From positions 21,244-85,243 of the forward strand of contig VYBO01000046.1 in the NCBI GenBank assembly GCA_009844405.1: a stretch of 64,000 nt of DNA. The letters are read 5' to 3'. A model generated the notes under the pieces. The model saw only the letters and a program-made list of their open reading frames with translations. It did not search any database and was not told the DNA's origin. The DNA comes from Acidimicrobiaceae bacterium (lineage in GTDB: Bacteria > Actinomycetota > Acidimicrobiia > Acidimicrobiales > Aldehydirespiratoraceae). Of this stretch, positions 1 to 64,000 are shown piece after piece. A program made the position numbers and the translations under genes. How positions within the stretch are numbered: position 1 is the stretch's first letter; each line of letters starts with the position of its first letter.

Positions 1-149
1 ATGCGTGTAACTTGAGTAGCGGCCTAGTGGGCCGACAGCGGCATCGAAATCGAGCCAACCGAGCAATGACGCTGGTGCGTAGTCGCTCACTTGTCGAAGT
101 CAAGCACTGACATGCGACACGCTGGCCCCGAGTTGTCATAGGGCAGCCC

Positions 150-1472
150 TTGTCATGCTTGTTGGGGATTATTCATAGGTTGTTGTCACACCCCCTGTCT
201 AGTGTGACAAGCATGGAATCGAGGATCGAATCTGTTGAGGCTCCCGGCGCTGAGTGTGTGGTGTGTGCTGGGGATGTGGAGGTGTCTGCTCTCAGCGATG
301 ACGAGTTGGTGGGGCGGATGGCGGCGCTTGGCCGGCAGCGGTGCCGGTTGGATGCGATGTTGGCTGAGACAACGGCGGAGATGCATCGACGCTCCGGGGG
401 CAGGGCGGTGTCGGCTTTGATGCGCGAGAGGCTGCATTTGTCCGCCCGCCAGGCCACCGCTGAGGTGGAGTTGGCTGCTTCGTTGGGTGAGCTGTCCGCC
501 ACTCTGGATGCCTGGCGGGCAGGGGAGATCACTGCGGGCCATGCCCGGGTGATCGCTCGGGTGGCTTCTGATCCCGACCACGCTGACGAGCCGGCATTGC
601 TGGAGATGGCCCGCGGCTATCCGGTGGACATGTTCGCCCGAATGACCCGGCATTACATGAAGCCCGGTGTGTCATCTGAGGAGCGCAACCGCCAGCACGA
701 GAACCGGTGGGCATCGCTGGTTCAGGATCCCGACGGCTCGTGGCGGCTGTCGGCCTACTTCGACGCCGACGACGGCAAGCGCGTCAGCTTGGCCTTCAAC
801 GCCATGGTGCGCACCTACCGCAATGACCCGACCTTCTACGGATCCGGCCCCATCCAGGGACTCACCTCCCAGCAGCGCCGAGCCGACGCGCTGGTCAACC
901 TGATCACCGGCGAGGGACCCCACCATCGGCCCAAGACCACGCTGCTGGTCATCGCTGACTACGACACAGTCACACGCGAACTCAAGAACCTGCGCTATGA
1001 CGACGGTCTTCTCGTTGCAGTCGACCAGATCGCCATGCTGGCCGCACAAGCCAAGATCCTGCCCGCCATCTTCAGTGCCGAGGGCGATCCGCTGTGGCTG
1101 GGACGAGCCGACCGCCACGCCAGCGCCGGCCAGCGCATCGCACTTGCGGCCCGCGACGGGGGCTGTGTCAACTGCGCCGCACCGGCAGGGGGCGGCGAGC
1201 CCCACCACATCGAGTGGTTCAGCCGGGGCGGACCCACCGACATCGACAACTTGGCCCTGCTGTGCGAGCGCTGCCACCACCTCGTCCATGACGACGGCTG
1301 GCAACTGCACTCCGACAACGGCCGACTCAGACTCCAACCGCCGCCCCAGCCGACACGGTCCCGCTCCCGTTCCGACGCCGACTGCCGGCCCGGGCACAAC
1401 GGCCACTCCGACGGCCGTTCCTGGTCTGACGCCCCCGTCGGACCGCAACGCAACCCGGTCCTGCGGAGGTGA
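150..1472 (+). CDS. DUF222 / HNH endonuclease domain protein (13E12-repeat type)
   Basis: 440 aa ORF; N-terminal DUF222-like region; C-terminal HNH-like CVNCAAPAGGGEPHHIEWFSRGGPTDIDNLALLCERCHHLVHDDGW. True start may be downstream (e.g. MESRIESVEAPG). Confidence 0.85.
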   Translation: MSCLLGIIHRLLSHPLSSVTSMESRIESVEAPGAECVVCAGDVEVSALSDDELVGRMAALGRQRCRLDAMLAETTAEMHRRSGGRAVSALMRERLHLSARQATAEVELAASLGELSATLDAWRAGEITAGHARVIARVASDPDHADEPALLEMARGYPVDMFARMTRHYMKPGVSSEERNRQHENRWASLVQDPDGSWRLSAYFDADDGKRVSLAFNAMVRTYRNDPTFYGSGPIQGLTSQQRRADALVNLITGEGPHHRPKTTLLVIADYDTVTRELKNLRYDDGLLVAVDQIAMLAAQAKILPAIFSAEGDPLWLGRADRHASAGQRIALAARDGGCVNCAAPAGGGEPHHIEWFSRGGPTDIDNLALLCERCHHLVHDDGWQLHSDNGRLRLQPPPQPTRSRSRSDADCRPGHNGHSDGRSWSDAPVGPQRNPVLRR

Positions 1473-1560
1473 CGGTTGCCCGCCCGACAGCCCGTGTGGC
1501 GAGTCGTTGAGGCGGTCGTACGCCTCCCGCGGGCAGGGGCGATGTGCTTGCCGGCCGGCG

Positions 1561-2466
1561 TCAGCGGGTGAAGAGCAGCTGGAACTCCATGATTCCGTGG
1601 TCCTCTACCGACACGACTATGGGCGCACTCGGGGCGGTGACGCCGAAGTCGCTGAAGACCACGTCGCTGGACCCGACGGCCACGATGGTGTCGTCCACCA
1701 GCTGGGCCTGGAGATCGAAGCTGACCTGGTTGGTGACCCCTTTGATGGTCAGATCGCCCTGGGCCGATCCCGAGAAGGTCTCGCCATCGGCCATGTTGGC
1801 GAGCAACTCGACCGGCTCGACCAGGGTGAAGATCGCCTGGGGGAAGTCGTTGGCGCCGAGGGCTCGGCGCACCTGGCTGTCGCGGCTTGAATTGTCGGTT
1901 CGCAGCGTGCCCATGGTCACTTCCACGGTCGCTGCCACCAGCACGTTGCCCGACAGCTCGATCGAGCCGGCCACGTCCGCGGTCCGGCCCACCGCGGTGA
2001 AGTCGCCGATACCGCCGGCCAGCACCTCGTCCACCCGGAAGCCGGCGAAGCTCACCGTCGGCTCGCCCTGCAGGTCGCCGGCGTTCTCGGCCACCTGAAC
2101 GGCCCACACTCCGTCGAGGCCGCCCGGGGATTCCGCCGTCTGATCTGCTGTTGCCGGCTCGCTGCCGGGGTCGTCGTCCGCCGAGACCGCCGCGTCCAAC
2201 GCGGGGGTGTCGTCGCTTGATGTCGTGGCCACGTTGGTGGCTGCGTCGGCGGTTGGTGTGCCGGCGTCGTCGCCGGCGGGTTCGGTGGCCGATGGCGTGT
2301 CGGTGCTGTCGCCAGTCGTCTCGGCCGCTTCGATCCGGGCAACGGTCGTCTCCAGGTCGACCGCCTCGGGGGCTTCGTCCCGGGTCAGGAGATACACCGC
2401 CACCACGACGACGATCAGCACGACAACGGCCACGACCGCGCCTATGACGATCTTGATGCGCCTCAT
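1561..2466 (-). CDS. YceI-like domain protein, membrane-anchored
   Basis: N-terminal TM segment (IKIVIGAVVAVVVLIVVVVAVYLL) then lipocalin-like YceI pattern (FRVDE, VAATVEVTMGTLRTDNSSRDSQVR, FPQAIFT, GDLTIKGVTNQVSFDL). Confidence 0.8.
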   Translation of the reverse strand: MRRIKIVIGAVVAVVVLIVVVVAVYLLTRDEAPEAVDLETTVARIEAAETTGDSTDTPSATEPAGDDAGTPTADAATNVATTSSDDTPALDAAVSADDDPGSEPATADQTAESPGGLDGVWAVQVAENAGDLQGEPTVSFAGFRVDEVLAGGIGDFTAVGRTADVAGSIELSGNVLVAATVEVTMGTLRTDNSSRDSQVRRALGANDFPQAIFTLVEPVELLANMADGETFSGSAQGDLTIKGVTNQVSFDLQAQLVDDTIVAVGSSDVVFSDFGVTAPSAPIVVSVEDHGIMEFQLLFTR

Positions 2467-3752
2467 CTTTCCGAGTCCCTCTCCATCTCACGGGCCGTAG
2501 CCGCGGCGGCGGCCACGGTTGCTTCGATCTCGGCTTCGGTGTGGGCCAGCGACGGGAAGATCGCCTCGTAGGCCCCCGGCGCGAAGGCCACGCCCCGCCG
2601 CAGCATCCCGTGGAAGAACAGCCGATAACGACCGTTATCAGCAGACTTGCGGGCTTCATCGAAGTCACGGGGAGCGTCCTCGGCGAAGAACAGGCCCAGC
2701 AGGGGCCCGACCCGCGGCAGCACCGCAGTCACCCCGGCCGCGGCGAAAGCTCCGGCCATCCCCTCCTGCAAGGCGGCCGCCGTGGATTCCAGCTGCACAT
2801 AGGCGTCGTCGTCGAGCAGGCCCAGCACCGCCAGCCCGGCCGCGGTGGCCAGAGGGTTGCCCGACAGTGTCCCCGCCTGGTACACGCCGCCCAGCGGCGC
2901 CAGCCCGGACATGATCTCCGTCGAGGCCCCGAAGGCGCCCACCGGCAGCCCGCCCCCGATGACCTTGCCGAAGCACCAGATGTCGGGCCGCACTCCGTAC
3001 CACTCGGCGGCGCCGCCCCGGCAGAGCCGGAAGCCGGTGATCACCTCGTCGAACAGCAGCAGAGCGCCGGCCGCGTCGCAGGCGTCGCGCAGTCCCTGCA
3101 GGAAACCGGGCTCCGGGGCCACCAGTCCCATGTTGGCCGCCACCGGCTCCACGCACACCACCGCCACCGACTCGTCCAGTTCGGGCACCACGTTGTAGGG
3201 GGCCACGATGGTGTCGGCCACCGCGCCGGCGGTCACTCCCTCCGATCCGGCCAGGCCCTGCTGGGCAACGCCCGATCCGCCCGCCACCAGCAGAGAATCG
3301 CTGTGGCCGTGGTAGCAGCCGGCGAACTTCACCACCGTCGGCCGGCCGGTCACGCCCCGTGCGAGCCGTACCGCCGACATCACCGCCTCGGTTCCGCTGT
3401 TGGTCAGCCGCACCATCTCCAGGCCCCCCACCCGGGCGCACATCTCCTCGGCCATCAAGACCTCGTCGCGGGTGGGCGCGCCGTAGCTGGTGCCCCTTCC
3501 GGCCGCCTGCCGCACTGCTTCGATCACCGCCGGGTGGGAGTGGCCGCAGATGCCCGGCCCGTAGCTCTGCACGTAGTCGATGTAGCGGCGGCCCTCCACG
3601 TCATAGGTGAACGGACCGGAGGCCTCTGCCACGAAATAGGGGGTGCCCCCCACGGAGCGGAAGGCCCGCACCGGCGAGTTGACCCCGCCGGGGATCACCC
3701 GCTGGGCCCGCTCGAACAGCGCTTCGTTGGTGAGGGACTCGTCGCTGCTCAC
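2463..3752 (-). CDS. hemL: glutamate-1-semialdehyde 2,1-aminomutase
   Basis: Class-III PLP aminotransferase: RVIPGGVNSPVRAFRSVGGTPYF, NSGTEAVMSAVRLARG, LLFDEVITGFR, FGKVIGGGLPVGAFG. GTG start inferred at 3752; ORF track extends to 3893. Confidence 0.95.
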   Translation of the reverse strand: MSSDESLTNEALFERAQRVIPGGVNSPVRAFRSVGGTPYFVAEASGPFTYDVEGRRYIDYVQSYGPGICGHSHPAVIEAVRQAAGRGTSYGAPTRDEVLMAEEMCARVGGLEMVRLTNSGTEAVMSAVRLARGVTGRPTVVKFAGCYHGHSDSLLVAGGSGVAQQGLAGSEGVTAGAVADTIVAPYNVVPELDESVAVVCVEPVAANMGLVAPEPGFLQGLRDACDAAGALLLFDEVITGFRLCRGGAAEWYGVRPDIWCFGKVIGGGLPVGAFGASTEIMSGLAPLGGVYQAGTLSGNPLATAAGLAVLGLLDDDAYVQLESTAAALQEGMAGAFAAAGVTAVLPRVGPLLGLFFAEDAPRDFDEARKSADNGRYRLFFHGMLRRGVAFAPGAYEAIFPSLAHTEAEIEATVAAAAATAREMERDSER

Positions 3753-3792
3753 CGCGGCGCCTCGGTGGTGTCGCCGTCGCGTTCCGCGTCGC

Positions 3793-4773
3793 TCATTGCA
3801 GGGCCTCGGCCAGGCGGCGGGCGAAATAGGTGAGCACCACGTCGGCGCCGGCCCGGCGGATGGCGAGGACATGCTCGAGGGCCACCGCGTCACCGTCGAG
3901 CCAGCCCCGCTCGGCGGCGGCGCACACCATGGAGTACTCGCCCGACACCTGGTAGGCGGCCAGCGGCACGTCGAAGGTGCGCCGTGCGGCCGAGATCACA
4001 TCGAGGAAGGCCAGAGCCGGCTTCACCATCACCATGTCGGCGCCCTCGGCCAGATCGAGGCGGATCTCCTCGATGGCCTCCCGGGCCCCGGCCACGTCCT
4101 GCTGGTAGGTCCGGCGGTCGCCCCCGCCGGCGATGGTCACGTCCACTGCGTCGCGGAACGGCCCGTACAGCGCGGTGGCGTACTTGGCCGAGTAGGCGAG
4201 GATGGCGGTCTGGGTGAAGCCCGAGCCGTCGAGCGCGCCCCGGATGGCGGCCACCTGCCCGTCCATCATCCCCGACGGGGCCACGATGTCGGCCCCCGCG
4301 GTGGCCTGGGCCAGCGCGATGCGGGCGTAGATCTCCAGGGTGGCGTCGTTCTCGACGTCGCCGAGGCCGTCGAGCGCGCCGCAGTGGCCGTGGTCGGTGT
4401 ACTCGTCCATGCACAGATCGGCGATCAACACGACGTCATCGCCGATATCGGAGCGCAGGTCGGCCAGAGCTGCCTGCACGATCCCATCGGGATTCCAAGC
4501 CTCCGACCCGATGTGGTCCTTGTGCTCGGGAACGCCGAACAGCACCACCGCCCCGATCCCGAGAGCGTGGAGCTCCGCGACCTCGGCCCGCAGCGATTGC
4601 CGGGTGTGCTGGAACTGCCCGGGCATCGACACGATGGGCCGGGGCTCGTCGATGCCCTCGCGCACGAACAGCGGCGCGATGAAGTCGGCGGGGTGGAGCC
4701 GGTGCTCGGCCACCAGCCGTCGCAGGGCCGGCGTCCGGCGCAGCCGGCGCATACGCCGCTGCGGGAAGTTCAC
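3793..4773 (-). CDS. hemB: delta-aminolevulinic acid dehydratase (porphobilinogen synthase)
   Basis: RMRRLRRTPALRRLVAEHRLHPADFIAPLFVREG...GADMVMVKPALAFLDVI; heme cluster context. Confidence 0.96.
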   Translation of the reverse strand: MNFPQRRMRRLRRTPALRRLVAEHRLHPADFIAPLFVREGIDEPRPIVSMPGQFQHTRQSLRAEVAELHALGIGAVVLFGVPEHKDHIGSEAWNPDGIVQAALADLRSDIGDDVVLIADLCMDEYTDHGHCGALDGLGDVENDATLEIYARIALAQATAGADIVAPSGMMDGQVAAIRGALDGSGFTQTAILAYSAKYATALYGPFRDAVDVTIAGGGDRRTYQQDVAGAREAIEEIRLDLAEGADMVMVKPALAFLDVISAARRTFDVPLAAYQVSGEYSMVCAAAERGWLDGDAVALEHVLAIRRAGADVVLTYFARRLAEALQ

Positions 4774-4782
4774 CCTGCGAGG

Positions 4783-5577
4783 CTACCCATCGTCGTCGGG
4801 CGCCGACCACGGTCGGGCGTGGCCGACCAGGGCGGCCACCACGCCGTCGATGGTGTGCTCGGATGCCTCCACCGTGACTTCAAGGCCGTGGGACGCCGCG
4901 GTGGCTGACGTGGCCGGGCCTATGGAGGCCACCAGCGGCGGGACCGCGTCGGTGCCGACCTCGTCCACCAGACGCGTGACGGTGGACGACGAAGTGAACA
5001 CCACACCGTCGGAGGCGGCCACCGCCCGGCGCTGGTCGTCGGTCAGGCGGGCGGCCACGTTCCGGTAGGCGGCCACGTCCAGTACCTCCCAGCCGGCGTC
5101 CCGCAGGCTGTCGGGCAGCACCGGGCGGGCAAGTGCGGCCCGGGCCAGCACCACGAGGCTGCCGCTGCGTCCGGAGCCCGGCGTCGGGAACGCCTGCACC
5201 AAGCCCTCGGCGATCGACCGGTCGGGCACCAGCCGCACGGTCAGCCCCACCGCGGCGGCCCGGGCCGCGGTCCCCGGACCGATGGCGGCGACGTTGACGC
5301 CGGTGGCCGGCGGCCCGGCGGCGGCCGCTCGCTCGGCCCCGTTCGGGCTGGTGACCACCAGCCAGTCCCCTCGTTCCAGCCGGGCCAGCGCCGCCCTCAG
5401 CCCGGCTCCCCCGTCGGCCGGATCGGTGATGGCGATCACCGGGGCGCTGACCACCTCGGCGCCGGCCGCGGCCAGCCCGTCGGCCAGCGGCTGGGCCTGA
5501 TGGCGCGGCCGGCAGACCACGATCCTCAGCCCGGCGAGCGGCTTGGGTGCGTGAGGCCGGGGCCGTGCCGGGCTCAT
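4783..5577 (-). CDS. hemD: uroporphyrinogen-III synthase
   Basis: HemD-like ORF (LRIVVCRPRHQAQPLADGLAAAGAEV; VFTSSSTVTRLVDEVG) directly downstream of hemC with ATGA overlap at 5574-5577. Confidence 0.85.
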   Translation of the reverse strand: MSPARPRPHAPKPLAGLRIVVCRPRHQAQPLADGLAAAGAEVVSAPVIAITDPADGGAGLRAALARLERGDWLVVTSPNGAERAAAAGPPATGVNVAAIGPGTAARAAAVGLTVRLVPDRSIAEGLVQAFPTPGSGRSGSLVVLARAALARPVLPDSLRDAGWEVLDVAAYRNVAARLTDDQRRAVAASDGVVFTSSSTVTRLVDEVGTDAVPPLVASIGPATSATAASHGLEVTVEASEHTIDGVVAALVGHARPWSAPDDDG

Positions 5578-6491
5578 CCGGCCGCTCGCATGAGCTCCCG
5601 GCCGCCGCATTCGTCCAGCAGGTGCCGGGCGACCGACCGGCCCAGCGTCTCGGGATCACGGCCCCGGCGGGTGTCGCGGATGAGCATCCGGCCGTCGAGC
5701 GAGGCCACCAGCCCGGTCAGCTCCAGACCGCCGCCGTGCGCCTCGACGGCGTGGGCGCCGGCCGGCAGGCTGCAGTCGCCTCCCAGTTCGGCCAGAAAGG
5801 CCCGCTCCGCGTCGACCGCCCACCGGCTCGGCCCGTGTTCGGTGGCGAGCAGTGTCTCGAGCACGGCCCGATCATCGGCGCGGCACTCCACCGCGATGGC
5901 TCCCTGCCCGACCTGGGGCACGAGTACGTCCGGTTCGAGCACGTCGAGCACGTCCGGTCCGAGCCCCAGGCGCTGCAAGGCCACCGCGGCCATGACGATG
6001 GCGTCGAAGCCGGAGGCCTTGTTGAGCCGGGTGGCGATGTTGCCCCGCAGCTCGGCGAAGGACAGGTCGGACCGCATCCAGGCCAGCTGTGCCTTGCGCC
6101 TGACCGAGCCCGTGGCCACCGTCGCTCCGACCGGCAAGTCAGCCAATCGGCAGCCCACCAGGGCGTCCCTGGGGTCGCCGCGCCTCGGCACCGCGGCCAG
6201 CACCAAGCCCTCAGGAGTCGACGACGGCAGGTCCTTGGCCGAGTGCACGGCGACGTCGGCTCGCCCGTCGAGCACCGCGGCCTGCACTTCCTTCACGAAC
6301 ACTCCCTTGCCGCCCATGGCATGGATCGGGTCGTCGGGCTGCCGGTCGCCGGTAGTGGACACCACCACCGGCTCGACAACCGCCCCGCAGGCCTCGGCCA
6401 GCAATCCGGCCACGATGCTGGTCTGCCGGCGGGCCAAGGCACTACCCCGGGTGGCCGCTCGCAGAGGCCGAGCGGATGCAGAGCGATTCAC
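5574..6491 (-). CDS. hemC: hydroxymethylbilane synthase (porphobilinogen deaminase)
   Basis: RAATRGSALARRQTS, VHSAKDLPSSTPEGL, PRRGDPRDALVG, LNKASGFDAIVMAAVALQRLG. Start set at GTG 6491 because the ORF-track N-terminus runs into a dispersed repeat. Confidence 0.93.
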   Translation of the reverse strand: MNRSASARPLRAATRGSALARRQTSIVAGLLAEACGAVVEPVVVSTTGDRQPDDPIHAMGGKGVFVKEVQAAVLDGRADVAVHSAKDLPSSTPEGLVLAAVPRRGDPRDALVGCRLADLPVGATVATGSVRRKAQLAWMRSDLSFAELRGNIATRLNKASGFDAIVMAAVALQRLGLGPDVLDVLEPDVLVPQVGQGAIAVECRADDRAVLETLLATEHGPSRWAVDAERAFLAELGGDCSLPAGAHAVEAHGGGLELTGLVASLDGRMLIRDTRRGRDPETLGRSVARHLLDECGGRELMRAAG

Positions 6492-6509
6492 GGGAAGCTT
6501 CGTGACGCG

Positions 6510-6564
6510 CCGAGCGAGGCCGTGGCCCGAGCGGCCCGTGAGCGCAGCGAACAAGGGCGGGAAT
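6510..6564 (+). repeat. Dispersed ~52-bp intergenic repeat, copy A
   Basis: cgagcgaggccgtggcccgagcggcccgtgagcgcagcgaacaagggcgggaatgac. Confidence 0.85.
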
Positions 6565-6640
6565 GACACCGCCGCGATGCAGCAGACTCGGTCCCATTGG
6601 CGCTCGCTTCAAGAGGCCGGGGGGCCATGGCGCCGGTCGC

Positions 6641-7900
6641 CTACAGGTCGAACAGGTCGCGCAGTGCTTCGGCCAGCCGGTCGCCCCGCGCGTGGCCGGC
6701 TGCGTCCTTGAGCCGGACGGTCGGCTCGTGGAGCAGCTTGTTCACCACGCCGCGCAGCAGGGACTCCACCGCGGCCCGCTGGGCGGGCGAGAGATCAGCG
6801 AGGCGCGACGCATGGCGTTCCAGCTCGCTCGCGCTTAGAAGCTCGGCCCGGCCCCTCAGCGCCGCGATGAGCGGGGCGACCTCACGGGCCGATGCCTCGG
6901 CCAGGTAGAACTCGATCTCTTCGTCGATGATGGCCTGCACCCTGCCGATCTCCTGGGTGCGACCGGACCGTTCCCGTTCCACGAAGTCGCCCAGGTCGTC
7001 CATGTCGAGCAGGGTCACACCCGGCAGGTCCCGAGCAGCGGGGTCCACGTCGCGGGGCACGGCCACATCGATGATCAGCAGCTCCGCGCCCGCTCGTCGG
7101 GCCATCACCGCGTCGATGTCGCTGTGCTCGAGGACTATCTCGGTGGCCCCCGTCGTGGTGATGGCCACATCGGCGCTGGCCAGCGCATTGTCCAGCTCGG
7201 CTAGGGCCACGGCCCGCCCGCCGCCCAGCTGCGCGGCGGCCACGGCCCGCTCCGGTGAGCGGCTCGCCACCGCTATGTCGCCGGGGCGTGCGTCGGTCAG
7301 GGACTTGAGCGTGCCTGAGGCCACCTCGCCCGCGCCCAGCACGAGCACCCGCCGGCCGGCCAGCCCTCCGAGCCGCTCGTCGGCCAGCGCGACCGCGGCA
7401 TGAGACAGGGAGGCGATGCCGCGGGCGATGCCGGTCTCGGTGCGGGCCCGCTTGCCGGTCTCGACCGCCCGGCGGAACAGAGGTTCGAGCACGACGCCGA
7501 CGGTGCCCTCGGAACGGGCTGCCTGCCAGGCGTCGCGCAGCTGGCCCAGTACCTCGTGCTCGCCCACCACCACCGAGTCGAGCCCGGCGGCCACGGTTAA
7601 CAGGTGCCGCACCGCGTCGGCGTCGTGGTGGGCGTACAACTCGTCGGCCACGGTCTCGGGTGGCAGGCCTGAGTGCCGGGCCAGCAGCTCCCGGATGTCG
7701 GCGTAGCCACCGTGGAAGCGCTCCGCGTAGGCGTAGACCTCGATGCGGTTGCAGGTGGACAGCAGCACCGACTCGCTCAGGTGCTCGGCGATCGCGAGGT
7801 CGTGCAGGGCCTTGGGAAGATCGTCGGGCGCGACCGTCATCCGCTCGAGCAGGCCGAGCGGCGTGGCGCGGTGATTGCACCCGACCACTACCAGCGACAT
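6641..7900 (-). CDS. hemA: glutamyl-tRNA reductase
   Basis: MSLVVVGCNHRATPLGLLERM, LLSTCNRIEVYAY, GLDSVVVGEHEVLGQ, VLVLGAGEVA. Confidence 0.96.
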   Translation of the reverse strand: MSLVVVGCNHRATPLGLLERMTVAPDDLPKALHDLAIAEHLSESVLLSTCNRIEVYAYAERFHGGYADIRELLARHSGLPPETVADELYAHHDADAVRHLLTVAAGLDSVVVGEHEVLGQLRDAWQAARSEGTVGVVLEPLFRRAVETGKRARTETGIARGIASLSHAAVALADERLGGLAGRRVLVLGAGEVASGTLKSLTDARPGDIAVASRSPERAVAAAQLGGGRAVALAELDNALASADVAITTTGATEIVLEHSDIDAVMARRAGAELLIIDVAVPRDVDPAARDLPGVTLLDMDDLGDFVERERSGRTQEIGRVQAIIDEEIEFYLAEASAREVAPLIAALRGRAELLSASELERHASRLADLSPAQRAAVESLLRGVVNKLLHEPTVRLKDAAGHARGDRLAEALRDLFDL

Positions 7901-7951
7901 CGAATCGGATGCTATCGCTACCCGGCGGCCGGCGGGCAGCCCGAGTGAGGG

Positions 7952-8041
7952 TCAGCGGGCCAGGAAGAATAGTTGCAGCACCCCGGCCAGGACGATGATG
8001 GCGAGCAGCGCCACGATGGCGATGGTGGTTCCCGGTCTCAT
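7952..8041 (-). CDS. 29-aa single-TM small protein (MRPGTTIAIVALLAIIVLAGVLQLFFLAR)
   Basis: Manual reverse-strand translation of 90 nt; ATGA overlap with the stop of the upstream gene; below the ORF-track length cutoff. Confidence 0.5.
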   Translation of the reverse strand: MRPGTTIAIVALLAIIVLAGVLQLFFLAR

Positions 8042-8979
8042 GGCTGGTCCCCCTGATCCTTCGGGCCGGTGGACGCTCCGGTCCGGCGGCTCAAGCCCAC
8101 CGGCGTGACCACCGACGGGCTGCCCGACCGGCGGTCGCCGGCCGCGGCGGTGGCGAGGCGCACCTCGGATCCCTCGTGCAGCCCGAGCTCGTCGGCCGCG
8201 GAACGTTGAGGCAGGGCCAGCGACACGAGCCCGCTCGAATCGGTGACGAGGCCGACGCGTCCCGGTGGCACGTCCGCATAGGCCCGGGCCCGCTCAGCCG
8301 TCCGCAGGTCTTCTCCGACCGTCACCTGCAGCAGGGCTCGCGCCTCGGCCATCTCGTCCACTTCGGCCGGGTCGACGTTGAGCTGGCAGTTTCCGAAGCG
8401 GTCCACCCACAACACCTCGGCCACCAGGGCGTCGCCGTCGCGCCGGCTCACCGGCAGCATTCCGGGAGTCAGCGTGGCCACGTCGACGGCCGGACCCAGA
8501 TCGCTCAACGGCACGCCGAGGCAGAGGTGGGCGGCCGCCGGTGCGAACACGTCGCGGCCGTCGAAGGTCGAGCCCAGCTCGCGGGGGCTCTCCAGCCGGT
8601 AGTCGGCGTCGGCCAGCTCCACCGCTCGCCCGGCCCCGCCGACGAGGGCCACCACGGGGGCCAGCAGTCCGTTGTCCGGTCCGATCAGCACCGAGGCGCC
8701 GTCGCCCACTTCCACCGCCACCGGGCGGCGATTGGTGCCCACCCCGGGGTCGACCACAGCCAGAACCACGCCCGGCAGCAGGTAATGGGCGGCCCGGGCC
8801 AGCGCCAAGCCTCCGGCCCGCACGTTGCAGGGCGCGATGCCGTGGGTGACGTCCACCACCCGCACATGGGGCGCGATGGCCGCGATGACCGAGTGGACCA
8901 CCCCGACGAACTCGTCGCCGTGCCCGTAGTCCGACAGGAACGAGATCGTGTCGTAGCCGCGCCCCGCGACGGACTTCAT
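8038..8979 (-). CDS. SAM hydrolase / SAM hydroxide adenosyltransferase (DUF62) family
   Basis: DTISFLSDYGHGDEFVGVVHSVIAAIAPHVRVVDVTHGIAP, VVDPGVGTNRRPVAVE, GPDNGLLAPV. Start ATG 8979 overlaps proC stop. Confidence 0.88.
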   Translation of the reverse strand: MKSVAGRGYDTISFLSDYGHGDEFVGVVHSVIAAIAPHVRVVDVTHGIAPCNVRAGGLALARAAHYLLPGVVLAVVDPGVGTNRRPVAVEVGDGASVLIGPDNGLLAPVVALVGGAGRAVELADADYRLESPRELGSTFDGRDVFAPAAAHLCLGVPLSDLGPAVDVATLTPGMLPVSRRDGDALVAEVLWVDRFGNCQLNVDPAEVDEMAEARALLQVTVGEDLRTAERARAYADVPPGRVGLVTDSSGLVSLALPQRSAADELGLHEGSEVRLATAAAGDRRSGSPSVVTPVGLSRRTGASTGPKDQGDQP

Positions 8980-9773
8980 TGGCCCAGCTCGCGGGAGCGG
9001 CGGGTGGCTGCTTCGACTACCCGGTCGATGAGGTCCATGAAGCCGGCTTCGTCGAGAACGGCCAAGCCCGCGGCGGTAGTGCCGCCCGGGGAGGTGACGT
9101 TCTCGCGCAGGCGGCCCGGGTCCTCCCCCGACTCCGCCAACAGCGTGGCTGCCCCCAGCAGCGTCTGGCGCACCAGGGCATCGGCCACCGCGGGATCGAG
9201 GCCCTGAGCCGTGCCGGCGGCCCGCAGCGCCTCGGCCAGCCGGAAAACAAACGCGGGACCGCTGCCCGAGAGGCCGGTGACCGCGTCGAGGTCGGCCTCG
9301 GCCACGACCGCCACCGTTCCCACCGCCTCGAGGATGCCGCGGGCCCATTCCAGGTCTTCGGGCCCGGCCGCCGATCCAGGAGCGATGGCGGCCGCGCCCG
9401 CCCCGACCAGCGCCGGGGTGTTGGGCATCGCCCGCACCACAGGTGTTCCCGCCGGCAGGCCGGCCTCGATGGCCTCCGTGCGCACCCCCGCCGCGATGGA
9501 CAGCACCCGCGCGGTTGCGGCCGCGGCCAGAGCGGGCAGCACCGCGGCCACCACGTCGGGCTTCACTGCGATGACGGCGCCGATCCCATAGAGGGGTTCA
9601 GTGGAGGCCGACACCCCGGGGGAGGCGGCCGAGACCGCCCGCTGACGGGCCGGGTCGGGCTCCACCACGTGGAGCTCACTCGCGCCGGCCCAGCCGCGGG
9701 ACACCAGGCCCCCCAGCAGGGCCTCGCCCATCTTTCCGCCGCCGATCACCTGCAACCGGGCCATACCGGTCAT
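8976..9773 (-). CDS. proC: pyrroline-5-carboxylate reductase
   Basis: LQVIGGGKMGEALLGGL, VRAMPNTPALVGAGA, GLSGSGPAFVF, LRENVTSPGGTTAAGLAVLDE. Confidence 0.94.
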   Translation of the reverse strand: MTGMARLQVIGGGKMGEALLGGLVSRGWAGASELHVVEPDPARQRAVSAASPGVSASTEPLYGIGAVIAVKPDVVAAVLPALAAAATARVLSIAAGVRTEAIEAGLPAGTPVVRAMPNTPALVGAGAAAIAPGSAAGPEDLEWARGILEAVGTVAVVAEADLDAVTGLSGSGPAFVFRLAEALRAAGTAQGLDPAVADALVRQTLLGAATLLAESGEDPGRLRENVTSPGGTTAAGLAVLDEAGFMDLIDRVVEAATRRSRELGQ

Positions 9774-9789
9774 ATTAATGGGACTGAGG

Positions 9790-10701
9790 TCAGCCGATGC
9801 CTGTGCTGTAGCGGGCGGTGATCTGGAGGTCGCGGCGGATCACCCCGGTCAATGCCGCGATCACGATCACCCCGCCGGCCACCTGGGCGATCTTGATCGG
9901 CTCGTCCAGGAAGATGGCGGCGAGGACCATTGTCAGCGGGGGCGCGCCCAGCAGGGCCATCGACGACACGGTGATCCGCACATGCTTGTGGGCCCAGTTC
10001 ATCAGCAGATGGCCCGATCCCGGAACGGCAACGAGCGCGGCCACCCACAGCCAGGCGGTCGCATCGGGCAGGGACAGGCCGCCACCGGTCAGGACGGCCG
10101 GCGGGGTGACCACGACCATGGCGACGATCCACGCCACCGCTTGGAACTCCAATGCGCCGACCTTCTGCCGGGCCTCCTTGGCCAGCGCCATCTGCGCGGA
10201 GAAGAGCAGCAGGGCCAGCACGGCCAGCCCGTCGCCCCGCAGGCTCCAGGTGGGCACTGAGGCCGAGCCGAACAGCACCAGCGCTGTGCCGGCCAGCGCG
10301 GTCGCCACCAGCGCCAGAAGTTTGAGCGAGACCGGCTCGGCGAACCGGCGTACCCCCGCCCAGATCAACACGACGGGCACCAGCGACACGATCATGGCCA
10401 CGTTGGTGACGGTTGTGGACTTGATGCTCTGGTAGAACGCGATGTACCACAGCCCGAGCATCACCGCGGAGGGCAGGCAGGCCCGCACCTGCGGCCACGT
10501 CACCCGGCCCCGCCGGGCCAGCACAACCCCTCCGTAGACGAGGGAGCTCAGAACCAGCCGCCAGAAGGCCAGTTGCACCGCGCCCAGGTCCACCTGGCGC
10601 ACCAGAATGTTGCCGAAGCCCCAGCACACCACTGCGCCCGATACCGCCGTCAGGCCCATGGGGTGCCACTGCGTTGCCCTTGACGGCATGGAGGCGGTCA
10701 T
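9790..10701 (-). CDS. DMT-superfamily (EamA) transporter
   Basis: Multi-TM ORF with two EamA-like halves (AVVCWGFGNILVRQVDLGAVQLAFWRLVLSSLVYG; TVSSMALLGAPPLTMVLAAIFLDEPI). Start chosen at MTASMPSR. Confidence 0.8.
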   Translation of the reverse strand: MTASMPSRATQWHPMGLTAVSGAVVCWGFGNILVRQVDLGAVQLAFWRLVLSSLVYGGVVLARRGRVTWPQVRACLPSAVMLGLWYIAFYQSIKSTTVTNVAMIVSLVPVVLIWAGVRRFAEPVSLKLLALVATALAGTALVLFGSASVPTWSLRGDGLAVLALLLFSAQMALAKEARQKVGALEFQAVAWIVAMVVVTPPAVLTGGGLSLPDATAWLWVAALVAVPGSGHLLMNWAHKHVRITVSSMALLGAPPLTMVLAAIFLDEPIKIAQVAGGVIVIAALTGVIRRDLQITARYSTGIG

Positions 10702-10732
10702 GGCGGCGGGCCTGGGGGTAGGGGCCGGCCGC

Positions 10733-11215
10733 TCAGGCGCCGACGGCTCTGATGGCTCGGCCGGTGGTGCCCGCAGGCAGCAGCCCGGCATGGGCGTCGG
10801 CGTCGGCTCGCAGGACCGCATACAGCGCCTCGGCCATGGGGGCTACCCGGTCGATGCTGGTGTCGACGTGAAGCATCATCGACTCCTGTGTGGCGGCCAG
10901 GACCCCGCCGCCACCGCCGCGCAACTCGTGAAACAGGTGCACTCGCTTCTGGTCGGCCCCCGCGACCGTGGTGTCCACTGCCAGCGGCGCGGCCGGGGCC
11001 AACTCGTCGATGAAGGCGATGTGGGTCTCCACCGTGTAGAACGATCCGCCGGTGCTGGCCCGGTAGTGCTGGTCGAAGCCCATGCGGATCAGGTACTCGT
11101 CGCTGGCCATGCCGAACACCACGCCGTAGAAGCCCTCGGTCATGTGGCCGTTGTAGTCGATCCACTCATCGAGGACGGCGCCTCGCCAGATACGCAGCGG
11201 CCCGCCGTCAGCCAT
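10733..11215 (-). CDS. acyl-CoA thioesterase resembling the betainyl-CoA thioesterase domain of carnitine catabolism
   Basis: Hotdog-fold pattern DEWIDYNGHMTEGFYGVVFGMASDEYL, YTVETHIAFIDE, GADQKRVHLFHEL, MMLHVDT; similar in recollection to the thioesterase domain fused to L-carnitine dehydrogenase. Confidence 0.65.
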   Translation of the reverse strand: MADGGPLRIWRGAVLDEWIDYNGHMTEGFYGVVFGMASDEYLIRMGFDQHYRASTGGSFYTVETHIAFIDELAPAAPLAVDTTVAGADQKRVHLFHELRGGGGGVLAATQESMMLHVDTSIDRVAPMAEALYAVLRADADAHAGLLPAGTTGRAIRAVGA

Positions 11216-11258
11216 GGACAGCGAGCCTACGAAGACCCGTGACGCCGAGGGGTGCCCG

Positions 11259-12626
11259 TCAGAACAGGGTGAGGTACTGGTCGACCTCTCCTGATGTGAC
11301 GACGTGGTGGTGGGCCAGGAACTCCTCGCGCTTCACCTTGACGTAGTAGTCGCGGTATGGGCCCTCGGCCGTGTCGCCCAGGCCCCGGCCGATCACGTCG
11401 TTGGAGGCGAGCCGGTCGGCGGCGTGCAGCAGTGTGGGCGGCAGGGCCTCGATGCCCTTGGCCGCGATCTCCTCGGCCGACAGGGTGTACAGGTTGTCGG
11501 TGTTGGGCTCGCCGGGGTCGAGGTCGCGGTCGATGCCGTCGAGGCCGCAGGCCAGGGTGGCCGCGAACATGAGGTACGGGTTGGCCGCGCCGTCGCCCAG
11601 GCGGATCTCGATGCGGTCCGGTTCGGGCACCCGGATCATCTGGGTGCGGTTGTTGCCCCCGTACACCGCGTAGGCCGGGGCCCAGGTGGCCCCCGAGGTG
11701 GGCGCGCCCACTCCCATTCGCTTGTAGGAGTTCACGATGGGGCACATCACCGCCACCAGCGACGAGGCGTGGTCGATGATCCCTGCGGTGAACTTGTAGG
11801 CCGTGTCGCTCAGGCCCAGGCCCTTGGTGTCGGGCCCGCCGGCGCCGCCGCCGATGAACAGCGGCTCGTCGTTGTCGGCCGACCACAGGCTCGCGTGGAT
11901 GTGCAGCCCGTTGCCGGTCTTGTCGGCGAACGGCTTGGGCATGAACGTGGCGTAGCGGCCGTCGCGCTGGGCCAGGGTGTGCACCATGAGCCGGAAAAGG
12001 ATGAGCCGGTCGGCGGTTGTCAGTGCGTCGGAGTACTGCCAGTTCTGCTCGTACTGGCCGTTGGCGTCCTCGTGGTCGTTGGCGTAGTTGCCCCAGCCCA
12101 TGGCGTCGAGGTTCTTCGACACCGCGGTCAAGTGGGGCAGCATCCGGGTGAGGCCCTTTGCGTCGTAGCAGGGCAGCGACATGTCGTCGCGGTCGTCGGC
12201 CACCGAGATGGAGCCGTCGTCGTTGCGAACCACCAGCGAGTACTCGGCCTCGACCCCGCACTTGAGCACGATGTTGCGCTCGGCGGCGGCCTCCATCGCC
12301 CGGCGCAGGATCACCCTCGGCGCGTACGGCCACAGCTCGCCCTCCACAGTGGGGTCGCACTGCATGGCGGCCACGTTGGGCTGCCACGGCAGCTGGGTGT
12401 ACGACGCCGGGTCGGGAAGGGCCAGGATGTCGGGGCTGGAGGGGTCCTGTCCCATGGGGCCGGCCGCGAAGCCCGCGAACCCGGCCCCGTCGCTCATCAG
12501 CGGATCGAGGGCGCCGACGGGCACGAGCTTGGCGCACGGCTTGCCGTGCATCTCCACGAACATGGCGTAGATGAACTCCACGCCGTCGGCCTCCACCCGG
12601 CTCCGGATCTCGTCGAGCGCGCTCAT
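11259..12626 (-). CDS. glutamine synthetase, GlnT / gamma-glutamylmethylamide synthetase (GmaS)-like
   Basis: GS catalytic domain (GVEAEYSL; LHIHASLWSADNDEP; VNSYKRMG; NNRTQMIRVPEPDRIEIRLGDGAANPYLMFAATLACGLDGI); near mgsABC-like genes. Start at MSALDEIRSRVEADGVEF. Confidence 0.8.
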   Translation of the reverse strand: MSALDEIRSRVEADGVEFIYAMFVEMHGKPCAKLVPVGALDPLMSDGAGFAGFAAGPMGQDPSSPDILALPDPASYTQLPWQPNVAAMQCDPTVEGELWPYAPRVILRRAMEAAAERNIVLKCGVEAEYSLVVRNDDGSISVADDRDDMSLPCYDAKGLTRMLPHLTAVSKNLDAMGWGNYANDHEDANGQYEQNWQYSDALTTADRLILFRLMVHTLAQRDGRYATFMPKPFADKTGNGLHIHASLWSADNDEPLFIGGGAGGPDTKGLGLSDTAYKFTAGIIDHASSLVAVMCPIVNSYKRMGVGAPTSGATWAPAYAVYGGNNRTQMIRVPEPDRIEIRLGDGAANPYLMFAATLACGLDGIDRDLDPGEPNTDNLYTLSAEEIAAKGIEALPPTLLHAADRLASNDVIGRGLGDTAEGPYRDYYVKVKREEFLAHHHVVTSGEVDQYLTLF

Positions 12627-12779
12627 GTGGTTCTCCCTGTCGTCGTGCCGTCGTCGGCTGGGTCGCGGCAGCCGAGAGTAGTCAACGATCCCCTTGCGTG
12701 GGGAAAGCGCGGAGAATCGGAGGGCGCCCGGCTTGCCCGGGAACCGGGTCCGCACGATTTGCTGTTATGATGTAGCACC

Positions 12780-13043
12780 ATGCGTACACAGATCGCGCTG
12801 GCACCCGAGCAGCATGCCGAGGTCAAACGCAAGGCCGCGGACCTGGGCGTCAGCATGGCCGAGTACATCAGGCGGCTCATCGAGCGGGACCTGAACCGGC
12901 CGAGGCCCCGAGGCGGCCTCCCATCGATTATCGGCATCGGCCGCTCGGACGGGGGCAGCGACGCCGCGGCCGAGGGCAAGAACAGCGCCGTGGCCGAGGC
13001 GGTGGACGCCCTGTGGCGAGAGAAGGAGGCTCGCCGGCGTTGA
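12780..13043 (+). CDS. VapB/RHH-type antitoxin
   Basis: MRTQIALAPEQHAEVKRKAADLGVSMAEYIRRLIERDL; stop overlaps the PIN-domain gene start. Confidence 0.8.
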   Translation: MRTQIALAPEQHAEVKRKAADLGVSMAEYIRRLIERDLNRPRPRGGLPSIIGIGRSDGGSDAAAEGKNSAVAEAVDALWREKEARRR

Positions 13044-13456
13044 GCGTGTTCGTCGACACGTCGGTCTGGTTCGCGGCGGCCGCCGCGGACGACGCCGACC
13101 ACGCTAGGGCGGCGGCGCTGCTCGAGAGGTTCGAGGGGAGGCTGCTCACCAGCGATCATGTCATCGTCGAGACGTGGATGCTGGCAGCCGGTCGGCTCGG
13201 TGCGAGCATCGCTGAGGCCCTCACGACCTCGATCCGCACCGACGTCGCTCAGGTCGAGGCGGCGACAGTCGCCGATCTCGAAGTCGCGGCCCAGATTCGC
13301 GAGAGCTTCCCGGACCAGAGGTTCTCGCTCGTGGATCGGACGAGTTGGGCCGTCATGCAGCGTCTCAGCGTTCATGAGGCTCTCAGCCTGGACCGCGACT
13401 ACTCGATCTACCGGTTCGGCCGCGACCGTCGCCGGGCCTTCACCGTCCATTCGTGA
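13040..13456 (+). CDS. PIN-domain VapC-like toxin
   Basis: LSVFVDTSVWFAAAAADDADHARA, LLTSDHVIVETWMLA, FSLVDRTSWAVM; TTG start overlaps antitoxin stop. Confidence 0.85.
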   Translation: MSVFVDTSVWFAAAAADDADHARAAALLERFEGRLLTSDHVIVETWMLAAGRLGASIAEALTTSIRTDVAQVEAATVADLEVAAQIRESFPDQRFSLVDRTSWAVMQRLSVHEALSLDRDYSIYRFGRDRRRAFTVHS

Positions 13457-13460
13457 CGAC
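13425..13460 (+). repeat. 36-bp perfect direct repeat, copy 1 (vapC 3' end)
   Basis: ACCGTCGCCGGGCCTTCACCGTCCATTCGTGACGAC. Confidence 0.95.
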
Positions 13461-13496
13461 ACCGCGGTCAGAAGGCGAGCCGCGGAGAAACTCCGT

Positions 13497-13532
13497 ACCG
13501 TCGCCGGGCCTTCACCGTCCATTCGTGACGAC
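13497..13532 (+). repeat. 36-bp perfect direct repeat, copy 2 (intergenic)
   Basis: Identical to 13425-13460; 72-bp periodicity. Confidence 0.95.
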
Positions 13533-13607
13533 GGCTGCCGGAGGCCACACGGCCGATGGTGGGGCGCTACCGTGTCGGGCCGTGCCGACGAGCTGCCGGA
13601 CTGCGAC

Positions 13608-14507
13608 ATGTGCGGGATAGTCGGGCTGTTCTGCAAGACCGAGACCCACCGCCACGAACTGGGCCGGCTGACTGCGGTGATGCTGCGCGAGATGCGCGAC
13701 CGGGGCCCCGACAGTGCCGGGTTCGCGTCCTACGACGCGGGCCTGCCCGATCGCACCCGCATCACGGTGCTGGCCGAGGGCATCACGGTGGACTGGGGTC
13801 CGGTGGCAGCCGCGCTGGAGGGAGTCCTGGGCGCCGAGGTCACCGTGAGGGCCGTGCACGACCACGTCGTGTTCTCCACCGGCGGCGACGGCCGGGCCGC
13901 CCGCCAATGGATCATCGACAACGTGGCCGGGGCCACCGTGCTGAGCTACGGCGCCCAGATCGAGCTGTACAAGGCGGTCGGCGACCCCGACCTGGTGGCC
14001 GAGCGCTACGACCTGGCCTCCCGAACCGGCACCCACGCCCTGGCCCACACCCGCATGGCCACCGAGTCCGCGGTCACCACCAACGGCTCTCACCCGTTCG
14101 CCACCGGCGCCGACACCTGCCTGGTGCACAACGGGTCGCTGTCCAACCACAACCGTCTGCGGCGGTTCCTCGAGGGTCACGGCGAATCGTTCCAGACGGA
14201 GAACGACTCCGAGGTGGCCGCCGGCTACCTGGCGTGGCGGATCCGCTCCGGCGACACCATCTCGCAGGCGTTGGAGGGGGCCCTCGACGACCTCGACGGC
14301 TTCTACACGTTCGCCATCGGCGTGGCCGACGGTTTCGCCATCCTGCGCGACCGGATCGCCTGCAAGCCGGCGGTGGTGGCCGAGACCGACGACTGGGTGG
14401 CCATGTCGTCGGAGTACCGGGCCATCGCCCGCCTGCCCGGCGCGGCCGACGCCGAGGTGTGGGAGCCCGAGCCGGCCCGCATCTACACCTGGAGCCTGGC
14501 CGCGTGA
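13608..14507 (+). CDS. class-II glutamine amidotransferase; N-methylglutamate synthase subunit A-like (MgsA/GlxB type)
   Basis: Ntn N-terminus MCGIVGLFCKTETH; MLREMRDRGPDSAGFASYDAG; HTRMATESAVTTNGSHPF; overlaps GXGXG gene by 4 bp. Confidence 0.82.
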   Translation: MCGIVGLFCKTETHRHELGRLTAVMLREMRDRGPDSAGFASYDAGLPDRTRITVLAEGITVDWGPVAAALEGVLGAEVTVRAVHDHVVFSTGGDGRAARQWIIDNVAGATVLSYGAQIELYKAVGDPDLVAERYDLASRTGTHALAHTRMATESAVTTNGSHPFATGADTCLVHNGSLSNHNRLRRFLEGHGESFQTENDSEVAAGYLAWRIRSGDTISQALEGALDDLDGFYTFAIGVADGFAILRDRIACKPAVVAETDDWVAMSSEYRAIARLPGAADAEVWEPEPARIYTWSLAA

Positions 14508-15217
14508 AGCGTCGCTTCGACCTCGCAGAGGTCAGCCGGCGCGAGCTCAACCAGGCGCTTCACGACGCCTCCGACGGGGAGTCGTTCGAGGTCCTCAACC
14601 CCCGGGGCGCCCACGCCGTGGCCTGCGGGATCACCGCCGACCTCGACGTGGTGGTGCGGGGCTCGGTGGGCTACTACTGCGCCGGCATGCACCAGCGGGG
14701 CGGGGTGCTGGTGGAGGGCAACGCCGGCACCGGGCTGGCCGAGAACATCATGTCGGGGCTGGTCCACATCACCGGCAACGCCACCATGTCGGCCGGCGCC
14801 ACCGGCTGCGGGGGAATGGTGGTGGTGGGCGGCAACGCCGGCGCCCGCTGCGGCATCTCCATGAAGGGCGTCGACATCGTCGTCGGGGGCGATGTCGGCC
14901 ACATGAGCGCGTTCATGGCCCAGGCCGGGAACCTGGTGGTGTGCGGCGACGCCGCCGCGGACTTGGGGGACTCCATCTACGAGGCCCAGATCTTCGTGCG
15001 GGGCGACGTCGAGTCCTTGGGCGCCGACTGCATCGAGAAGGAGGTGCGCCCTGCCCATGTCGAGACTCTCACCCGGCTGCTGGCCGCGGCGTCACCGGTA
15101 GGGGACGGGGTCGACGTGTCGGACTTCCTCCGCTACGGGTCGGCCCGGCGCCTCTACAACTTCACCATCGACGACGTGGACGCCCTTGAGGCCGAGCGGA
15201 CAGGCATGGTTCGATGA
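14504..15217 (+). CDS. GXGXG-domain glutamate synthase-like subunit (MgsB/GlxC type)
   Basis: GTG start overlapping upstream TGA; NPRGAHAVACGITADLDVVVRGSVGYYCAGMHQRGGVLVEGNAGTGLAENIMSGLVHITGNATMSAGATGCGGMVVVGGNAGAR. Confidence 0.82.
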   Translation: MKRRFDLAEVSRRELNQALHDASDGESFEVLNPRGAHAVACGITADLDVVVRGSVGYYCAGMHQRGGVLVEGNAGTGLAENIMSGLVHITGNATMSAGATGCGGMVVVGGNAGARCGISMKGVDIVVGGDVGHMSAFMAQAGNLVVCGDAAADLGDSIYEAQIFVRGDVESLGADCIEKEVRPAHVETLTRLLAAASPVGDGVDVSDFLRYGSARRLYNFTIDDVDALEAERTGMVR

Positions 15218-15230
15218 GGACTTCGGAGAC

Positions 15231-15282
15231 GCCGAGCGAGGCCGTGGCCCGAGCGGCCCGTGAGCGCAGAGAACAAGAGCGG
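15231..15282 (+). repeat. Dispersed ~52-bp intergenic repeat, copy B
   Basis: gccgagcgaggccgtggcccgagcggcccgtgagcgcagagaacaagagcggg. Confidence 0.85.
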
Positions 15283-15314
15283 GCAGCCCTTGAGGCCGAG
15301 CGGGAGGCCGCCCG

Positions 15315-16676
15315 ATGACCACGCTGCCGCCGGACGGCCTCGAGCCTGTGGAGGCGTCGGATCCCGACTTCTGGCACCTGCGGGAGTCCTACAGCTTCGA
15401 CCGCAACGTGATCGCCGAGATCCGCCGGGCGGCCAACACCGGCATCTACCGCATCCGGGGCTGGGGGGCCAAGCGCCACCTGCCCACCCTCGACGACCTC
15501 GTATTCCTCGGTGCGTCCATGTCGCGCTATCCCCTGGAGGGCTACCGCGAGGCCTGCGGCACCGATGTGGTGATCGGCGAGGACCGGGCCGAGCGCCCCG
15601 TCCATCTGAAGATCCCGGTGACCATCGCGGGCATGAGCTTCGGCTCGCTGTCGGCCCAGGCCAAGGAGGCCCTCGGCCGGGGCGCGTCGGCGGCGGGGAC
15701 GTCCACCACCACCGGCGACGGCGGCATGACCACCGAGGAGCGCCGGCACTCCTCCACGCTCGTGTACCAGTACCTGCCGTCGCGCTACGGCATGAACCCC
15801 GACCACCTGAGGGTGGCCGACGCCATCGAGGTGGTGGTGGGCCAGGGGGCCAAGCCCGGCGGCGGCGGGATGCTGCTCGGCCAGAAGATCACCGAGCGGG
15901 TGGCCGAGATGCGCACCCTGCCCGAGGGCGTCGATCAGCGCTCGGCGTGCCGCCATCCCGACTGGACCGGGCCCGACGACCTGGAGATCAAGATCGGCGA
16001 GCTGCGGGAGATCACCGACTGGCAGGTGCCGATCTACGTGAAGGTGGGCGCGGCCCGCCCCTACTACGACACCGCGCTGGCGGTGAAGGCCGGCGCCGAC
16101 GCGGTGGTGGTGGACGGCATGCAGGGCGGCACCGCCGCCACCCAGGACGTGTTCATCGAGCATGTCGGCATTCCCACGCTGGCCGCCATCGGCGAGTCGG
16201 TGCGGGCCCTGCGGGAGCTCGGCGTGCACCGCCGGGAGGTCAAGCTCATCGTGGCCGGCGGCGTCCGCTCGGGCGCCGACGTGGCCAAGGCTCTGGCCCT
16301 GGGTGCCGACGCGGCCTCGATCGGCACCGCCGCGCTGATCGCCATCGGCGACAACGACCCCGCCTACGAGGCCGAGTACCGGGCCCTGGGAACCTCGGCC
16401 GGGTTCTGGGAGGACTTCCAGGCGGGCAACGACCCGGCCGGGATCACCACCCAGGATCCCGGTCTCTCGGCGCGCCTCGATCCGGTGCTGGCCGGGAGGC
16501 GGCTGGCCAACTACCTGCAGGTGCTGACCATCGAGACCCAGATCCTGGCCCGGGCCAACGGCAAGTCGCATGTCCTGAACCTGGAGCCGGAGGATCTGGC
16601 CGCCCTCACCGTCGAGGCCGCGGCCATGGCCAAGGTTCCCTTGGCAGGAACCAGCTGGGTGCCCGGCGTGGATTGA
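15315..16676 (+). CDS. FMN-binding glutamate synthase-like subunit (MgsC/GlxD type)
   Basis: Glu_synthase domain: VTIAGMSFGSLSAQAKEALGRGASAAGTSTTTGDGGM, GQGAKPGGGGMLLGQKI, GADAVVVDGMQGGTAATQDVFIEHVGIPTLAAI, GGVRSGADVAKALALGADA. Confidence 0.87.
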   Translation: MTTLPPDGLEPVEASDPDFWHLRESYSFDRNVIAEIRRAANTGIYRIRGWGAKRHLPTLDDLVFLGASMSRYPLEGYREACGTDVVIGEDRAERPVHLKIPVTIAGMSFGSLSAQAKEALGRGASAAGTSTTTGDGGMTTEERRHSSTLVYQYLPSRYGMNPDHLRVADAIEVVVGQGAKPGGGGMLLGQKITERVAEMRTLPEGVDQRSACRHPDWTGPDDLEIKIGELREITDWQVPIYVKVGAARPYYDTALAVKAGADAVVVDGMQGGTAATQDVFIEHVGIPTLAAIGESVRALRELGVHRREVKLIVAGGVRSGADVAKALALGADAASIGTAALIAIGDNDPAYEAEYRALGTSAGFWEDFQAGNDPAGITTQDPGLSARLDPVLAGRRLANYLQVLTIETQILARANGKSHVLNLEPEDLAALTVEAAAMAKVPLAGTSWVPGVD

Positions 16677-17061
16677 TCGACGTTGCGGGCTCGGCACGCG
16701 CCGCGCCTGCGGGCGGTGCCCGGGTGGCCCGAGCGGGTGGCGGCAGATGGGTACGCTGGCTCCGTGTAGGGGGACCTCGACCAGCGTGCCATTCGTTGGG
16801 CTGAAGCAGTGCACACGGATGGCGCTGGACGCGACGAGGTCATCGCGAACACGCTCGCCGCCGCGGTCGCGGCCCGCAACCTAGTGAGTCACCGGCACCA
16901 ACTCTTGTCGGCCCGCGCCGCAAGAACGCTCGCCGGGCCGTGTGCAGACGCGGTGGCGCTGATCTGGCTTGCGGCCCGCCGGTGCGATCTCGTGTGAGCC
17001 CGTTCTATGGTCGCTGCTTGGCGATCTTGGTGGTCGTGTGGATCGCACACTGCACCTGTTA

Positions 17062-17093
17062 TTGATAGAAAGTGCACAGTCTGGATACTGTGC
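17062..17093 (+). promoter_or_regulatory. Putative fic promoter (TTGATA-N16-GATACT) with a dyad GCACAGT-N6-ACTGTGC overlapping the -10
   Basis: Perfect 7-bp inverted repeat at 17074-17093, just upstream of the fic ORF. Confidence 0.4.
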
Positions 17094-17112
17094 GTGCAGT
17101 TTTGTTTAGGAA

Positions 17113-18426
17113 ATGCATCTTGACGGATGGGGCCGTAGGCTGCCGCGGATGGGGAGACTGGTTGAGCGCAGCTACGAAGGGGTGATTGGGCCCGAGCCGT
17201 ACAAGGCGTTCGTTCCCCACGGTGTTCGTGACTGGCGCCCGAATCCTGATCGTGGGGTTGTGGAACGCGTAGTGGTTGCCGCCGAGCGCCTAAGGTCGCT
17301 GCCGCGAGTTCTCACGCCATCACCGCCGCTGCAATGGTGTCTGAACAGGTCCGAGGGCATCGCATCCAGCGAAGTCGAGGGCATTGCGACAACGCTTCGG
17401 TCGCTCAGTCTGCTCGAGTCGTTGCGGGCCCGCCGAGATCCCGACAGACAGGCTCGCGACCGTCAGGCCCTTGGAGCCGTCAGACTCAACGCCCACGCCA
17501 TCACGGCAGGCCAGCGCCCGGGTGCCGAAATCGCAGCTTCAGACATTGCCGAAATGCACCGCGTCCTGTTCGCAGGAACCGAACAAGCCTTCGAGATCGG
17601 CCGGTTTCGAGATCGGGAGGTCTGGATCGGCGCACCCGGCACCCGCTCGCCGGCGCGGTCACACTATGTGCCGCCCCCGCACGAGTTGGTGGCGGACCTC
17701 GTTGAGGATCTCGTCGAGTTCATGTCGCTACCGAGGTGGGAGCACCCGCTGGTGGTGGCGGCCATCTCGCATCTTCAGTTCGAGACGATCCACCCGTTCA
17801 TCGACGGCAACGGGCGGGTGGGTCGAGCGCTGATGCACTTCGTGATCCAGCGCACCCTTCCCCATGCGTTGGCGATACCACTGTCGGTTGCCATCGGTGA
17901 ACGCAAGCAGGAGTACTTCGAGTCGTTGAGGCCCTACCAGACCTATGTCGGCGCCGCGGACACTGAGATCCGAGTGGCGACAGCCGAGGCCGCGATCTCG
18001 TATGTCGCAGACGCGGTCGTCGTCGCGTGCGACTACGCCGAGATCTTGGCGGAATGCATTTCGCAGATGAGGGACGCATGGGACGATCTAAGGCTGCGCT
18101 CCGATTCGGCTGCAGCCGCGACTCTGGCCGCGATGTCCACAATGCCTGCGGTGACCGTCAAGTACCTCGAGCAGACCACGGGACGGTCCGCCGGATCCCT
18201 CAGGCGGGGACTTCGCAGGCTTGTCGATGCCGGAGTGGTGGCCGAGACAAGGGACAGCGAATCTGGGCGCACGGTGTTTGAGCTGCCGGCGATGCTCGAC
18301 GTCGTCGACCGGCGCGGAGTGTTGCTCGATCATTGCTGGGTGTTGCATGAGGCCGGAATCAGACGGACCGCGTCGGATCTGCTTTCACAGTTCCGCAGCG
18401 GTCCGAATTCCGCGTTCCGAGCGTGA
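17113..18426 (+). CDS. Fic-domain AMPylator-family protein
   Basis: Fic motif HPFIDGNGRVGR; N-terminal inhibitory-helix-like SSEVEG (class II pattern); C-terminal winged-helix-like segment. Start may be MGRLVERSYEG at 17149. Confidence 0.92.
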   Translation: MHLDGWGRRLPRMGRLVERSYEGVIGPEPYKAFVPHGVRDWRPNPDRGVVERVVVAAERLRSLPRVLTPSPPLQWCLNRSEGIASSEVEGIATTLRSLSLLESLRARRDPDRQARDRQALGAVRLNAHAITAGQRPGAEIAASDIAEMHRVLFAGTEQAFEIGRFRDREVWIGAPGTRSPARSHYVPPPHELVADLVEDLVEFMSLPRWEHPLVVAAISHLQFETIHPFIDGNGRVGRALMHFVIQRTLPHALAIPLSVAIGERKQEYFESLRPYQTYVGAADTEIRVATAEAAISYVADAVVVACDYAEILAECISQMRDAWDDLRLRSDSAAAATLAAMSTMPAVTVKYLEQTTGRSAGSLRRGLRRLVDAGVVAETRDSESGRTVFELPAMLDVVDRRGVLLDHCWVLHEAGIRRTASDLLSQFRSGPNSAFRA

Positions 18427-18577
18427 CGGCCGCCACCGCAGAACGCCGCAGTGCTGCGTCTGGGCGGGGGCGCCCGCGCGGTGGCTAGAGTTCCGTTGCT
18501 TGGTGCCGGGAGGTGGCCCGACATCGGTGGACATGACCGGGCTGGTCGCAGCGACCAGAATCGACGGAGGGGCTTCG

Positions 18578-21037
18578 ATGGTCCAAGGGCTGCCTGATCG
18601 GGCCCAGGTGGTGGTGGTCGGCGGCGGCATCGTCGGCTGCAGCGTGGCCTACCATCTGGCCCGCCGGGGCATCACCGACGTGGTCGTGCTGGAGCAGAAC
18701 AAGCTCACCGGCGGCACCACCTGGCACGCGGCCGGGCTGGTGGCCCAGCTCAAGTCGACGTTCAGCCTCACCAAGCTGGCCACCTACTCGGCCCGCCTCT
18801 ACGAGGCGCTCGAGGACGAGACCGGCCAGGCCACCGGCTGCCGCACCCCCGGGTCGATCTCGGTGGCCGCCGACGCCGAGCGCTGGGAGGAGATCCGCCG
18901 GGGCGCGGCCATGGCGATGTCGGTGGGGGTCGATACCCGTGAGATCGGCATGGACGAGCTTCGGGAGCGCTGGCCGCTGATCCGCACCGACGACTTGGTG
19001 GGCGCGCTGTACATCCCCCGGGACGGCCACACGTCCCCGGTGGACACCACCATGGCGCTGGCCAAGGGGGCCCGCAGCCGGGGAGTGCGCATCCTCGAGG
19101 ACGTCGCGGTCACCGGGCTGCGCACCCAAAACGACGCCATCGCCGGGATCGACGCCACCCACGGCAGCATCGAGACCGAGACCGTCGTGCTGGCCACCGG
19201 CATCTGGACCCGCCACCTCGCGGCCCAGATCGGCGTCAACGTGCCGTTGCAGGCCTGCGAGCACTTCTACGTCGTCTCAGAGCCCCTCGGGCTCGACGCC
19301 GCCACGCCGGTGCTGCGCGACCCCGGCAACCACACGTACTTCAAGGAGGAGACGGGCAAGCTCATGGCCGGCTTCTTCGAGCCCCGGGGCAAGGTGTGGC
19401 GCCTCGACGGCATACCGGGGGACTTCTCCTTCGGCACGCTGGGCGAGGACTGGGACCACATCTCACCCGTCTTCGAGCGGTCGATCCACCGGGTGCCGGC
19501 GCTGGGGGAGTGCGGCATCCAGCTGTTCCTCAACGGCCCCGAGGCCTTCACCCCCGACGGGGTGTTCTACCTGGGCGAGTCGCCCGAGGTGGACGGCTGC
19601 TTCGTGGCGGCCGGCTTCAACTCGGTGGGCGTCCAGTCCGCGGGCGGCGTGGGCTGGGCCCTGGCCGGCTGGATCGCCGACCGCCATCCCCCCATGGACC
19701 TGTCGTCGGTCGACATCCGCCGTGCCTTCCCGTTCCAGGCGGAGCCCGCCTATCTCGCCGAGCGCGTCCCCGAGAGCCTGGGTCTGCTGTACGCCATGCA
19801 CTGGCCCTTCTACCAGTACGAGAGCGCCCGGGGCCGGCGGGTGTCGCCCCTGCACGACCGCCTGGACGCGGCCGGGGCGGTGTTCGGCGAGACCGCGGGC
19901 TGGGAGCGGCCCAATTGGTACGCCGCCGGCGGCCAGGCCCGGGAGTACGCCTACAGCTACGGCAAGCAGAACTGGTGGGCCAACGCGGGCGAGGAGTGCC
20001 GGGCCGTGCGGGGGCGGGCAGCGCTGTTCGACCAGACTTCGTTCGCCAAGTTCACCGTGGACGGCCCCGACTCGCTGACGGTGCTGGACGAGCTGAGCAC
20101 AGCCCGCATCGACGTGCCCGTCGGCCGGGCGGTGTACACCCAGTGGTGCAACGACCGGGGTGGCATCGAGGCCGACCTGACCGTGACCCGCCTCGGCCTG
20201 GACCGCTTCCTGGTGGTGACCGCGGCCGCGGCCCAGACCCGTGACTGGGCCCGCCTGCGCCGGGCGTGCCGGGGCCGCAACGTCGAGATCTCCGACATCA
20301 CCGAGCACTGGGCCATGCTGGGGCTGATGGGCCCCAAGGCCCGCTTCGTGCTGGCCCCGCTCACCGACGCGTCCCTCACCAACACCGACTTCCCGTTCGG
20401 CACGTCCCAGCGCATCGACGTCGCCGGCATCGACGTTCTGGCCCTGCGCATGAGTTACGTGGGCGAGCTCGGCTGGGAGCTGTACCTGCCCAACGAGCGG
20501 GCGGTGGAACTGTACGACGCGCTGATGGAGTCGGGCGAGCCCCACGGCCTGGCCCTGGCCGGCTATCACGCCATGAACACGCTGCGGCTGGAGTCGGGCT
20601 ACCGGCACTGGGGCCACGACATCACCGACGAGGACACGCCGATCGAGGCCGGGCTGGGCTTCACCGTCGGCTGGGACAAGCCCAATCCCTGGAACGGCCG
20701 GACCGCGCTGGAGAACCAGCGGGAGCAGCCCCGCAACAAGCGCCTGATCCAGTTCCGCCTGGAGCACCCCGAGATGCTCTGCTACCACGACGACCCGATC
20801 CTGCGGGACGGCGAGCCGGTGGGCGGCACCACGTCGTCGATGTGGAGCTACGTCGAGGACCGCTGCCTGGCCATGGGATATGTGCACCGGCCCGGCGGCG
20901 AGGGCGTGGTGCAGGAGTGGCTCGACGCCGGCGCCTTCGAGATCAACATCGGCGGCGATCTCGTGCCGGCCACCCCGTCGATCCGAAGCTTCTACGATCC
21001 CCGCAACCAGCGAGTCCGCCTGCAAGACGGCCCCTGA
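18578..21037 (+). CDS. FAD-dependent oxidoreductase-GcvT fusion (dimethylglycine/sarcosine dehydrogenase-like)
   Basis: VVVVGGGIVGCSVAYHLARRGITDVVVLEQNKLTGGTTWHAAGLV (FAD GxGxxG); C-terminal GcvT-like ISDITEHWAMLGLMGPKA, LRMSYVGELGWELYLPNERAVELYDALM. RBS-like ggagg before ATG 18578. Confidence 0.87.
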   Translation: MVQGLPDRAQVVVVGGGIVGCSVAYHLARRGITDVVVLEQNKLTGGTTWHAAGLVAQLKSTFSLTKLATYSARLYEALEDETGQATGCRTPGSISVAADAERWEEIRRGAAMAMSVGVDTREIGMDELRERWPLIRTDDLVGALYIPRDGHTSPVDTTMALAKGARSRGVRILEDVAVTGLRTQNDAIAGIDATHGSIETETVVLATGIWTRHLAAQIGVNVPLQACEHFYVVSEPLGLDAATPVLRDPGNHTYFKEETGKLMAGFFEPRGKVWRLDGIPGDFSFGTLGEDWDHISPVFERSIHRVPALGECGIQLFLNGPEAFTPDGVFYLGESPEVDGCFVAAGFNSVGVQSAGGVGWALAGWIADRHPPMDLSSVDIRRAFPFQAEPAYLAERVPESLGLLYAMHWPFYQYESARGRRVSPLHDRLDAAGAVFGETAGWERPNWYAAGGQAREYAYSYGKQNWWANAGEECRAVRGRAALFDQTSFAKFTVDGPDSLTVLDELSTARIDVPVGRAVYTQWCNDRGGIEADLTVTRLGLDRFLVVTAAAAQTRDWARLRRACRGRNVEISDITEHWAMLGLMGPKARFVLAPLTDASLTNTDFPFGTSQRIDVAGIDVLALRMSYVGELGWELYLPNERAVELYDALMESGEPHGLALAGYHAMNTLRLESGYRHWGHDITDEDTPIEAGLGFTVGWDKPNPWNGRTALENQREQPRNKRLIQFRLEHPEMLCYHDDPILRDGEPVGGTTSSMWSYVEDRCLAMGYVHRPGGEGVVQEWLDAGAFEINIGGDLVPATPSIRSFYDPRNQRVRLQDGP

Positions 21038-21144
21038 CTGCTCGAAGCGCCTCTGCGACAAACCTCGACGTTGTCGGGATGGCGGCCTTTCGGGCGTTGA
21101 CGGTCTGTTGAAGGAAACGTGGAGGCTCATGGTTCACTGGCGCG

Positions 21145-21387
21145 ATGATGCCACTGGTCCTCCCCAGCGCCCGACGCCATGGCATCTCTGATCGCGACAT
21201 CCTGCACGCCTATCGCAATGCGGTGGACTTTTTCGCAGCGGAGGATCCGGACGAGGACCTGATGACGGTCGTCGGTGCCGATGAGAGCGGTCGACTGCTG
21301 GAGGTAGGTTTCCGCAGAGACCGGTCGGGGCGCCGCCTTGTCGTACACGCGATGCCCGCTCGCCCCAAGTATCTCAGGCACCGCTGA
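21145..21387 (+). CDS. small hypothetical protein, possible toxin-like
   Basis: 80 aa; ARRHGISDRDILHAYRNAV...MTVVGADESGRLLEVGFRRDRSGRRLVVHAMPARPKYLR resembles small toxin-like actinobacterial ORFs. Confidence 0.5.
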   Translation: MMPLVLPSARRHGISDRDILHAYRNAVDFFAAEDPDEDLMTVVGADESGRLLEVGFRRDRSGRRLVVHAMPARPKYLRHR

Positions 21388-21495
21388 ACCGGACGCCACC
21401 CCCTATTGCGAGGGCTCGCCCCGAGGGCGCACCAAAGCGGTGACCCGGATGATCTCAGCACTGCGGGTGACTGAAGCCCACCCTATAGTGAGCCC

Positions 21496-21828
21496 ATGCC
21501 GCGCGCCCCTGAAGAGGTCCTTGAGGAAGCGGAGAAACTCGCGGACTGGTTCGAACAGCACGGTCCATCGCCAGAGAATCAGCAGCCGGTCTCGCAGTTC
21601 TTCATCGGATGCATCGTCGATGCCGTGAGACTCGGCGATGCGCGTGACATCGCAGCGGCGGTTCTAGCCGCCCGGAACGCCAGGGTCTCGTGGTTCCAGA
21701 TCGGCGACGCCCTCAACGTATCGGCCAGGGATGCCGAGCACCGCTTCGGTGCCGTCGTCGAATTGGCGCAGGCAGCGCGCAAGAAGGTACGCAGTGCCAC
21801 ATCCGAGCTGCCGCCACTAGGTCGTTGA
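21496..21828 (+). CDS. hypothetical protein
   Basis: 110 aa; MPRAPEEVLEEAEKLADWFEQHGPS...ISWFQIGDALNVS-like helix pattern (VSWFQIGDALNVSARDAEHRFG). Confidence 0.5.
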   Translation: MPRAPEEVLEEAEKLADWFEQHGPSPENQQPVSQFFIGCIVDAVRLGDARDIAAAVLAARNARVSWFQIGDALNVSARDAEHRFGAVVELAQAARKKVRSATSELPPLGR

Positions 21829-22012
21829 GAATGCCGCGCCGGCTGCGGATCTGTCGGGCTGCGTCGCTGCAACGATATCCGTGAAACGATCCAACACTGC
21901 GGCGCGAGCATCCTGGCCGTGTCCGTGCAGATGGTAGACGCTGATTTCTCGCCCTAGTGCGCCACGTGTAACGCCGGTCGGCACTTCCGCGGGATCCGGC
22001 GCTCCGTCGGGG

Positions 22013-24106
22013 TCAGGGTTCGATGGTGAGGGGGCTGCCGAACAGCCAGAGGCCCGCGGGGGCGTCGGCCGGCAGGAAGCGGCTTCGGGGCAGCCGCGGC
22101 CCGCCCCAGGCGCCGGGGACCTCCCAGGTCTGCAGCGCTAGCTCTGTGCGGCCGCCGGCCCCGGAGCGGGCTATGAGGCGCACGTGCACCGCGTTCCCGC
22201 CCAGCTCGAGCGTGAGGTGGCTGCTGTGCTGCCACCCGCCCGCGGCGGCGGCGCCCGGCACCGTCCGCGTCCGCGGCAGCAGCAGCTCGCCCCAGGCGCC
22301 GCCGGGCCCGAGCTGTTGGAGCGCGAGCTCGACGCGTCCGCCGTCGAGCCGCCGCGCCGCGGGGCGCAGCACGAGCTCGGTGGGGACGGCGACGCTGACG
22401 GTGACCGTCACTGGCGGGGTCGCCTGCTCGCCGTCGGTGGCAGCGACGCTGAACGTGGCGTCGCCCTCGGCCAGCGGCGTCACCGTGACCGTGCCGCCGG
22501 CCAGCGCGACGCCGATCACGTCGGAGGGCTGGGGCTCGCCCAGCTCGAAGCCCAGCGGGTCGCCGTCGGGGTCGGAGAAGTGCTGTCTCAGGTCGAGCTC
22601 CGCGGCCGGGCCGCCGCTGAAGAGCCGCAGCGGCTCGACGGCGTCGCCGCGCGGCCCGCGGTTGGGCAGCTTCACCCGGTAACTGGGTGAGCGGCGGCCG
22701 TCGGCCGCGGTCACCGTCACGACGATCGCCGCGAAGTCGTCGTCGGGCGCGGCCGGGAACAGGTCCACCTGGTGGCCGTTGGCCGGGTCGCCGTCGGCGT
22801 CGGCCGGCTCGACGGTGACGGTGGCGCCGGCGTCGCGGGCGCGGGCCTCGACGGTGGTCTCGCGTACCGGGGCACCCCACTCGGCCCGGTACGCCCTCGT
22901 GTCGGGCTTGAACCGCCCGATGTCGAGCCCGCTCAGCGACAGCGCCGCCAGGGGCGCGTCGGCCGGCATTTGGTAGCTGTAGACCCGGTCGTCGCCGGCG
23001 TCGGCGACGTACATCACCCGGCCGTCCGACCATACGCCGCGCGGGCTGCCGTTGCCGGCCTCCGCGAGCGCCGCGAAGTCCAGTTCGGGCGTGCGCCGCA
23101 GCTCCGTGGCGCCGCCGGGCTCGGCGGGCATCCGGTAGGCGAACAGCCGCGCCCGGTCGTGGTCCGACACCCACACGCCGGTCCCGTCGGACCACAGGCC
23201 GTGCGGCGCGGCGTTGGCCGCGTCCAGCTCGTGGCGGCCGAGCGGCTCACCGCCGGGAAGCTCGTAGGCGAACAGTGCGCCCTCGCCGGCGTCGAGCACC
23301 CACAGCGCGGCGCCGTCGCCCCAGACGCCGCGCGCCTCGGCGTTGCCGGCGTCGAGCGCGAACTCGCGCCCCTCGAGGCGCCCGCCGGCCGCGTCGTAGG
23401 CGAAGACCCGGTCGGCGCCGCTGTCCGACACCCACAGCACGGCGCCGTCCGACCAGACGCCGCGCGCCACGGCGTTGGCCTCCGCCACCGCGATGGCGGG
23501 TGCCGCCTCGGGCCGCCCGCCGTCTCGCGCGTAGTCCGGGCCGGCGTCGAGCGGGTAGCCGTGCAGGGCGTCGGGCCGCCCCGTCGCGTTGTCGAGCAGC
23601 CACAGCACCGCGCCGTCACCCCACATCCCCGTCGGCGTGCCGTGGTCGTTGCCCAGCGCGGCGACGTCGCGGGTCACGGTCCACGCGAACGCGTCCGGGG
23701 ACGGCTCGGGCGCCGCCGGGACGCCCGGCGGCTCGCCGACCGACTCGATCAGCCAGCTGCCGTCGCCCTGCGACTGCGCGCGGAGATGGTAGACGCGCCC
23801 GTCGATGCGCCAGCCCGGCACCTCGACGGAGACGGCGTCGCGGAAGAACAGGAAGCGGCCCCGCCCCGACCGGTCCACGAGGAAGCGGCTGTCGGTGCCG
23901 GGGTAGACGCAGGGCATGCCGAAGACGACCACCAAGTCGGCGCGGCACACCGGCGGCTCGACCTCCTGCGCGGCCGCCGGCGCCGCGCCGGCGGCGCCGA
24001 GCGCCAGGAGCGCCGCCACCAGCAACGGCAAACTCCGCGTGAGCGTGCGCCGCAGCACTGCGATGCCCGACGGCCCGGCCGGGCTTGCCCGGTGTTGTTG
24101 ATGCAT
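22013..24106 (-). CDS. secreted multi-repeat beta-propeller-like protein with cadherin-like/Ig-like domains
   Basis: Signal peptide (LPLLVAALLALGAAGAAPAAAQE); about five G(V/L/M)W(S/G)DGxxxWVxDxxxxRVFAY repeats; LSGLDIGRFKPDTRAYRA; FSDPDGDPLGFEL; two similar C-terminal modules. Confidence 0.75.
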   Translation of the reverse strand: MHQQHRASPAGPSGIAVLRRTLTRSLPLLVAALLALGAAGAAPAAAQEVEPPVCRADLVVVFGMPCVYPGTDSRFLVDRSGRGRFLFFRDAVSVEVPGWRIDGRVYHLRAQSQGDGSWLIESVGEPPGVPAAPEPSPDAFAWTVTRDVAALGNDHGTPTGMWGDGAVLWLLDNATGRPDALHGYPLDAGPDYARDGGRPEAAPAIAVAEANAVARGVWSDGAVLWVSDSGADRVFAYDAAGGRLEGREFALDAGNAEARGVWGDGAALWVLDAGEGALFAYELPGGEPLGRHELDAANAAPHGLWSDGTGVWVSDHDRARLFAYRMPAEPGGATELRRTPELDFAALAEAGNGSPRGVWSDGRVMYVADAGDDRVYSYQMPADAPLAALSLSGLDIGRFKPDTRAYRAEWGAPVRETTVEARARDAGATVTVEPADADGDPANGHQVDLFPAAPDDDFAAIVVTVTAADGRRSPSYRVKLPNRGPRGDAVEPLRLFSGGPAAELDLRQHFSDPDGDPLGFELGEPQPSDVIGVALAGGTVTVTPLAEGDATFSVAATDGEQATPPVTVTVSVAVPTELVLRPAARRLDGGRVELALQQLGPGGAWGELLLPRTRTVPGAAAAGGWQHSSHLTLELGGNAVHVRLIARSGAGGRTELALQTWEVPGAWGGPRLPRSRFLPADAPAGLWLFGSPLTIEP

Positions 24107-24255
24107 GCCTGCCTCCCCTCGCCCGGCGCCCGCTGGAGCAAACGTCGTGTGCTCGGGCTGGGCTTGAGCCGCTAGAGCAAAGCTATCGTCACGCGGCCCC
24201 GGAGGGGGACGATAGGGCCTCGAACGAGGGCCTCGCTGCACAGCTCGCGGTAGAC

Positions 24256-24325
24256 ATGATGGAATCTCACGCGCGCGCCGCTGCGGCCGTTCTCCTCGCG
24301 GCACAAGACATTCGGCGGCTGCCTG
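24256..24325 (+). pseudogene. Relic of the 5' end of a nucleotidyltransferase-like gene similar to 26773-27435
   Basis: atgatggaatctcacgcgcgcgcc...ctcctcgcggcacaagacattcggcggctg aligns with atgacggagcctcccgcgcgc...ctcctcacagcacacgacataaggcggctg; no downstream ORF. Confidence 0.5.
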
Positions 24326-24661
24326 AGATCTGACGCTTCTCCGGGTCACAGATGGCCACCTACCGCGAAGGGCCGAGAACATGGTGACCGAGTGGGCCGA
24401 GCGGAACCGCCCGCGAGCTCCAGGATGCCTGGCAGCGAGCGGAGCGGCGCCGGCATCCCGGCAAGATCGCACCTTTGGAGTAGCCGCAGCCGTCATGCGA
24501 TTGAACTCGACGTCGGAGCCTGCCGTCGGACAGCACCGACACTCGGCCCAGCAGCGGCGATGTTGCGGGATGCCGCCGCGGTGCGGTAGAGTGCCGCCAA
24601 CACGACTTGACGGTTCGGCTCTGGGCGGTGCCGTCCGTCGCTGGAAGGCAAGGAGTGTGCT

Positions 24662-26006
24662 ATGACCATTTCCCGACCGATGTCTGTGAGGACTGTCTTC
24701 TTGGCGTTGTGCGCGGCTCTCGTCGCGGCGGCGCTTCTGGCGGTCGCCCCCCCCCCCCGCTGACGCGCAGACCGAGCCGGTAGGCGCGGTCATAGCCACC
24801 GCGACCTGGATTTGGACGTTCAACGACGACGGCACCATTGACGAGACCACTGATGCGGCGAAGAAATATCTGAACATCGTCGACAACTTCTTTCAGAAGG
24901 GCGCCACCTCCTACGGCACGTCCATCGAGTTCGAGGAAGTCATGCGTCGGGGTGTGCTGGCAGGCGAGAAGGTGACGGCCAGGTGCAGCCCCGACCACGT
25001 CTGCACCTGGAACGGCGGCGACGTGGACGATGACAGAGGCAAGGACTGCGACAGATCCTCCGACGGTTTCGATCCCTCCTGCAACTTCACGTTGACCTAC
25101 AAGGAGGTCGAGGTGCCCGAGGTGGTGGACTACGTGGATGTCTCGCAGGACGACGTCGACGCGCAGCGCGACCCGAAGGGCACGGTGCCGGCCGGCCCGC
25201 GCAGCCGCACCGCCACCTACAGCGTGCCGGGCCATCTGACCTGCGGAGACCTGTTCGGCCAGGCCTATGTTTGGACGGTCAAGGATGAGTTGCTGGTCGC
25301 GACGTACTATGTGGAGGTCTATTCGCGCGACGACAACGGCGACGTCGTCGTCCCGTTCGTGGTGACCGGATGCGTGCTGCGCGACCCGGACGAGCCGTAC
25401 CATCCGATCGTCGAGCAAGTCGACGCCAACGGCGACACGGTAATAGACTCCATGACCAATCTCCCGGAGCTGGTCAAGGCTTCAGAGCCTCAGATGCGCG
25501 GCGGGCGGCCCGTGACCGCCGGCGAGGTCCTGCCCGCCACCCGGGCCCCTGTCACCGACTGCAGCATGCTCGAAGGCACCCCCAGGGGCAGCGAGTGCGT
25601 CGTCACCTACCACGAGTACACGTCGCCGGACGCCGCCGGCGAGGTGCCGCGCCCGGCCACGGGCCGGCTGGCGAGCGTCACCCACCCCGGCGACGCCCCC
25701 GAGTACGAGCCGCCCACCGAGCGCGAGGTCGAAGCCTGCAACCGCCGCTCGGACCACGAGACCTGCATCAACAAGCTCGAGGCCGACGCGTTGAACGACT
25801 ACTACCGGGCGCTGGAGGCCCACGACGCGAAGGTCCAGCGCTACGAGCAGGAGCTCGACAACCTCGCCTACGACATCGACGACGACCCCGCCACCCCGGA
25901 GACGCTCCGGGGCGAGCCGTTCTGGGTGTGCACCTCCTACGAACAGTGGAAACGCGACGTCGAAGAGGGCTACACCACCGGACAGCGCTGCTACCTCGTC
26001 GGCTGA
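24662..26006 (+). pseudogene. Secreted Cys-rich hypothetical protein, frameshifted at a C12 homopolymer in the signal peptide (possible phase-variable ORF)
   Basis: ATG 24662 encodes MTISRPMSVRTVFLALCAALVAAALLAVAPPPR then stop; the continuing frame from GCT 24759 encodes ADAQTEPVGAVIATATWIWTFNDDG... to 26006. Frames join if the tract has 11 or 14 C. Confidence 0.7.
24747..24758 (+). repeat. Homopolymeric C12 tract
   Basis: cggtcg-CCCCCCCCCCCC-gctgac. Confidence 0.9.
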
Positions 26007-26049
26007 CACCAGCCACCGGCGGCGCAGCCGCCGCAAAACCATCGAACAC

Positions 26050-26079
26050 CCGGGCCCCCGCCTACATGCGGGGGCCCGG
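26050..26079. terminator. Perfect 12-bp stem hairpin downstream of the secreted protein gene
   Basis: CCGGGCCCCCGC-CTACAT-GCGGGGGCCCGG; no U-tract, so terminator function uncertain. Confidence 0.5.
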
Positions 26080-26183
26080 CGCTGTAGGCCGCAACCCGCG
26101 GTTCAGTTGCTCAGGTCGATTGTCACACAAGCCAGTCAAAGAGCGAGCGCGGATTGATCGGCGGCCAATCGCGTCGCAGGGTG

Positions 26184-26235
26184 GTCATTTCCGCTCTTGT
26201 TCGCTTCGCTCACGGGCCGCTCGGGCCACGGCCCC
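26184..26235 (-). repeat. Dispersed ~52-bp intergenic repeat, copy C (reverse orientation)
   Basis: Revcomp ggggccgtggcccgagcggcccgtgagcgaagcgaacaagagcggaaatgac. Confidence 0.85.
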
Positions 26236-26341
26236 GCCCGTACGGGCCGGGTCGCCCGCCTATCCGCGGGGCCTCAAAGTCAATCGTATAGTGCTGTCAA
26301 GCACGACCGGGATGCGATGGCCGGAGCTAGGATCGCCTCCG

Positions 26342-26776
26342 ATGACTGGCACGGGCTCTGACGCTGCTCAGGAGGAGTCGGGCGGACGGATGTCGCGCCG
26401 CTGCATGTTGCTGGAGGAGATCCCCGCGGAGATGGACGCCCCCGGCCGCGGCGCCGGCCATCTGCCCATCATGCAGTTCATCAAGGACTGGAACAACCAG
26501 CCCGAGTCACGGGCCCGTATGCTCGCGGACGCGCTGCCGGCAGGCACCGACACTGGGACCGCCGCCAAGATAGCGGCCGTGGTGCACGCACTCTGCGAAC
26601 GCGACGCCCATCCGCTGCCCGGCTGGATCGACGCTGCCGTCGCTTCTGAGGACGTCGCCCTCGTCGGCGCCGTCGATCTCGCCACACCGTACGGGCAGGA
26701 TGTGCGTGCCGGCGCCCCTGCGCCGTGCCGCCACCACCGCGTCTACTTCTCGACGAAGACCTTGTACTCGACATGA
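26342..26776 (+). CDS. putative antitoxin-like hypothetical protein paired with a nucleotidyltransferase-like gene
   Basis: MQFIKDWNNQPESRARMLADALPAGTDTGTAAKIAAVVHALCERDAHPLPGWI...HHRVYFSTKTLYST; 4-bp ATGA overlap with the next gene. Confidence 0.6.
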   Translation: MTGTGSDAAQEESGGRMSRRCMLLEEIPAEMDAPGRGAGHLPIMQFIKDWNNQPESRARMLADALPAGTDTGTAAKIAAVVHALCERDAHPLPGWIDAAVASEDVALVGAVDLATPYGQDVRAGAPAPCRHHRVYFSTKTLYST

Positions 26777-27435
26777 CGGAGCCTCCCGCGCGCCCCCGCC
26801 GCGGCCGTCTCCTCACAGCACACGACATAAGGCGGCTGCTGGGCGCGCTCAACGACTGCCTGCTCGATCTCGACTCGCGTCACCACCAAATCCTCGTCGC
26901 CGGCGGCGCTGCGCTGGCACTCATGTGGGAGGACCGCTCCACCCAGCATCGCGCCACCCGCGACATCGACGTCCTCGAGCACCGCTTCCGGTCTCCGCCC
27001 GAACGCCGCACCGGCGCTGTTGACCTGATCTCGATGCGCTTCCCGAAGGAAATGGTGCGCTCCATCCGGCTGATAGCCGAACTGGAGGACCTCCCCCACA
27101 ACTGGCTCAACACAAGCGCTGCCATCTTCACCCCCGACGGCGACATGCGCCCGCAGCTGCTGTATCAAGGAGAATGCCTGACCGTGCAGGCGCCCTGTGC
27201 GGAACTACTTCTCGCCATGAAGCTCTATGCAGCCCGAGAACACGACCTCGAAGATGCAACCAGACTCGCACACGATGCAGCCATCACGGAGCCCGCAGAG
27301 CTCGTCGCGCTCGTCGCTTCCGCCTACGGCGCCGATGCGGCCGAAGCCAGCACCCGCTTCGCGGCCCAGACGGCGCAGGAAATCCAGAGGCCTGCGACAA
27401 GCCGCAGCGACATGGACCCTGATGCAGACATATAG
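26773..27435 (+). CDS. DUF6036/AbiEii-like nucleotidyltransferase-family protein
   Basis: ILVAGGAALALMWEDRSTQHRATRDIDVLEHRF (GG..A......R.T.DID) plus LLAMKLYAAREHDLEDA. Confidence 0.65.
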   Translation: MTEPPARPRRGRLLTAHDIRRLLGALNDCLLDLDSRHHQILVAGGAALALMWEDRSTQHRATRDIDVLEHRFRSPPERRTGAVDLISMRFPKEMVRSIRLIAELEDLPHNWLNTSAAIFTPDGDMRPQLLYQGECLTVQAPCAELLLAMKLYAAREHDLEDATRLAHDAAITEPAELVALVASAYGADAAEASTRFAAQTAQEIQRPATSRSDMDPDADI

Positions 27436-27471
27436 AATACGGTGCTGGTGCGCACACCTTCGGGAGGGGCC

Positions 27472-29946
27472 GTGACACAGGAGGCGCGGTGCGTGGTCAT
27501 CGGCGGCGGGGCCATGGGGGTCGGCCTGCTGTACTACCTGGCCCACGAGGGCTGGACCGACACCGTCCTGCTGGAGAAGGGCGAGCTGACCTCGGGGTCC
27601 ACCTGGCACGCGGCCGGGCTGGTCCCGAACTTCATCGGCGACCTGAACATGGCCAAGGTCCACCAGGAGGCGGTGGCCCTCTACCCCCGCCTGGAGGCCG
27701 AGACCGGGCTGTCGGCCGGCTGGCACGGCTGCGGCGCCATCCGGCTGGCCCGCACCGACCACGAGGTGGACTGGCACCGCTACGTGCACGCCATGCTCAC
27801 CCAGATCGGCGTCGAGTCGCACCTGATCGGTCCCTCGGAGATCTGTGAGCGTCACCCGCTGCTGGAGGACCTCAGCGACGTGAAGCTCGGGTTCTACACC
27901 CCTGACGACGGCTGGACCGACCCGTCGGGCTGCACCAACGCCATGGCCCGGGGTGCCCGCAACCTCGGCTGCGAGATCCGGCGCCACACGATGGTCACCG
28001 GCATGAGCCACCTGCCCGACGGGCGCTGGGAGATAGTCGCCACCCCCGGCGGCATGAAGACGGCCGCCAACGGCGAGACCGCCGACAGCTACCGGATCGT
28101 GTGCGACCACGTCGTGAACGCGGCCGGCCACTACGCCCCCCAGCTCGGGGCCATGGTCGGGCTGGACGTGCCCGTGGTCTCGGTCATCCACCAGTACCTG
28201 GTCACCGAGCCCATGCAGGCCATGATCGACCTCGGCTTCGAGCCGCCGGTGACCCGCGACCCCCGGGCGTCGTGCTACTACCGCCGCGAGATCGACGGCC
28301 TGCTGGTCGGTCCCTACGAGATGTCCGACTCCCGGGTCTACGGCGTCGAGGGCATCGACTGGGACCACGACTTCCACCTCACCGGCGAGAACGTCGACGT
28401 GCTCGAGGAGTGCTTGGAGTACACGGCCATGCGCATACCGGCCTTCGCCGAGGCCGGCATCAAGCAGATTGTGTCGGGCCCCATCACCCACACCCCCGAC
28501 TCCGGTTACCTCATGGGGCCGGCGCCGGGGTTGCGCAACTACTGGCACTGCAACGGCGCCTCCATCGGCATCACCCAGGGCCCGGGCGCGGGCAAGTACT
28601 TGGCCCAGTGGATGGTCCACGGCCAGACCGAGATCAACGTGCGGGGCATGGACCCCCGCCGCTTCGGCGACCACACCGGCCCCCGCTCGACCTTCGCCAG
28701 AGCCAAGGCCCGCGACGAGTACCACGAGATGTACCAGGTGCGCCTGCCCGGCGAGTACCGGGCCGCGGGACGGCCCCAGAAGACCGACCCGATCTACGAC
28801 CGCCTCGACCGTCTGGGAGCGGTGTGGCAGGAGGTGTACGGCTGGGAGCGGCCCCAGTACTACTCGCCCGACGGCACCGGCGAGCGTCACTCGTTCCGAC
28901 GCTCCGACGCCTTCGACCCGGTGGCCGGCGAGGTGCGGGGGGTGCGCGAGCGGGTCGGGATCGCCGACATCTGTGCCTTCGCCTCCTTCGAGGTGACCGG
29001 GGCCGGCGCTGCCGCCCTGCTCGACCGGCTGTCCGCCAACCGGCTTCCGGCCCGCGACGGAGGCATCCGGCTGACGCACATGCTCACCGACCTGGGTGGC
29101 ATCGAGTGCGAGATGACCATCGCCCGGCTGGCGCCCGACCGCTTCTACCTCACCTCGGCCATCATGGGCCAGAGCCACGACCTCGACTGGCTGGTGCAGC
29201 ACATTCTTGATGGCGAGGACGTCAAGGTCGCCGACGTCACCGACTCCACCGGCCTTCTGGCGGTGACCGGCCCCCGGGCCCGCGACGTGCTGGCGCCGCT
29301 CACCGGCGCCGACCTGGGCAACGAGGCGTTCCCGTGGCTGACCGCTGCAGAGGTCAGTGTCGCCGGGGTGCCGTGCCTGGCCCTGAGGGTGTCGTACGTG
29401 GGGGAGCTGGGCTGGGAGCTGCACTGCGGAATGGACCGCCTCGCCGAGCTGTACGACGCGGTGGTGGCCGCGGGCGAGCCCCACGGGATGGTCCACTTCG
29501 GCAGCTACGCCATGAACGTCATGCGCATCGAGAAGGCCTACAAGGCGTGGGGCTCGGAGCTCACCACCGAGATCACCCCCATCGAGGCTCGCCTCGAGCG
29601 CTTCATCGACCTCAACCGGCCGTTCATCGGCCGCGACGCCACCGTGGCCCGGCGCGACCAGGCCGAGCCGCTGTCCATGGTGCTGGTGTACTGCGAGGTG
29701 GACGCTGCCGACAACGACGTGCGGGGCAACGAGCCCGCCTTCGACGGCGTCGGCAACGTCATGGGCATCGCCACCAGCGGCGCCTGGGGCCACACCGTGG
29801 GCCGCAGCCTGGCCTTCGTTTACGTGGCCCCGGAGTTCGAGGCGCCCGGATCGACTTTCGAGCTCGACCTGCTGGGGGAGCGCCGGGCATGCACGGTGCT
29901 GGCCGAGCCTGCCTACGACCCGGCCAACACTGCGCCGCGTGCGTGA
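27472..29946 (+). CDS. FAD-dependent oxidoreductase-GcvT fusion (dimethylglycine/sarcosine dehydrogenase-like), second paralogue
   Basis: CVVIGGGAMGVGLLYYLAHEGWTDTVLLEKGELTSGSTWHAAGLV; C-terminal GcvT domain VADVTDSTGLLAVTGPRARDVL, LRVSYVGELGWELHCGMDRLAELYDAVV. GTG start with ggagg upstream. Confidence 0.87.
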   Translation: MTQEARCVVIGGGAMGVGLLYYLAHEGWTDTVLLEKGELTSGSTWHAAGLVPNFIGDLNMAKVHQEAVALYPRLEAETGLSAGWHGCGAIRLARTDHEVDWHRYVHAMLTQIGVESHLIGPSEICERHPLLEDLSDVKLGFYTPDDGWTDPSGCTNAMARGARNLGCEIRRHTMVTGMSHLPDGRWEIVATPGGMKTAANGETADSYRIVCDHVVNAAGHYAPQLGAMVGLDVPVVSVIHQYLVTEPMQAMIDLGFEPPVTRDPRASCYYRREIDGLLVGPYEMSDSRVYGVEGIDWDHDFHLTGENVDVLEECLEYTAMRIPAFAEAGIKQIVSGPITHTPDSGYLMGPAPGLRNYWHCNGASIGITQGPGAGKYLAQWMVHGQTEINVRGMDPRRFGDHTGPRSTFARAKARDEYHEMYQVRLPGEYRAAGRPQKTDPIYDRLDRLGAVWQEVYGWERPQYYSPDGTGERHSFRRSDAFDPVAGEVRGVRERVGIADICAFASFEVTGAGAAALLDRLSANRLPARDGGIRLTHMLTDLGGIECEMTIARLAPDRFYLTSAIMGQSHDLDWLVQHILDGEDVKVADVTDSTGLLAVTGPRARDVLAPLTGADLGNEAFPWLTAAEVSVAGVPCLALRVSYVGELGWELHCGMDRLAELYDAVVAAGEPHGMVHFGSYAMNVMRIEKAYKAWGSELTTEITPIEARLERFIDLNRPFIGRDATVARRDQAEPLSMVLVYCEVDAADNDVRGNEPAFDGVGNVMGIATSGAWGHTVGRSLAFVYVAPEFEAPGSTFELDLLGERRACTVLAEPAYDPANTAPRA

Positions 29947-29955
29947 CGTGAGGAG

Positions 29956-31509
29956 GTGACGCTGGTGTCCGATGGATCAGGCGGCCGGCGCCGGGGAGGC
30001 GGGCGGGCCGGCCGCATCGCGGCCCGCCAGGCGCCGCTGGAAGCCGACGTCCGGCCGGTGCGCCCCGGGATGCCCGGCGGCAAGTTCGCCCCCTTGAGCG
30101 AGCCCGACATGCAGCAGGTGTACGACGCCGCGCTGGCGCTGCTCGAGGACGTCGGCATGGGCTCGCCCATCGAGGAGTTCGTCGACGTGGTCACCGCGGC
30201 CGGCGGCCATGTCGACGACGCCGGTCGGCTGCGCTATCCGAAGGGCGTGGTGGAGGGCGCCGTCGCCGCCGCCGCCAAGGAGTGGGTCTGGCACGGCTTC
30301 GATGACGACCGGTCCATCACCGTGGGCGGCGACCGGGTCCACTTCGGGACCGCCGGCGCCGCGGTCCTCATGTACGACCATGTGACCGGCGTCTTCCGTC
30401 CCTCCACCGCGGTCGACGTCTACGACTGCGCCCGCCTGGTGGACGTCCTCGACAACATCCACTTCTTCGTCCGCACCGTGGTGGCCCGCGACATGGAGGA
30501 CGCCCGCCTGCTCGACCTCAACACCGCCTACGCGGCCATGGCGGGCACCACCAAGCCCATCGGCACGTCGTGGTTCGAGCGCGAGCACGTGTACGAGACG
30601 GTGGACATGTTCGACATGGCGCTGGGCGGACCGGGCGAGTTCCGCAAGCGGCCCTTCGTGGCGGCCAACAACACGTTCGTGGTGCCGCCGCTGCGCTTCG
30701 CCGAGGAGTCGGCCAAGGCCATGGTGGCCCAGGTCGAGACGGGCATGCCCATCAACCTGCTGTCGGCCGGGCAGGCCGGGGCCACCTCGCCCGCGGCGCT
30801 GGCCGGGTCGCTGGCCCAGGCCCTGGCCGAGTGCCTGGCTGCGCTCACGGGCGTGAACCTGCTGAGCCCGGGCCATCCGTGCGTGATGGGCATGTGGCCG
30901 TTCGTGTCGGACCTGCGCACCGGCGCCATGAGCGGCGGCTCGGGCGAGGAGGGCATCCTCAACGCGGCCGCGGCCCAGTTGCTCAACTGGATCGGCCTGC
31001 CGTCGGGGGTGGCCGCCGGCATGGCCGACTCCAAGGTCCCCGACAACCAGTCCGGCTACGAGAAGGGCATCAACATCGCGCTGGCCGGCCAGGCCGGCGC
31101 CAACCTGGTGTACGAGTCGGCCGGGATGCTGGCCAGCATCCTGAGCTGCTCGCTGGAGGCCCTGGTGATCGACAACGACATGCTCGGCTCGATCAACCGC
31201 ACCGTGAGGGGGATCGAGGTGAACGAGGAGACCCTGTCGGCCGAGCTGATCGCCGAAGTGGTGTCGGGGCCGGGCCACTTCCTGGGCTCGCCGCAGACTC
31301 TGGACCTGATGCAGCGCGAGTACGTGTACCCCGAGATCGGCGACCGCGACACTCCCGACAACTGGCTCGACGCCGGAGGCAAGGACTCGCGGGCCCGGGC
31401 CCACGAGTACGTGCAGCGGGTGCTGGCCGAGCACCGCCCGGCCCACGTCAGCGCCGAGACCGACGACCGCCTCCGGTCCGCCTTCCCGATCCACCTGCCC
31501 CAGCAATAG
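29956..31509 (+). CDS. MttB-superfamily (trimethylamine/betaine) methyltransferase, non-pyrrolysine
   Basis: MttB-like: LSEPDMQQVYDAALALLEDVGMGSPIEEFVDVVTAAGGHVDDAGRLRYPKGVVEGAVA; VYDCARLVDVLDNIHFFVRTVVARDMED; no in-frame TAG. Confidence 0.88.
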   Translation: MTLVSDGSGGRRRGGGRAGRIAARQAPLEADVRPVRPGMPGGKFAPLSEPDMQQVYDAALALLEDVGMGSPIEEFVDVVTAAGGHVDDAGRLRYPKGVVEGAVAAAAKEWVWHGFDDDRSITVGGDRVHFGTAGAAVLMYDHVTGVFRPSTAVDVYDCARLVDVLDNIHFFVRTVVARDMEDARLLDLNTAYAAMAGTTKPIGTSWFEREHVYETVDMFDMALGGPGEFRKRPFVAANNTFVVPPLRFAEESAKAMVAQVETGMPINLLSAGQAGATSPAALAGSLAQALAECLAALTGVNLLSPGHPCVMGMWPFVSDLRTGAMSGGSGEEGILNAAAAQLLNWIGLPSGVAAGMADSKVPDNQSGYEKGINIALAGQAGANLVYESAGMLASILSCSLEALVIDNDMLGSINRTVRGIEVNEETLSAELIAEVVSGPGHFLGSPQTLDLMQREYVYPEIGDRDTPDNWLDAGGKDSRARAHEYVQRVLAEHRPAHVSAETDDRLRSAFPIHLPQQ

Positions 31510-31541
31510 GCTCGGCCGGAGATTCCCAGCAAGGAGGCGCC

Positions 31542-31739
31542 ATGAGGGTTCGCGTCGACCAGGATGCCTGCCAGGGCCACAACCGCTGCTACATGCTGGC
31601 GCCGGAGCTGTTCGACGTGGACGACGAGGGCACCGCCTTCGAGATCGGCGACGGCGAGGTGCCCGCCGAGCTGGAGGAGAAGGCCCGCCTGGCCTTCGAC
31701 AACTGTCCCGAGTACGCGGTCGAGCTGATCGAAGACTGA
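31542..31739 (+). CDS. small ferredoxin (3Fe-4S/4Fe-4S type)
   Basis: MRVRVDQDACQGHNRCYMLAPELFDVDDEGTAFEIGDGEVPAELEEKARLAFDNCPEYAVELIED; aaggagg RBS. Confidence 0.9.
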   Translation: MRVRVDQDACQGHNRCYMLAPELFDVDDEGTAFEIGDGEVPAELEEKARLAFDNCPEYAVELIED

Positions 31740-31761
31740 TCAACAGGAGGAATGGGCAAGC

Positions 31762-33807
31762 GTGTCGTCGCAATCCATCAGAAACGTCGTCCTCGTCGGC
31801 CACAACGGCAACGGCAAGACCACCCTCGCCGAGGCGATGCTGTACCGGGTCGGCGTGCTGAGCCGGATGGGCCGCGTGGACGACGGCACCGCCCACTGCG
31901 ACCACGACCCCGAGGAGAAGGCCCGCCACCAGAGCCTGGGCGCGACGGTGGCGTCGTTCGACTGGCGTGCCCACCGGGTCAACATCATCGACACACCGGG
32001 CTACACCGACTTCGTGGGCGAGGCCGTCAACGGCATGCATGCAGCCGATCTGGCGGTCTTCGTGGTGGACGCGGTGTCGGGGGTGCAGGCCCAGGACCAG
32101 GTCATGTGGCGCCACGCCGAGCGCCTGGGACTGCCCCGGATGGTGTTCGTGAACGGACTCGACCGGGAGCGCTCGTCGTTCGAGCGCACCCTGGACGGAC
32201 TGCAGTCGCACTTCGGCGCCCGTGTCGAAGCGGTGGAGCTCCCGCTGGGTGTGGAGGCCTCCTTCCACGGCATCGCCGATCTGGTGGGCGACGGCGCCCT
32301 CGACTACAGCAGCGGGCAGTCGGCGGCCGCCCCCATTCCCGACGACGTGGCCTCAGCGGCCTCCGACGGCCACATCCAGCTCGTGGAGGACGTCGTCGAG
32401 GGCGACGACGAGCTCCTCGAGCAGTACCTGGAGGGCGAGGAGCCCACCCAGGAGCAGCTGGAGCAGCTCATCAGGACCGCGGTCGTGGAACGCAACGTGT
32501 TCCCGGTGCTGTGCGGCTCGGCGGCCAAGCCCATAGGCGTGGACCACCTGCTCGACTTCATCTGCCGGGCCGGCCCGGCGCCGGGCGACGCCGGCCCGGT
32601 CGCCGCGGTGCGGGGCGGCGAGTCGGTCACCCTGGAGATCGACGGGGCCGGCCCGCCGGCGGTGCTGGTGTTCAAGACCCGCATCGACGACTTCCTGGGG
32701 CAGATCTCGTTCATGAAGGTGCTGTCGGGCACGATCCGCTCCAACGAGACGCTGGTCGACAGCCGCACCGGCGACAAGGAGCGGCTCCACAACCTGATGT
32801 CGTTCACCGGTGCCGACCACCACGCGGTGGACCATCTCGATGCGGGCGACATCGTGGCCGTCACCAAGCTCGGCGACGTGCGGACCGGCGACACGCTGTC
32901 CGACGATGCGGCGCTGTCGGTGCCGATCACACCGCCGCCGGTCCCCGTCTACGGCGTGGCGGTCCATGCCACCGCCCCGGCCCAGGAGGACAAGCTGGCC
33001 TCGGCCCTGCGCCGCTTCGCCACCGAGGACCCCAGCCTCGTGATCCGCCAGGATCCCACCACCCGCCAGACGGTGCTGTCGGGCGCCGGTGAGGCCCACA
33101 TCCGGGTGGTGCGCTCCCGGCTGGAGCGCATGGGGATCGACTTCGAGGTCGAGGACATGCGGGTGGCCTACCTGGAGACGCTGGCCCGGCCCGCCGACGT
33201 GGAGGCCAAGCACAAGAAGCAGAGCGGCGGGCACGGGCAGTTCGCGGTGGCCATGGTGCGTTTCGAGCCGCTGCCCCGGGGCGGTGGCTACGAGTTCGAC
33301 ACCGAGGTGACCGGGGGCGCCATACCTCGCAACCTGATCCCGGCCGTGGGCGCGGGCATCGAGGACGCCATGGCCAACGGCGGCCGCCACGGCTTCCCGA
33401 TGGTGGACCTGAGGGCGGTGTGCTACGACGGCAAGCACCACTCGGTGGACTCCTCGGAGATGGCCTTCAAGATCGCGGGATCGCTGGCGCTCAAGCAGGC
33501 GGTGGAGCAGGTGGGCAGCGCGGTGCTCGAGCCGATCAGCGAGATCCAGGTCGAGGTTCCCGACGCCTACCAGGGCGACGTTCTGGGCGACCTGAACTCG
33601 CGGCGGGGCCAGGTGTTCGGCACCGAGCCGGGCTCGACTGCGGGCACCAGCGTCATCCGCGCCCACGTTCCGACGTCGGAGATCCTCAGCTACGTGATCG
33701 ACCTGCGGTCGATGACCGGCGGCACCGGCACCTTCAGTGCCGCACACCACGACTACCAGCCGCTGCCCCACGCCCTGCTGGCCAAGCTTGTCGCCGCCGA
33801 CGACTGA
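31762..33807 (+). CDS. elongation factor G-like GTPase (EF-G2 type)
   Basis: VLVGHNGNGKTTLAEAML, NIIDTPGYTDFVGEAVNGMHAADLAVFVVDAVSGVQAQ, KHKKQSGGHGQFAVAMVRFEPL. Confidence 0.9.
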   Translation: MSSQSIRNVVLVGHNGNGKTTLAEAMLYRVGVLSRMGRVDDGTAHCDHDPEEKARHQSLGATVASFDWRAHRVNIIDTPGYTDFVGEAVNGMHAADLAVFVVDAVSGVQAQDQVMWRHAERLGLPRMVFVNGLDRERSSFERTLDGLQSHFGARVEAVELPLGVEASFHGIADLVGDGALDYSSGQSAAAPIPDDVASAASDGHIQLVEDVVEGDDELLEQYLEGEEPTQEQLEQLIRTAVVERNVFPVLCGSAAKPIGVDHLLDFICRAGPAPGDAGPVAAVRGGESVTLEIDGAGPPAVLVFKTRIDDFLGQISFMKVLSGTIRSNETLVDSRTGDKERLHNLMSFTGADHHAVDHLDAGDIVAVTKLGDVRTGDTLSDDAALSVPITPPPVPVYGVAVHATAPAQEDKLASALRRFATEDPSLVIRQDPTTRQTVLSGAGEAHIRVVRSRLERMGIDFEVEDMRVAYLETLARPADVEAKHKKQSGGHGQFAVAMVRFEPLPRGGGYEFDTEVTGGAIPRNLIPAVGAGIEDAMANGGRHGFPMVDLRAVCYDGKHHSVDSSEMAFKIAGSLALKQAVEQVGSAVLEPISEIQVEVPDAYQGDVLGDLNSRRGQVFGTEPGSTAGTSVIRAHVPTSEILSYVIDLRSMTGGTGTFSAAHHDYQPLPHALLAKLVAADD

Positions 33808-33845
33808 GCCACCGTCGGACCGCGCGGGCCGCCAGACGGGCTCAG

Positions 33846-33920
33846 CGCGCTCGGAGGGACTCGAACCCCCAACCTTCTGATCCGTAGTCAGATGCTCTAT
33901 CCAAATTGAGCTACGAGCGC
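33846..33920 (-). tRNA. tRNA-Arg (ACG)
   Basis: Cloverleaf in revcomp GCGCTCGTAGCTCAATTTGGATAGAGCATCTGACTACGGATCAGAAGGTTGGGGGTTCGAGTCCCTCCGAGCGCG. Confidence 0.93.
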
Positions 33921-33986
33921 CGGGGAATCGCCAGTGTACGTCGCAGCGTCCGCTATACACATACGGTTGCTCTGAAGGGAGTCCGA

Positions 33987-35012
33987 GTGACCCGCAAGCC
34001 CGATCCGTTCACTGTCCCGTTCGGGACCGTCCTGTGCGACTGGATGACCACCGCGCAGGCCGACGGCGGCCCTTACGTATACGGCGGGTCACCCGAGCCC
34101 TACCGGGACCACGCGATCAGCCCGGCCGCGCACGCGCTGCACTACGCCAGCGCGATCTTCGAGGGCCTCAAGGCCCATCGCCAGAGCGACGGTTCGCTGG
34201 CAGTGTTCCGCCTCGACCGTCACATCCAGCGGATGGCGACCAGCGCGGCGCTGCTGCGACTGCCCGAGATCGATCCCGGCACGCTGCGCCGGATGATCAT
34301 CGACGCGGTGGAGGCCAACGCGCCGGAGGTCCCCGATCCGCCGGGCTCGCTGTACCTCCGCCCCACCCTCGTCGGCACCGATCCCGACATCGGCGCGGCC
34401 GCCCGCCCGTCCCGCAGCGCCCTGCTGTACGTGGTGAACAGCCCGGTCGGCGACTATTTCAAGGGCGGAGTGCGGCCGCTCACCCTGCTGTTGGAGACGT
34501 CGGTGCCCCGCACCGTGCCCAAGTTCGGCATGGTCAAGTGCGGCGCCAACTACGCCATGGCCCTGGGTGTGACTCTGGACTCGATGGCCGCCGGCGAGGC
34601 AATCGACCAGATCCTGTTCGCCACCGGCAACGACATCACCGAGACGGGCGCCGCCAACTTCTTCCTCGCCGACTACGAGCGGGTGGTCACCCGGCACCTG
34701 GACGAGTCCTTCCTGCACGGGATCACGCGGGCGTCGGTGATCGAGCTGGCCGATCACCTCGGCTACCAGGTCGAGGAGCGCACCATCCATCCCGACGAGC
34801 TGGTCGACTGGGCCGAGCGGGGCGAGGCCTTCCTGACCGGCACCGCCGCGGTCCTGGCGCCGGTGGGCCGCATCGTCCACGACGGCGAGACGCTCACGTT
34901 CGGCGGCGGCCAGCCGGGCCGCACCGCGATGAGGCTGCGCCAGGCGCTCGTGGACATCCAGGTGGGGGCGTCGCCGGACCCGTTCGGCTGGCGCACCCCG
35001 GTCCGGGGCTGA
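33987..35012 (+). CDS. ilvE: branched-chain amino acid aminotransferase
   Basis: HALHYASAIFEGLKAHRQSDGSLAVFRLDRHIQRM; KCGANYAMALGVTLDSMAAG; ETGAANFFLADYERVVTRHLDESFLHGITRASVIEL; GTG start 33987. Confidence 0.93.
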   Translation: MTRKPDPFTVPFGTVLCDWMTTAQADGGPYVYGGSPEPYRDHAISPAAHALHYASAIFEGLKAHRQSDGSLAVFRLDRHIQRMATSAALLRLPEIDPGTLRRMIIDAVEANAPEVPDPPGSLYLRPTLVGTDPDIGAAARPSRSALLYVVNSPVGDYFKGGVRPLTLLLETSVPRTVPKFGMVKCGANYAMALGVTLDSMAAGEAIDQILFATGNDITETGAANFFLADYERVVTRHLDESFLHGITRASVIELADHLGYQVEERTIHPDELVDWAERGEAFLTGTAAVLAPVGRIVHDGETLTFGGGQPGRTAMRLRQALVDIQVGASPDPFGWRTPVRG

Positions 35013-35126
35013 GCGGACCGCACGAACTCCCGGCAGCCACTTGCGTGTGTAGCCAAAGCGGAGGTCAGAGCATCTCTTGGTGAAGTTGGGGTGGGGACAG
35101 CGGTCTGTTTCTTGGATTGGATCGGG

Positions 35127-35215
35127 CGGAGACGGTGGGATTCGAACCCACGAACGACTTGCATCGTTACTTCCTTAGCAGGGAAGCGCCTTCAACCGGA
35201 CTCGGCCACGTCTCC
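35127..35215 (-). tRNA. tRNA-Ser (GCT)
   Basis: Acceptor GGAGACG/CGTCTCC, anticodon loop CTGCTAA, long variable arm. Confidence 0.92.
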
Positions 35216-35243
35216 GGAAGATCTGAGCGTACCCGCGTGCCGG

Positions 35244-36539
35244 CTATGAGCAGTCCACGCAGGTCACGTCCTCGACCTCCTCGCCGGCCACCAGTGCCGT
35301 CAGCCATCCGAGGAAAGCCACTCCCTCCACCTCCAGAGTGTACATGCGGTCCAGCGGCAGGATGCCGTGGTCCGTCCCGGGTGCCGTGTAGCTGGCCCGG
35401 TTGACGCCGGCGGCCTCGATGTTGGACTCGTTGAGCGCCATCAGCTGGTCGATCCGGCTGGCGCCGAAGCCGGCTAGACCGGCGAAGAACTCCTGGGTGC
35501 TGTCGAAGGCGTTGTCGAAGCGGGCGAAGCGAATGCGGGGCGCATGCAGCCCAGCCTGGATGAACAGTTCGGGTAGGCCCCACTCCGCGGCGGTCATTCC
35601 CTCGTTGACCGGCCAGTCGGGCACGACGCTGGTTGTGCCCCATAGACCGCCGATAAAGGAGTTGATGCCCGGAACACTGGGGTAGGCGCCCGACGCGTCG
35701 GCCACCACGGTGATGGCCGCTTCACCGAAGGCGTCCGCGGCCAGACCCCCGTACAGCGCCGCCGAGGCCGACCCGGCGCTCGTACCCGCCACCACCACCT
35801 CGGTGGCGTCGCCGAATCGTTTCACGGCCTCGGCCAGGGCGGTGTTGGCGTTGACGAAGCCGTTGTGGTGCACGAACAGGCCGCCGCCGTAGTCGTTGGT
35901 CCGGTTGCCCAGGTGCACATCGCCGGTGCAGTAGGGAGCCCCCACGAACGAGTAGTCCCGCAGCGGGTTGAGCGGATTGTCGAAGTCGAAGATTCCCCCG
36001 GCATTGTCAGGATTCTCCACAGGATCGTTCGGATCGACATCGGGGTCGTAGTTGCCGTTCGTGAACGAGCAACTTGCCGCCGTGAAGCAGGCCCCTCCGC
36101 CCTCCAGGTAGAAGACGACTTTGGTGGGGTCGGCCTCCCGGACCCAGTAGTAGTACGGGCTGCCGTCGGCGCAGACACAGTCCTCGCCACCATGGATCGC
36201 CACCCACTCAGATCCCGGAGCCGAGATCGTGGTGGCAACAGTGGTGGTGGTCGTGGCCGCGGTCGTGGTGGTGGTAGGTGCTGCGGTCGTTGTAGGGGCT
36301 GCAGTGGTGGTTGGGGCTGCCGTCGTCGTGGGTGCTGCGGTGGTGGTTGGGGCTGCCGTTGTGGTGGGTGTGGCCGTCGTGGTGGGTGCCTCGGTGGTCG
36401 CAGGTGCCTCCGCCGTGGGAGCGGCGGTCGTTGCCGGCGCCGTCGTGGGCGCGGCTGCCTCCTCGCCGTCGTCGGAGCCGCAGGCCGCGGCGACGAGGGC
36501 CACGGCCGCTAGAGCGGCCAGCAAGCGGATGCGGATCAT
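35244..36539 (-). CDS. Lipoprotein with pectinacetylesterase/Notum-like hydrolase domain
   Basis: Lipobox LVAAACGSDD; Thr/Ala/Pro-rich linker; hydrolase motifs KVVFYLEGGGACFTAASC, YGGGLFVHHNGFVNANTALAEAV, VVVAGTSAGSASAALYG. Confidence 0.78.
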   Translation of the reverse strand: MIRIRLLAALAAVALVAAACGSDDGEEAAAPTTAPATTAAPTAEAPATTEAPTTTATPTTTAAPTTTAAPTTTAAPTTTAAPTTTAAPTTTTTAATTTTTVATTISAPGSEWVAIHGGEDCVCADGSPYYYWVREADPTKVVFYLEGGGACFTAASCSFTNGNYDPDVDPNDPVENPDNAGGIFDFDNPLNPLRDYSFVGAPYCTGDVHLGNRTNDYGGGLFVHHNGFVNANTALAEAVKRFGDATEVVVAGTSAGSASAALYGGLAADAFGEAAITVVADASGAYPSVPGINSFIGGLWGTTSVVPDWPVNEGMTAAEWGLPELFIQAGLHAPRIRFARFDNAFDSTQEFFAGLAGFGASRIDQLMALNESNIEAAGVNRASYTAPGTDHGILPLDRMYTLEVEGVAFLGWLTALVAGEEVEDVTCVDCS

Positions 36540-36610
36540 GGCAACTCCCATCACAGACAGTCGTCTGCCGACTGCTCGACACTGCCGAGGAGAGTCAGCG
36601 CGTCGTGCTC

Positions 36611-37585
36611 TCAGTCCGGGTGGATCCTGGCGCCGGTGCGCAGGTCATACACCGCGACAGTGTCGTCGGCGAGCTCGACGATCTCTCGGGCTCGTGTGAC
36701 CTCCGGGGCGTCTGGGGCCACACCGTCGAGTTCGTCGGCGGCGATGGCTGTCACCGACGTTGCGGCCCGTGCGACGACGGGTGCCATCGCAGCGACGGCG
36801 TCCAAGTCGATGTCGGGGCGGTCGGCGATGTAGGTGCCCGCTGAGCGCCAGATGCTGAGATCTCCGCAGGGTTCGTCGTCGCGGGCGACGGTGTTGGTCC
36901 CCAGATCGGCCAGCGCCGCGCGCACGTCGTCTTTGCGCGGTCCCGCCAGTGGCACGAGCAAGTCGATGCGGTGCTCGTGGGGCGCCGGGGTGTCTTGGGA
37001 GGCCGCCAGGGCCTTCAGGGCGGTCTCTACGGCCATCGCACCGGCCGAGCAGACGTCGATCAGCCGCCAACGGGTCACATGGTCCTGTTGGGGCTGGGTG
37101 ATCTCCCAGTCGTCAGGCAACATCCTCGCTCGCATCGAATGCAGCGCCTTGCTGGCCTCATCGAGACGGCCCAAGGCCTCGTCGGTGTTGTTGTCAGCCA
37201 AACCGATCTCCTTGTCCCATCTGACCTCACCAGCGGGACGGTCCACCAACACCACCGCCGACGACACGATCCCGGCCTCGAACGAAGCGGAGACCTCCTG
37301 GGTTCTGCGGCGCCACTCGGCCCGGTCGGTGACAAACACCTCCACCGGGCTGTCCACCACACTCTCAGCAGCTGCACACAACTCGCTGCGAATGCCGAGA
37401 CGCTCGCGGTAGTCGATGTCATCAAAGATCGCCACCAAATCGATGTCACTGCCGACTGTGGCGCTGCCGCGGGCCACCGACCCGAACAACAGCACGCGCC
37501 CCGCACCAGCCTCCACCAGACGCTCAGCAGCCCGCTGAGCCTCACGCACCGTCGGCGCCAGCGCCGTCGTGGTTGCCACGGCCAC
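36611..37585 (-). CDS. MNT-type nucleotidyltransferase with C-terminal HEPN-like helical region (single polypeptide)
   Basis: RVLLFGSVARGSATVGSDIDLVAIFDD (GSxARG-SDxDL); C-terminal RLIDVCSAGAMAVETALKALAA helix pattern. Confidence 0.7.
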   Translation of the reverse strand: MAVATTTALAPTVREAQRAAERLVEAGAGRVLLFGSVARGSATVGSDIDLVAIFDDIDYRERLGIRSELCAAAESVVDSPVEVFVTDRAEWRRRTQEVSASFEAGIVSSAVVLVDRPAGEVRWDKEIGLADNNTDEALGRLDEASKALHSMRARMLPDDWEITQPQQDHVTRWRLIDVCSAGAMAVETALKALAASQDTPAPHEHRIDLLVPLAGPRKDDVRAALADLGTNTVARDDEPCGDLSIWRSAGTYIADRPDIDLDAVAAMAPVVARAATSVTAIAADELDGVAPDAPEVTRAREIVELADDTVAVYDLRTGARIHPD

Positions 37586-37626
37586 AGCCTACAGCCCCCC
37601 AAAGCACCCAACCGCAGCCGCCGGCG

Positions 37627-37713
37627 CGGAGGGAGGGGGATTCGAACCCCCGGGGCCCGTGAAGGCCCAACGGTTTTCAAGACCGTCGCAATCGTCCGCT
37701 CTGCCATCCCTCC
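37627..37713 (-). tRNA. tRNA-Ser (TGA)
   Basis: Acceptor GGAGGGA/TCCCTCC, anticodon loop CTTGAAA, long variable arm. Confidence 0.92.
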
Positions 37714-37736
37714 GCAGTCAAGGATAGGCAGGACTC

Positions 37737-38720
37737 TCAGCGGAGGATGCGGCCCCGGAGGTCGTCTATCCAGGCGGCCGCCTTGCGCACCTCCACCTGG
37801 TTCATCACGTGGTCGTGGTGGTCGGCGCCGGCCGACGGGTAGGAGCCGAGGAACTTCACCCGGGAGGTCTTCATGTTGAGGTTGCGCAGCGCGTCGGCAA
37901 CCACCTCGTCGGCGATGTGGCCCTCGCAGTCCAGCAGGAAACAGTACTGGCCCAGGCTGGCCTTGGTGGGGCGGCTCTGGAGGCTGGTCAGGTTGATGGC
38001 CCGGGCCGCGAACTCGCCCAGGATGCCGATCAGCGAGCCCGGCACGTCGGTGCGCTGGTAGACGACCACGCTCGTCTTGTCGTGGCCGGTCGGCGCGGCG
38101 ATGAAGTCCTTGGCGACAAGCACGAAGCGGGTCTGATTGTCGGCGTGGTCGGCGATGTCGGCGGCCAGCACGTCCAGCCCGTACACCTCCGCCGAGCGCA
38201 GCGGCGCGATGGCCGCCGTGGTGCGGTCACCTGCCTCGGCCAGGCTGCGGGCCGCGTCCGCGGTCGAGGTGGCCGCCTCGAACACCGCGCCACCGAGATG
38301 GGTGGCCAGGTACTCGCGGCACTGGGCGTGGGCCACCGGATAGGAGCGGACCCGCTCCACCGACTCCAACGCCATGCCCGGGGGGCCCAGCAGGTTGAGG
38401 TTGACGTCGATGACCACCTCGCGCTGGATGAACAGGTCGGTGTCGAAGGCCAGCGCGTCGAGAGTGGCCGTCACCGACCCCTCGATCATGTTCTCGATGG
38501 CCACCAGGCCCAGGTCGACCTCGCCGCTGCCGACCGCCCTCAACACGTCGATTATCGAGTTGATGGGGCGGTGGTTCATGGCGGCCAGGTCGGCCTGGGA
38601 ATAGATGGCCTGCTCGGTGAACGTCCCCGGCGGACCCAGGTATCCGACCGTCAGATTGCGCGGCTCTCCGAACTGCCCCATCCACCGCAGGGTACGGCCC
38701 AAGCGACCGATCAGCGCCAC
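37737..38720 (-). CDS. pheA: prephenate dehydratase
   Basis: VGYLGPPGTFTEQAIYSQ, LGLVAIENMIEGSVTATLDAL, NQTRFVLVAKD, ACT-type SRPTKASLGQYCFLLDCEGH. Confidence 0.93.
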   Translation of the reverse strand: MALIGRLGRTLRWMGQFGEPRNLTVGYLGPPGTFTEQAIYSQADLAAMNHRPINSIIDVLRAVGSGEVDLGLVAIENMIEGSVTATLDALAFDTDLFIQREVVIDVNLNLLGPPGMALESVERVRSYPVAHAQCREYLATHLGGAVFEAATSTADAARSLAEAGDRTTAAIAPLRSAEVYGLDVLAADIADHADNQTRFVLVAKDFIAAPTGHDKTSVVVYQRTDVPGSLIGILGEFAARAINLTSLQSRPTKASLGQYCFLLDCEGHIADEVVADALRNLNMKTSRVKFLGSYPSAGADHHDHVMNQVEVRKAAAWIDDLRGRILR

Positions 38721-38747
38721 TGCGACCGCCCGTTAGCGGCCGAACTT

Positions 38748-38799
38748 GCGAGGCCGCGGCCCGAGCGGCCCGTGAGCGCAGCGAACAAGAGCGGGAAAT
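38748..38799 (+). repeat. Dispersed ~52-bp intergenic repeat, copy D
   Basis: gcgaggccgcggcccgagcggcccgtgagcgcagcgaacaagagcgggaaat. Confidence 0.85.
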
Positions 38800-38802
38800 A
38801 GG

Positions 38803-39522
38803 GTGTCAGACGTGGACGACCGGCTCTACTTCCGCCAGCTGCTGTCGGGACGCGACTTCGCGGTGGACGACGGGGTGGCCCGCCAGATGGTGAACTTCGT
38901 CTACGCCATCGGCGACCGCGACAGTGGCCTGGCCGTGCTCGTCGACCCGGCCTACGACGCCTACGGGCTCATCGACCTGCTGGAGGCCGACGGCATGGCC
39001 TGCACCGGTGTGCTGGCCACCCACTACCACCCCGACCACGTGGGGGGCGAGATGATGGGCTTCAGCATCGAGGGCGTCACCCGGCTGCTGGAGCGGGTGT
39101 CGGTCCCGATCCATGTGCAGGCCGCCGAAGCCGATCTCGTCAAGAAGGTGACCGGCGTGGACGACGATTGCCTGGTCAGCCACGCCTCCGGCGATGTGGT
39201 GATGGTGGGCGCGGTCGCGATCGAGCTCATTGCCACGCCGGGGCACACCCCCGGCAGCCAGTGCTTCCTGGTGGACGGGCGCCTGGTGGCCGGCGACACC
39301 CTCTTCCTGGAGGGATGCGGCCGCATGGACCTACCGGGATCCGACCCGGCCCAGATGTACGAGAGCCTCACCACCCGGCTGGCCCGGGTGCCCGACGACG
39401 CGGTGCTCTATCCCGGGCACGGCTACTCGGTGGAGTCGTCGGCCACCATGGGCATCACCCGTGAGCGCAACCACGTGTTCCGGCCCACCAGCCGCGAGCA
39501 GTGGCTGGCAGCCTTCGCCTGA
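38803..39522 (+). CDS. metallo-beta-lactamase fold hydrolase (glyoxalase II-like)
   Basis: VLATHYHPDHVGGEMM, IATPGHTPGSQCFLVDGRLVAGDTLF, LYPGHGY. Confidence 0.9.
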   Translation: MSDVDDRLYFRQLLSGRDFAVDDGVARQMVNFVYAIGDRDSGLAVLVDPAYDAYGLIDLLEADGMACTGVLATHYHPDHVGGEMMGFSIEGVTRLLERVSVPIHVQAAEADLVKKVTGVDDDCLVSHASGDVVMVGAVAIELIATPGHTPGSQCFLVDGRLVAGDTLFLEGCGRMDLPGSDPAQMYESLTTRLARVPDDAVLYPGHGYSVESSATMGITRERNHVFRPTSREQWLAAFA

Positions 39523-39531
39523 CCGACCGCA

Positions 39532-39615
39532 GAAATCTCGGTTTGGTTCTGGGCACTGGACACGCATAAGCAACCCGAGATTTCGGCCCCGAGAATCTCG
39601 GGTCGATTCTCGGGG
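39532..39615. other. Two adjacent inverted repeats (tandem hairpins) between MBL gene and tRNA-Leu
   Basis: GAAATCTCGG (39532-39541)/CCGAGATTTC (39575-39584); CCCCGAGAAT (39587-39596)/ATTCTCGGGG (39606-39615). Confidence 0.75.
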
Positions 39616-39656
39616 GCCGCGGTGGAGGCCGCGACGGGGCCCCTGGTGCGATGATG

Positions 39657-39741
<85 letters not shown>

Positions 39742-39907
39742 GTGGCCCCGGCCCACCGCGAGCGGCCCGGGCACACGAGGCTAGCGGGGCGCTGAACGGA
39801 TCGCCTGCCTGCGGGGCGGTCCCGAGTCAGGCTACGGGGGGCCGTTAGCATCGCCCAAGAGGCCGAGCGGACATGGAGCGACCAGTGAACCAACTAGCGA
39901 GGAGCGG

Positions 39908-39962
39908 AGCGAGGCCGTGGCCCGAGCGGCCCGTGAGCGAATCGAACAAGAGCGGGAATGAC
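39908..39962 (+). repeat. Dispersed ~52-bp intergenic repeat, copy E
   Basis: agcgaggccgtggcccgagcggcccgtgagcgaatcgaacaagagcgggaatgac. Confidence 0.85.
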
Positions 39963-40007
39963 TCCGCTGCAGCGCCTCAGGCTATGAGCCATTCGCGGAC
40001 GCCCTGA

Positions 40008-40793
40008 GTGCGGCTGGATTACGGGGCCGCCACCCATGTGGGCCTGCACCGCCACGAGAATCAGGATCGATACCTCGCCGACGGTGCCGTCTTTGCGGTA
40101 GCGGACGGGCTCGGAGGCCACGCGGGAGGGGGCACCGCGGCGGGCATAGCCACCGACGTCCTCTCCCGTGACACGGGCGTCGACTCGCTGGCCCAGCTGA
40201 TCGCGCTGGTGGGCTCGGCCAACACGGCCATCCTGGAAGCGGCCAGGAACGATCCGAGCCTGTTCGGGATGTCGACGACCCTGTGCGTGCTGGCCGGAAT
40301 CAACGGCGCCGAGGACGGGCCGCGGCTGGCCGCCTGCAACGTCGGCGACTCCCGGCTGTACGTGCTCACCCCGGACGGCTTCAGCCGCATCACCGTCGAC
40401 CACACGATCTCCGAGAATCTCGTCCGCGACGGCGTCATCTCCGAGGCTGCGGCGGCTACCCACGCCGACCGCCACACCCTCACCCGGGCCGTCGGGTTCG
40501 AGCGCCGGGTGCATGTCGACGGCTGGGAGCTGGCCGCCGTTGAGGGGACCCGCTTCCTGCTCTCCAGCGACGGGCTCACCAACGAGGTGCCCGACTTCGA
40601 GATCGCTGAGATCCTGCGATCCGTCGCCGACGCTGGAGCCGCCTCCGGCAGTCTGGTGGAGCGAGCAGTGCGGCCGGGGCACGGCCGCGACAATGTCACC
40701 GCGGTGGTCGTCGACGTCGTGGGCGACCCCCGACTCGAGCCTGACGGTTCGGGCCAGCTCGTCGTGACGTTCCAGCCCGCTGTGCTGACCTGA
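40008..40793 (+). CDS. PP2C-family Ser/Thr protein phosphatase
   Basis: HRHENQDRYLADGAVFAVADGLGGHAGGGTAA, CNVGDSRLYVL, FLLSSDGLTNEV, RDNVTAVVVDV. Confidence 0.92.
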   Translation: MRLDYGAATHVGLHRHENQDRYLADGAVFAVADGLGGHAGGGTAAGIATDVLSRDTGVDSLAQLIALVGSANTAILEAARNDPSLFGMSTTLCVLAGINGAEDGPRLAACNVGDSRLYVLTPDGFSRITVDHTISENLVRDGVISEAAAATHADRHTLTRAVGFERRVHVDGWELAAVEGTRFLLSSDGLTNEVPDFEIAEILRSVADAGAASGSLVERAVRPGHGRDNVTAVVVDVVGDPRLEPDGSGQLVVTFQPAVLT

Positions 40794-40865
40794 TCGCGGC
40801 GCCGGTCAGCCGCGCGATTCACGGCTCTTATCCCGGCCTGGGGCCGCCCGTTACAATGGCTGACG

Positions 40866-43115
40866 GTGTCAGATGAGGGCCTGACCGTCTTCAACGGTCG
40901 CTACGAGTTGCTCCGCCGCATCGCGCGCGGCGGGATGGCCGACGTCTACCTGGCCCGGGACGCGTCGCTCGACCGGCAGGTGGCGGTGAAAGTCCTGTTC
41001 CCCGAGTTCGCCAATGATCCGAGCTTCGTCGAGCGCTTCCGCCGGGAGGCGAAGGCCGCGGCCAACCTGAACCACCCCAACATCGTCGGCATCTACGACT
41101 GGGGTCAGGAGCAGGGCACCTACTACATCGTCATGGAATACGTGGTGGGCCGCAGCATGGCCGACGTGATGCGCTCCACCGGTCGTCTCAGCCCCGACCG
41201 GGCCGCAGAGATCGCGTCCGACGTGGCCGAAGCGCTCAGCAGCGCCCACAACGCCGGGCTCGTGCACCGCGACGTCAAGCTCGGCAACATCATCGTCAGC
41301 GACGACGGCCAAGTGAAGGTGGCCGACTTCGGCATAGCCACCGCCCTGGCCCGAAGGACCGGCGACAACCTCACCCATATCGGGTCGGTCATGGGCACGG
41401 CCACCTACTTCTCGCCCGAGCAGGCCCAGGGCAAGGCCCTCGACGGTCGCAGTGACCTGTACTCGCTCGGGGTCGTGCTCTACGAGATGATCGTGGGCAA
41501 GCCCCCTTTCACCGCCGACACCTCGACCGCGGTGGCCGTCAAGCACGTGCAGGAGCGTCCGCTCGCCCCGTCGATGCTGGGCGTGAGCATCGTGGAGTCC
41601 CTGGAGGCCATCATCCTCAAGCTGCTGGCCAAGAACCCGGCCAACCGCTATCCCAAGGCGGAGGACCTGCGCGCCGACCTTCAGCGTTACCTGGCCGGCG
41701 CCCACAGCATCCCGACTCGTACCGGCCAGTCGCCCCCGGTCCGGACGGGCCAGTCGCCCAGGGTCCGGACAGGCCAGTCGCCCCGGGTCCGGACGGGCCA
41801 GTCGCCCCGGGTCCGGACGGGCCAGTCGCCCCGGGTCCGGACGGGCGAGCGTCCTGCGACCGGATCGCAGACGCTGCCGGCCCCGGTGGCAGTCCGGCCG
41901 CGCACCGGTCCGGTCGCCACCGCTCCCCCGCCCAGCGGCGGTCCGCCCACCGGGCCCCGCGCCCAGGTGCCCGCCGCGCCAGGGCCGGGACCGGGGCCTC
42001 CGCCCCAGTACGTGCCACCGGCCTACTACTACGAGGAGGTCCACCGATCCGACGGATGGAAGCGGACGGCGCTCATGTTCTTCGGTCTGGTGGTGCTCGT
42101 GGTCGCCCTCGTCTTCCTGGGCTGGACCTTCTACGATTCGCTGGGCCTGGGCGACGACAACGGGCCCGCAGAGCCGACCACCCCCGAGAGCGTCGCGCTG
42201 ATCGAGGTGCCCGACGTGTCCGGGTTCAGCTACGGAGAGGCGGATGCCCAGCTGCGGGCCCTCGGGTTGCAACCGGAGCCGAGCTACGAGGTCGACACGG
42301 GCGTGCCCGAGAACACGGTGTTCGCCCAGAGCCCGCTCGCGGGCCAGCGGATCGAGGAGGGCGCCACGGTGGCCCTCACTGTCAGCCAGGGCGAGATCCC
42401 GAGGGTCCCTCCCGTGCGGGGCCGCAACCGTGTCGATGCCACTGAGATCCTTCGGGACGCGGGCTACGAGGTCATCGTGATCCAGGGCACCAGCCAGGCC
42501 GAGGCGGGCATCGTGGTGGGCCAGGAGCCCTCCTCGAAGACCGAGCTCGCGCTGGGCGAGGCGGTGACCATCACGGTCTCCACCGGGCCGGGGCAGATCT
42601 TCGTGCCCGACGTGCGGGGCCAGACACTGATCCAGGCCATCCAGACCCTGGCCGACCAGGGGTTCCGCGTGGCTGAGCGGCGCGAGCCTTCGGCGACGGT
42701 CCCGGAGGGCGAGATCATCGAGACCGATCCGCTCCAGGGGTTCCCGGTGGCTGTCGGCCTGGAGATCTACATCATCGTCTCGGACGGTCCTCCGCTGGTG
42801 GCCATCCCCGACGTCGAGGGCCTGCTGTTCGACACCGGGAAGCTGGCCATTGAACGGGACGGGCTCGTCATCGGCATCGTGGCGTTCGAGCCGGTCGAGC
42901 CGGGATCGTCGGATGTGGGCCGGATCCTGGCCCAGACGCCGCCCCCCAACCTCGAAGTGTCGGCTGGGACCCCAGTGGACGTCGTGGTGGGCGAGTCGGC
43001 CGAGACCGAGGGCGATCAGATCGGGCCGGAGCCGCCCGAGGGCGAAGGCGGCGAGACCGAGGGCATCGAACCGTCCGGCGCGATCCCGCCCGAGGAGCCC
43101 GACGAGACCGGCTGA
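40866..43115 (+). CDS. pknB: PknB-family Ser/Thr kinase with four PASTA domains
   Basis: Kinase domain (GGMADVYLARD, VHRDVKLGNIIV, VADFGIA), TM segment, four PASTA-like repeats. Confidence 0.94.
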   Translation: MSDEGLTVFNGRYELLRRIARGGMADVYLARDASLDRQVAVKVLFPEFANDPSFVERFRREAKAAANLNHPNIVGIYDWGQEQGTYYIVMEYVVGRSMADVMRSTGRLSPDRAAEIASDVAEALSSAHNAGLVHRDVKLGNIIVSDDGQVKVADFGIATALARRTGDNLTHIGSVMGTATYFSPEQAQGKALDGRSDLYSLGVVLYEMIVGKPPFTADTSTAVAVKHVQERPLAPSMLGVSIVESLEAIILKLLAKNPANRYPKAEDLRADLQRYLAGAHSIPTRTGQSPPVRTGQSPRVRTGQSPRVRTGQSPRVRTGQSPRVRTGERPATGSQTLPAPVAVRPRTGPVATAPPPSGGPPTGPRAQVPAAPGPGPGPPPQYVPPAYYYEEVHRSDGWKRTALMFFGLVVLVVALVFLGWTFYDSLGLGDDNGPAEPTTPESVALIEVPDVSGFSYGEADAQLRALGLQPEPSYEVDTGVPENTVFAQSPLAGQRIEEGATVALTVSQGEIPRVPPVRGRNRVDATEILRDAGYEVIVIQGTSQAEAGIVVGQEPSSKTELALGEAVTITVSTGPGQIFVPDVRGQTLIQAIQTLADQGFRVAERREPSATVPEGEIIETDPLQGFPVAVGLEIYIIVSDGPPLVAIPDVEGLLFDTGKLAIERDGLVIGIVAFEPVEPGSSDVGRILAQTPPPNLEVSAGTPVDVVVGESAETEGDQIGPEPPEGEGGETEGIEPSGAIPPEEPDETG
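41718..41849 (+). repeat. 24-bp in-frame minisatellite in pknB juxtamembrane linker (5.5 units)
   Basis: Unit CGGACGGGCCAGTCGCCCCGGGTC encoding RTGQSPRV. Confidence 0.95.
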
Positions 43116-43130
43116 GGCTGGCTGTTGTCG

Positions 43131-43709
43131 CTAGCGGCAGCGGGCGAGGAAGTTGTCGAGCAGGTCGCGGCCCGCGTCGGTCAGCACCGACTCCGGGTGG
43201 AACTGCACTCCCTCGGTCGGGTGGCGCCGGTGCCGCAGACCCATCACCAGGCCCTCGTGGCAGGTGGCGGTGACTTCCAGCACGGGTGGCACCGAGGCGC
43301 GCTCGACGATCAGCGAGTGGTAGCGGGTGGCGGTGAAGGGGTTGGGCAGGCCCTCGAACACCCCCGAGCCGTCGTGCTCGATGACCGACGTCTTGCCGTG
43401 CATCACAGCCGGAGCCCGGGTCACGGCCCCCCCGAATGCCTGGCCGATGCACTGCATCCCCAGGCACACTCCGAAGATGGGCACCGAGCCGCTCATCGAG
43501 GCCAGCAGATCGTTGCTCACACCCGCGTCGTCGGGTGTCCCGGGTCCGGGGCTGATCAGGATCCCGTCGGGCTCCAGCACCTGCAGGTCATCGACGGTGA
43601 CCGCATCATGCCGGTACACCAGAGGCTCAGCCCCCAACTCCCCCAAATGCTGCACCAGGATGTAGACGAACGAGTCATAGTTGTCCACAACCGCGATCCG
43701 AGTCCCCAC
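43131..43709 (-). CDS. anthranilate/aminodeoxychorismate synthase component II
   Basis: DNYDSFVYILVQHLGELGAE, LISPGPGTPDDAGVS, PIFGVCLGMQCIGQAFGG, GVQFHPESVLT. Confidence 0.92.
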   Translation of the reverse strand: MGTRIAVVDNYDSFVYILVQHLGELGAEPLVYRHDAVTVDDLQVLEPDGILISPGPGTPDDAGVSNDLLASMSGSVPIFGVCLGMQCIGQAFGGAVTRAPAVMHGKTSVIEHDGSGVFEGLPNPFTATRYHSLIVERASVPPVLEVTATCHEGLVMGLRHRRHPTEGVQFHPESVLTDAGRDLLDNFLARCR

Positions 43710-43784
43710 CTCCAGAACGCTACCGGCACGACGTGATCAGCAAGACCGGAAGCGCACCCCGGGCAGGCCGCCGGCCGGAACTGC

Positions 43785-46007
43785 TCAGCTGCCAGCGGAG
43801 TCGCGAGCCTCGACCGCCTCCAAGACATGCAGAGCGATATCGGCGACCTGTACAGAATCCTCCGACACACCCGCAGCCCGCACTCCGTCGTCCATCATGA
43901 TGTAGCAGAACGGGCAGGCGGTGGCGATGCGCGACGCCCCCGTGTCGAGCAGTTCCCGGGACCGCTCGTCGTTCACCTTGGTGCCGATCGTCTCCTCCAT
44001 CCACATGCGGGCCCCGCCCGCGCCGCAGCACATGCCCTTGGTGCCGTTGCGGGGGGCCTCCACCAGGTCGATGCCGCCGAGCGAGCCGAGCACCCGCCGG
44101 GGAGCGAGGTACACGTCGTTGTGGCGTCCCAGGTAGCAGCTGTCGTGGTAGACGACCCTCTCCGCAAGAGCCGCCCCTTCGAGGTCCAGGCGGCCCTCGG
44201 CCACCAGCGCCTCCAGGAACTGGCTGTGGTGGACCACCTCGTAGTGCCCGCCGAGTTGCGGGTACTCGTTGGCCAGCGTGTTGAAGCAGTGGGGGCACTG
44301 GGTGACGATCTTGCGCACCCCCATCGAGTTGAGGGTCTCGATGTTGGCCGACGCCAGCATCTGGAACAGGTACTCGTTGCCTGAGCGCCGGGCCGAGTCG
44401 CCGGTGCAGTTCTCGGCCGGGCCGAGGATGGCGAAGTCCACGCCGGCCCGCTCCATGAGCTGGGCCATGGCCCGGGCCACCTTCTTGTTCTTGTCGTCGA
44501 ATGACCCCGCGCACCCGACCCAGTACAGGTACTCGGCGTCCAGCGGGTCGCCGCCGGACAGGACCCGCACGCCGTCGAGGTCCCGGGCCCAATCGGCCCG
44601 CTCGGTCTGGCTGAGCGACCACGGGTTGGACGAGTTCTCCATGCCCCTGAAGGCCTGGCCCAGCTCCGAGGGGAAGTCGCTCTCCATCAGGGTGAGGTAG
44701 CGGCGCATGTCCAGGATCTTGTCGAGGATCTCGATGTTGACCGGGCAGATCTCGTCGCAGGCCCGGCACGACGTGCAGGCCCACAGCTCCTCGTCGGTGA
44801 CGGGGCCGCGGCCCTCGCCGTCGGGGTGTTCTATGTGCTCGAACATCCAGTTGGCCGGCACCTCGACGGTCTCCTCACCGCTGCTTAGGGGCGGCGACGT
44901 GGGCGGGCTGCCGGTGAGGGCCATGACCTCGCCCGTCTTGAGCACGATCTCCCGAGGATCCAGGGGCTTGCCGGTGGCGTGGGCCGGGCACACCGAGGTG
45001 CAGCGGCCGCACATGGTGCAGGCGTCGGTGTCGAGCAGCTGCTTCCATGAGAAGTCCTCGATCACCGAGGCGCCGAACGCCTCCAGCTCGGTGTCGCCCT
45101 CCACCAGGTCGGGCATGGGCCGCATGGCGCCCTTGGGCCGGTCGCGGTGGCGCAGGTACATGTTCAGAGGCGACGTGAACATGTGGCGCAGCATCGTCGT
45201 CGGCAGGATCACCAGGAACGCCATGAAGGCGACCACGTGGGCCACCCACCACGCCTGATGCCAGCCGTGCACTGCGCCTGAGGTGTCGACGAGGGTGGCC
45301 AGCGGGTAGCCGATGAAGCTCCAGCGCTCGTGGTCGGGCAGCCCGTCGGCTGCGATCCTGAAGGCCTCCGCACCGAAGCCGGTCACCCCGATGGCCAGCA
45401 TCACCCCGCCGATGACCGCGTGCTCGGGCCGGGTCTTGATGCGGATGCGGTACGGCCGCCAAGCCGGCGGGCCGAAGCGGCGCAGGATGGCCCACAGCAT
45501 CCCGATCACGAACACCAGCCCGGCTGCGTCGCCCACCGCGGAGTAGGCCCGGTACACGTCGCCGTGCAGGAACTTGGCTCCGTCCGGCAACTGGTGGTGG
45601 ACCTCCAGGGTGGTGGTCACCCCCAGCAGCACCAGGAAGCTGAAGTAGATGAGCGAGTGCATCACGCCCGCGCCCGGCTCCCGCAGCAGGGTCTGCATAT
45701 AGACGCCGGCCCGGAAGTCGGCCATGCGGTGCTTGGCGTTGTGCACCGTGGTGCGGCGGTTGTCGGGCCGGCCCCGTTCCCAGTTCTTGACCCGGTTGGC
45801 GAACAGGACCGCACCGTACACCAGCAGTATCGGGATGACGGTGTAGAAGGCGGCCTTCAGCGGAGCCGGGATGTTGCCGAAGACCTCGCGGGTGACGGGG
45901 GAGTCACTGCGGAAGCCGGTGATCCCGGCGACGATCCCCGACAGGGCGGTGAACAGCGCGATGGCGACACCGAGCGCGACGACGATGTGATGGGGCTTGA
46001 TCCGCAT
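43785..46007 (-). CDS. membrane Fe-S oxidoreductase (heterodisulfide reductase-related, CCG domains)
   Basis: N-terminal multi-TM region, CTMCGRCTSVCPAHATGKPLDP and CTSCRACDEICPVNIEILD clusters, CCG motifs. Confidence 0.9.
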   Translation of the reverse strand: MRIKPHHIVVALGVAIALFTALSGIVAGITGFRSDSPVTREVFGNIPAPLKAAFYTVIPILLVYGAVLFANRVKNWERGRPDNRRTTVHNAKHRMADFRAGVYMQTLLREPGAGVMHSLIYFSFLVLLGVTTTLEVHHQLPDGAKFLHGDVYRAYSAVGDAAGLVFVIGMLWAILRRFGPPAWRPYRIRIKTRPEHAVIGGVMLAIGVTGFGAEAFRIAADGLPDHERWSFIGYPLATLVDTSGAVHGWHQAWWVAHVVAFMAFLVILPTTMLRHMFTSPLNMYLRHRDRPKGAMRPMPDLVEGDTELEAFGASVIEDFSWKQLLDTDACTMCGRCTSVCPAHATGKPLDPREIVLKTGEVMALTGSPPTSPPLSSGEETVEVPANWMFEHIEHPDGEGRGPVTDEELWACTSCRACDEICPVNIEILDKILDMRRYLTLMESDFPSELGQAFRGMENSSNPWSLSQTERADWARDLDGVRVLSGGDPLDAEYLYWVGCAGSFDDKNKKVARAMAQLMERAGVDFAILGPAENCTGDSARRSGNEYLFQMLASANIETLNSMGVRKIVTQCPHCFNTLANEYPQLGGHYEVVHHSQFLEALVAEGRLDLEGAALAERVVYHDSCYLGRHNDVYLAPRRVLGSLGGIDLVEAPRNGTKGMCCGAGGARMWMEETIGTKVNDERSRELLDTGASRIATACPFCYIMMDDGVRAAGVSEDSVQVADIALHVLEAVEARDSAGS

Positions 46008-46211
46008 GGCGGGCGCGACACTACTCGCCGCGCCCCGGTCAGGGCGGGGAAGGCGATGCTCGGCCCCGTCAGTCTTGAGCGGCACCAGCCGGGTCGGCGC
46101 CTGACCCAGAACGCGGCTGATGGGCCTCTGTTAGGTCTGACTCGGATCTCCTCTCAGCAACTCACCGCACCACCCTCACGACTCTGACCCGTTCGGCCCA
46201 TGGGTGCTGGG

Positions 46212-46958
46212 TCAGCCAGTGTTCTCGTGCCCAGGCGTCGCGTGAGCGACACACTCCGCGGTGGCCACCAGCAGCGTGTGCTCGATGAACAGGTCTTCCT
46301 CGTCCGCGCTGAACTGGGTGCCCAGCGCCGTTGTCAACAGCTTTGCCCACAACTCGCGCTTGATCGCGACCTCGGGCTGGGAGCGGTTTGCCCGATATAG
46401 AGCATTCAACGTGGCACGTTCGAGTTCATGGCCAGGACTGTCCGCTCCGAGCTGGTCAGCAATCGCCTGCCGAGTCGGAGCGATCTGCTCCTCGGTCGTC
46501 AACACCGACCCGAGCCACCTCACCAGCGCCTCAACATTCGGTGCTGCCGGGTCCACGTGATGCTCAGCGACAGCAACCAGGCCACCTTCGCCATGGTGGA
46601 ACAGATGCCAGTCCCGGCCGTCGGTGACGATCCCCACATAGCGCTGCCCGAGGCTGCTGCTCTTTGCTTCCACGTAGTCAGCAAGCTGCGTTGCCGCATC
46701 TTTCAGCGACCCCTGCGGAGCCAGGTTGCGCTTCACCTCGATGACGGTGCGGCCCATCTCAATGTCGATACGGCGACGGTCAGCGAGCGGAGATTCCAGC
46801 TTGACATCGAGCACGTCACCTTCGGTGAGGTTCAACCCCGCCGCCAGCAACAGCATCCGCACATCGGACTGCACCGTCGCTTCGCTGCGGCCCTTCAGCG
46901 AACGGTTCGCGAGGCGCTCTGCTAGCTCACGAAGATCGATCCAGCCTTCTGTAGCCAC
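46212..46958 (-). pseudogene. Truncated type I/IIG restriction-like N-terminal fragment (HSDR_N-like nuclease plus start of methylase region)
   Basis: LEERLANRSLKGRSEATVQSDVRMLLLAAGL-type N-terminus, PLADRRRIDIEMGRTVIEVKRNLA (nuclease-like); ORF stops after LFIEHTLLVATAECVAHATPG, normally followed by a long methylase in relatives. Confidence 0.55.
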
Positions 46959-47083
46959 GGAGCGACTCTACGCGAGGTGCATCCCCCCCAACCACGTCAC
47001 CTCGGCCCCTTGGCTTGCCATGCGATGATCGGCGCTGGTCACCACTGTAGTCTTAATCCCATGGTCTGCGGTTCCGATCATCG

Positions 47084-47920
47084 ATGAGCACGGAAGGACT
47101 GCCGGACTTCGAAGCGCCGCCTGTGGTCGAGACCGTCTTGGCGGTTCGGTTTCGCGATGTCCCGGGCCTTGACGCGCCGCGCCTGGTGAAATTCTGGGAC
47201 GATTGTCTCTCGACGGACCTGCCGGTGATCGAGGAGCGGCCGCCCTACGACGCGCCGGTCGAGCAGTTCGGCCAGGACAGCGGGACATCCGCGGTGGCAC
47301 TGCGGATCGGGGCTTCCGTCCCCTCACCCCGGTTCTTCTGCTCCAGCGGGAACGACCTCGTCCAGCTTCAACAGGACTGGTTCGCCTACAACTGGCGAAA
47401 GACTCCCGAGAACCCCGACTACACCCGGTACGAGAAGGGTCGGGCGAAGTTCGAGCGCTGGCTGACGGAGTTCGGCTTCTACGTCCGAGAGGCGCTTGGT
47501 GCCGGACTGGTGCCGACCCAGTGCGAGGTCACCTACATCAATCACATCCCGCTCACGGCCGAAGACCTTGACGGGGGACCGTTCGGTGCCATCCTGCGCG
47601 ACGTCCAGCCACGCTACGGTGCTTTTTTGCCCTCGCCGGAGACATCAAGGCACGCGTCGGCCTACCTGATCCCCGGGACCGAGGGATCACCCATGGGCCG
47701 CCTCCATGTGGCGGTCGATCGAGCGTGGGCTGGCGAGGAGCGCCAACCGATCGTCTTGTTGAGTCTCACCGCGCGGGGCGCACCGCGAGGGAGCGAGGTC
47801 TCAGCGGTGCTCGAGTTCCTCGACCTGGGCCGCCGGTGGGTAGTCAAGGGATTCTTGGACATGACAACGGCTGCATTCCACCGTCGCTGGGGCTTGCACC
47901 CCGATAAGGAGGCAACATGA
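47084..47920 (+). CDS. TIGR04255-like family protein
   Basis: LPDFEAPPVVETVLAVRFRDVPGL; LVQLQQDWFAYNWRKTPENPDYTRYEKGRAKFERWLTEF; CEVTYINHI. Confidence 0.78.
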   Translation: MSTEGLPDFEAPPVVETVLAVRFRDVPGLDAPRLVKFWDDCLSTDLPVIEERPPYDAPVEQFGQDSGTSAVALRIGASVPSPRFFCSSGNDLVQLQQDWFAYNWRKTPENPDYTRYEKGRAKFERWLTEFGFYVREALGAGLVPTQCEVTYINHIPLTAEDLDGGPFGAILRDVQPRYGAFLPSPETSRHASAYLIPGTEGSPMGRLHVAVDRAWAGEERQPIVLLSLTARGAPRGSEVSAVLEFLDLGRRWVVKGFLDMTTAAFHRRWGLHPDKEAT

Positions 47921-48387
47921 CACTGGCCGAGCCCGCCGTCTTCAGCGTGGCCTCACCGGCTTCTTCCTTGGATGAGTCGGAGTTGACGCTGCAGAGGATG
48001 CACTTCGCCCTTCCCGGCTCCCTAGCGGTGTCGTCCTCCTGGCTCCATGCCGTCGACGTCGAAGTCAAGGAACTGCTGTTGTTGTCCGAGGGGTGGGACG
48101 GCGCGGTGGCCTACCCGGTGTCCGCCGAGGCAGTCGACCGCGCTCGCCGATTGCTGGCTGAGATCGGTGCCGCCCTGCCTGCGCTGCCACGTCCGACGGT
48201 GACACCGTCGATCGATGGCTGTGTCGTCCTTGAGTGGCATTCGTCTGAGCGTCACATCGACTTCACCGTCGGACGCGATTCGATAGAGGTCTTCTACGAG
48301 GATGACAAGCAGGACGTGGGCTGGGATGGACCGCTCACCCGTTCCCCTCTCGATCCGCTTGCCTTTCTCTCGGTTCACAGCTGGTAG
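47917..48387 (+). CDS. conserved hypothetical protein, second gene of the TIGR04255 operon
   Basis: 4-bp ATGA overlap; ELLLLSEGWDGAVAYPVSAEAVDRARRLLAE...PRPTVTPSIDGCVVLEWHSSERHIDFTV. Confidence 0.7.
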   Translation: MTLAEPAVFSVASPASSLDESELTLQRMHFALPGSLAVSSSWLHAVDVEVKELLLLSEGWDGAVAYPVSAEAVDRARRLLAEIGAALPALPRPTVTPSIDGCVVLEWHSSERHIDFTVGRDSIEVFYEDDKQDVGWDGPLTRSPLDPLAFLSVHSW

Positions 48388-48402
48388 GCGGCTCGCGGAT
48401 AC

Positions 48403-48855
48403 ATGCCGGGCGGGAGCCCCTACGAGGACGACCTGGTCGGCATTCTGCCGACCGCACGTCTGCTCCGACGGATCAATCCGAGATTCTGCGACTGGAACAC
48501 TCTTGACGCAGAGGGAAACCCTCGGGTGACCCGACAGGCCGTCCAGTTCTACACGGAGGAGATGGCTGCCAGGGTCGGCTGTCCGGGGCCCGCGCTCTCG
48601 GTGATCGTCGAGTCGCTCGCCGATCCGCTGGAGGTGCTGCGTGGGCGCTATGCGGGTGACGGGTTGGCGAGCATCACGGCAGATGTGATTCGCGGTGAAG
48701 CCAGCGAGCGCGGAATCCAACTCTGGCCGACCCCTTGGGAGCCGGCTCACGCGGTGGTATTCCGCACTGACGGAGGCAGGGATCTTCCCAAGAGTGTCAA
48801 ACAACGGCTGGCAGAGCATCTGAGCAAGAACTGGGTCACGCCGCCAAGGCGCTAG
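48403..48855 (+). CDS. conserved hypothetical protein, third gene of the TIGR04255 operon
   Basis: ORF 16 bp downstream, same strand; LLRRINPRFCDWNTL...GPALSVIVES...GLASITADVIRGE...WEPAHAVVFR. Confidence 0.65.
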   Translation: MPGGSPYEDDLVGILPTARLLRRINPRFCDWNTLDAEGNPRVTRQAVQFYTEEMAARVGCPGPALSVIVESLADPLEVLRGRYAGDGLASITADVIRGEASERGIQLWPTPWEPAHAVVFRTDGGRDLPKSVKQRLAEHLSKNWVTPPRR

Positions 48856-48874
48856 GGCTGCAAATCAACCGGCG

Positions 48875-49645
48875 TCAGGGTAGAGAAGGGCGTGAGGCCT
48901 GGGCGGCCACCTCGGCGGCCGCGGCGGCAGCGGCGACAGGATCGAGGGCCCGCTCCAGGGGGTGCTTGGGCTCGGTCGGGAACATGTCGGAACCCAGCAC
49001 GTAGTGCAGGGGCATCCCGGTGGGAATGTTGAGGGCACCGATGTCGTCGTCGGAGATGCCGTCCAGGTGCTTGGCCAGGGCGCGGAGGCTGTTTCCGTGG
49101 GCCGAGACCATCAGCGTGTGGCCGCTGCGCAGGTCTCCGACGATGGCGTCCTGCCAGTAGGGCAGCAGCCTGGCCAGCACGTCCTTGAGGCTCTCGGTCA
49201 GCGGCACGAGCCCGGGATCGAGGTCCGCGTATATCGGCGAGCCATTGGGGTTGAACTCGTTGTCGCTCCGGATGGGCGGCGGCGGGGTGTCGAAGCCCCG
49301 GCGCCACCGCTGCAACTGCTCGTCGCCGTGGGCCTCGCGGGTGGCCGCCTTGTCCAGCCCGGTCAGGTCGCCGTAGTGGCGCTCGTTGAGCCGCCAGCTC
49401 CTGCGAACCTCCAGCGAGCCGAGGCCGAGGTCGTCGAGCACGATTCTGGTCGTCTCCGTGGCCCGTTCCAGGACTGACGTGTGTACCGCGGTCGGCATCA
49501 GACCGGCGGTGGCCAGCATCTCGGCGGCCCGGTGGGCCTCGGCTCGACCGGCTTCGTTCAGTCCGCAGTCGTACCAGCCGGTGAAGAGGTTCTTGTCGTT
49601 CCAGGTGCTGCGGCCGTGGCGAAGAAGGATCAGGTCGTGAGCCAT
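48875..49645 (-). CDS. gpmA: 2,3-bisphosphoglycerate-dependent phosphoglycerate mutase
   Basis: LILLRHGRSTWNDKNLFTGWYDCGLNEAGRAEA; RRSWRLNERHYGDLTGLDKA; SAHGNSLRAL. Confidence 0.95.
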   Translation of the reverse strand: MAHDLILLRHGRSTWNDKNLFTGWYDCGLNEAGRAEAHRAAEMLATAGLMPTAVHTSVLERATETTRIVLDDLGLGSLEVRRSWRLNERHYGDLTGLDKAATREAHGDEQLQRWRRGFDTPPPPIRSDNEFNPNGSPIYADLDPGLVPLTESLKDVLARLLPYWQDAIVGDLRSGHTLMVSAHGNSLRALAKHLDGISDDDIGALNIPTGMPLHYVLGSDMFPTEPKHPLERALDPVAAAAAAAEVAAQASRPSLP

Positions 49646-49679
49646 GGCTGCCCAAGGTACCCGGCTCGGCTCCGAGAAA

Positions 49680-49700
49680 GTTGATAAGAACAGACTCAAG
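49680..49700 (+). promoter_or_regulatory. Degenerate HAIR-like element (GTTGATA-N7-ACTCAAG) upstream of dnaK
   Basis: Matches CTTGAGT-N7-ACTCAAG fully in the right half and partly in the left, with correct spacing; hspR is in the operon. Confidence 0.45.
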
Positions 49701-49779
49701 TTTTTGTGCAAATGGGAATGAACTTCGCTACTCTGTGCGTTCTAGGTTAGGCAAGACATAAGTGAAAGGAAGCCTCACC

Positions 49780-51612
49780 ATGCCAAAGGCCGTCGGTATC
49801 GATCTCGGTACCACGAATTCTGTCGTAAGCGTCCTCGAGGGCGGCGACCCCGTCGTCATCCCCAACGCGGAGGGATCGCGCACGACTCCCTCCGTCGTGG
49901 CGTTCAGCAACGACGGCGAGGTGCTCGTGGGCGAGGTCGCCAAGCGCCAGGCCATCACCAACCCCGATCGCACCATCCGCTCGGTGAAGCGGCACATGGG
50001 CACGGCCAAGACGTTCAAGGTCGACGACAAGAGCTACGCCGCCCAGGAGATATCGGCCCGGGTGCTGATGAAGCTCAAGCGCGACGCCGAGGAGTACCTC
50101 GGCGACACCGTCACGCAGGCGGTCGTCACCGTGCCCGCCTACTTCGACGACGCCCAGCGCACCGCCACCAACGAGGCCGGCAAGGTCGCCGGGCTCGAAG
50201 TTCTGCGCATCATCAACGAGCCCACCGCGGCCGCCCTCGCCTACGGACTCGACAAGGAGTCCGCCGACCAGACCATCCTGGTGTTCGACCTCGGCGGCGG
50301 GACCTTCGACGTGTCGGTGCTGGAACTCGGCGACGGCGTGTTCGAGGTGAAGTCCACCTCCGGCGACACCAAGCTCGGCGGCGACGACTGGGACGAGGCC
50401 GTGATCGACTGGCTGGTGGCGTCGTTCAAGGGCGACCACGGGGTGGACCTGTCCACCGACGCCATGGCCATGCAGCGTCTCAAGGAGGCGGCCGAGAAGG
50501 CCAAGATCGAGCTGTCCCAGACCCCGTCCTCGCAGATCAACCTGCCCTTCGTGACCGCCACCGACAAGGGTCCGCTGCATCTCGACTACACCCTCAGCCG
50601 GGCCAAGTTCCAGGAGTTGACCGCGCAGTTGCTCGACCGCTGTCGGGGCCCCTTCGAGCGGGCCATCTCCGACGCCGGCATCGCCTCCGGCGACATCCAC
50701 CACGTTGTCCTGGTGGGCGGGTCGACCCGCATGCCGGCGGTGGCCGAGCTGGTCCAGGAGATGAGCGGCCGCGAGCCCAACAAGACGGTCAACCCCGACG
50801 AGGTGGTGGCCGTCGGTGCGGCCATCCAGGCCGGTGTGCTCAAGGGCGAGGTCAAGGATGTTCTGCTGCTCGACGTGACCCCGCTGTCGCTGGGCATCGA
50901 GACCAAGGGCGGCGTGATGACCACCCTCATCGAACGCAACACCACCATCCCCACCCGCAAGAGCGAGATCTTCACTACCGCCGAGGACGGCCAGCCGTCG
51001 GTGGAGATCCATGTGCTCCAGGGCGAGCGGCAGATGTCCGCCTACAACAAGACCCTGGGCAAGTTCCAGCTCGTCGACCTGCCGCCCGCGCCCAGGGGCA
51101 TGCCCCAGATCGAGGTGACCTTCGACATCGACGCCAACGGCATCGTCCATGTGAGCGCGCAGGACAAGGCCACCGGCAAGGAGCAGTCGATGACCATCAC
51201 CGGTCAGTCGTCGCTCGGCTCCGACGTCATCGACCAGATGGTCGCCGACGCCGAGGCCCACGCGGCGGAGGACAGCCAGCGGCGCGAGGAGGCCGAGATC
51301 CGCAACGCGGCCGACACCCTCGTGTACCAGACGGAGAAGCTGCTGAAGGAGCACGCGGACGAGGTGTCCGACGACGAGAAGGAGGCCATCAACTCCAAGC
51401 TCGCCGATCTGCGCAGCGCGCTGGAGGGTGACGACGTCGAGGCGGTCAAGTCGGCCACCGAGGCGCTCTTGACGGCCAGCCAGGAGTTCGGCCAGAGGCT
51501 CTACGACGCGGCCGCCGCGTCCGCTCGCGGGCCGGGCGCGGCCGGCGAAGCCTCCGATGACGACGACGTGGTCGAGGCTGAGATCGTCGACGACGACCGC
51601 GAGACGGCGTGA
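49780..51612 (+). CDS. dnaK: molecular chaperone DnaK
   Basis: [42 protein letters not shown]...[15 protein letters not shown]. Confidence 0.98.
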
Positions 51613-52178
51613 GCGCGTCGTCCCCCGACGTCAGCGAGCTGGAGGCTGTCTCCGACGAGCCCGAAGCGTCTGTCGCAGACAGCGGCGAGGCGGCCGAGTC
51701 CTTGACCGCCGAGCCGGAGCCCGTCGAAGGGCAGACCGCCGGTGACGCCGAGCTCGACCTGGCCGCGGCAATCGCGGAGCGAGACGCCTACCTGGAGGAC
51801 CTCCAGCGGGTCACCGCGGAGTTCACCAACTTCCGGCGCCAGACGATGAAGCGCAACACCGAACTGGTCGCCCAGGCGGCCTCGAGGCTGGCCAGAGAGC
51901 TGCTCGTCGTCCTCGACGCGTGCGAGGCGGCGGTCAGCCAGGGCGTGGAGGGCATCGAAGCCTTGCAGTCGCAGCTGCTGGGCGTGCTGTCCGCGGAGGG
52001 CCTCACCGTGCTCGGCACGGTCGACGAGCCCTTCGATCCCGGCTTCCACGAGGCAGTCATGAGCGAGGAGTCCACCGGTGACGGCCAGGACGCTCCGACG
52101 GTGGTGGAGGTGCTGCGCACCGGTTACGCGTGGAACGGCCGGGTCCTGCGGCCGGCCATGGTGAAGGTGCGCGGCTGA
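51609..52178 (+). CDS. grpE: nucleotide exchange factor GrpE
   Basis: Acidic N-terminus; [67 protein letters not shown]. Confidence 0.95.
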
Positions 52179-52233
52179 GCCAGGGCCCGAGCGGCCCTCA
52201 GATCGCAGCGAACAAGAGCGGAACGGAAGGTGA
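52178..52233 (+). repeat. Dispersed intergenic repeat, divergent copy F (between grpE and dnaJ)
   Basis: gagccagggcccgagcggccctcagatcgcagcgaacaagagcggaacggaaggtgac. Confidence 0.65.
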
Positions 52234-53357
52234 CAGTGGAGCCCCAGAGGGAGTGGTTCGAGAAGGACTACTACAAGATCCTCGGCGTGGCCGAGGACGC
52301 CTCGGCCTCCGACGTCTCCAAGGCCTACCGCAAGCTGGCCAAGAAGCTGCACCCCGACGCCAATCCGGGCGACCAGGCCGTGGAGGAACGCTTCAAGGAA
52401 GTGGCCTCGGCCTACGACGTGCTCGGCGACGACTCCAAGCGCAAGGCCTACGACGAGGTGCGCCGGCTCGGTCCCATGGCCGGCTCCTTCGGCCCGGGCG
52501 GCTCGGGCCCGGCGGGAGGCTTCAACCTGAACTTCGAGCAGATGGGAGATCTCGGCGACCTCTTCGGCGGTCTCTTCGGACGGCGCCGCGGCGGCAATCC
52601 AGCCCAGCGGGGCGCCGACATCGAGACAGAGGTGAAGCTCGAGTTCGCCGACGCCGTGTCTGGGACCACGATCGGTGTGCCCGTCACCGGCGAGGCTCGC
52701 TGCCGTACCTGCAAGGGCCTGGGCGCCAAGCCGCCGGCCAAGCCGCAGCCGTGCCCGACCTGTTCAGGTACCGGCGTTAACGACGAGAACCAGGGCCTGT
52801 TCTCCTTCAGCCGGCCCTGCGTGGGCTGCGCAGGCCGGGGGACCGTCATTGAGAATCCCTGCGCCGCCTGCGGCGGCCGGGGCACGGAGCGCCGACGCCA
52901 CGAGGTCAAGGCCCGCATCCCGGCCGGGGTGACCGACGGGCAGCGGATCAAGCTGGCCGGCCGCGGCGCTCCGGGCCAGGGACCGGGCGGCAGACCCGGC
53001 GACCTCTACGTGCGGGTCCATGTCAAGCCCCACCGGTTGTTCGGGCGGGACGGCAAGAACCTCACCCTGATCGTGCCGGTCACGTTCTCGGAGGCCGCGC
53101 TGGGCGCGCAGATCCCGGTGCCCACCCTCGACGGATCGACGGTGACCATACGCATCCCCCCCGGCACACGGACGGGCCGGCGCCTCCGCATCCCCGCGAC
53201 CTCCTCCACCGGGGGCGCCGACCTCATCGTGGAGGTCGAGGTCGTCGTGCCCCAGAACCTGTCAGACGAGCAGCAGGCCGCGATGGAGGCCTTCGCCGCT
53301 GCCGGTGGCGAGGACCCGCGGGCCCACTTCGACAATGATCTCAACCACGGAGAATGA
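52230..53357 (+). CDS. dnaJ: chaperone DnaJ
   Basis: DYYKILGVAEDASASDVSKAYRKLAKKLHPDANPGD; Gly-rich region; CxxCxGxG zinc repeats. Confidence 0.97.
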   Translation: MTVEPQREWFEKDYYKILGVAEDASASDVSKAYRKLAKKLHPDANPGDQAVEERFKEVASAYDVLGDDSKRKAYDEVRRLGPMAGSFGPGGSGPAGGFNLNFEQMGDLGDLFGGLFGRRRGGNPAQRGADIETEVKLEFADAVSGTTIGVPVTGEARCRTCKGLGAKPPAKPQPCPTCSGTGVNDENQGLFSFSRPCVGCAGRGTVIENPCAACGGRGTERRRHEVKARIPAGVTDGQRIKLAGRGAPGQGPGGRPGDLYVRVHVKPHRLFGRDGKNLTLIVPVTFSEAALGAQIPVPTLDGSTVTIRIPPGTRTGRRLRIPATSSTGGADLIVEVEVVVPQNLSDEQQAAMEAFAAAGGEDPRAHFDNDLNHGE

Positions 53358-53381
53358 CCGATGACCGATGACCGATGACCG
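53354..53381 (+). repeat. ATGACCG x4 tandem repeat across dnaJ stop and hspR start
   Basis: gaga-ATGACCG-ATGACCG-ATGACCG-ATGACCG-attcc; ATGs at 53354, 53361, 53368, 53375. Confidence 0.95.
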
Positions 53382-53799
53382 ATTCCACCGAGCCGTGTAC
53401 GTGATATCAGTGGCTGCCGAATTGGCGGGGGTCCATCCGCAGACGCTTCGCATCTACGAGCGAAGGGGCCTGCTCGCGCCGGCCCGGACCGCAGGCGGCA
53501 GCCGCCGCTACAGCGACGCCGACCTCGCCCTGCTGGAGCGCATCGCCGAACTGACCGACGAGGGTCTCAACCTCGCCGGCGTGCAGCGGGTCCTGGAACT
53601 CGAGCAGACCGTGGCCGAATTGAGGGCTCAGCTCGACGACGCCCGCCGGGCCCACGAACACCGAATGGCCGAGTTGACGGCGCACGGATTCAACCCCGGC
53701 GGCCTGGTGCCGGCCGTTCCCACCGGCAGGGCGGTGACCATCTACCGCGCCACCCGCGGACCGGCCTCCGTGGTCGAGCCGGTCACGAGGGACGGCTGA
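53368..53799 (+). CDS. hspR: MerR-family heat-shock repressor
   Basis: [50 protein letters not shown]; dnaJ-clpB context. Confidence 0.93.
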
Positions 53800-53801
53800 C
53801 C

Positions 53802-56294
<2,493 letters not shown>

Positions 56295-56314
56295 CGAGTA
56301 CAATCGGCAGGTAA

Positions 56315-57625
<1,311 letters not shown>

Positions 57626-57634
57626 GGGCTTGTA

Positions 57635-59062
57635 GTGGAGGCCTCCCACCCCAACGTGCTGGCGGGCCGCTACGCCAGCGATCGGATGCGGGCGCTGTGG
57701 TCCCCCGAGCGCCGCGTGGTACTTGAGCGCCGGCTGTGGCTGGCGGTGCTGGAAGCTCAGCGCAGACTCGGACTCGATGTCGACGAGGGCGTCGTCGATG
57801 CCTACGAGGCGGTGGTGGAGGTCGTCGACCTCGAGTCGATAGCCGCCCGGGAGGCCGTCACTCGCCATGACGTGAAGGCCCGGATCGACGAGTTCTGCGC
57901 TCTCGCCGGACACGAATCGATCCATCTGGGCATGACCTCCCGCGACGTCACCGAGAACACCGAGCAGCTGTTGATTCGCGACTCGCTGAAAGTGATCCGC
58001 GACGACCTGGTGGCGGTGATCGCCCGGCTGGCCGATCTGGCTGAGGCCCATGCCTCGACCGTGATGGTGGCCCGCACCCACAACGTGGCCGCGCAGGCCA
58101 CCACGCTCGGCAAGCGCTTCGCGGACGCCGCCGCGGAGACGATGCTCGGGCACTCCAGGGTCGCGGAGCTATTGGACCGGTACCCGCTGAGGGGTATCAA
58201 GGGACCTGTCGGCACCCGCCTCGATCAACTCGACCTTCTCGGGTCGGCGGAGGCGGTCGACGAATTGGAGAGCCTGGTCGCCGAGCATCTCGGCTTCGGA
58301 GATGTGCTCGATGCGTCGGGCCAGACCTATCCGCGCTCTCTGGACTTCGACGTGGTGGCTGCGCTGGTCCAGGCGGTATCCGGGCCGGCGTCCCTGGCGA
58401 CGACCGTGCGGCTCATGGCCGGGCACGGGCTGGTGTCGGAGGGGTTCCGCGACGGTCAGGTCGCCTCGTCGGCCATGCCCCACAAGGCCAACGCCCGCTC
58501 CTCGGAGCGCATCGCCGCCCTGGCGGCCGTGCTCGACGGCCATCTCGCCATGGCGGCCTCGCTAGCGGGGCGGCAGTGGAACGAGGGCGATGTGAGCTGC
58601 TCGGCCACCCGGCGGATCATGCTTCCCGACGCCTTCTACGCCGCCGACGGCCTGCTCCACACCGCCCGGGGAGTGCTGGAGGAGCTCCGGATCGACGAGG
58701 CCGCCCTCGCTGCGGAGTTCGAGCGCTTTCTGCCCCTGCTGGCGACCACCCGCCTTCTCACCGCCCTGGTTCGGGCCGGGATGGGACGGGAGGCGGCCCA
58801 CGAAGTGCTGGCCGAACCCACCCGGCGGGCCGCGCGGCAAGCCACCGGCGACGATCCCGTCGACCTGTACGGGCTGCTCGACCGGCTCGCGGCCGACGAT
58901 CGTGTGCCGCTGGACCGAGACGAGTTGACCCGGCTCACGGCCGAGCCGGAGCGGTTCGCGGGAACGGCGTCAGAACAGACCGCACGCGTGGTCGAGGCGG
59001 TCCGCCGCATCGTCGCCCGCCATCCGCAGGCTGCCGCCCGGCCGGCGGAACTTCGATTGTGA
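57635..59062 (+). CDS. purB: adenylosuccinate lyase
   Basis: HLGMTSRDVTENTEQLLIR, VARTHNVAAQATTLGKRFA, GPVGTRLDQL, SSAMPHKANARSSERI. Confidence 0.94.
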   Translation: MEASHPNVLAGRYASDRMRALWSPERRVVLERRLWLAVLEAQRRLGLDVDEGVVDAYEAVVEVVDLESIAAREAVTRHDVKARIDEFCALAGHESIHLGMTSRDVTENTEQLLIRDSLKVIRDDLVAVIARLADLAEAHASTVMVARTHNVAAQATTLGKRFADAAAETMLGHSRVAELLDRYPLRGIKGPVGTRLDQLDLLGSAEAVDELESLVAEHLGFGDVLDASGQTYPRSLDFDVVAALVQAVSGPASLATTVRLMAGHGLVSEGFRDGQVASSAMPHKANARSSERIAALAAVLDGHLAMAASLAGRQWNEGDVSCSATRRIMLPDAFYAADGLLHTARGVLEELRIDEAALAAEFERFLPLLATTRLLTALVRAGMGREAAHEVLAEPTRRAARQATGDDPVDLYGLLDRLAADDRVPLDRDELTRLTAEPERFAGTASEQTARVVEAVRRIVARHPQAAARPAELRL

Positions 59063-59068
59063 GGAGTG

Positions 59069-59458
59069 TCAGGCGCCGCCGCGGGAGATGCCGGCGCGCT
59101 TGAGAGTCGCGGCAGGGACTCCGACCTCGCGCCACGCCGCGTATGTGATTCCCTTGCGGCCGCTGTAGGAGACGGCGACTGCCACGAACGCGTCCTCGAG
59201 TTCGCTGATGTCGACTGTCTCCGCGGGTGCGCTGAGGGCGCGCTCAAGATCGATGCGCTCTTGGACTAGCTGGACCCGTCGTATAGGTGTTGCCGACTCG
59301 AGCGCTTCGCCGATTGCTTCTATTCGCTTCCTGATGGATTCGGCGGTGCGCCTGCGGCCCGGTCGTGGCCGGTTCGATTCCAAGCCTTCAAGGTACGCGC
59401 TCACAGCTCGATTCTCGGAACGAGCCTTGGCATTGGCAGCCTTGTGTTCGTCTGACAT
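59069..59458 (-). CDS. conserved actinobacterial hypothetical protein
   Basis: MSDEHKAANAKARSENRAVSAYLEGLESNRPRPGRRRTAESIRKRIEAIGEALESATPIRRVQLVQERIDLERAL. Confidence 0.65.
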   Translation of the reverse strand: MSDEHKAANAKARSENRAVSAYLEGLESNRPRPGRRRTAESIRKRIEAIGEALESATPIRRVQLVQERIDLERALSAPAETVDISELEDAFVAVAVSYSGRKGITYAAWREVGVPAATLKRAGISRGGA

Positions 59459-59542
59459 GTGTCGTACCACTAGTCCGGTTCCTTTCAGCGGTGCAAAGCT
59501 TGACGGCGAATGATAGTTACGCCATGAAGCAGCCACAACAAT

Positions 59543-61006
59543 ATGATTCGCTGGGCACCAGAAAAGGAGGTCGAATTGGACACACCGACTCCGGCCTATT
59601 CGATCACAATCAAGGTGTCGCTGGGAAACCGCCCCGGGACGCTGGGCCGCTTCGCCACTGCCATCGGTGACGCCGGGGGCAACATTGCCGCCATTCCGGG
59701 CTTCGAGGCCAAGGGTCCGGTCATCATGCGCGAGATCGATGTGCTCGCCGAGTCCCCCGACCATGCCCGTGACGTCGTTGCGGCTGTCAGCGACCTCGAC
59801 GGCGTCACCGTGCTCGACTGGTGGGACCGCACGTTCCGCCTCCATGAGGGCGGAAAGATAGAGGTCAACGCCCTTTGTTCGGTTGGCGACGCCCACGACC
59901 TGGCCATGGCGTACACGCCGGGAGTGGCCCGTGTGTGCAAGGCGATCCAGCGGGAGCCGATGCTGCGCCACACCCACACGATCGTCAGGAACATCGTCGC
60001 CATCGTCACCGACGGTACGGCCGTCCTCGGGTTGGGGGACATCGGCCCGGCCGCGGCCCTGCCCGTGATGGAAGGCAAGGCCCTGCTGTTCAAGGAGTTC
60101 GGCGGGGTCGATGCGTTTCCGGTGTGCCTCGACGTGACCACAGCCGACGAGCTGGTCGACACCGTAGTGCGCATGGCTCCTTCTTTCGGTGGGATCAATC
60201 TGGAGGACATAGCCGCGCCGGCTGCCTTCGAGATCGAGGACAGGCTCATCGAGGCGCTTGACATTCCCGTGTTCCACGACGACCAGCACGGAACAGCCAT
60301 CGTGACAACTGCTGCGCTGTGGAATGCTCTCAAGCTTGTCAACAAACAGATCGCCGATGTGTCGGTAGTTGTCTCGGGAACGGGCGCGGCCGGTCTGGCG
60401 GTCGCAAAGATGCTCCACGACGCCGGGGTCGGCGAGATAGTGGGCGTCGATCGTGCCGGTGCGATCCATGCAGGTCGCAGCGATCTGAACGACGCCAAGC
60501 AGTGGTTTGTGCACCACAGCAATCCGGATGGCAGGGCTGGGTCGCTCTCCGAAGTGATTCGCGGGGCCGACGTTTTCGTGGGACTGTCGGCTCCCGGGCT
60601 GCTCAGCGCGGAGGATGTGCGCTCCATGGCGCACGATCCGATCGTCTTCGCCATGGCGAACCCCGATCCAGAGATACGCCCGGAGGAGGTCGACGGCCTG
60701 GCCGCGGTGATGGCCACCGGCAGGTCCGATTTTCCCAACCAGATCAACAACGTCCTGGCCTTCCCCGGCGTGTTCCGGGGGGCTCTGGATGCCGGCGCAA
60801 CCTGCATTACCGAACGGATGAAGGCAGCCGCGGCCCGAGCCATCGCCGAGGTGATCGGCGACGAGGACCTGGACCGCAACTACATCGTGCCGTCGGTCTT
60901 CGATCGGAGGGTCGCTACTCGGGTGGCGGCCAGGGTGGCGGCCTGCGCGGTCGCCGAGGACTGCGTGCGCGCGGTTGCTCCGCCGGTCCCTTCGGACCTG
61001 CTCTGA
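59543..61006 (+). CDS. NAD-dependent malic enzyme with N-terminal ACT-like domain
   Basis: YSITIKVSLGNRPGTLGRFATAIGDAGGNI; AMAYTPGVARVCKAI; VFHDDQHGTAIVTTAAL; VVSGTGAAGLA; DFPNQINNVLAFPGVFRGALD. Confidence 0.94.
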   Translation: MIRWAPEKEVELDTPTPAYSITIKVSLGNRPGTLGRFATAIGDAGGNIAAIPGFEAKGPVIMREIDVLAESPDHARDVVAAVSDLDGVTVLDWWDRTFRLHEGGKIEVNALCSVGDAHDLAMAYTPGVARVCKAIQREPMLRHTHTIVRNIVAIVTDGTAVLGLGDIGPAAALPVMEGKALLFKEFGGVDAFPVCLDVTTADELVDTVVRMAPSFGGINLEDIAAPAAFEIEDRLIEALDIPVFHDDQHGTAIVTTAALWNALKLVNKQIADVSVVVSGTGAAGLAVAKMLHDAGVGEIVGVDRAGAIHAGRSDLNDAKQWFVHHSNPDGRAGSLSEVIRGADVFVGLSAPGLLSAEDVRSMAHDPIVFAMANPDPEIRPEEVDGLAAVMATGRSDFPNQINNVLAFPGVFRGALDAGATCITERMKAAAARAIAEVIGDEDLDRNYIVPSVFDRRVATRVAARVAACAVAEDCVRAVAPPVPSDLL

Positions 61007-61021
61007 GTGCCCGCTCGGCCT

Positions 61022-62875
61022 CTAGCCGCTGAGGCGGCTGACGTCGCGCACGGCGCCCTTGTCGGCGGACGTGGCCATGGCCGCGTAGGCCTGCAGCGCG
61101 GCTGAGACCTGGCGCTCGCGGACCGGGGGCCTCCAGCCTCCCTCGCGCCGGTCCTCGGCGGCTCGGCGGCGCTCCAGTTCGGCGTCGTCCACTCTGAGGT
61201 TGACGGTGCGGTTCGGGATGTCGATGTCGATCATGTCCCCGTCACGGATTAGCGCGATGGCTCCCCCCTCGACCGCTTCCGGCGAGGCGTGGCCGATGGA
61301 CAGGCCCGACGTGCCGCCCGAGAACCGGCCGTCGGTGAACAGCGCGCACGCCTTGCCCAGTCCGCGGGACTTGATGTACGACGTCGGGTAGAGCATCTCC
61401 TGCATGCCGGGGCCGCCGCGGGGACCCTCGTACCGCACGACCACCACGTCGCCGGGCTCTATCCCGTGCTCTTCGTCGAGGATCCCGTCGCACGCCTCGT
61501 CCTGGCTCTCGAACACCCTCGCCGGGCCGGAGAACCTGAAGATCGACTCGTCCACTCCCGCGGTCTTGACGATGCAGCCGTCGCGAGCGATGTTGCCGTA
61601 GAGCACGGCCAGCCCGCCGTCGGCGCTGTAGGGGTCGGCCACCGAGCGGATGCAGCCGTTGTCGCGATCGGTGTCGAGCGTCGGCCACCTGGTCGACTGG
61701 CTGAACGCCTCCTGGGTGGGGATGCCGGCCGGGCCGGCCCGGAAGAACTCGACGACCTCGCTGGACGGACCCCGCATCACGTCCCACACCTCGAGGGCGT
61801 CGGCCAGCGTGGCGGAGTGGACCGTGGACACCGACGTGTCCAGCAGCCCGCCCCGGTCGAGCTCGCCGAGGATGCCCATGATCCCCCCGGCCCGGTGCAC
61901 GTCCTCCACGTGGTACTCGGCGGTGGACGGGGCCACCTTGCAGATGTTGGGCGTGCTGCGGCTGAGCCGGTCGATGTCGGCCATGGTGAAGTCCACCTCG
62001 CCCTCGCGGGCCGCGGCCAGGATGTGCAGCACCGTGTTGGTGGAGCCGCCCATGGCGATGTCGAGGCGCATGGCGTTCTCGAAGGCGGTCTTGGTGGCGA
62101 TCGAGCGGGGCAGCACCGACTCGTCGTCCTTCTCGTAGCAGCGGCGGGCCAGATCGACCACCCGCCGGCCTGCCTCGCAGAACAGCTCCCGGCGGTCGGA
62201 GTGGGTGGCCAGCACCGTGCCGTTGCCGGGCAGCGAGAGCCCGAGCGCCTCGGTGAGGCAGTTCATGGAGTTGGCGGTGAACATGCCCGAGCACGACCCG
62301 CAGGTGGGGCAGGCCGAGCGCTCCATCTCCAGCAGGTCCTCGTCGCTGACCGACGAGTCTCCGGCGGAGATCATCGGGTTGATCAGGTCGAGCTTCACGC
62401 TCACCCCGGCCAGCTTGGTCTTGCCCGCCTCCATGGGCCCGCCCGACACGAACACCGTCGGGACGTTGAGCCGCATGGCCGCTATCAGCATGCCGGGGGT
62501 GATCTTGTCGCAATTGGAGATGCACACCAGCGCGTCGGCGCAGTGGGCGTTCACCATGTACTCGACCGAGTCGGCGATGAGGTCGCGGCTGGGGAGGCTG
62601 TAGAGCATCCCGTCGTGGCCCATGGCGATGCCGTCGTCCACCGCGATGGTGTTGAACTCCTTGGCCACCCCGCCCGCGGCCGCGATCTCGTCGGCCACGA
62701 GCTTGCCGAGGTTGCGCAGGTGGACGTGACCGGGCACGAACTGCGTGAAGGAGTTGGACACCGCCACGATCGGCTTGTCGAAGTCGTCGTCGGTCATGCC
62801 GGTAGCTCGCCACAGGGCGCGGGCGCCGGCCTGGTTCCGGCCCTGCGTGGTGGTGCGGGATCTGAGCTGCGCCAT
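61022..62875 (-). CDS. ilvD: dihydroxy-acid dehydratase
   Basis: [95 protein letters not shown]. Confidence 0.97.
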
Positions 62876-62941
62876 GGTCTCAGGCTACCGAACTCCGTTG
62901 TGGTGCGCCCGCCTGCGTCTCGCCTGGAGGCCGCTGCTTGT

Positions 62942-64000
62942 TCAGGTCGGTGCTGGGTCGGTCTTGGCTCTTGTGGGGGTGAACTGGGCGGGCAGGTGTT
63001 TGATGCCGTGGATGAAGGCCGACGAGAGCAGTTCGGGCTCGCCGGTGGCCTCGATGTCGCCGATGCGGGTGAACAGTTCCCGGAACATCACCTTGATCTG
63101 CCGCCGGGCGAGGTGGGCGCCGAGGCAGTAGTGCGGTCCGGGCCCGCCGAAGCCGACATGGGGGTTCGGGTCGCGCCGCACGTCGAACTTCAACGGGTCC
63201 TCGAACACCGATTCGTCGCGGTTGGCGCACAGGTAGTTCATCGTCACCATGTCGCCCTCGGAGATCGTTTGGCCCTCGAGGGTGGCGTCGCAGAGCGCGG
63301 TCCGGCGCATGTAGGTGACCGGGCTGGCGATGCGCACGATCTCCTCGACCGCGCCGGCGGCCACGCCCTCGAAGTCGTCGGTCCAGATGCGGCGCTGGTC
63401 GGGGTGGTCGGTGAGGTACACCAGGCCCCAGCTGATCGAGTTGCGGGTGGTCTCGTTGCCGGCCACCACAAGCAGTATGAAGAAGCTGGCCAGCTCGGCC
63501 CGGGTCAGCCGCTCCCCGTCGACCTCCGCATTGACGAGGATGCTGGTCAGGTCCTCGGACTCCACGCCGACCTTGGAGGTGGCCACGTCGTCCATGAGCT
63601 GAGTCAGGGCCTCGCCCGCGGTGAGGATGGCGGTGATCAGGTCGCCGAACTCGGGCACGTACTCCTCGTCGGCCGCGCCCAGGATGATGTTGGACTGGTC
63701 GAACACGAAGTCGTGGTGCGAGGCGGGGATGCCCATCAGGTCGCAGACGATGCGCAGCGGCAGCCGGGCGGCCACATCGGTGACGAAGTCGCACTCGCCC
63801 CGCTCGCAGACCTCGTCCACGATCGTCGAGGCCTGGTCCCGGACCGAGTCCTCGAGCCGGGCCAGCATCCGGGGGGTGAAGCCGGCCGACACGAGCCGCC
63901 GCAGCCGGGCGTGTCGGGGGTCGTCCATGGCGATGATGGAGTTGAAGTACTCGTTGAACTCCGGCGGGAAGTCGTTGATGGTGACTCCCCGGGCCGACGA
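62942..64000 (-). CDS. cytochrome P450, 5'-truncated by the window edge
   Basis: VVAGNETTRNSISWGLVYL (I-helix), ExxR region, FGGPGPHYCLGAHLARRQIKVMFRELF (heme Cys). Reading frame continues upstream to 64000 (EFNEYFNSIIAMDDPRHARLRRLV). Confidence 0.93.
   Translation of the reverse strand, partial: SSARGVTINDFPPEFNEYFNSIIAMDDPRHARLRRLVSAGFTPRMLARLEDSVRDQASTIVDEVCERGECDFVTDVAARLPLRIVCDLMGIPASHHDFVFDQSNIILGAADEEYVPEFGDLITAILTAGEALTQLMDDVATSKVGVESEDLTSILVNAEVDGERLTRAELASFFILLVVAGNETTRNSISWGLVYLTDHPDQRRIWTDDFEGVAAGAVEEIVRIASPVTYMRRTALCDATLEGQTISEGDMVTMNYLCANRDESVFEDPLKFDVRRDPNPHVGFGGPGPHYCLGAHLARRQIKVMFRELFTRIGDIEATGEPELLSSAFIHGIKHLPAQFTPTRAKTDPAPT

Follow-up and report, generated by a model that had tools for sequence, protein, structure and literature searches.

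Three genes on one strand, here called P1, P2 and P3, lie close together in the window (the whole 64,000-nucleotide stretch of DNA from an Acidimicrobiaceae bacterium that was analysed). Their coordinates (Table 1) bear out the description in a first-pass annotation of three same-strand ORFs, the first two overlapping by ATGA at positions 47917–47920. The P2 and P3 genes are separated by a gap of 15 bases, and the motifs quoted earlier for P2 and P3 are present in the proteins. The restriction-type gene that had been noticed beside the trio does match the N-terminal part of the PADLOC type IIG restriction-modification profile REase_MTase_IIG (E 1.1e-8, residues 51–213); against Pfam MmeI_N it scores 0.018, below the cut-off. 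This 248-aa gene is outside the conserved trio.

Table 1. Features of the trio locus and of related loci; coordinates without a prefix are positions in the window.
Feature	Coordinates	Strand	Remarks
Insertion holding the nuclease-type gene and the trio	46054–48871		2.8 kb; absent from a congeneric sister species
Restriction-type nuclease N-domain gene (MmeI_N / type IIG-like)	46212–46958	−	248 aa; within the insertion
P1, TIGR04255 family protein, trio-type subfamily	47084–47920	+	278 aa; ATG start
P2, W(D/N)G(Y)GA...P.V.P..GG..(L)EW domain, a separate protein here	47917–48387	+	156 aa; ATG start
P3, PDC-M32B-like protein, candidate enzyme	48403–48855	+	150 aa; ATG start
gpmA	48875–49711	−	Downstream of the trio
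Second, diverged trio	G000:C44		Same genome; P1 30% identical; P2 homologue matches PDC-M32A C-terminus
DUF4209/HEPN-type protein + P2 + P3-like operon	L157:1903–4810		Hymenobacter plasmid
DUF4209/HEPN-type protein + P2 + P3-like operon	L156:1955–4863		Hymenobacter plasmid

P1 had been called TIGR04255-like, and it aligns along its full length with NCBIfam TIGR04255.1 (residues 9–270 on profile positions 2–252 of 252) at 43.4 bits, above the curated NCBIfam cut-off of 30 bits. In profile–profile comparison with hhalign, the trio P1 profile matches canonical TIGR04255 at 97.3% (E 2.4e-11). NCBIfam names this family 'sporadTIGR04255', function unknown, and our literature search found no paper naming TIGR04255. 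Within the family the trio-type P1s differ in forming a divergent, low-scoring branch with motifs of its own (QxQxD...NWRK...YPRY and QCEVTYxNHI). The earlier expectation that the other two genes would co-occur with TIGR04255 homologues holds nearly always for this subfamily, whose members within the class score about 30–82 bits and carry P2–P3, but it fails for most of the class's canonical, high-scoring TIGR04255 genes, which have no P2–P3 within about 1.5 kb. Residues Y113, Y151 and F257 are common to trio P1 and canonical TIGR04255; the polar residues Q146, E148 and T150 of trio P1 are R, G and R in the canonical proteins. No catalytic motif can be recognised in P1 and, since these polar residues differ, no catalytic site common to the trio-type and canonical proteins is visible.

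The AlphaFold2 model of P1 (pLDDT 93.1, pTM 0.91) predicts a two-lobed alpha/beta fold, each lobe being beta-alpha-beta(4)-alpha-like. Its nearest solved folds (Foldseek, PDB) are the AdoMetDC prozyme (E 5e-5) and TBP (about 1e-3), and the two halves of the model resemble those of the TBP, AdoMetDC, START and Bet v1/PYR helix-grip folds. Because global superposition is poor (TM 0.2–0.35 across the AdoMetDC prozyme and TBP matches, and only 0.24 for the best match at E 5e-5), this similarity can serve as a hint of fold class only; there is no sequence similarity to P1, and function is not transferable. An internal duplication of P1 was also considered, and profile comparison revealed no repeat by sequence, although the predicted secondary structure repeats. 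The alignments for the P1 and P3 structure models left out one plasmid record each.

P2 and P3 point to PDC-M32, a computationally proposed candidate anti-phage system in PADLOC that consists of PDC-M32A and PDC-M32B. PDC-M32A profiles match P2 with E values of 1.5e-8 and 9.5e-8 over profile positions 257–342 of 375; judged by these alignments, P2 is the C-terminal domain of PDC-M32A as a stand-alone protein. It has no Pfam or NCBIfam match, and searches of Pfam and of PDB sequences with P1, P2 and P3 returned nothing usable, the hits of P2 to designed beta-trefoils in the PDB looking like chance. Among PHROGs, P2 weakly matches only phrog_30544, a phage family that contains PDC-M32A-type proteins. 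P3 of the window itself falls below threshold against the PADLOC profiles and has no significant match of its own, whereas PDC-M32B is matched at E 2.2e-5 by the P3 homologue of the genome's second trio and down to E 3.4e-32 by other P3 relatives; with the commonest PDC-M32B profile, only eight of the 64 P3s in the alignment score at E 0.01 or better.

Since P2 corresponds to the PDC-M32A C-terminus and relatives of P3 match PDC-M32B, the trio can be read as an unfused, TIGR04255-bearing version of PDC-M32. In both arrangements the P2 domain comes before P3: real PDC-M32A proteins carry an N-domain and a P2 domain and are followed by P3 (L035, a 367-aa example, L147, L168, L171, L172, L175, L181 and L196). 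In contrast, the trio is without the N-terminal ~245 residues of PDC-M32A and has a separate TIGR04255 gene instead, whose product P1 matches no PADLOC profile. That the N-domain might be a hidden TIGR04255 was ruled out, for hhalign gave only 0.1–0.3% (0.3% for P1 against the N-domain), and the two share no profile similarity. The trio would thus represent a new PDC-M32 architecture in which a separate TIGR04255 protein replaces the N-terminal half of PDC-M32A.

Across the trio P3s and very diverse relatives, three residues of P3 are conserved: Arg22 (94%), Ser66 (100%) and His116 (100%). The P3 model is of high predicted quality (pLDDT 93.7, pTM 0.88), and comparing its fold with the PDB and with viral models gave no significant match, so that calling P3 an enzyme is a guess. 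An ADP-ribosyltransferase was suggested by a single structure, 1s21 (AvrPphF ORF2), at probability 0.11 and TM 0.33, a weak lead that we do not claim. Two P3-like ORFs (L089:7345–7881 and L115:6279–7139) have NYxHxE instead of AHA and possibly belong to a second P3 branch.

We searched for further loci with P1 alone, using an alignment of a closer subset of P1 relatives, and detected P2 and P3 at the resulting loci with iterated profiles. This search gave 82 trio-type P1 loci (80 in named genomes and two in viral contigs) spanning at least ten phyla. P2 is next to P1 in 81 of them, and in 75 the genes occur as P1–P2–P3 on one strand and in this order. Some of the exceptions have a P3 remnant (L070), a P3 in broken frames (L107), an end of the sequence shortly after P2 (L111), a stretch of N immediately after P1 (L088) or a P3-like ORF judged by eye (L089 and L115). 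At the 80 loci measured, the nearest in-frame P2 start lies −16 to +26 nt from the P1 stop, with a mode of −3. Given that P1–P2 contacts recur, that the order is so widely kept and that each of the three proteins is conserved (median pairwise identity 27–38%), the tight packing of the trio exceeds chance. The three proteins have also co-evolved: their pairwise distances are correlated at 0.68–0.72, against a permutation maximum of 0.19. The P1 tree requires 21 phylum-label changes where the minimum possible is nine, a pattern that fits horizontal transfer and is no proof of it.

Counting from the other two genes gave a concordant picture. In the 397 genomes of the window's own phylum, where the trio is rare and patchy (seven genomes), P3 matches occur at 11 distinct places, eight of them behind a TIGR04255 gene. 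A P2 search of two other phyla (299 genomes of the Pelagibius phylum and 199 from that of a Solibacteraceae genome) yielded 29 further places: 11 behind TIGR04255 (nine firm; L176 and L187 weak), seven PDC-M32A fusions and 11 with another or no recognised first part. The profile used for this count was partly built from the same sample, and earlier profiles from outside loci had already given the firm cases. A rarity of gene 2 and gene 3 homologues beside TIGR04255 genes, named at the outset as the observation that would tell against a unit, is therefore not what these counts reveal. At one locus (L148) a canonical TIGR04255 protein scoring 156 bits heads the P2–P3 pair. The genome of the window has a third TIGR04255 gene (C107, L019) with no adjoining P2 or P3. 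Taken together, the order, the correlated distances and the reverse counts strongly support the earlier proposal that the three genes are a conserved functional unit recurring elsewhere, and we regard it as almost certain that the trio, with its kinship to PDC-M32, is one unit. Near the second trio of the genome, a 148-aa gene (L002:3035–3481) matches another PADLOC candidate, PDC-M50A, at E 5.7e-47.

In a sister species (G1170, L259), window positions 43768–46053 and 48872–50489 directly adjoin, with 92–96% identity. Since these flanks are side by side there, the intervening 2.8-kb stretch is an insertion in the window or a loss in the sister species. Its G+C content is 0.63–0.66, compared with about 0.68–0.71 around it, and it is flanked by gpmA and an iron-sulfur oxidoreductase gene. 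The junction of these two genes is continuous in two family members (G1170 and G1161) and holds other genes in others. It is a variable insertion spot of up to about 18 kb (window 46054–48871; L260–L266). Elsewhere, on a Mycobacterium paragordonae plasmid, the trio adjoins mobF. Further upstream in the window (40866–43115) is a serine/threonine kinase gene with PASTA-like repeats, the linker of which contains several tandem copies of RTGQSPRV.

Comparison of the P2–P3 loci revealed that this pair is the constant core and that the first gene is an interchangeable part. Occupants of the first slot include TIGR04255, the PDC-M32A N-domain, a DUF4209/HEPN RNase-type protein and others. DUF4209 is one of the HEPN families and has been noted in operons related to restriction (PMC3710099). 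On Hymenobacter plasmids (Table 1) a DUF4209 protein with the HEPN RNase motif RNRIAH fills the slot before P2–P3; the H. volaticus copy of this gene is broken into two frames. P1 lacks the HEPN motif of these toxins and is predicted to fold differently. Judged by eye, an AAA ATPase precedes P2 at one locus (L173) and an AbiEi-like protein at another (L193), the P2 protein of the latter (L193:1495–1890) lying immediately behind the AbiEi-like antitoxin gene, where no P1 could be recognised. On an Acetobacter persici plasmid (L155:3944–5249), two tandem P2-like domains occur in one protein, and an SspB-annotated gene (ClpXP adaptor) then replaces P3.

In the division of labour that we prefer, the two-lobed, TBP/helix-grip-like P1 would recognise a ligand or target arising during phage attack or stress, P2, whose domain shares one polypeptide with the first part in PDC-M32A, would be an adaptor tying P1 to P3, and P3, with its conserved Arg, Ser and His, would be an enzyme held in check and then released to stop cell growth. 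We offer this assignment of recognising, tying and acting only tentatively. The HEPN protein in the first slot implies that this slot, and not P3, may be the toxic part. P1 would then be the toxic or acting component and P2–P3 a constant antitoxin or regulator pair, in which P3 might act enzymatically on the first protein, modifying and silencing it. Known defence systems often swap effectors and keep sensors or regulators constant (CBASS effectors and LmuA of Lamassu are examples), and the slot exchanged here is the first, one of whose occupants has an intact HEPN RNase motif and another of which is an AAA ATPase; moreover, the first part and P2 form a single protein in PDC-M32A, an arrangement conceivable for a neutralising domain. 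Several points weigh against this alternative: P1 lacks a catalytic motif that could be recognised, canonical TIGR04255 proteins do not share its polar residues, P2 is without a recognised partner in front at some loci (L184, L189 and L190), and the HEPN protein is seen in one genus only. We consider an effector in this position doubtful in itself and nearly as likely as the preferred assignment with P3 as the acting enzyme; both predict that the proteins form a complex and affect growth conditionally. Somewhat less doubtful, though still short of even, is the broader possibility that P2–P3 is the constant core of a large, modular and so far unrecognised conflict system, with TIGR04255, the PDC-M32A N-domain, HEPN/DUF4209 and other first parts exchanged for one another, and that P3 has a new enzyme fold with an Arg-Ser-His site, serving as the effector or as its control.

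The first-pass annotation had also raised a possible defence or stress module. In favour of this suggestion, two of the three parts match the PADLOC candidate PDC-M32; no excess of defence genes over the control was seen among the neighbours. Specifically, 49 PADLOC families were matched among 105 nearest neighbours, compared with 168 among 105 length-matched control genes, in a small and crude test whose control, arbitrary stretches of related genomes, was raised by one CRISPR-Cas region. Because the control genes had more PADLOC matches, a defence role does not rest on neighbourhood. Five phage integrases are found among the 105 nearest-neighbour proteins of the 82 loci, a raw count with no control set, and many nearest neighbours are ordinary metabolic genes. 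That neighbourhood, the rarity of the trio in viral contigs (two loci), the lack of any match in phage records in single-protein searches and the frequent binding of small molecules by helix-grip folds would all suit a stress, regulatory or metabolic operon with no phage role, in which P1 binds a small molecule and P2–P3 perform a housekeeping-type modification in special circumstances, but we think such an operon unlikely in view of a distribution that is rare and patchy yet spans many phyla, the insertion at a spot empty in the sister species, the plasmid and prophage relatives and the fast divergence, features that fit conflict genes better. A defence or stress role for the trio may be given an even chance, and we judge equally balanced the joint proposition that the trio is a horizontally moving accessory operon which is both a unit and has such a role.

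PDC-M32 was already known as a candidate; new are the architecture with TIGR04255, how widely it occurs and the finding that the first part is swapped between loci. The sporadic TIGR04255 family, which had no assigned function, hereby gains a testable home at the head of a conserved operon whose two other members are the core shared with PDC-M32, and PDC-M32 as drawn in PADLOC becomes one architecture within a wider modular family. A detection rule requiring the full PDC-M32A profile would miss the trio loci. Residues and gene pairs for testing are now named.

The one paper that our literature search found to name PDC-M32 does so as annotation only, the name having been given by PADLOC in Sinorhizobium prophages (PMC12429752). 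In one genus (g66), many small genomes have a 498-aa PDC-M32A-like protein; eight proteins of this type (L039, L040 and L045–L050) match PDC-M32A weakly at about positions 140–330.
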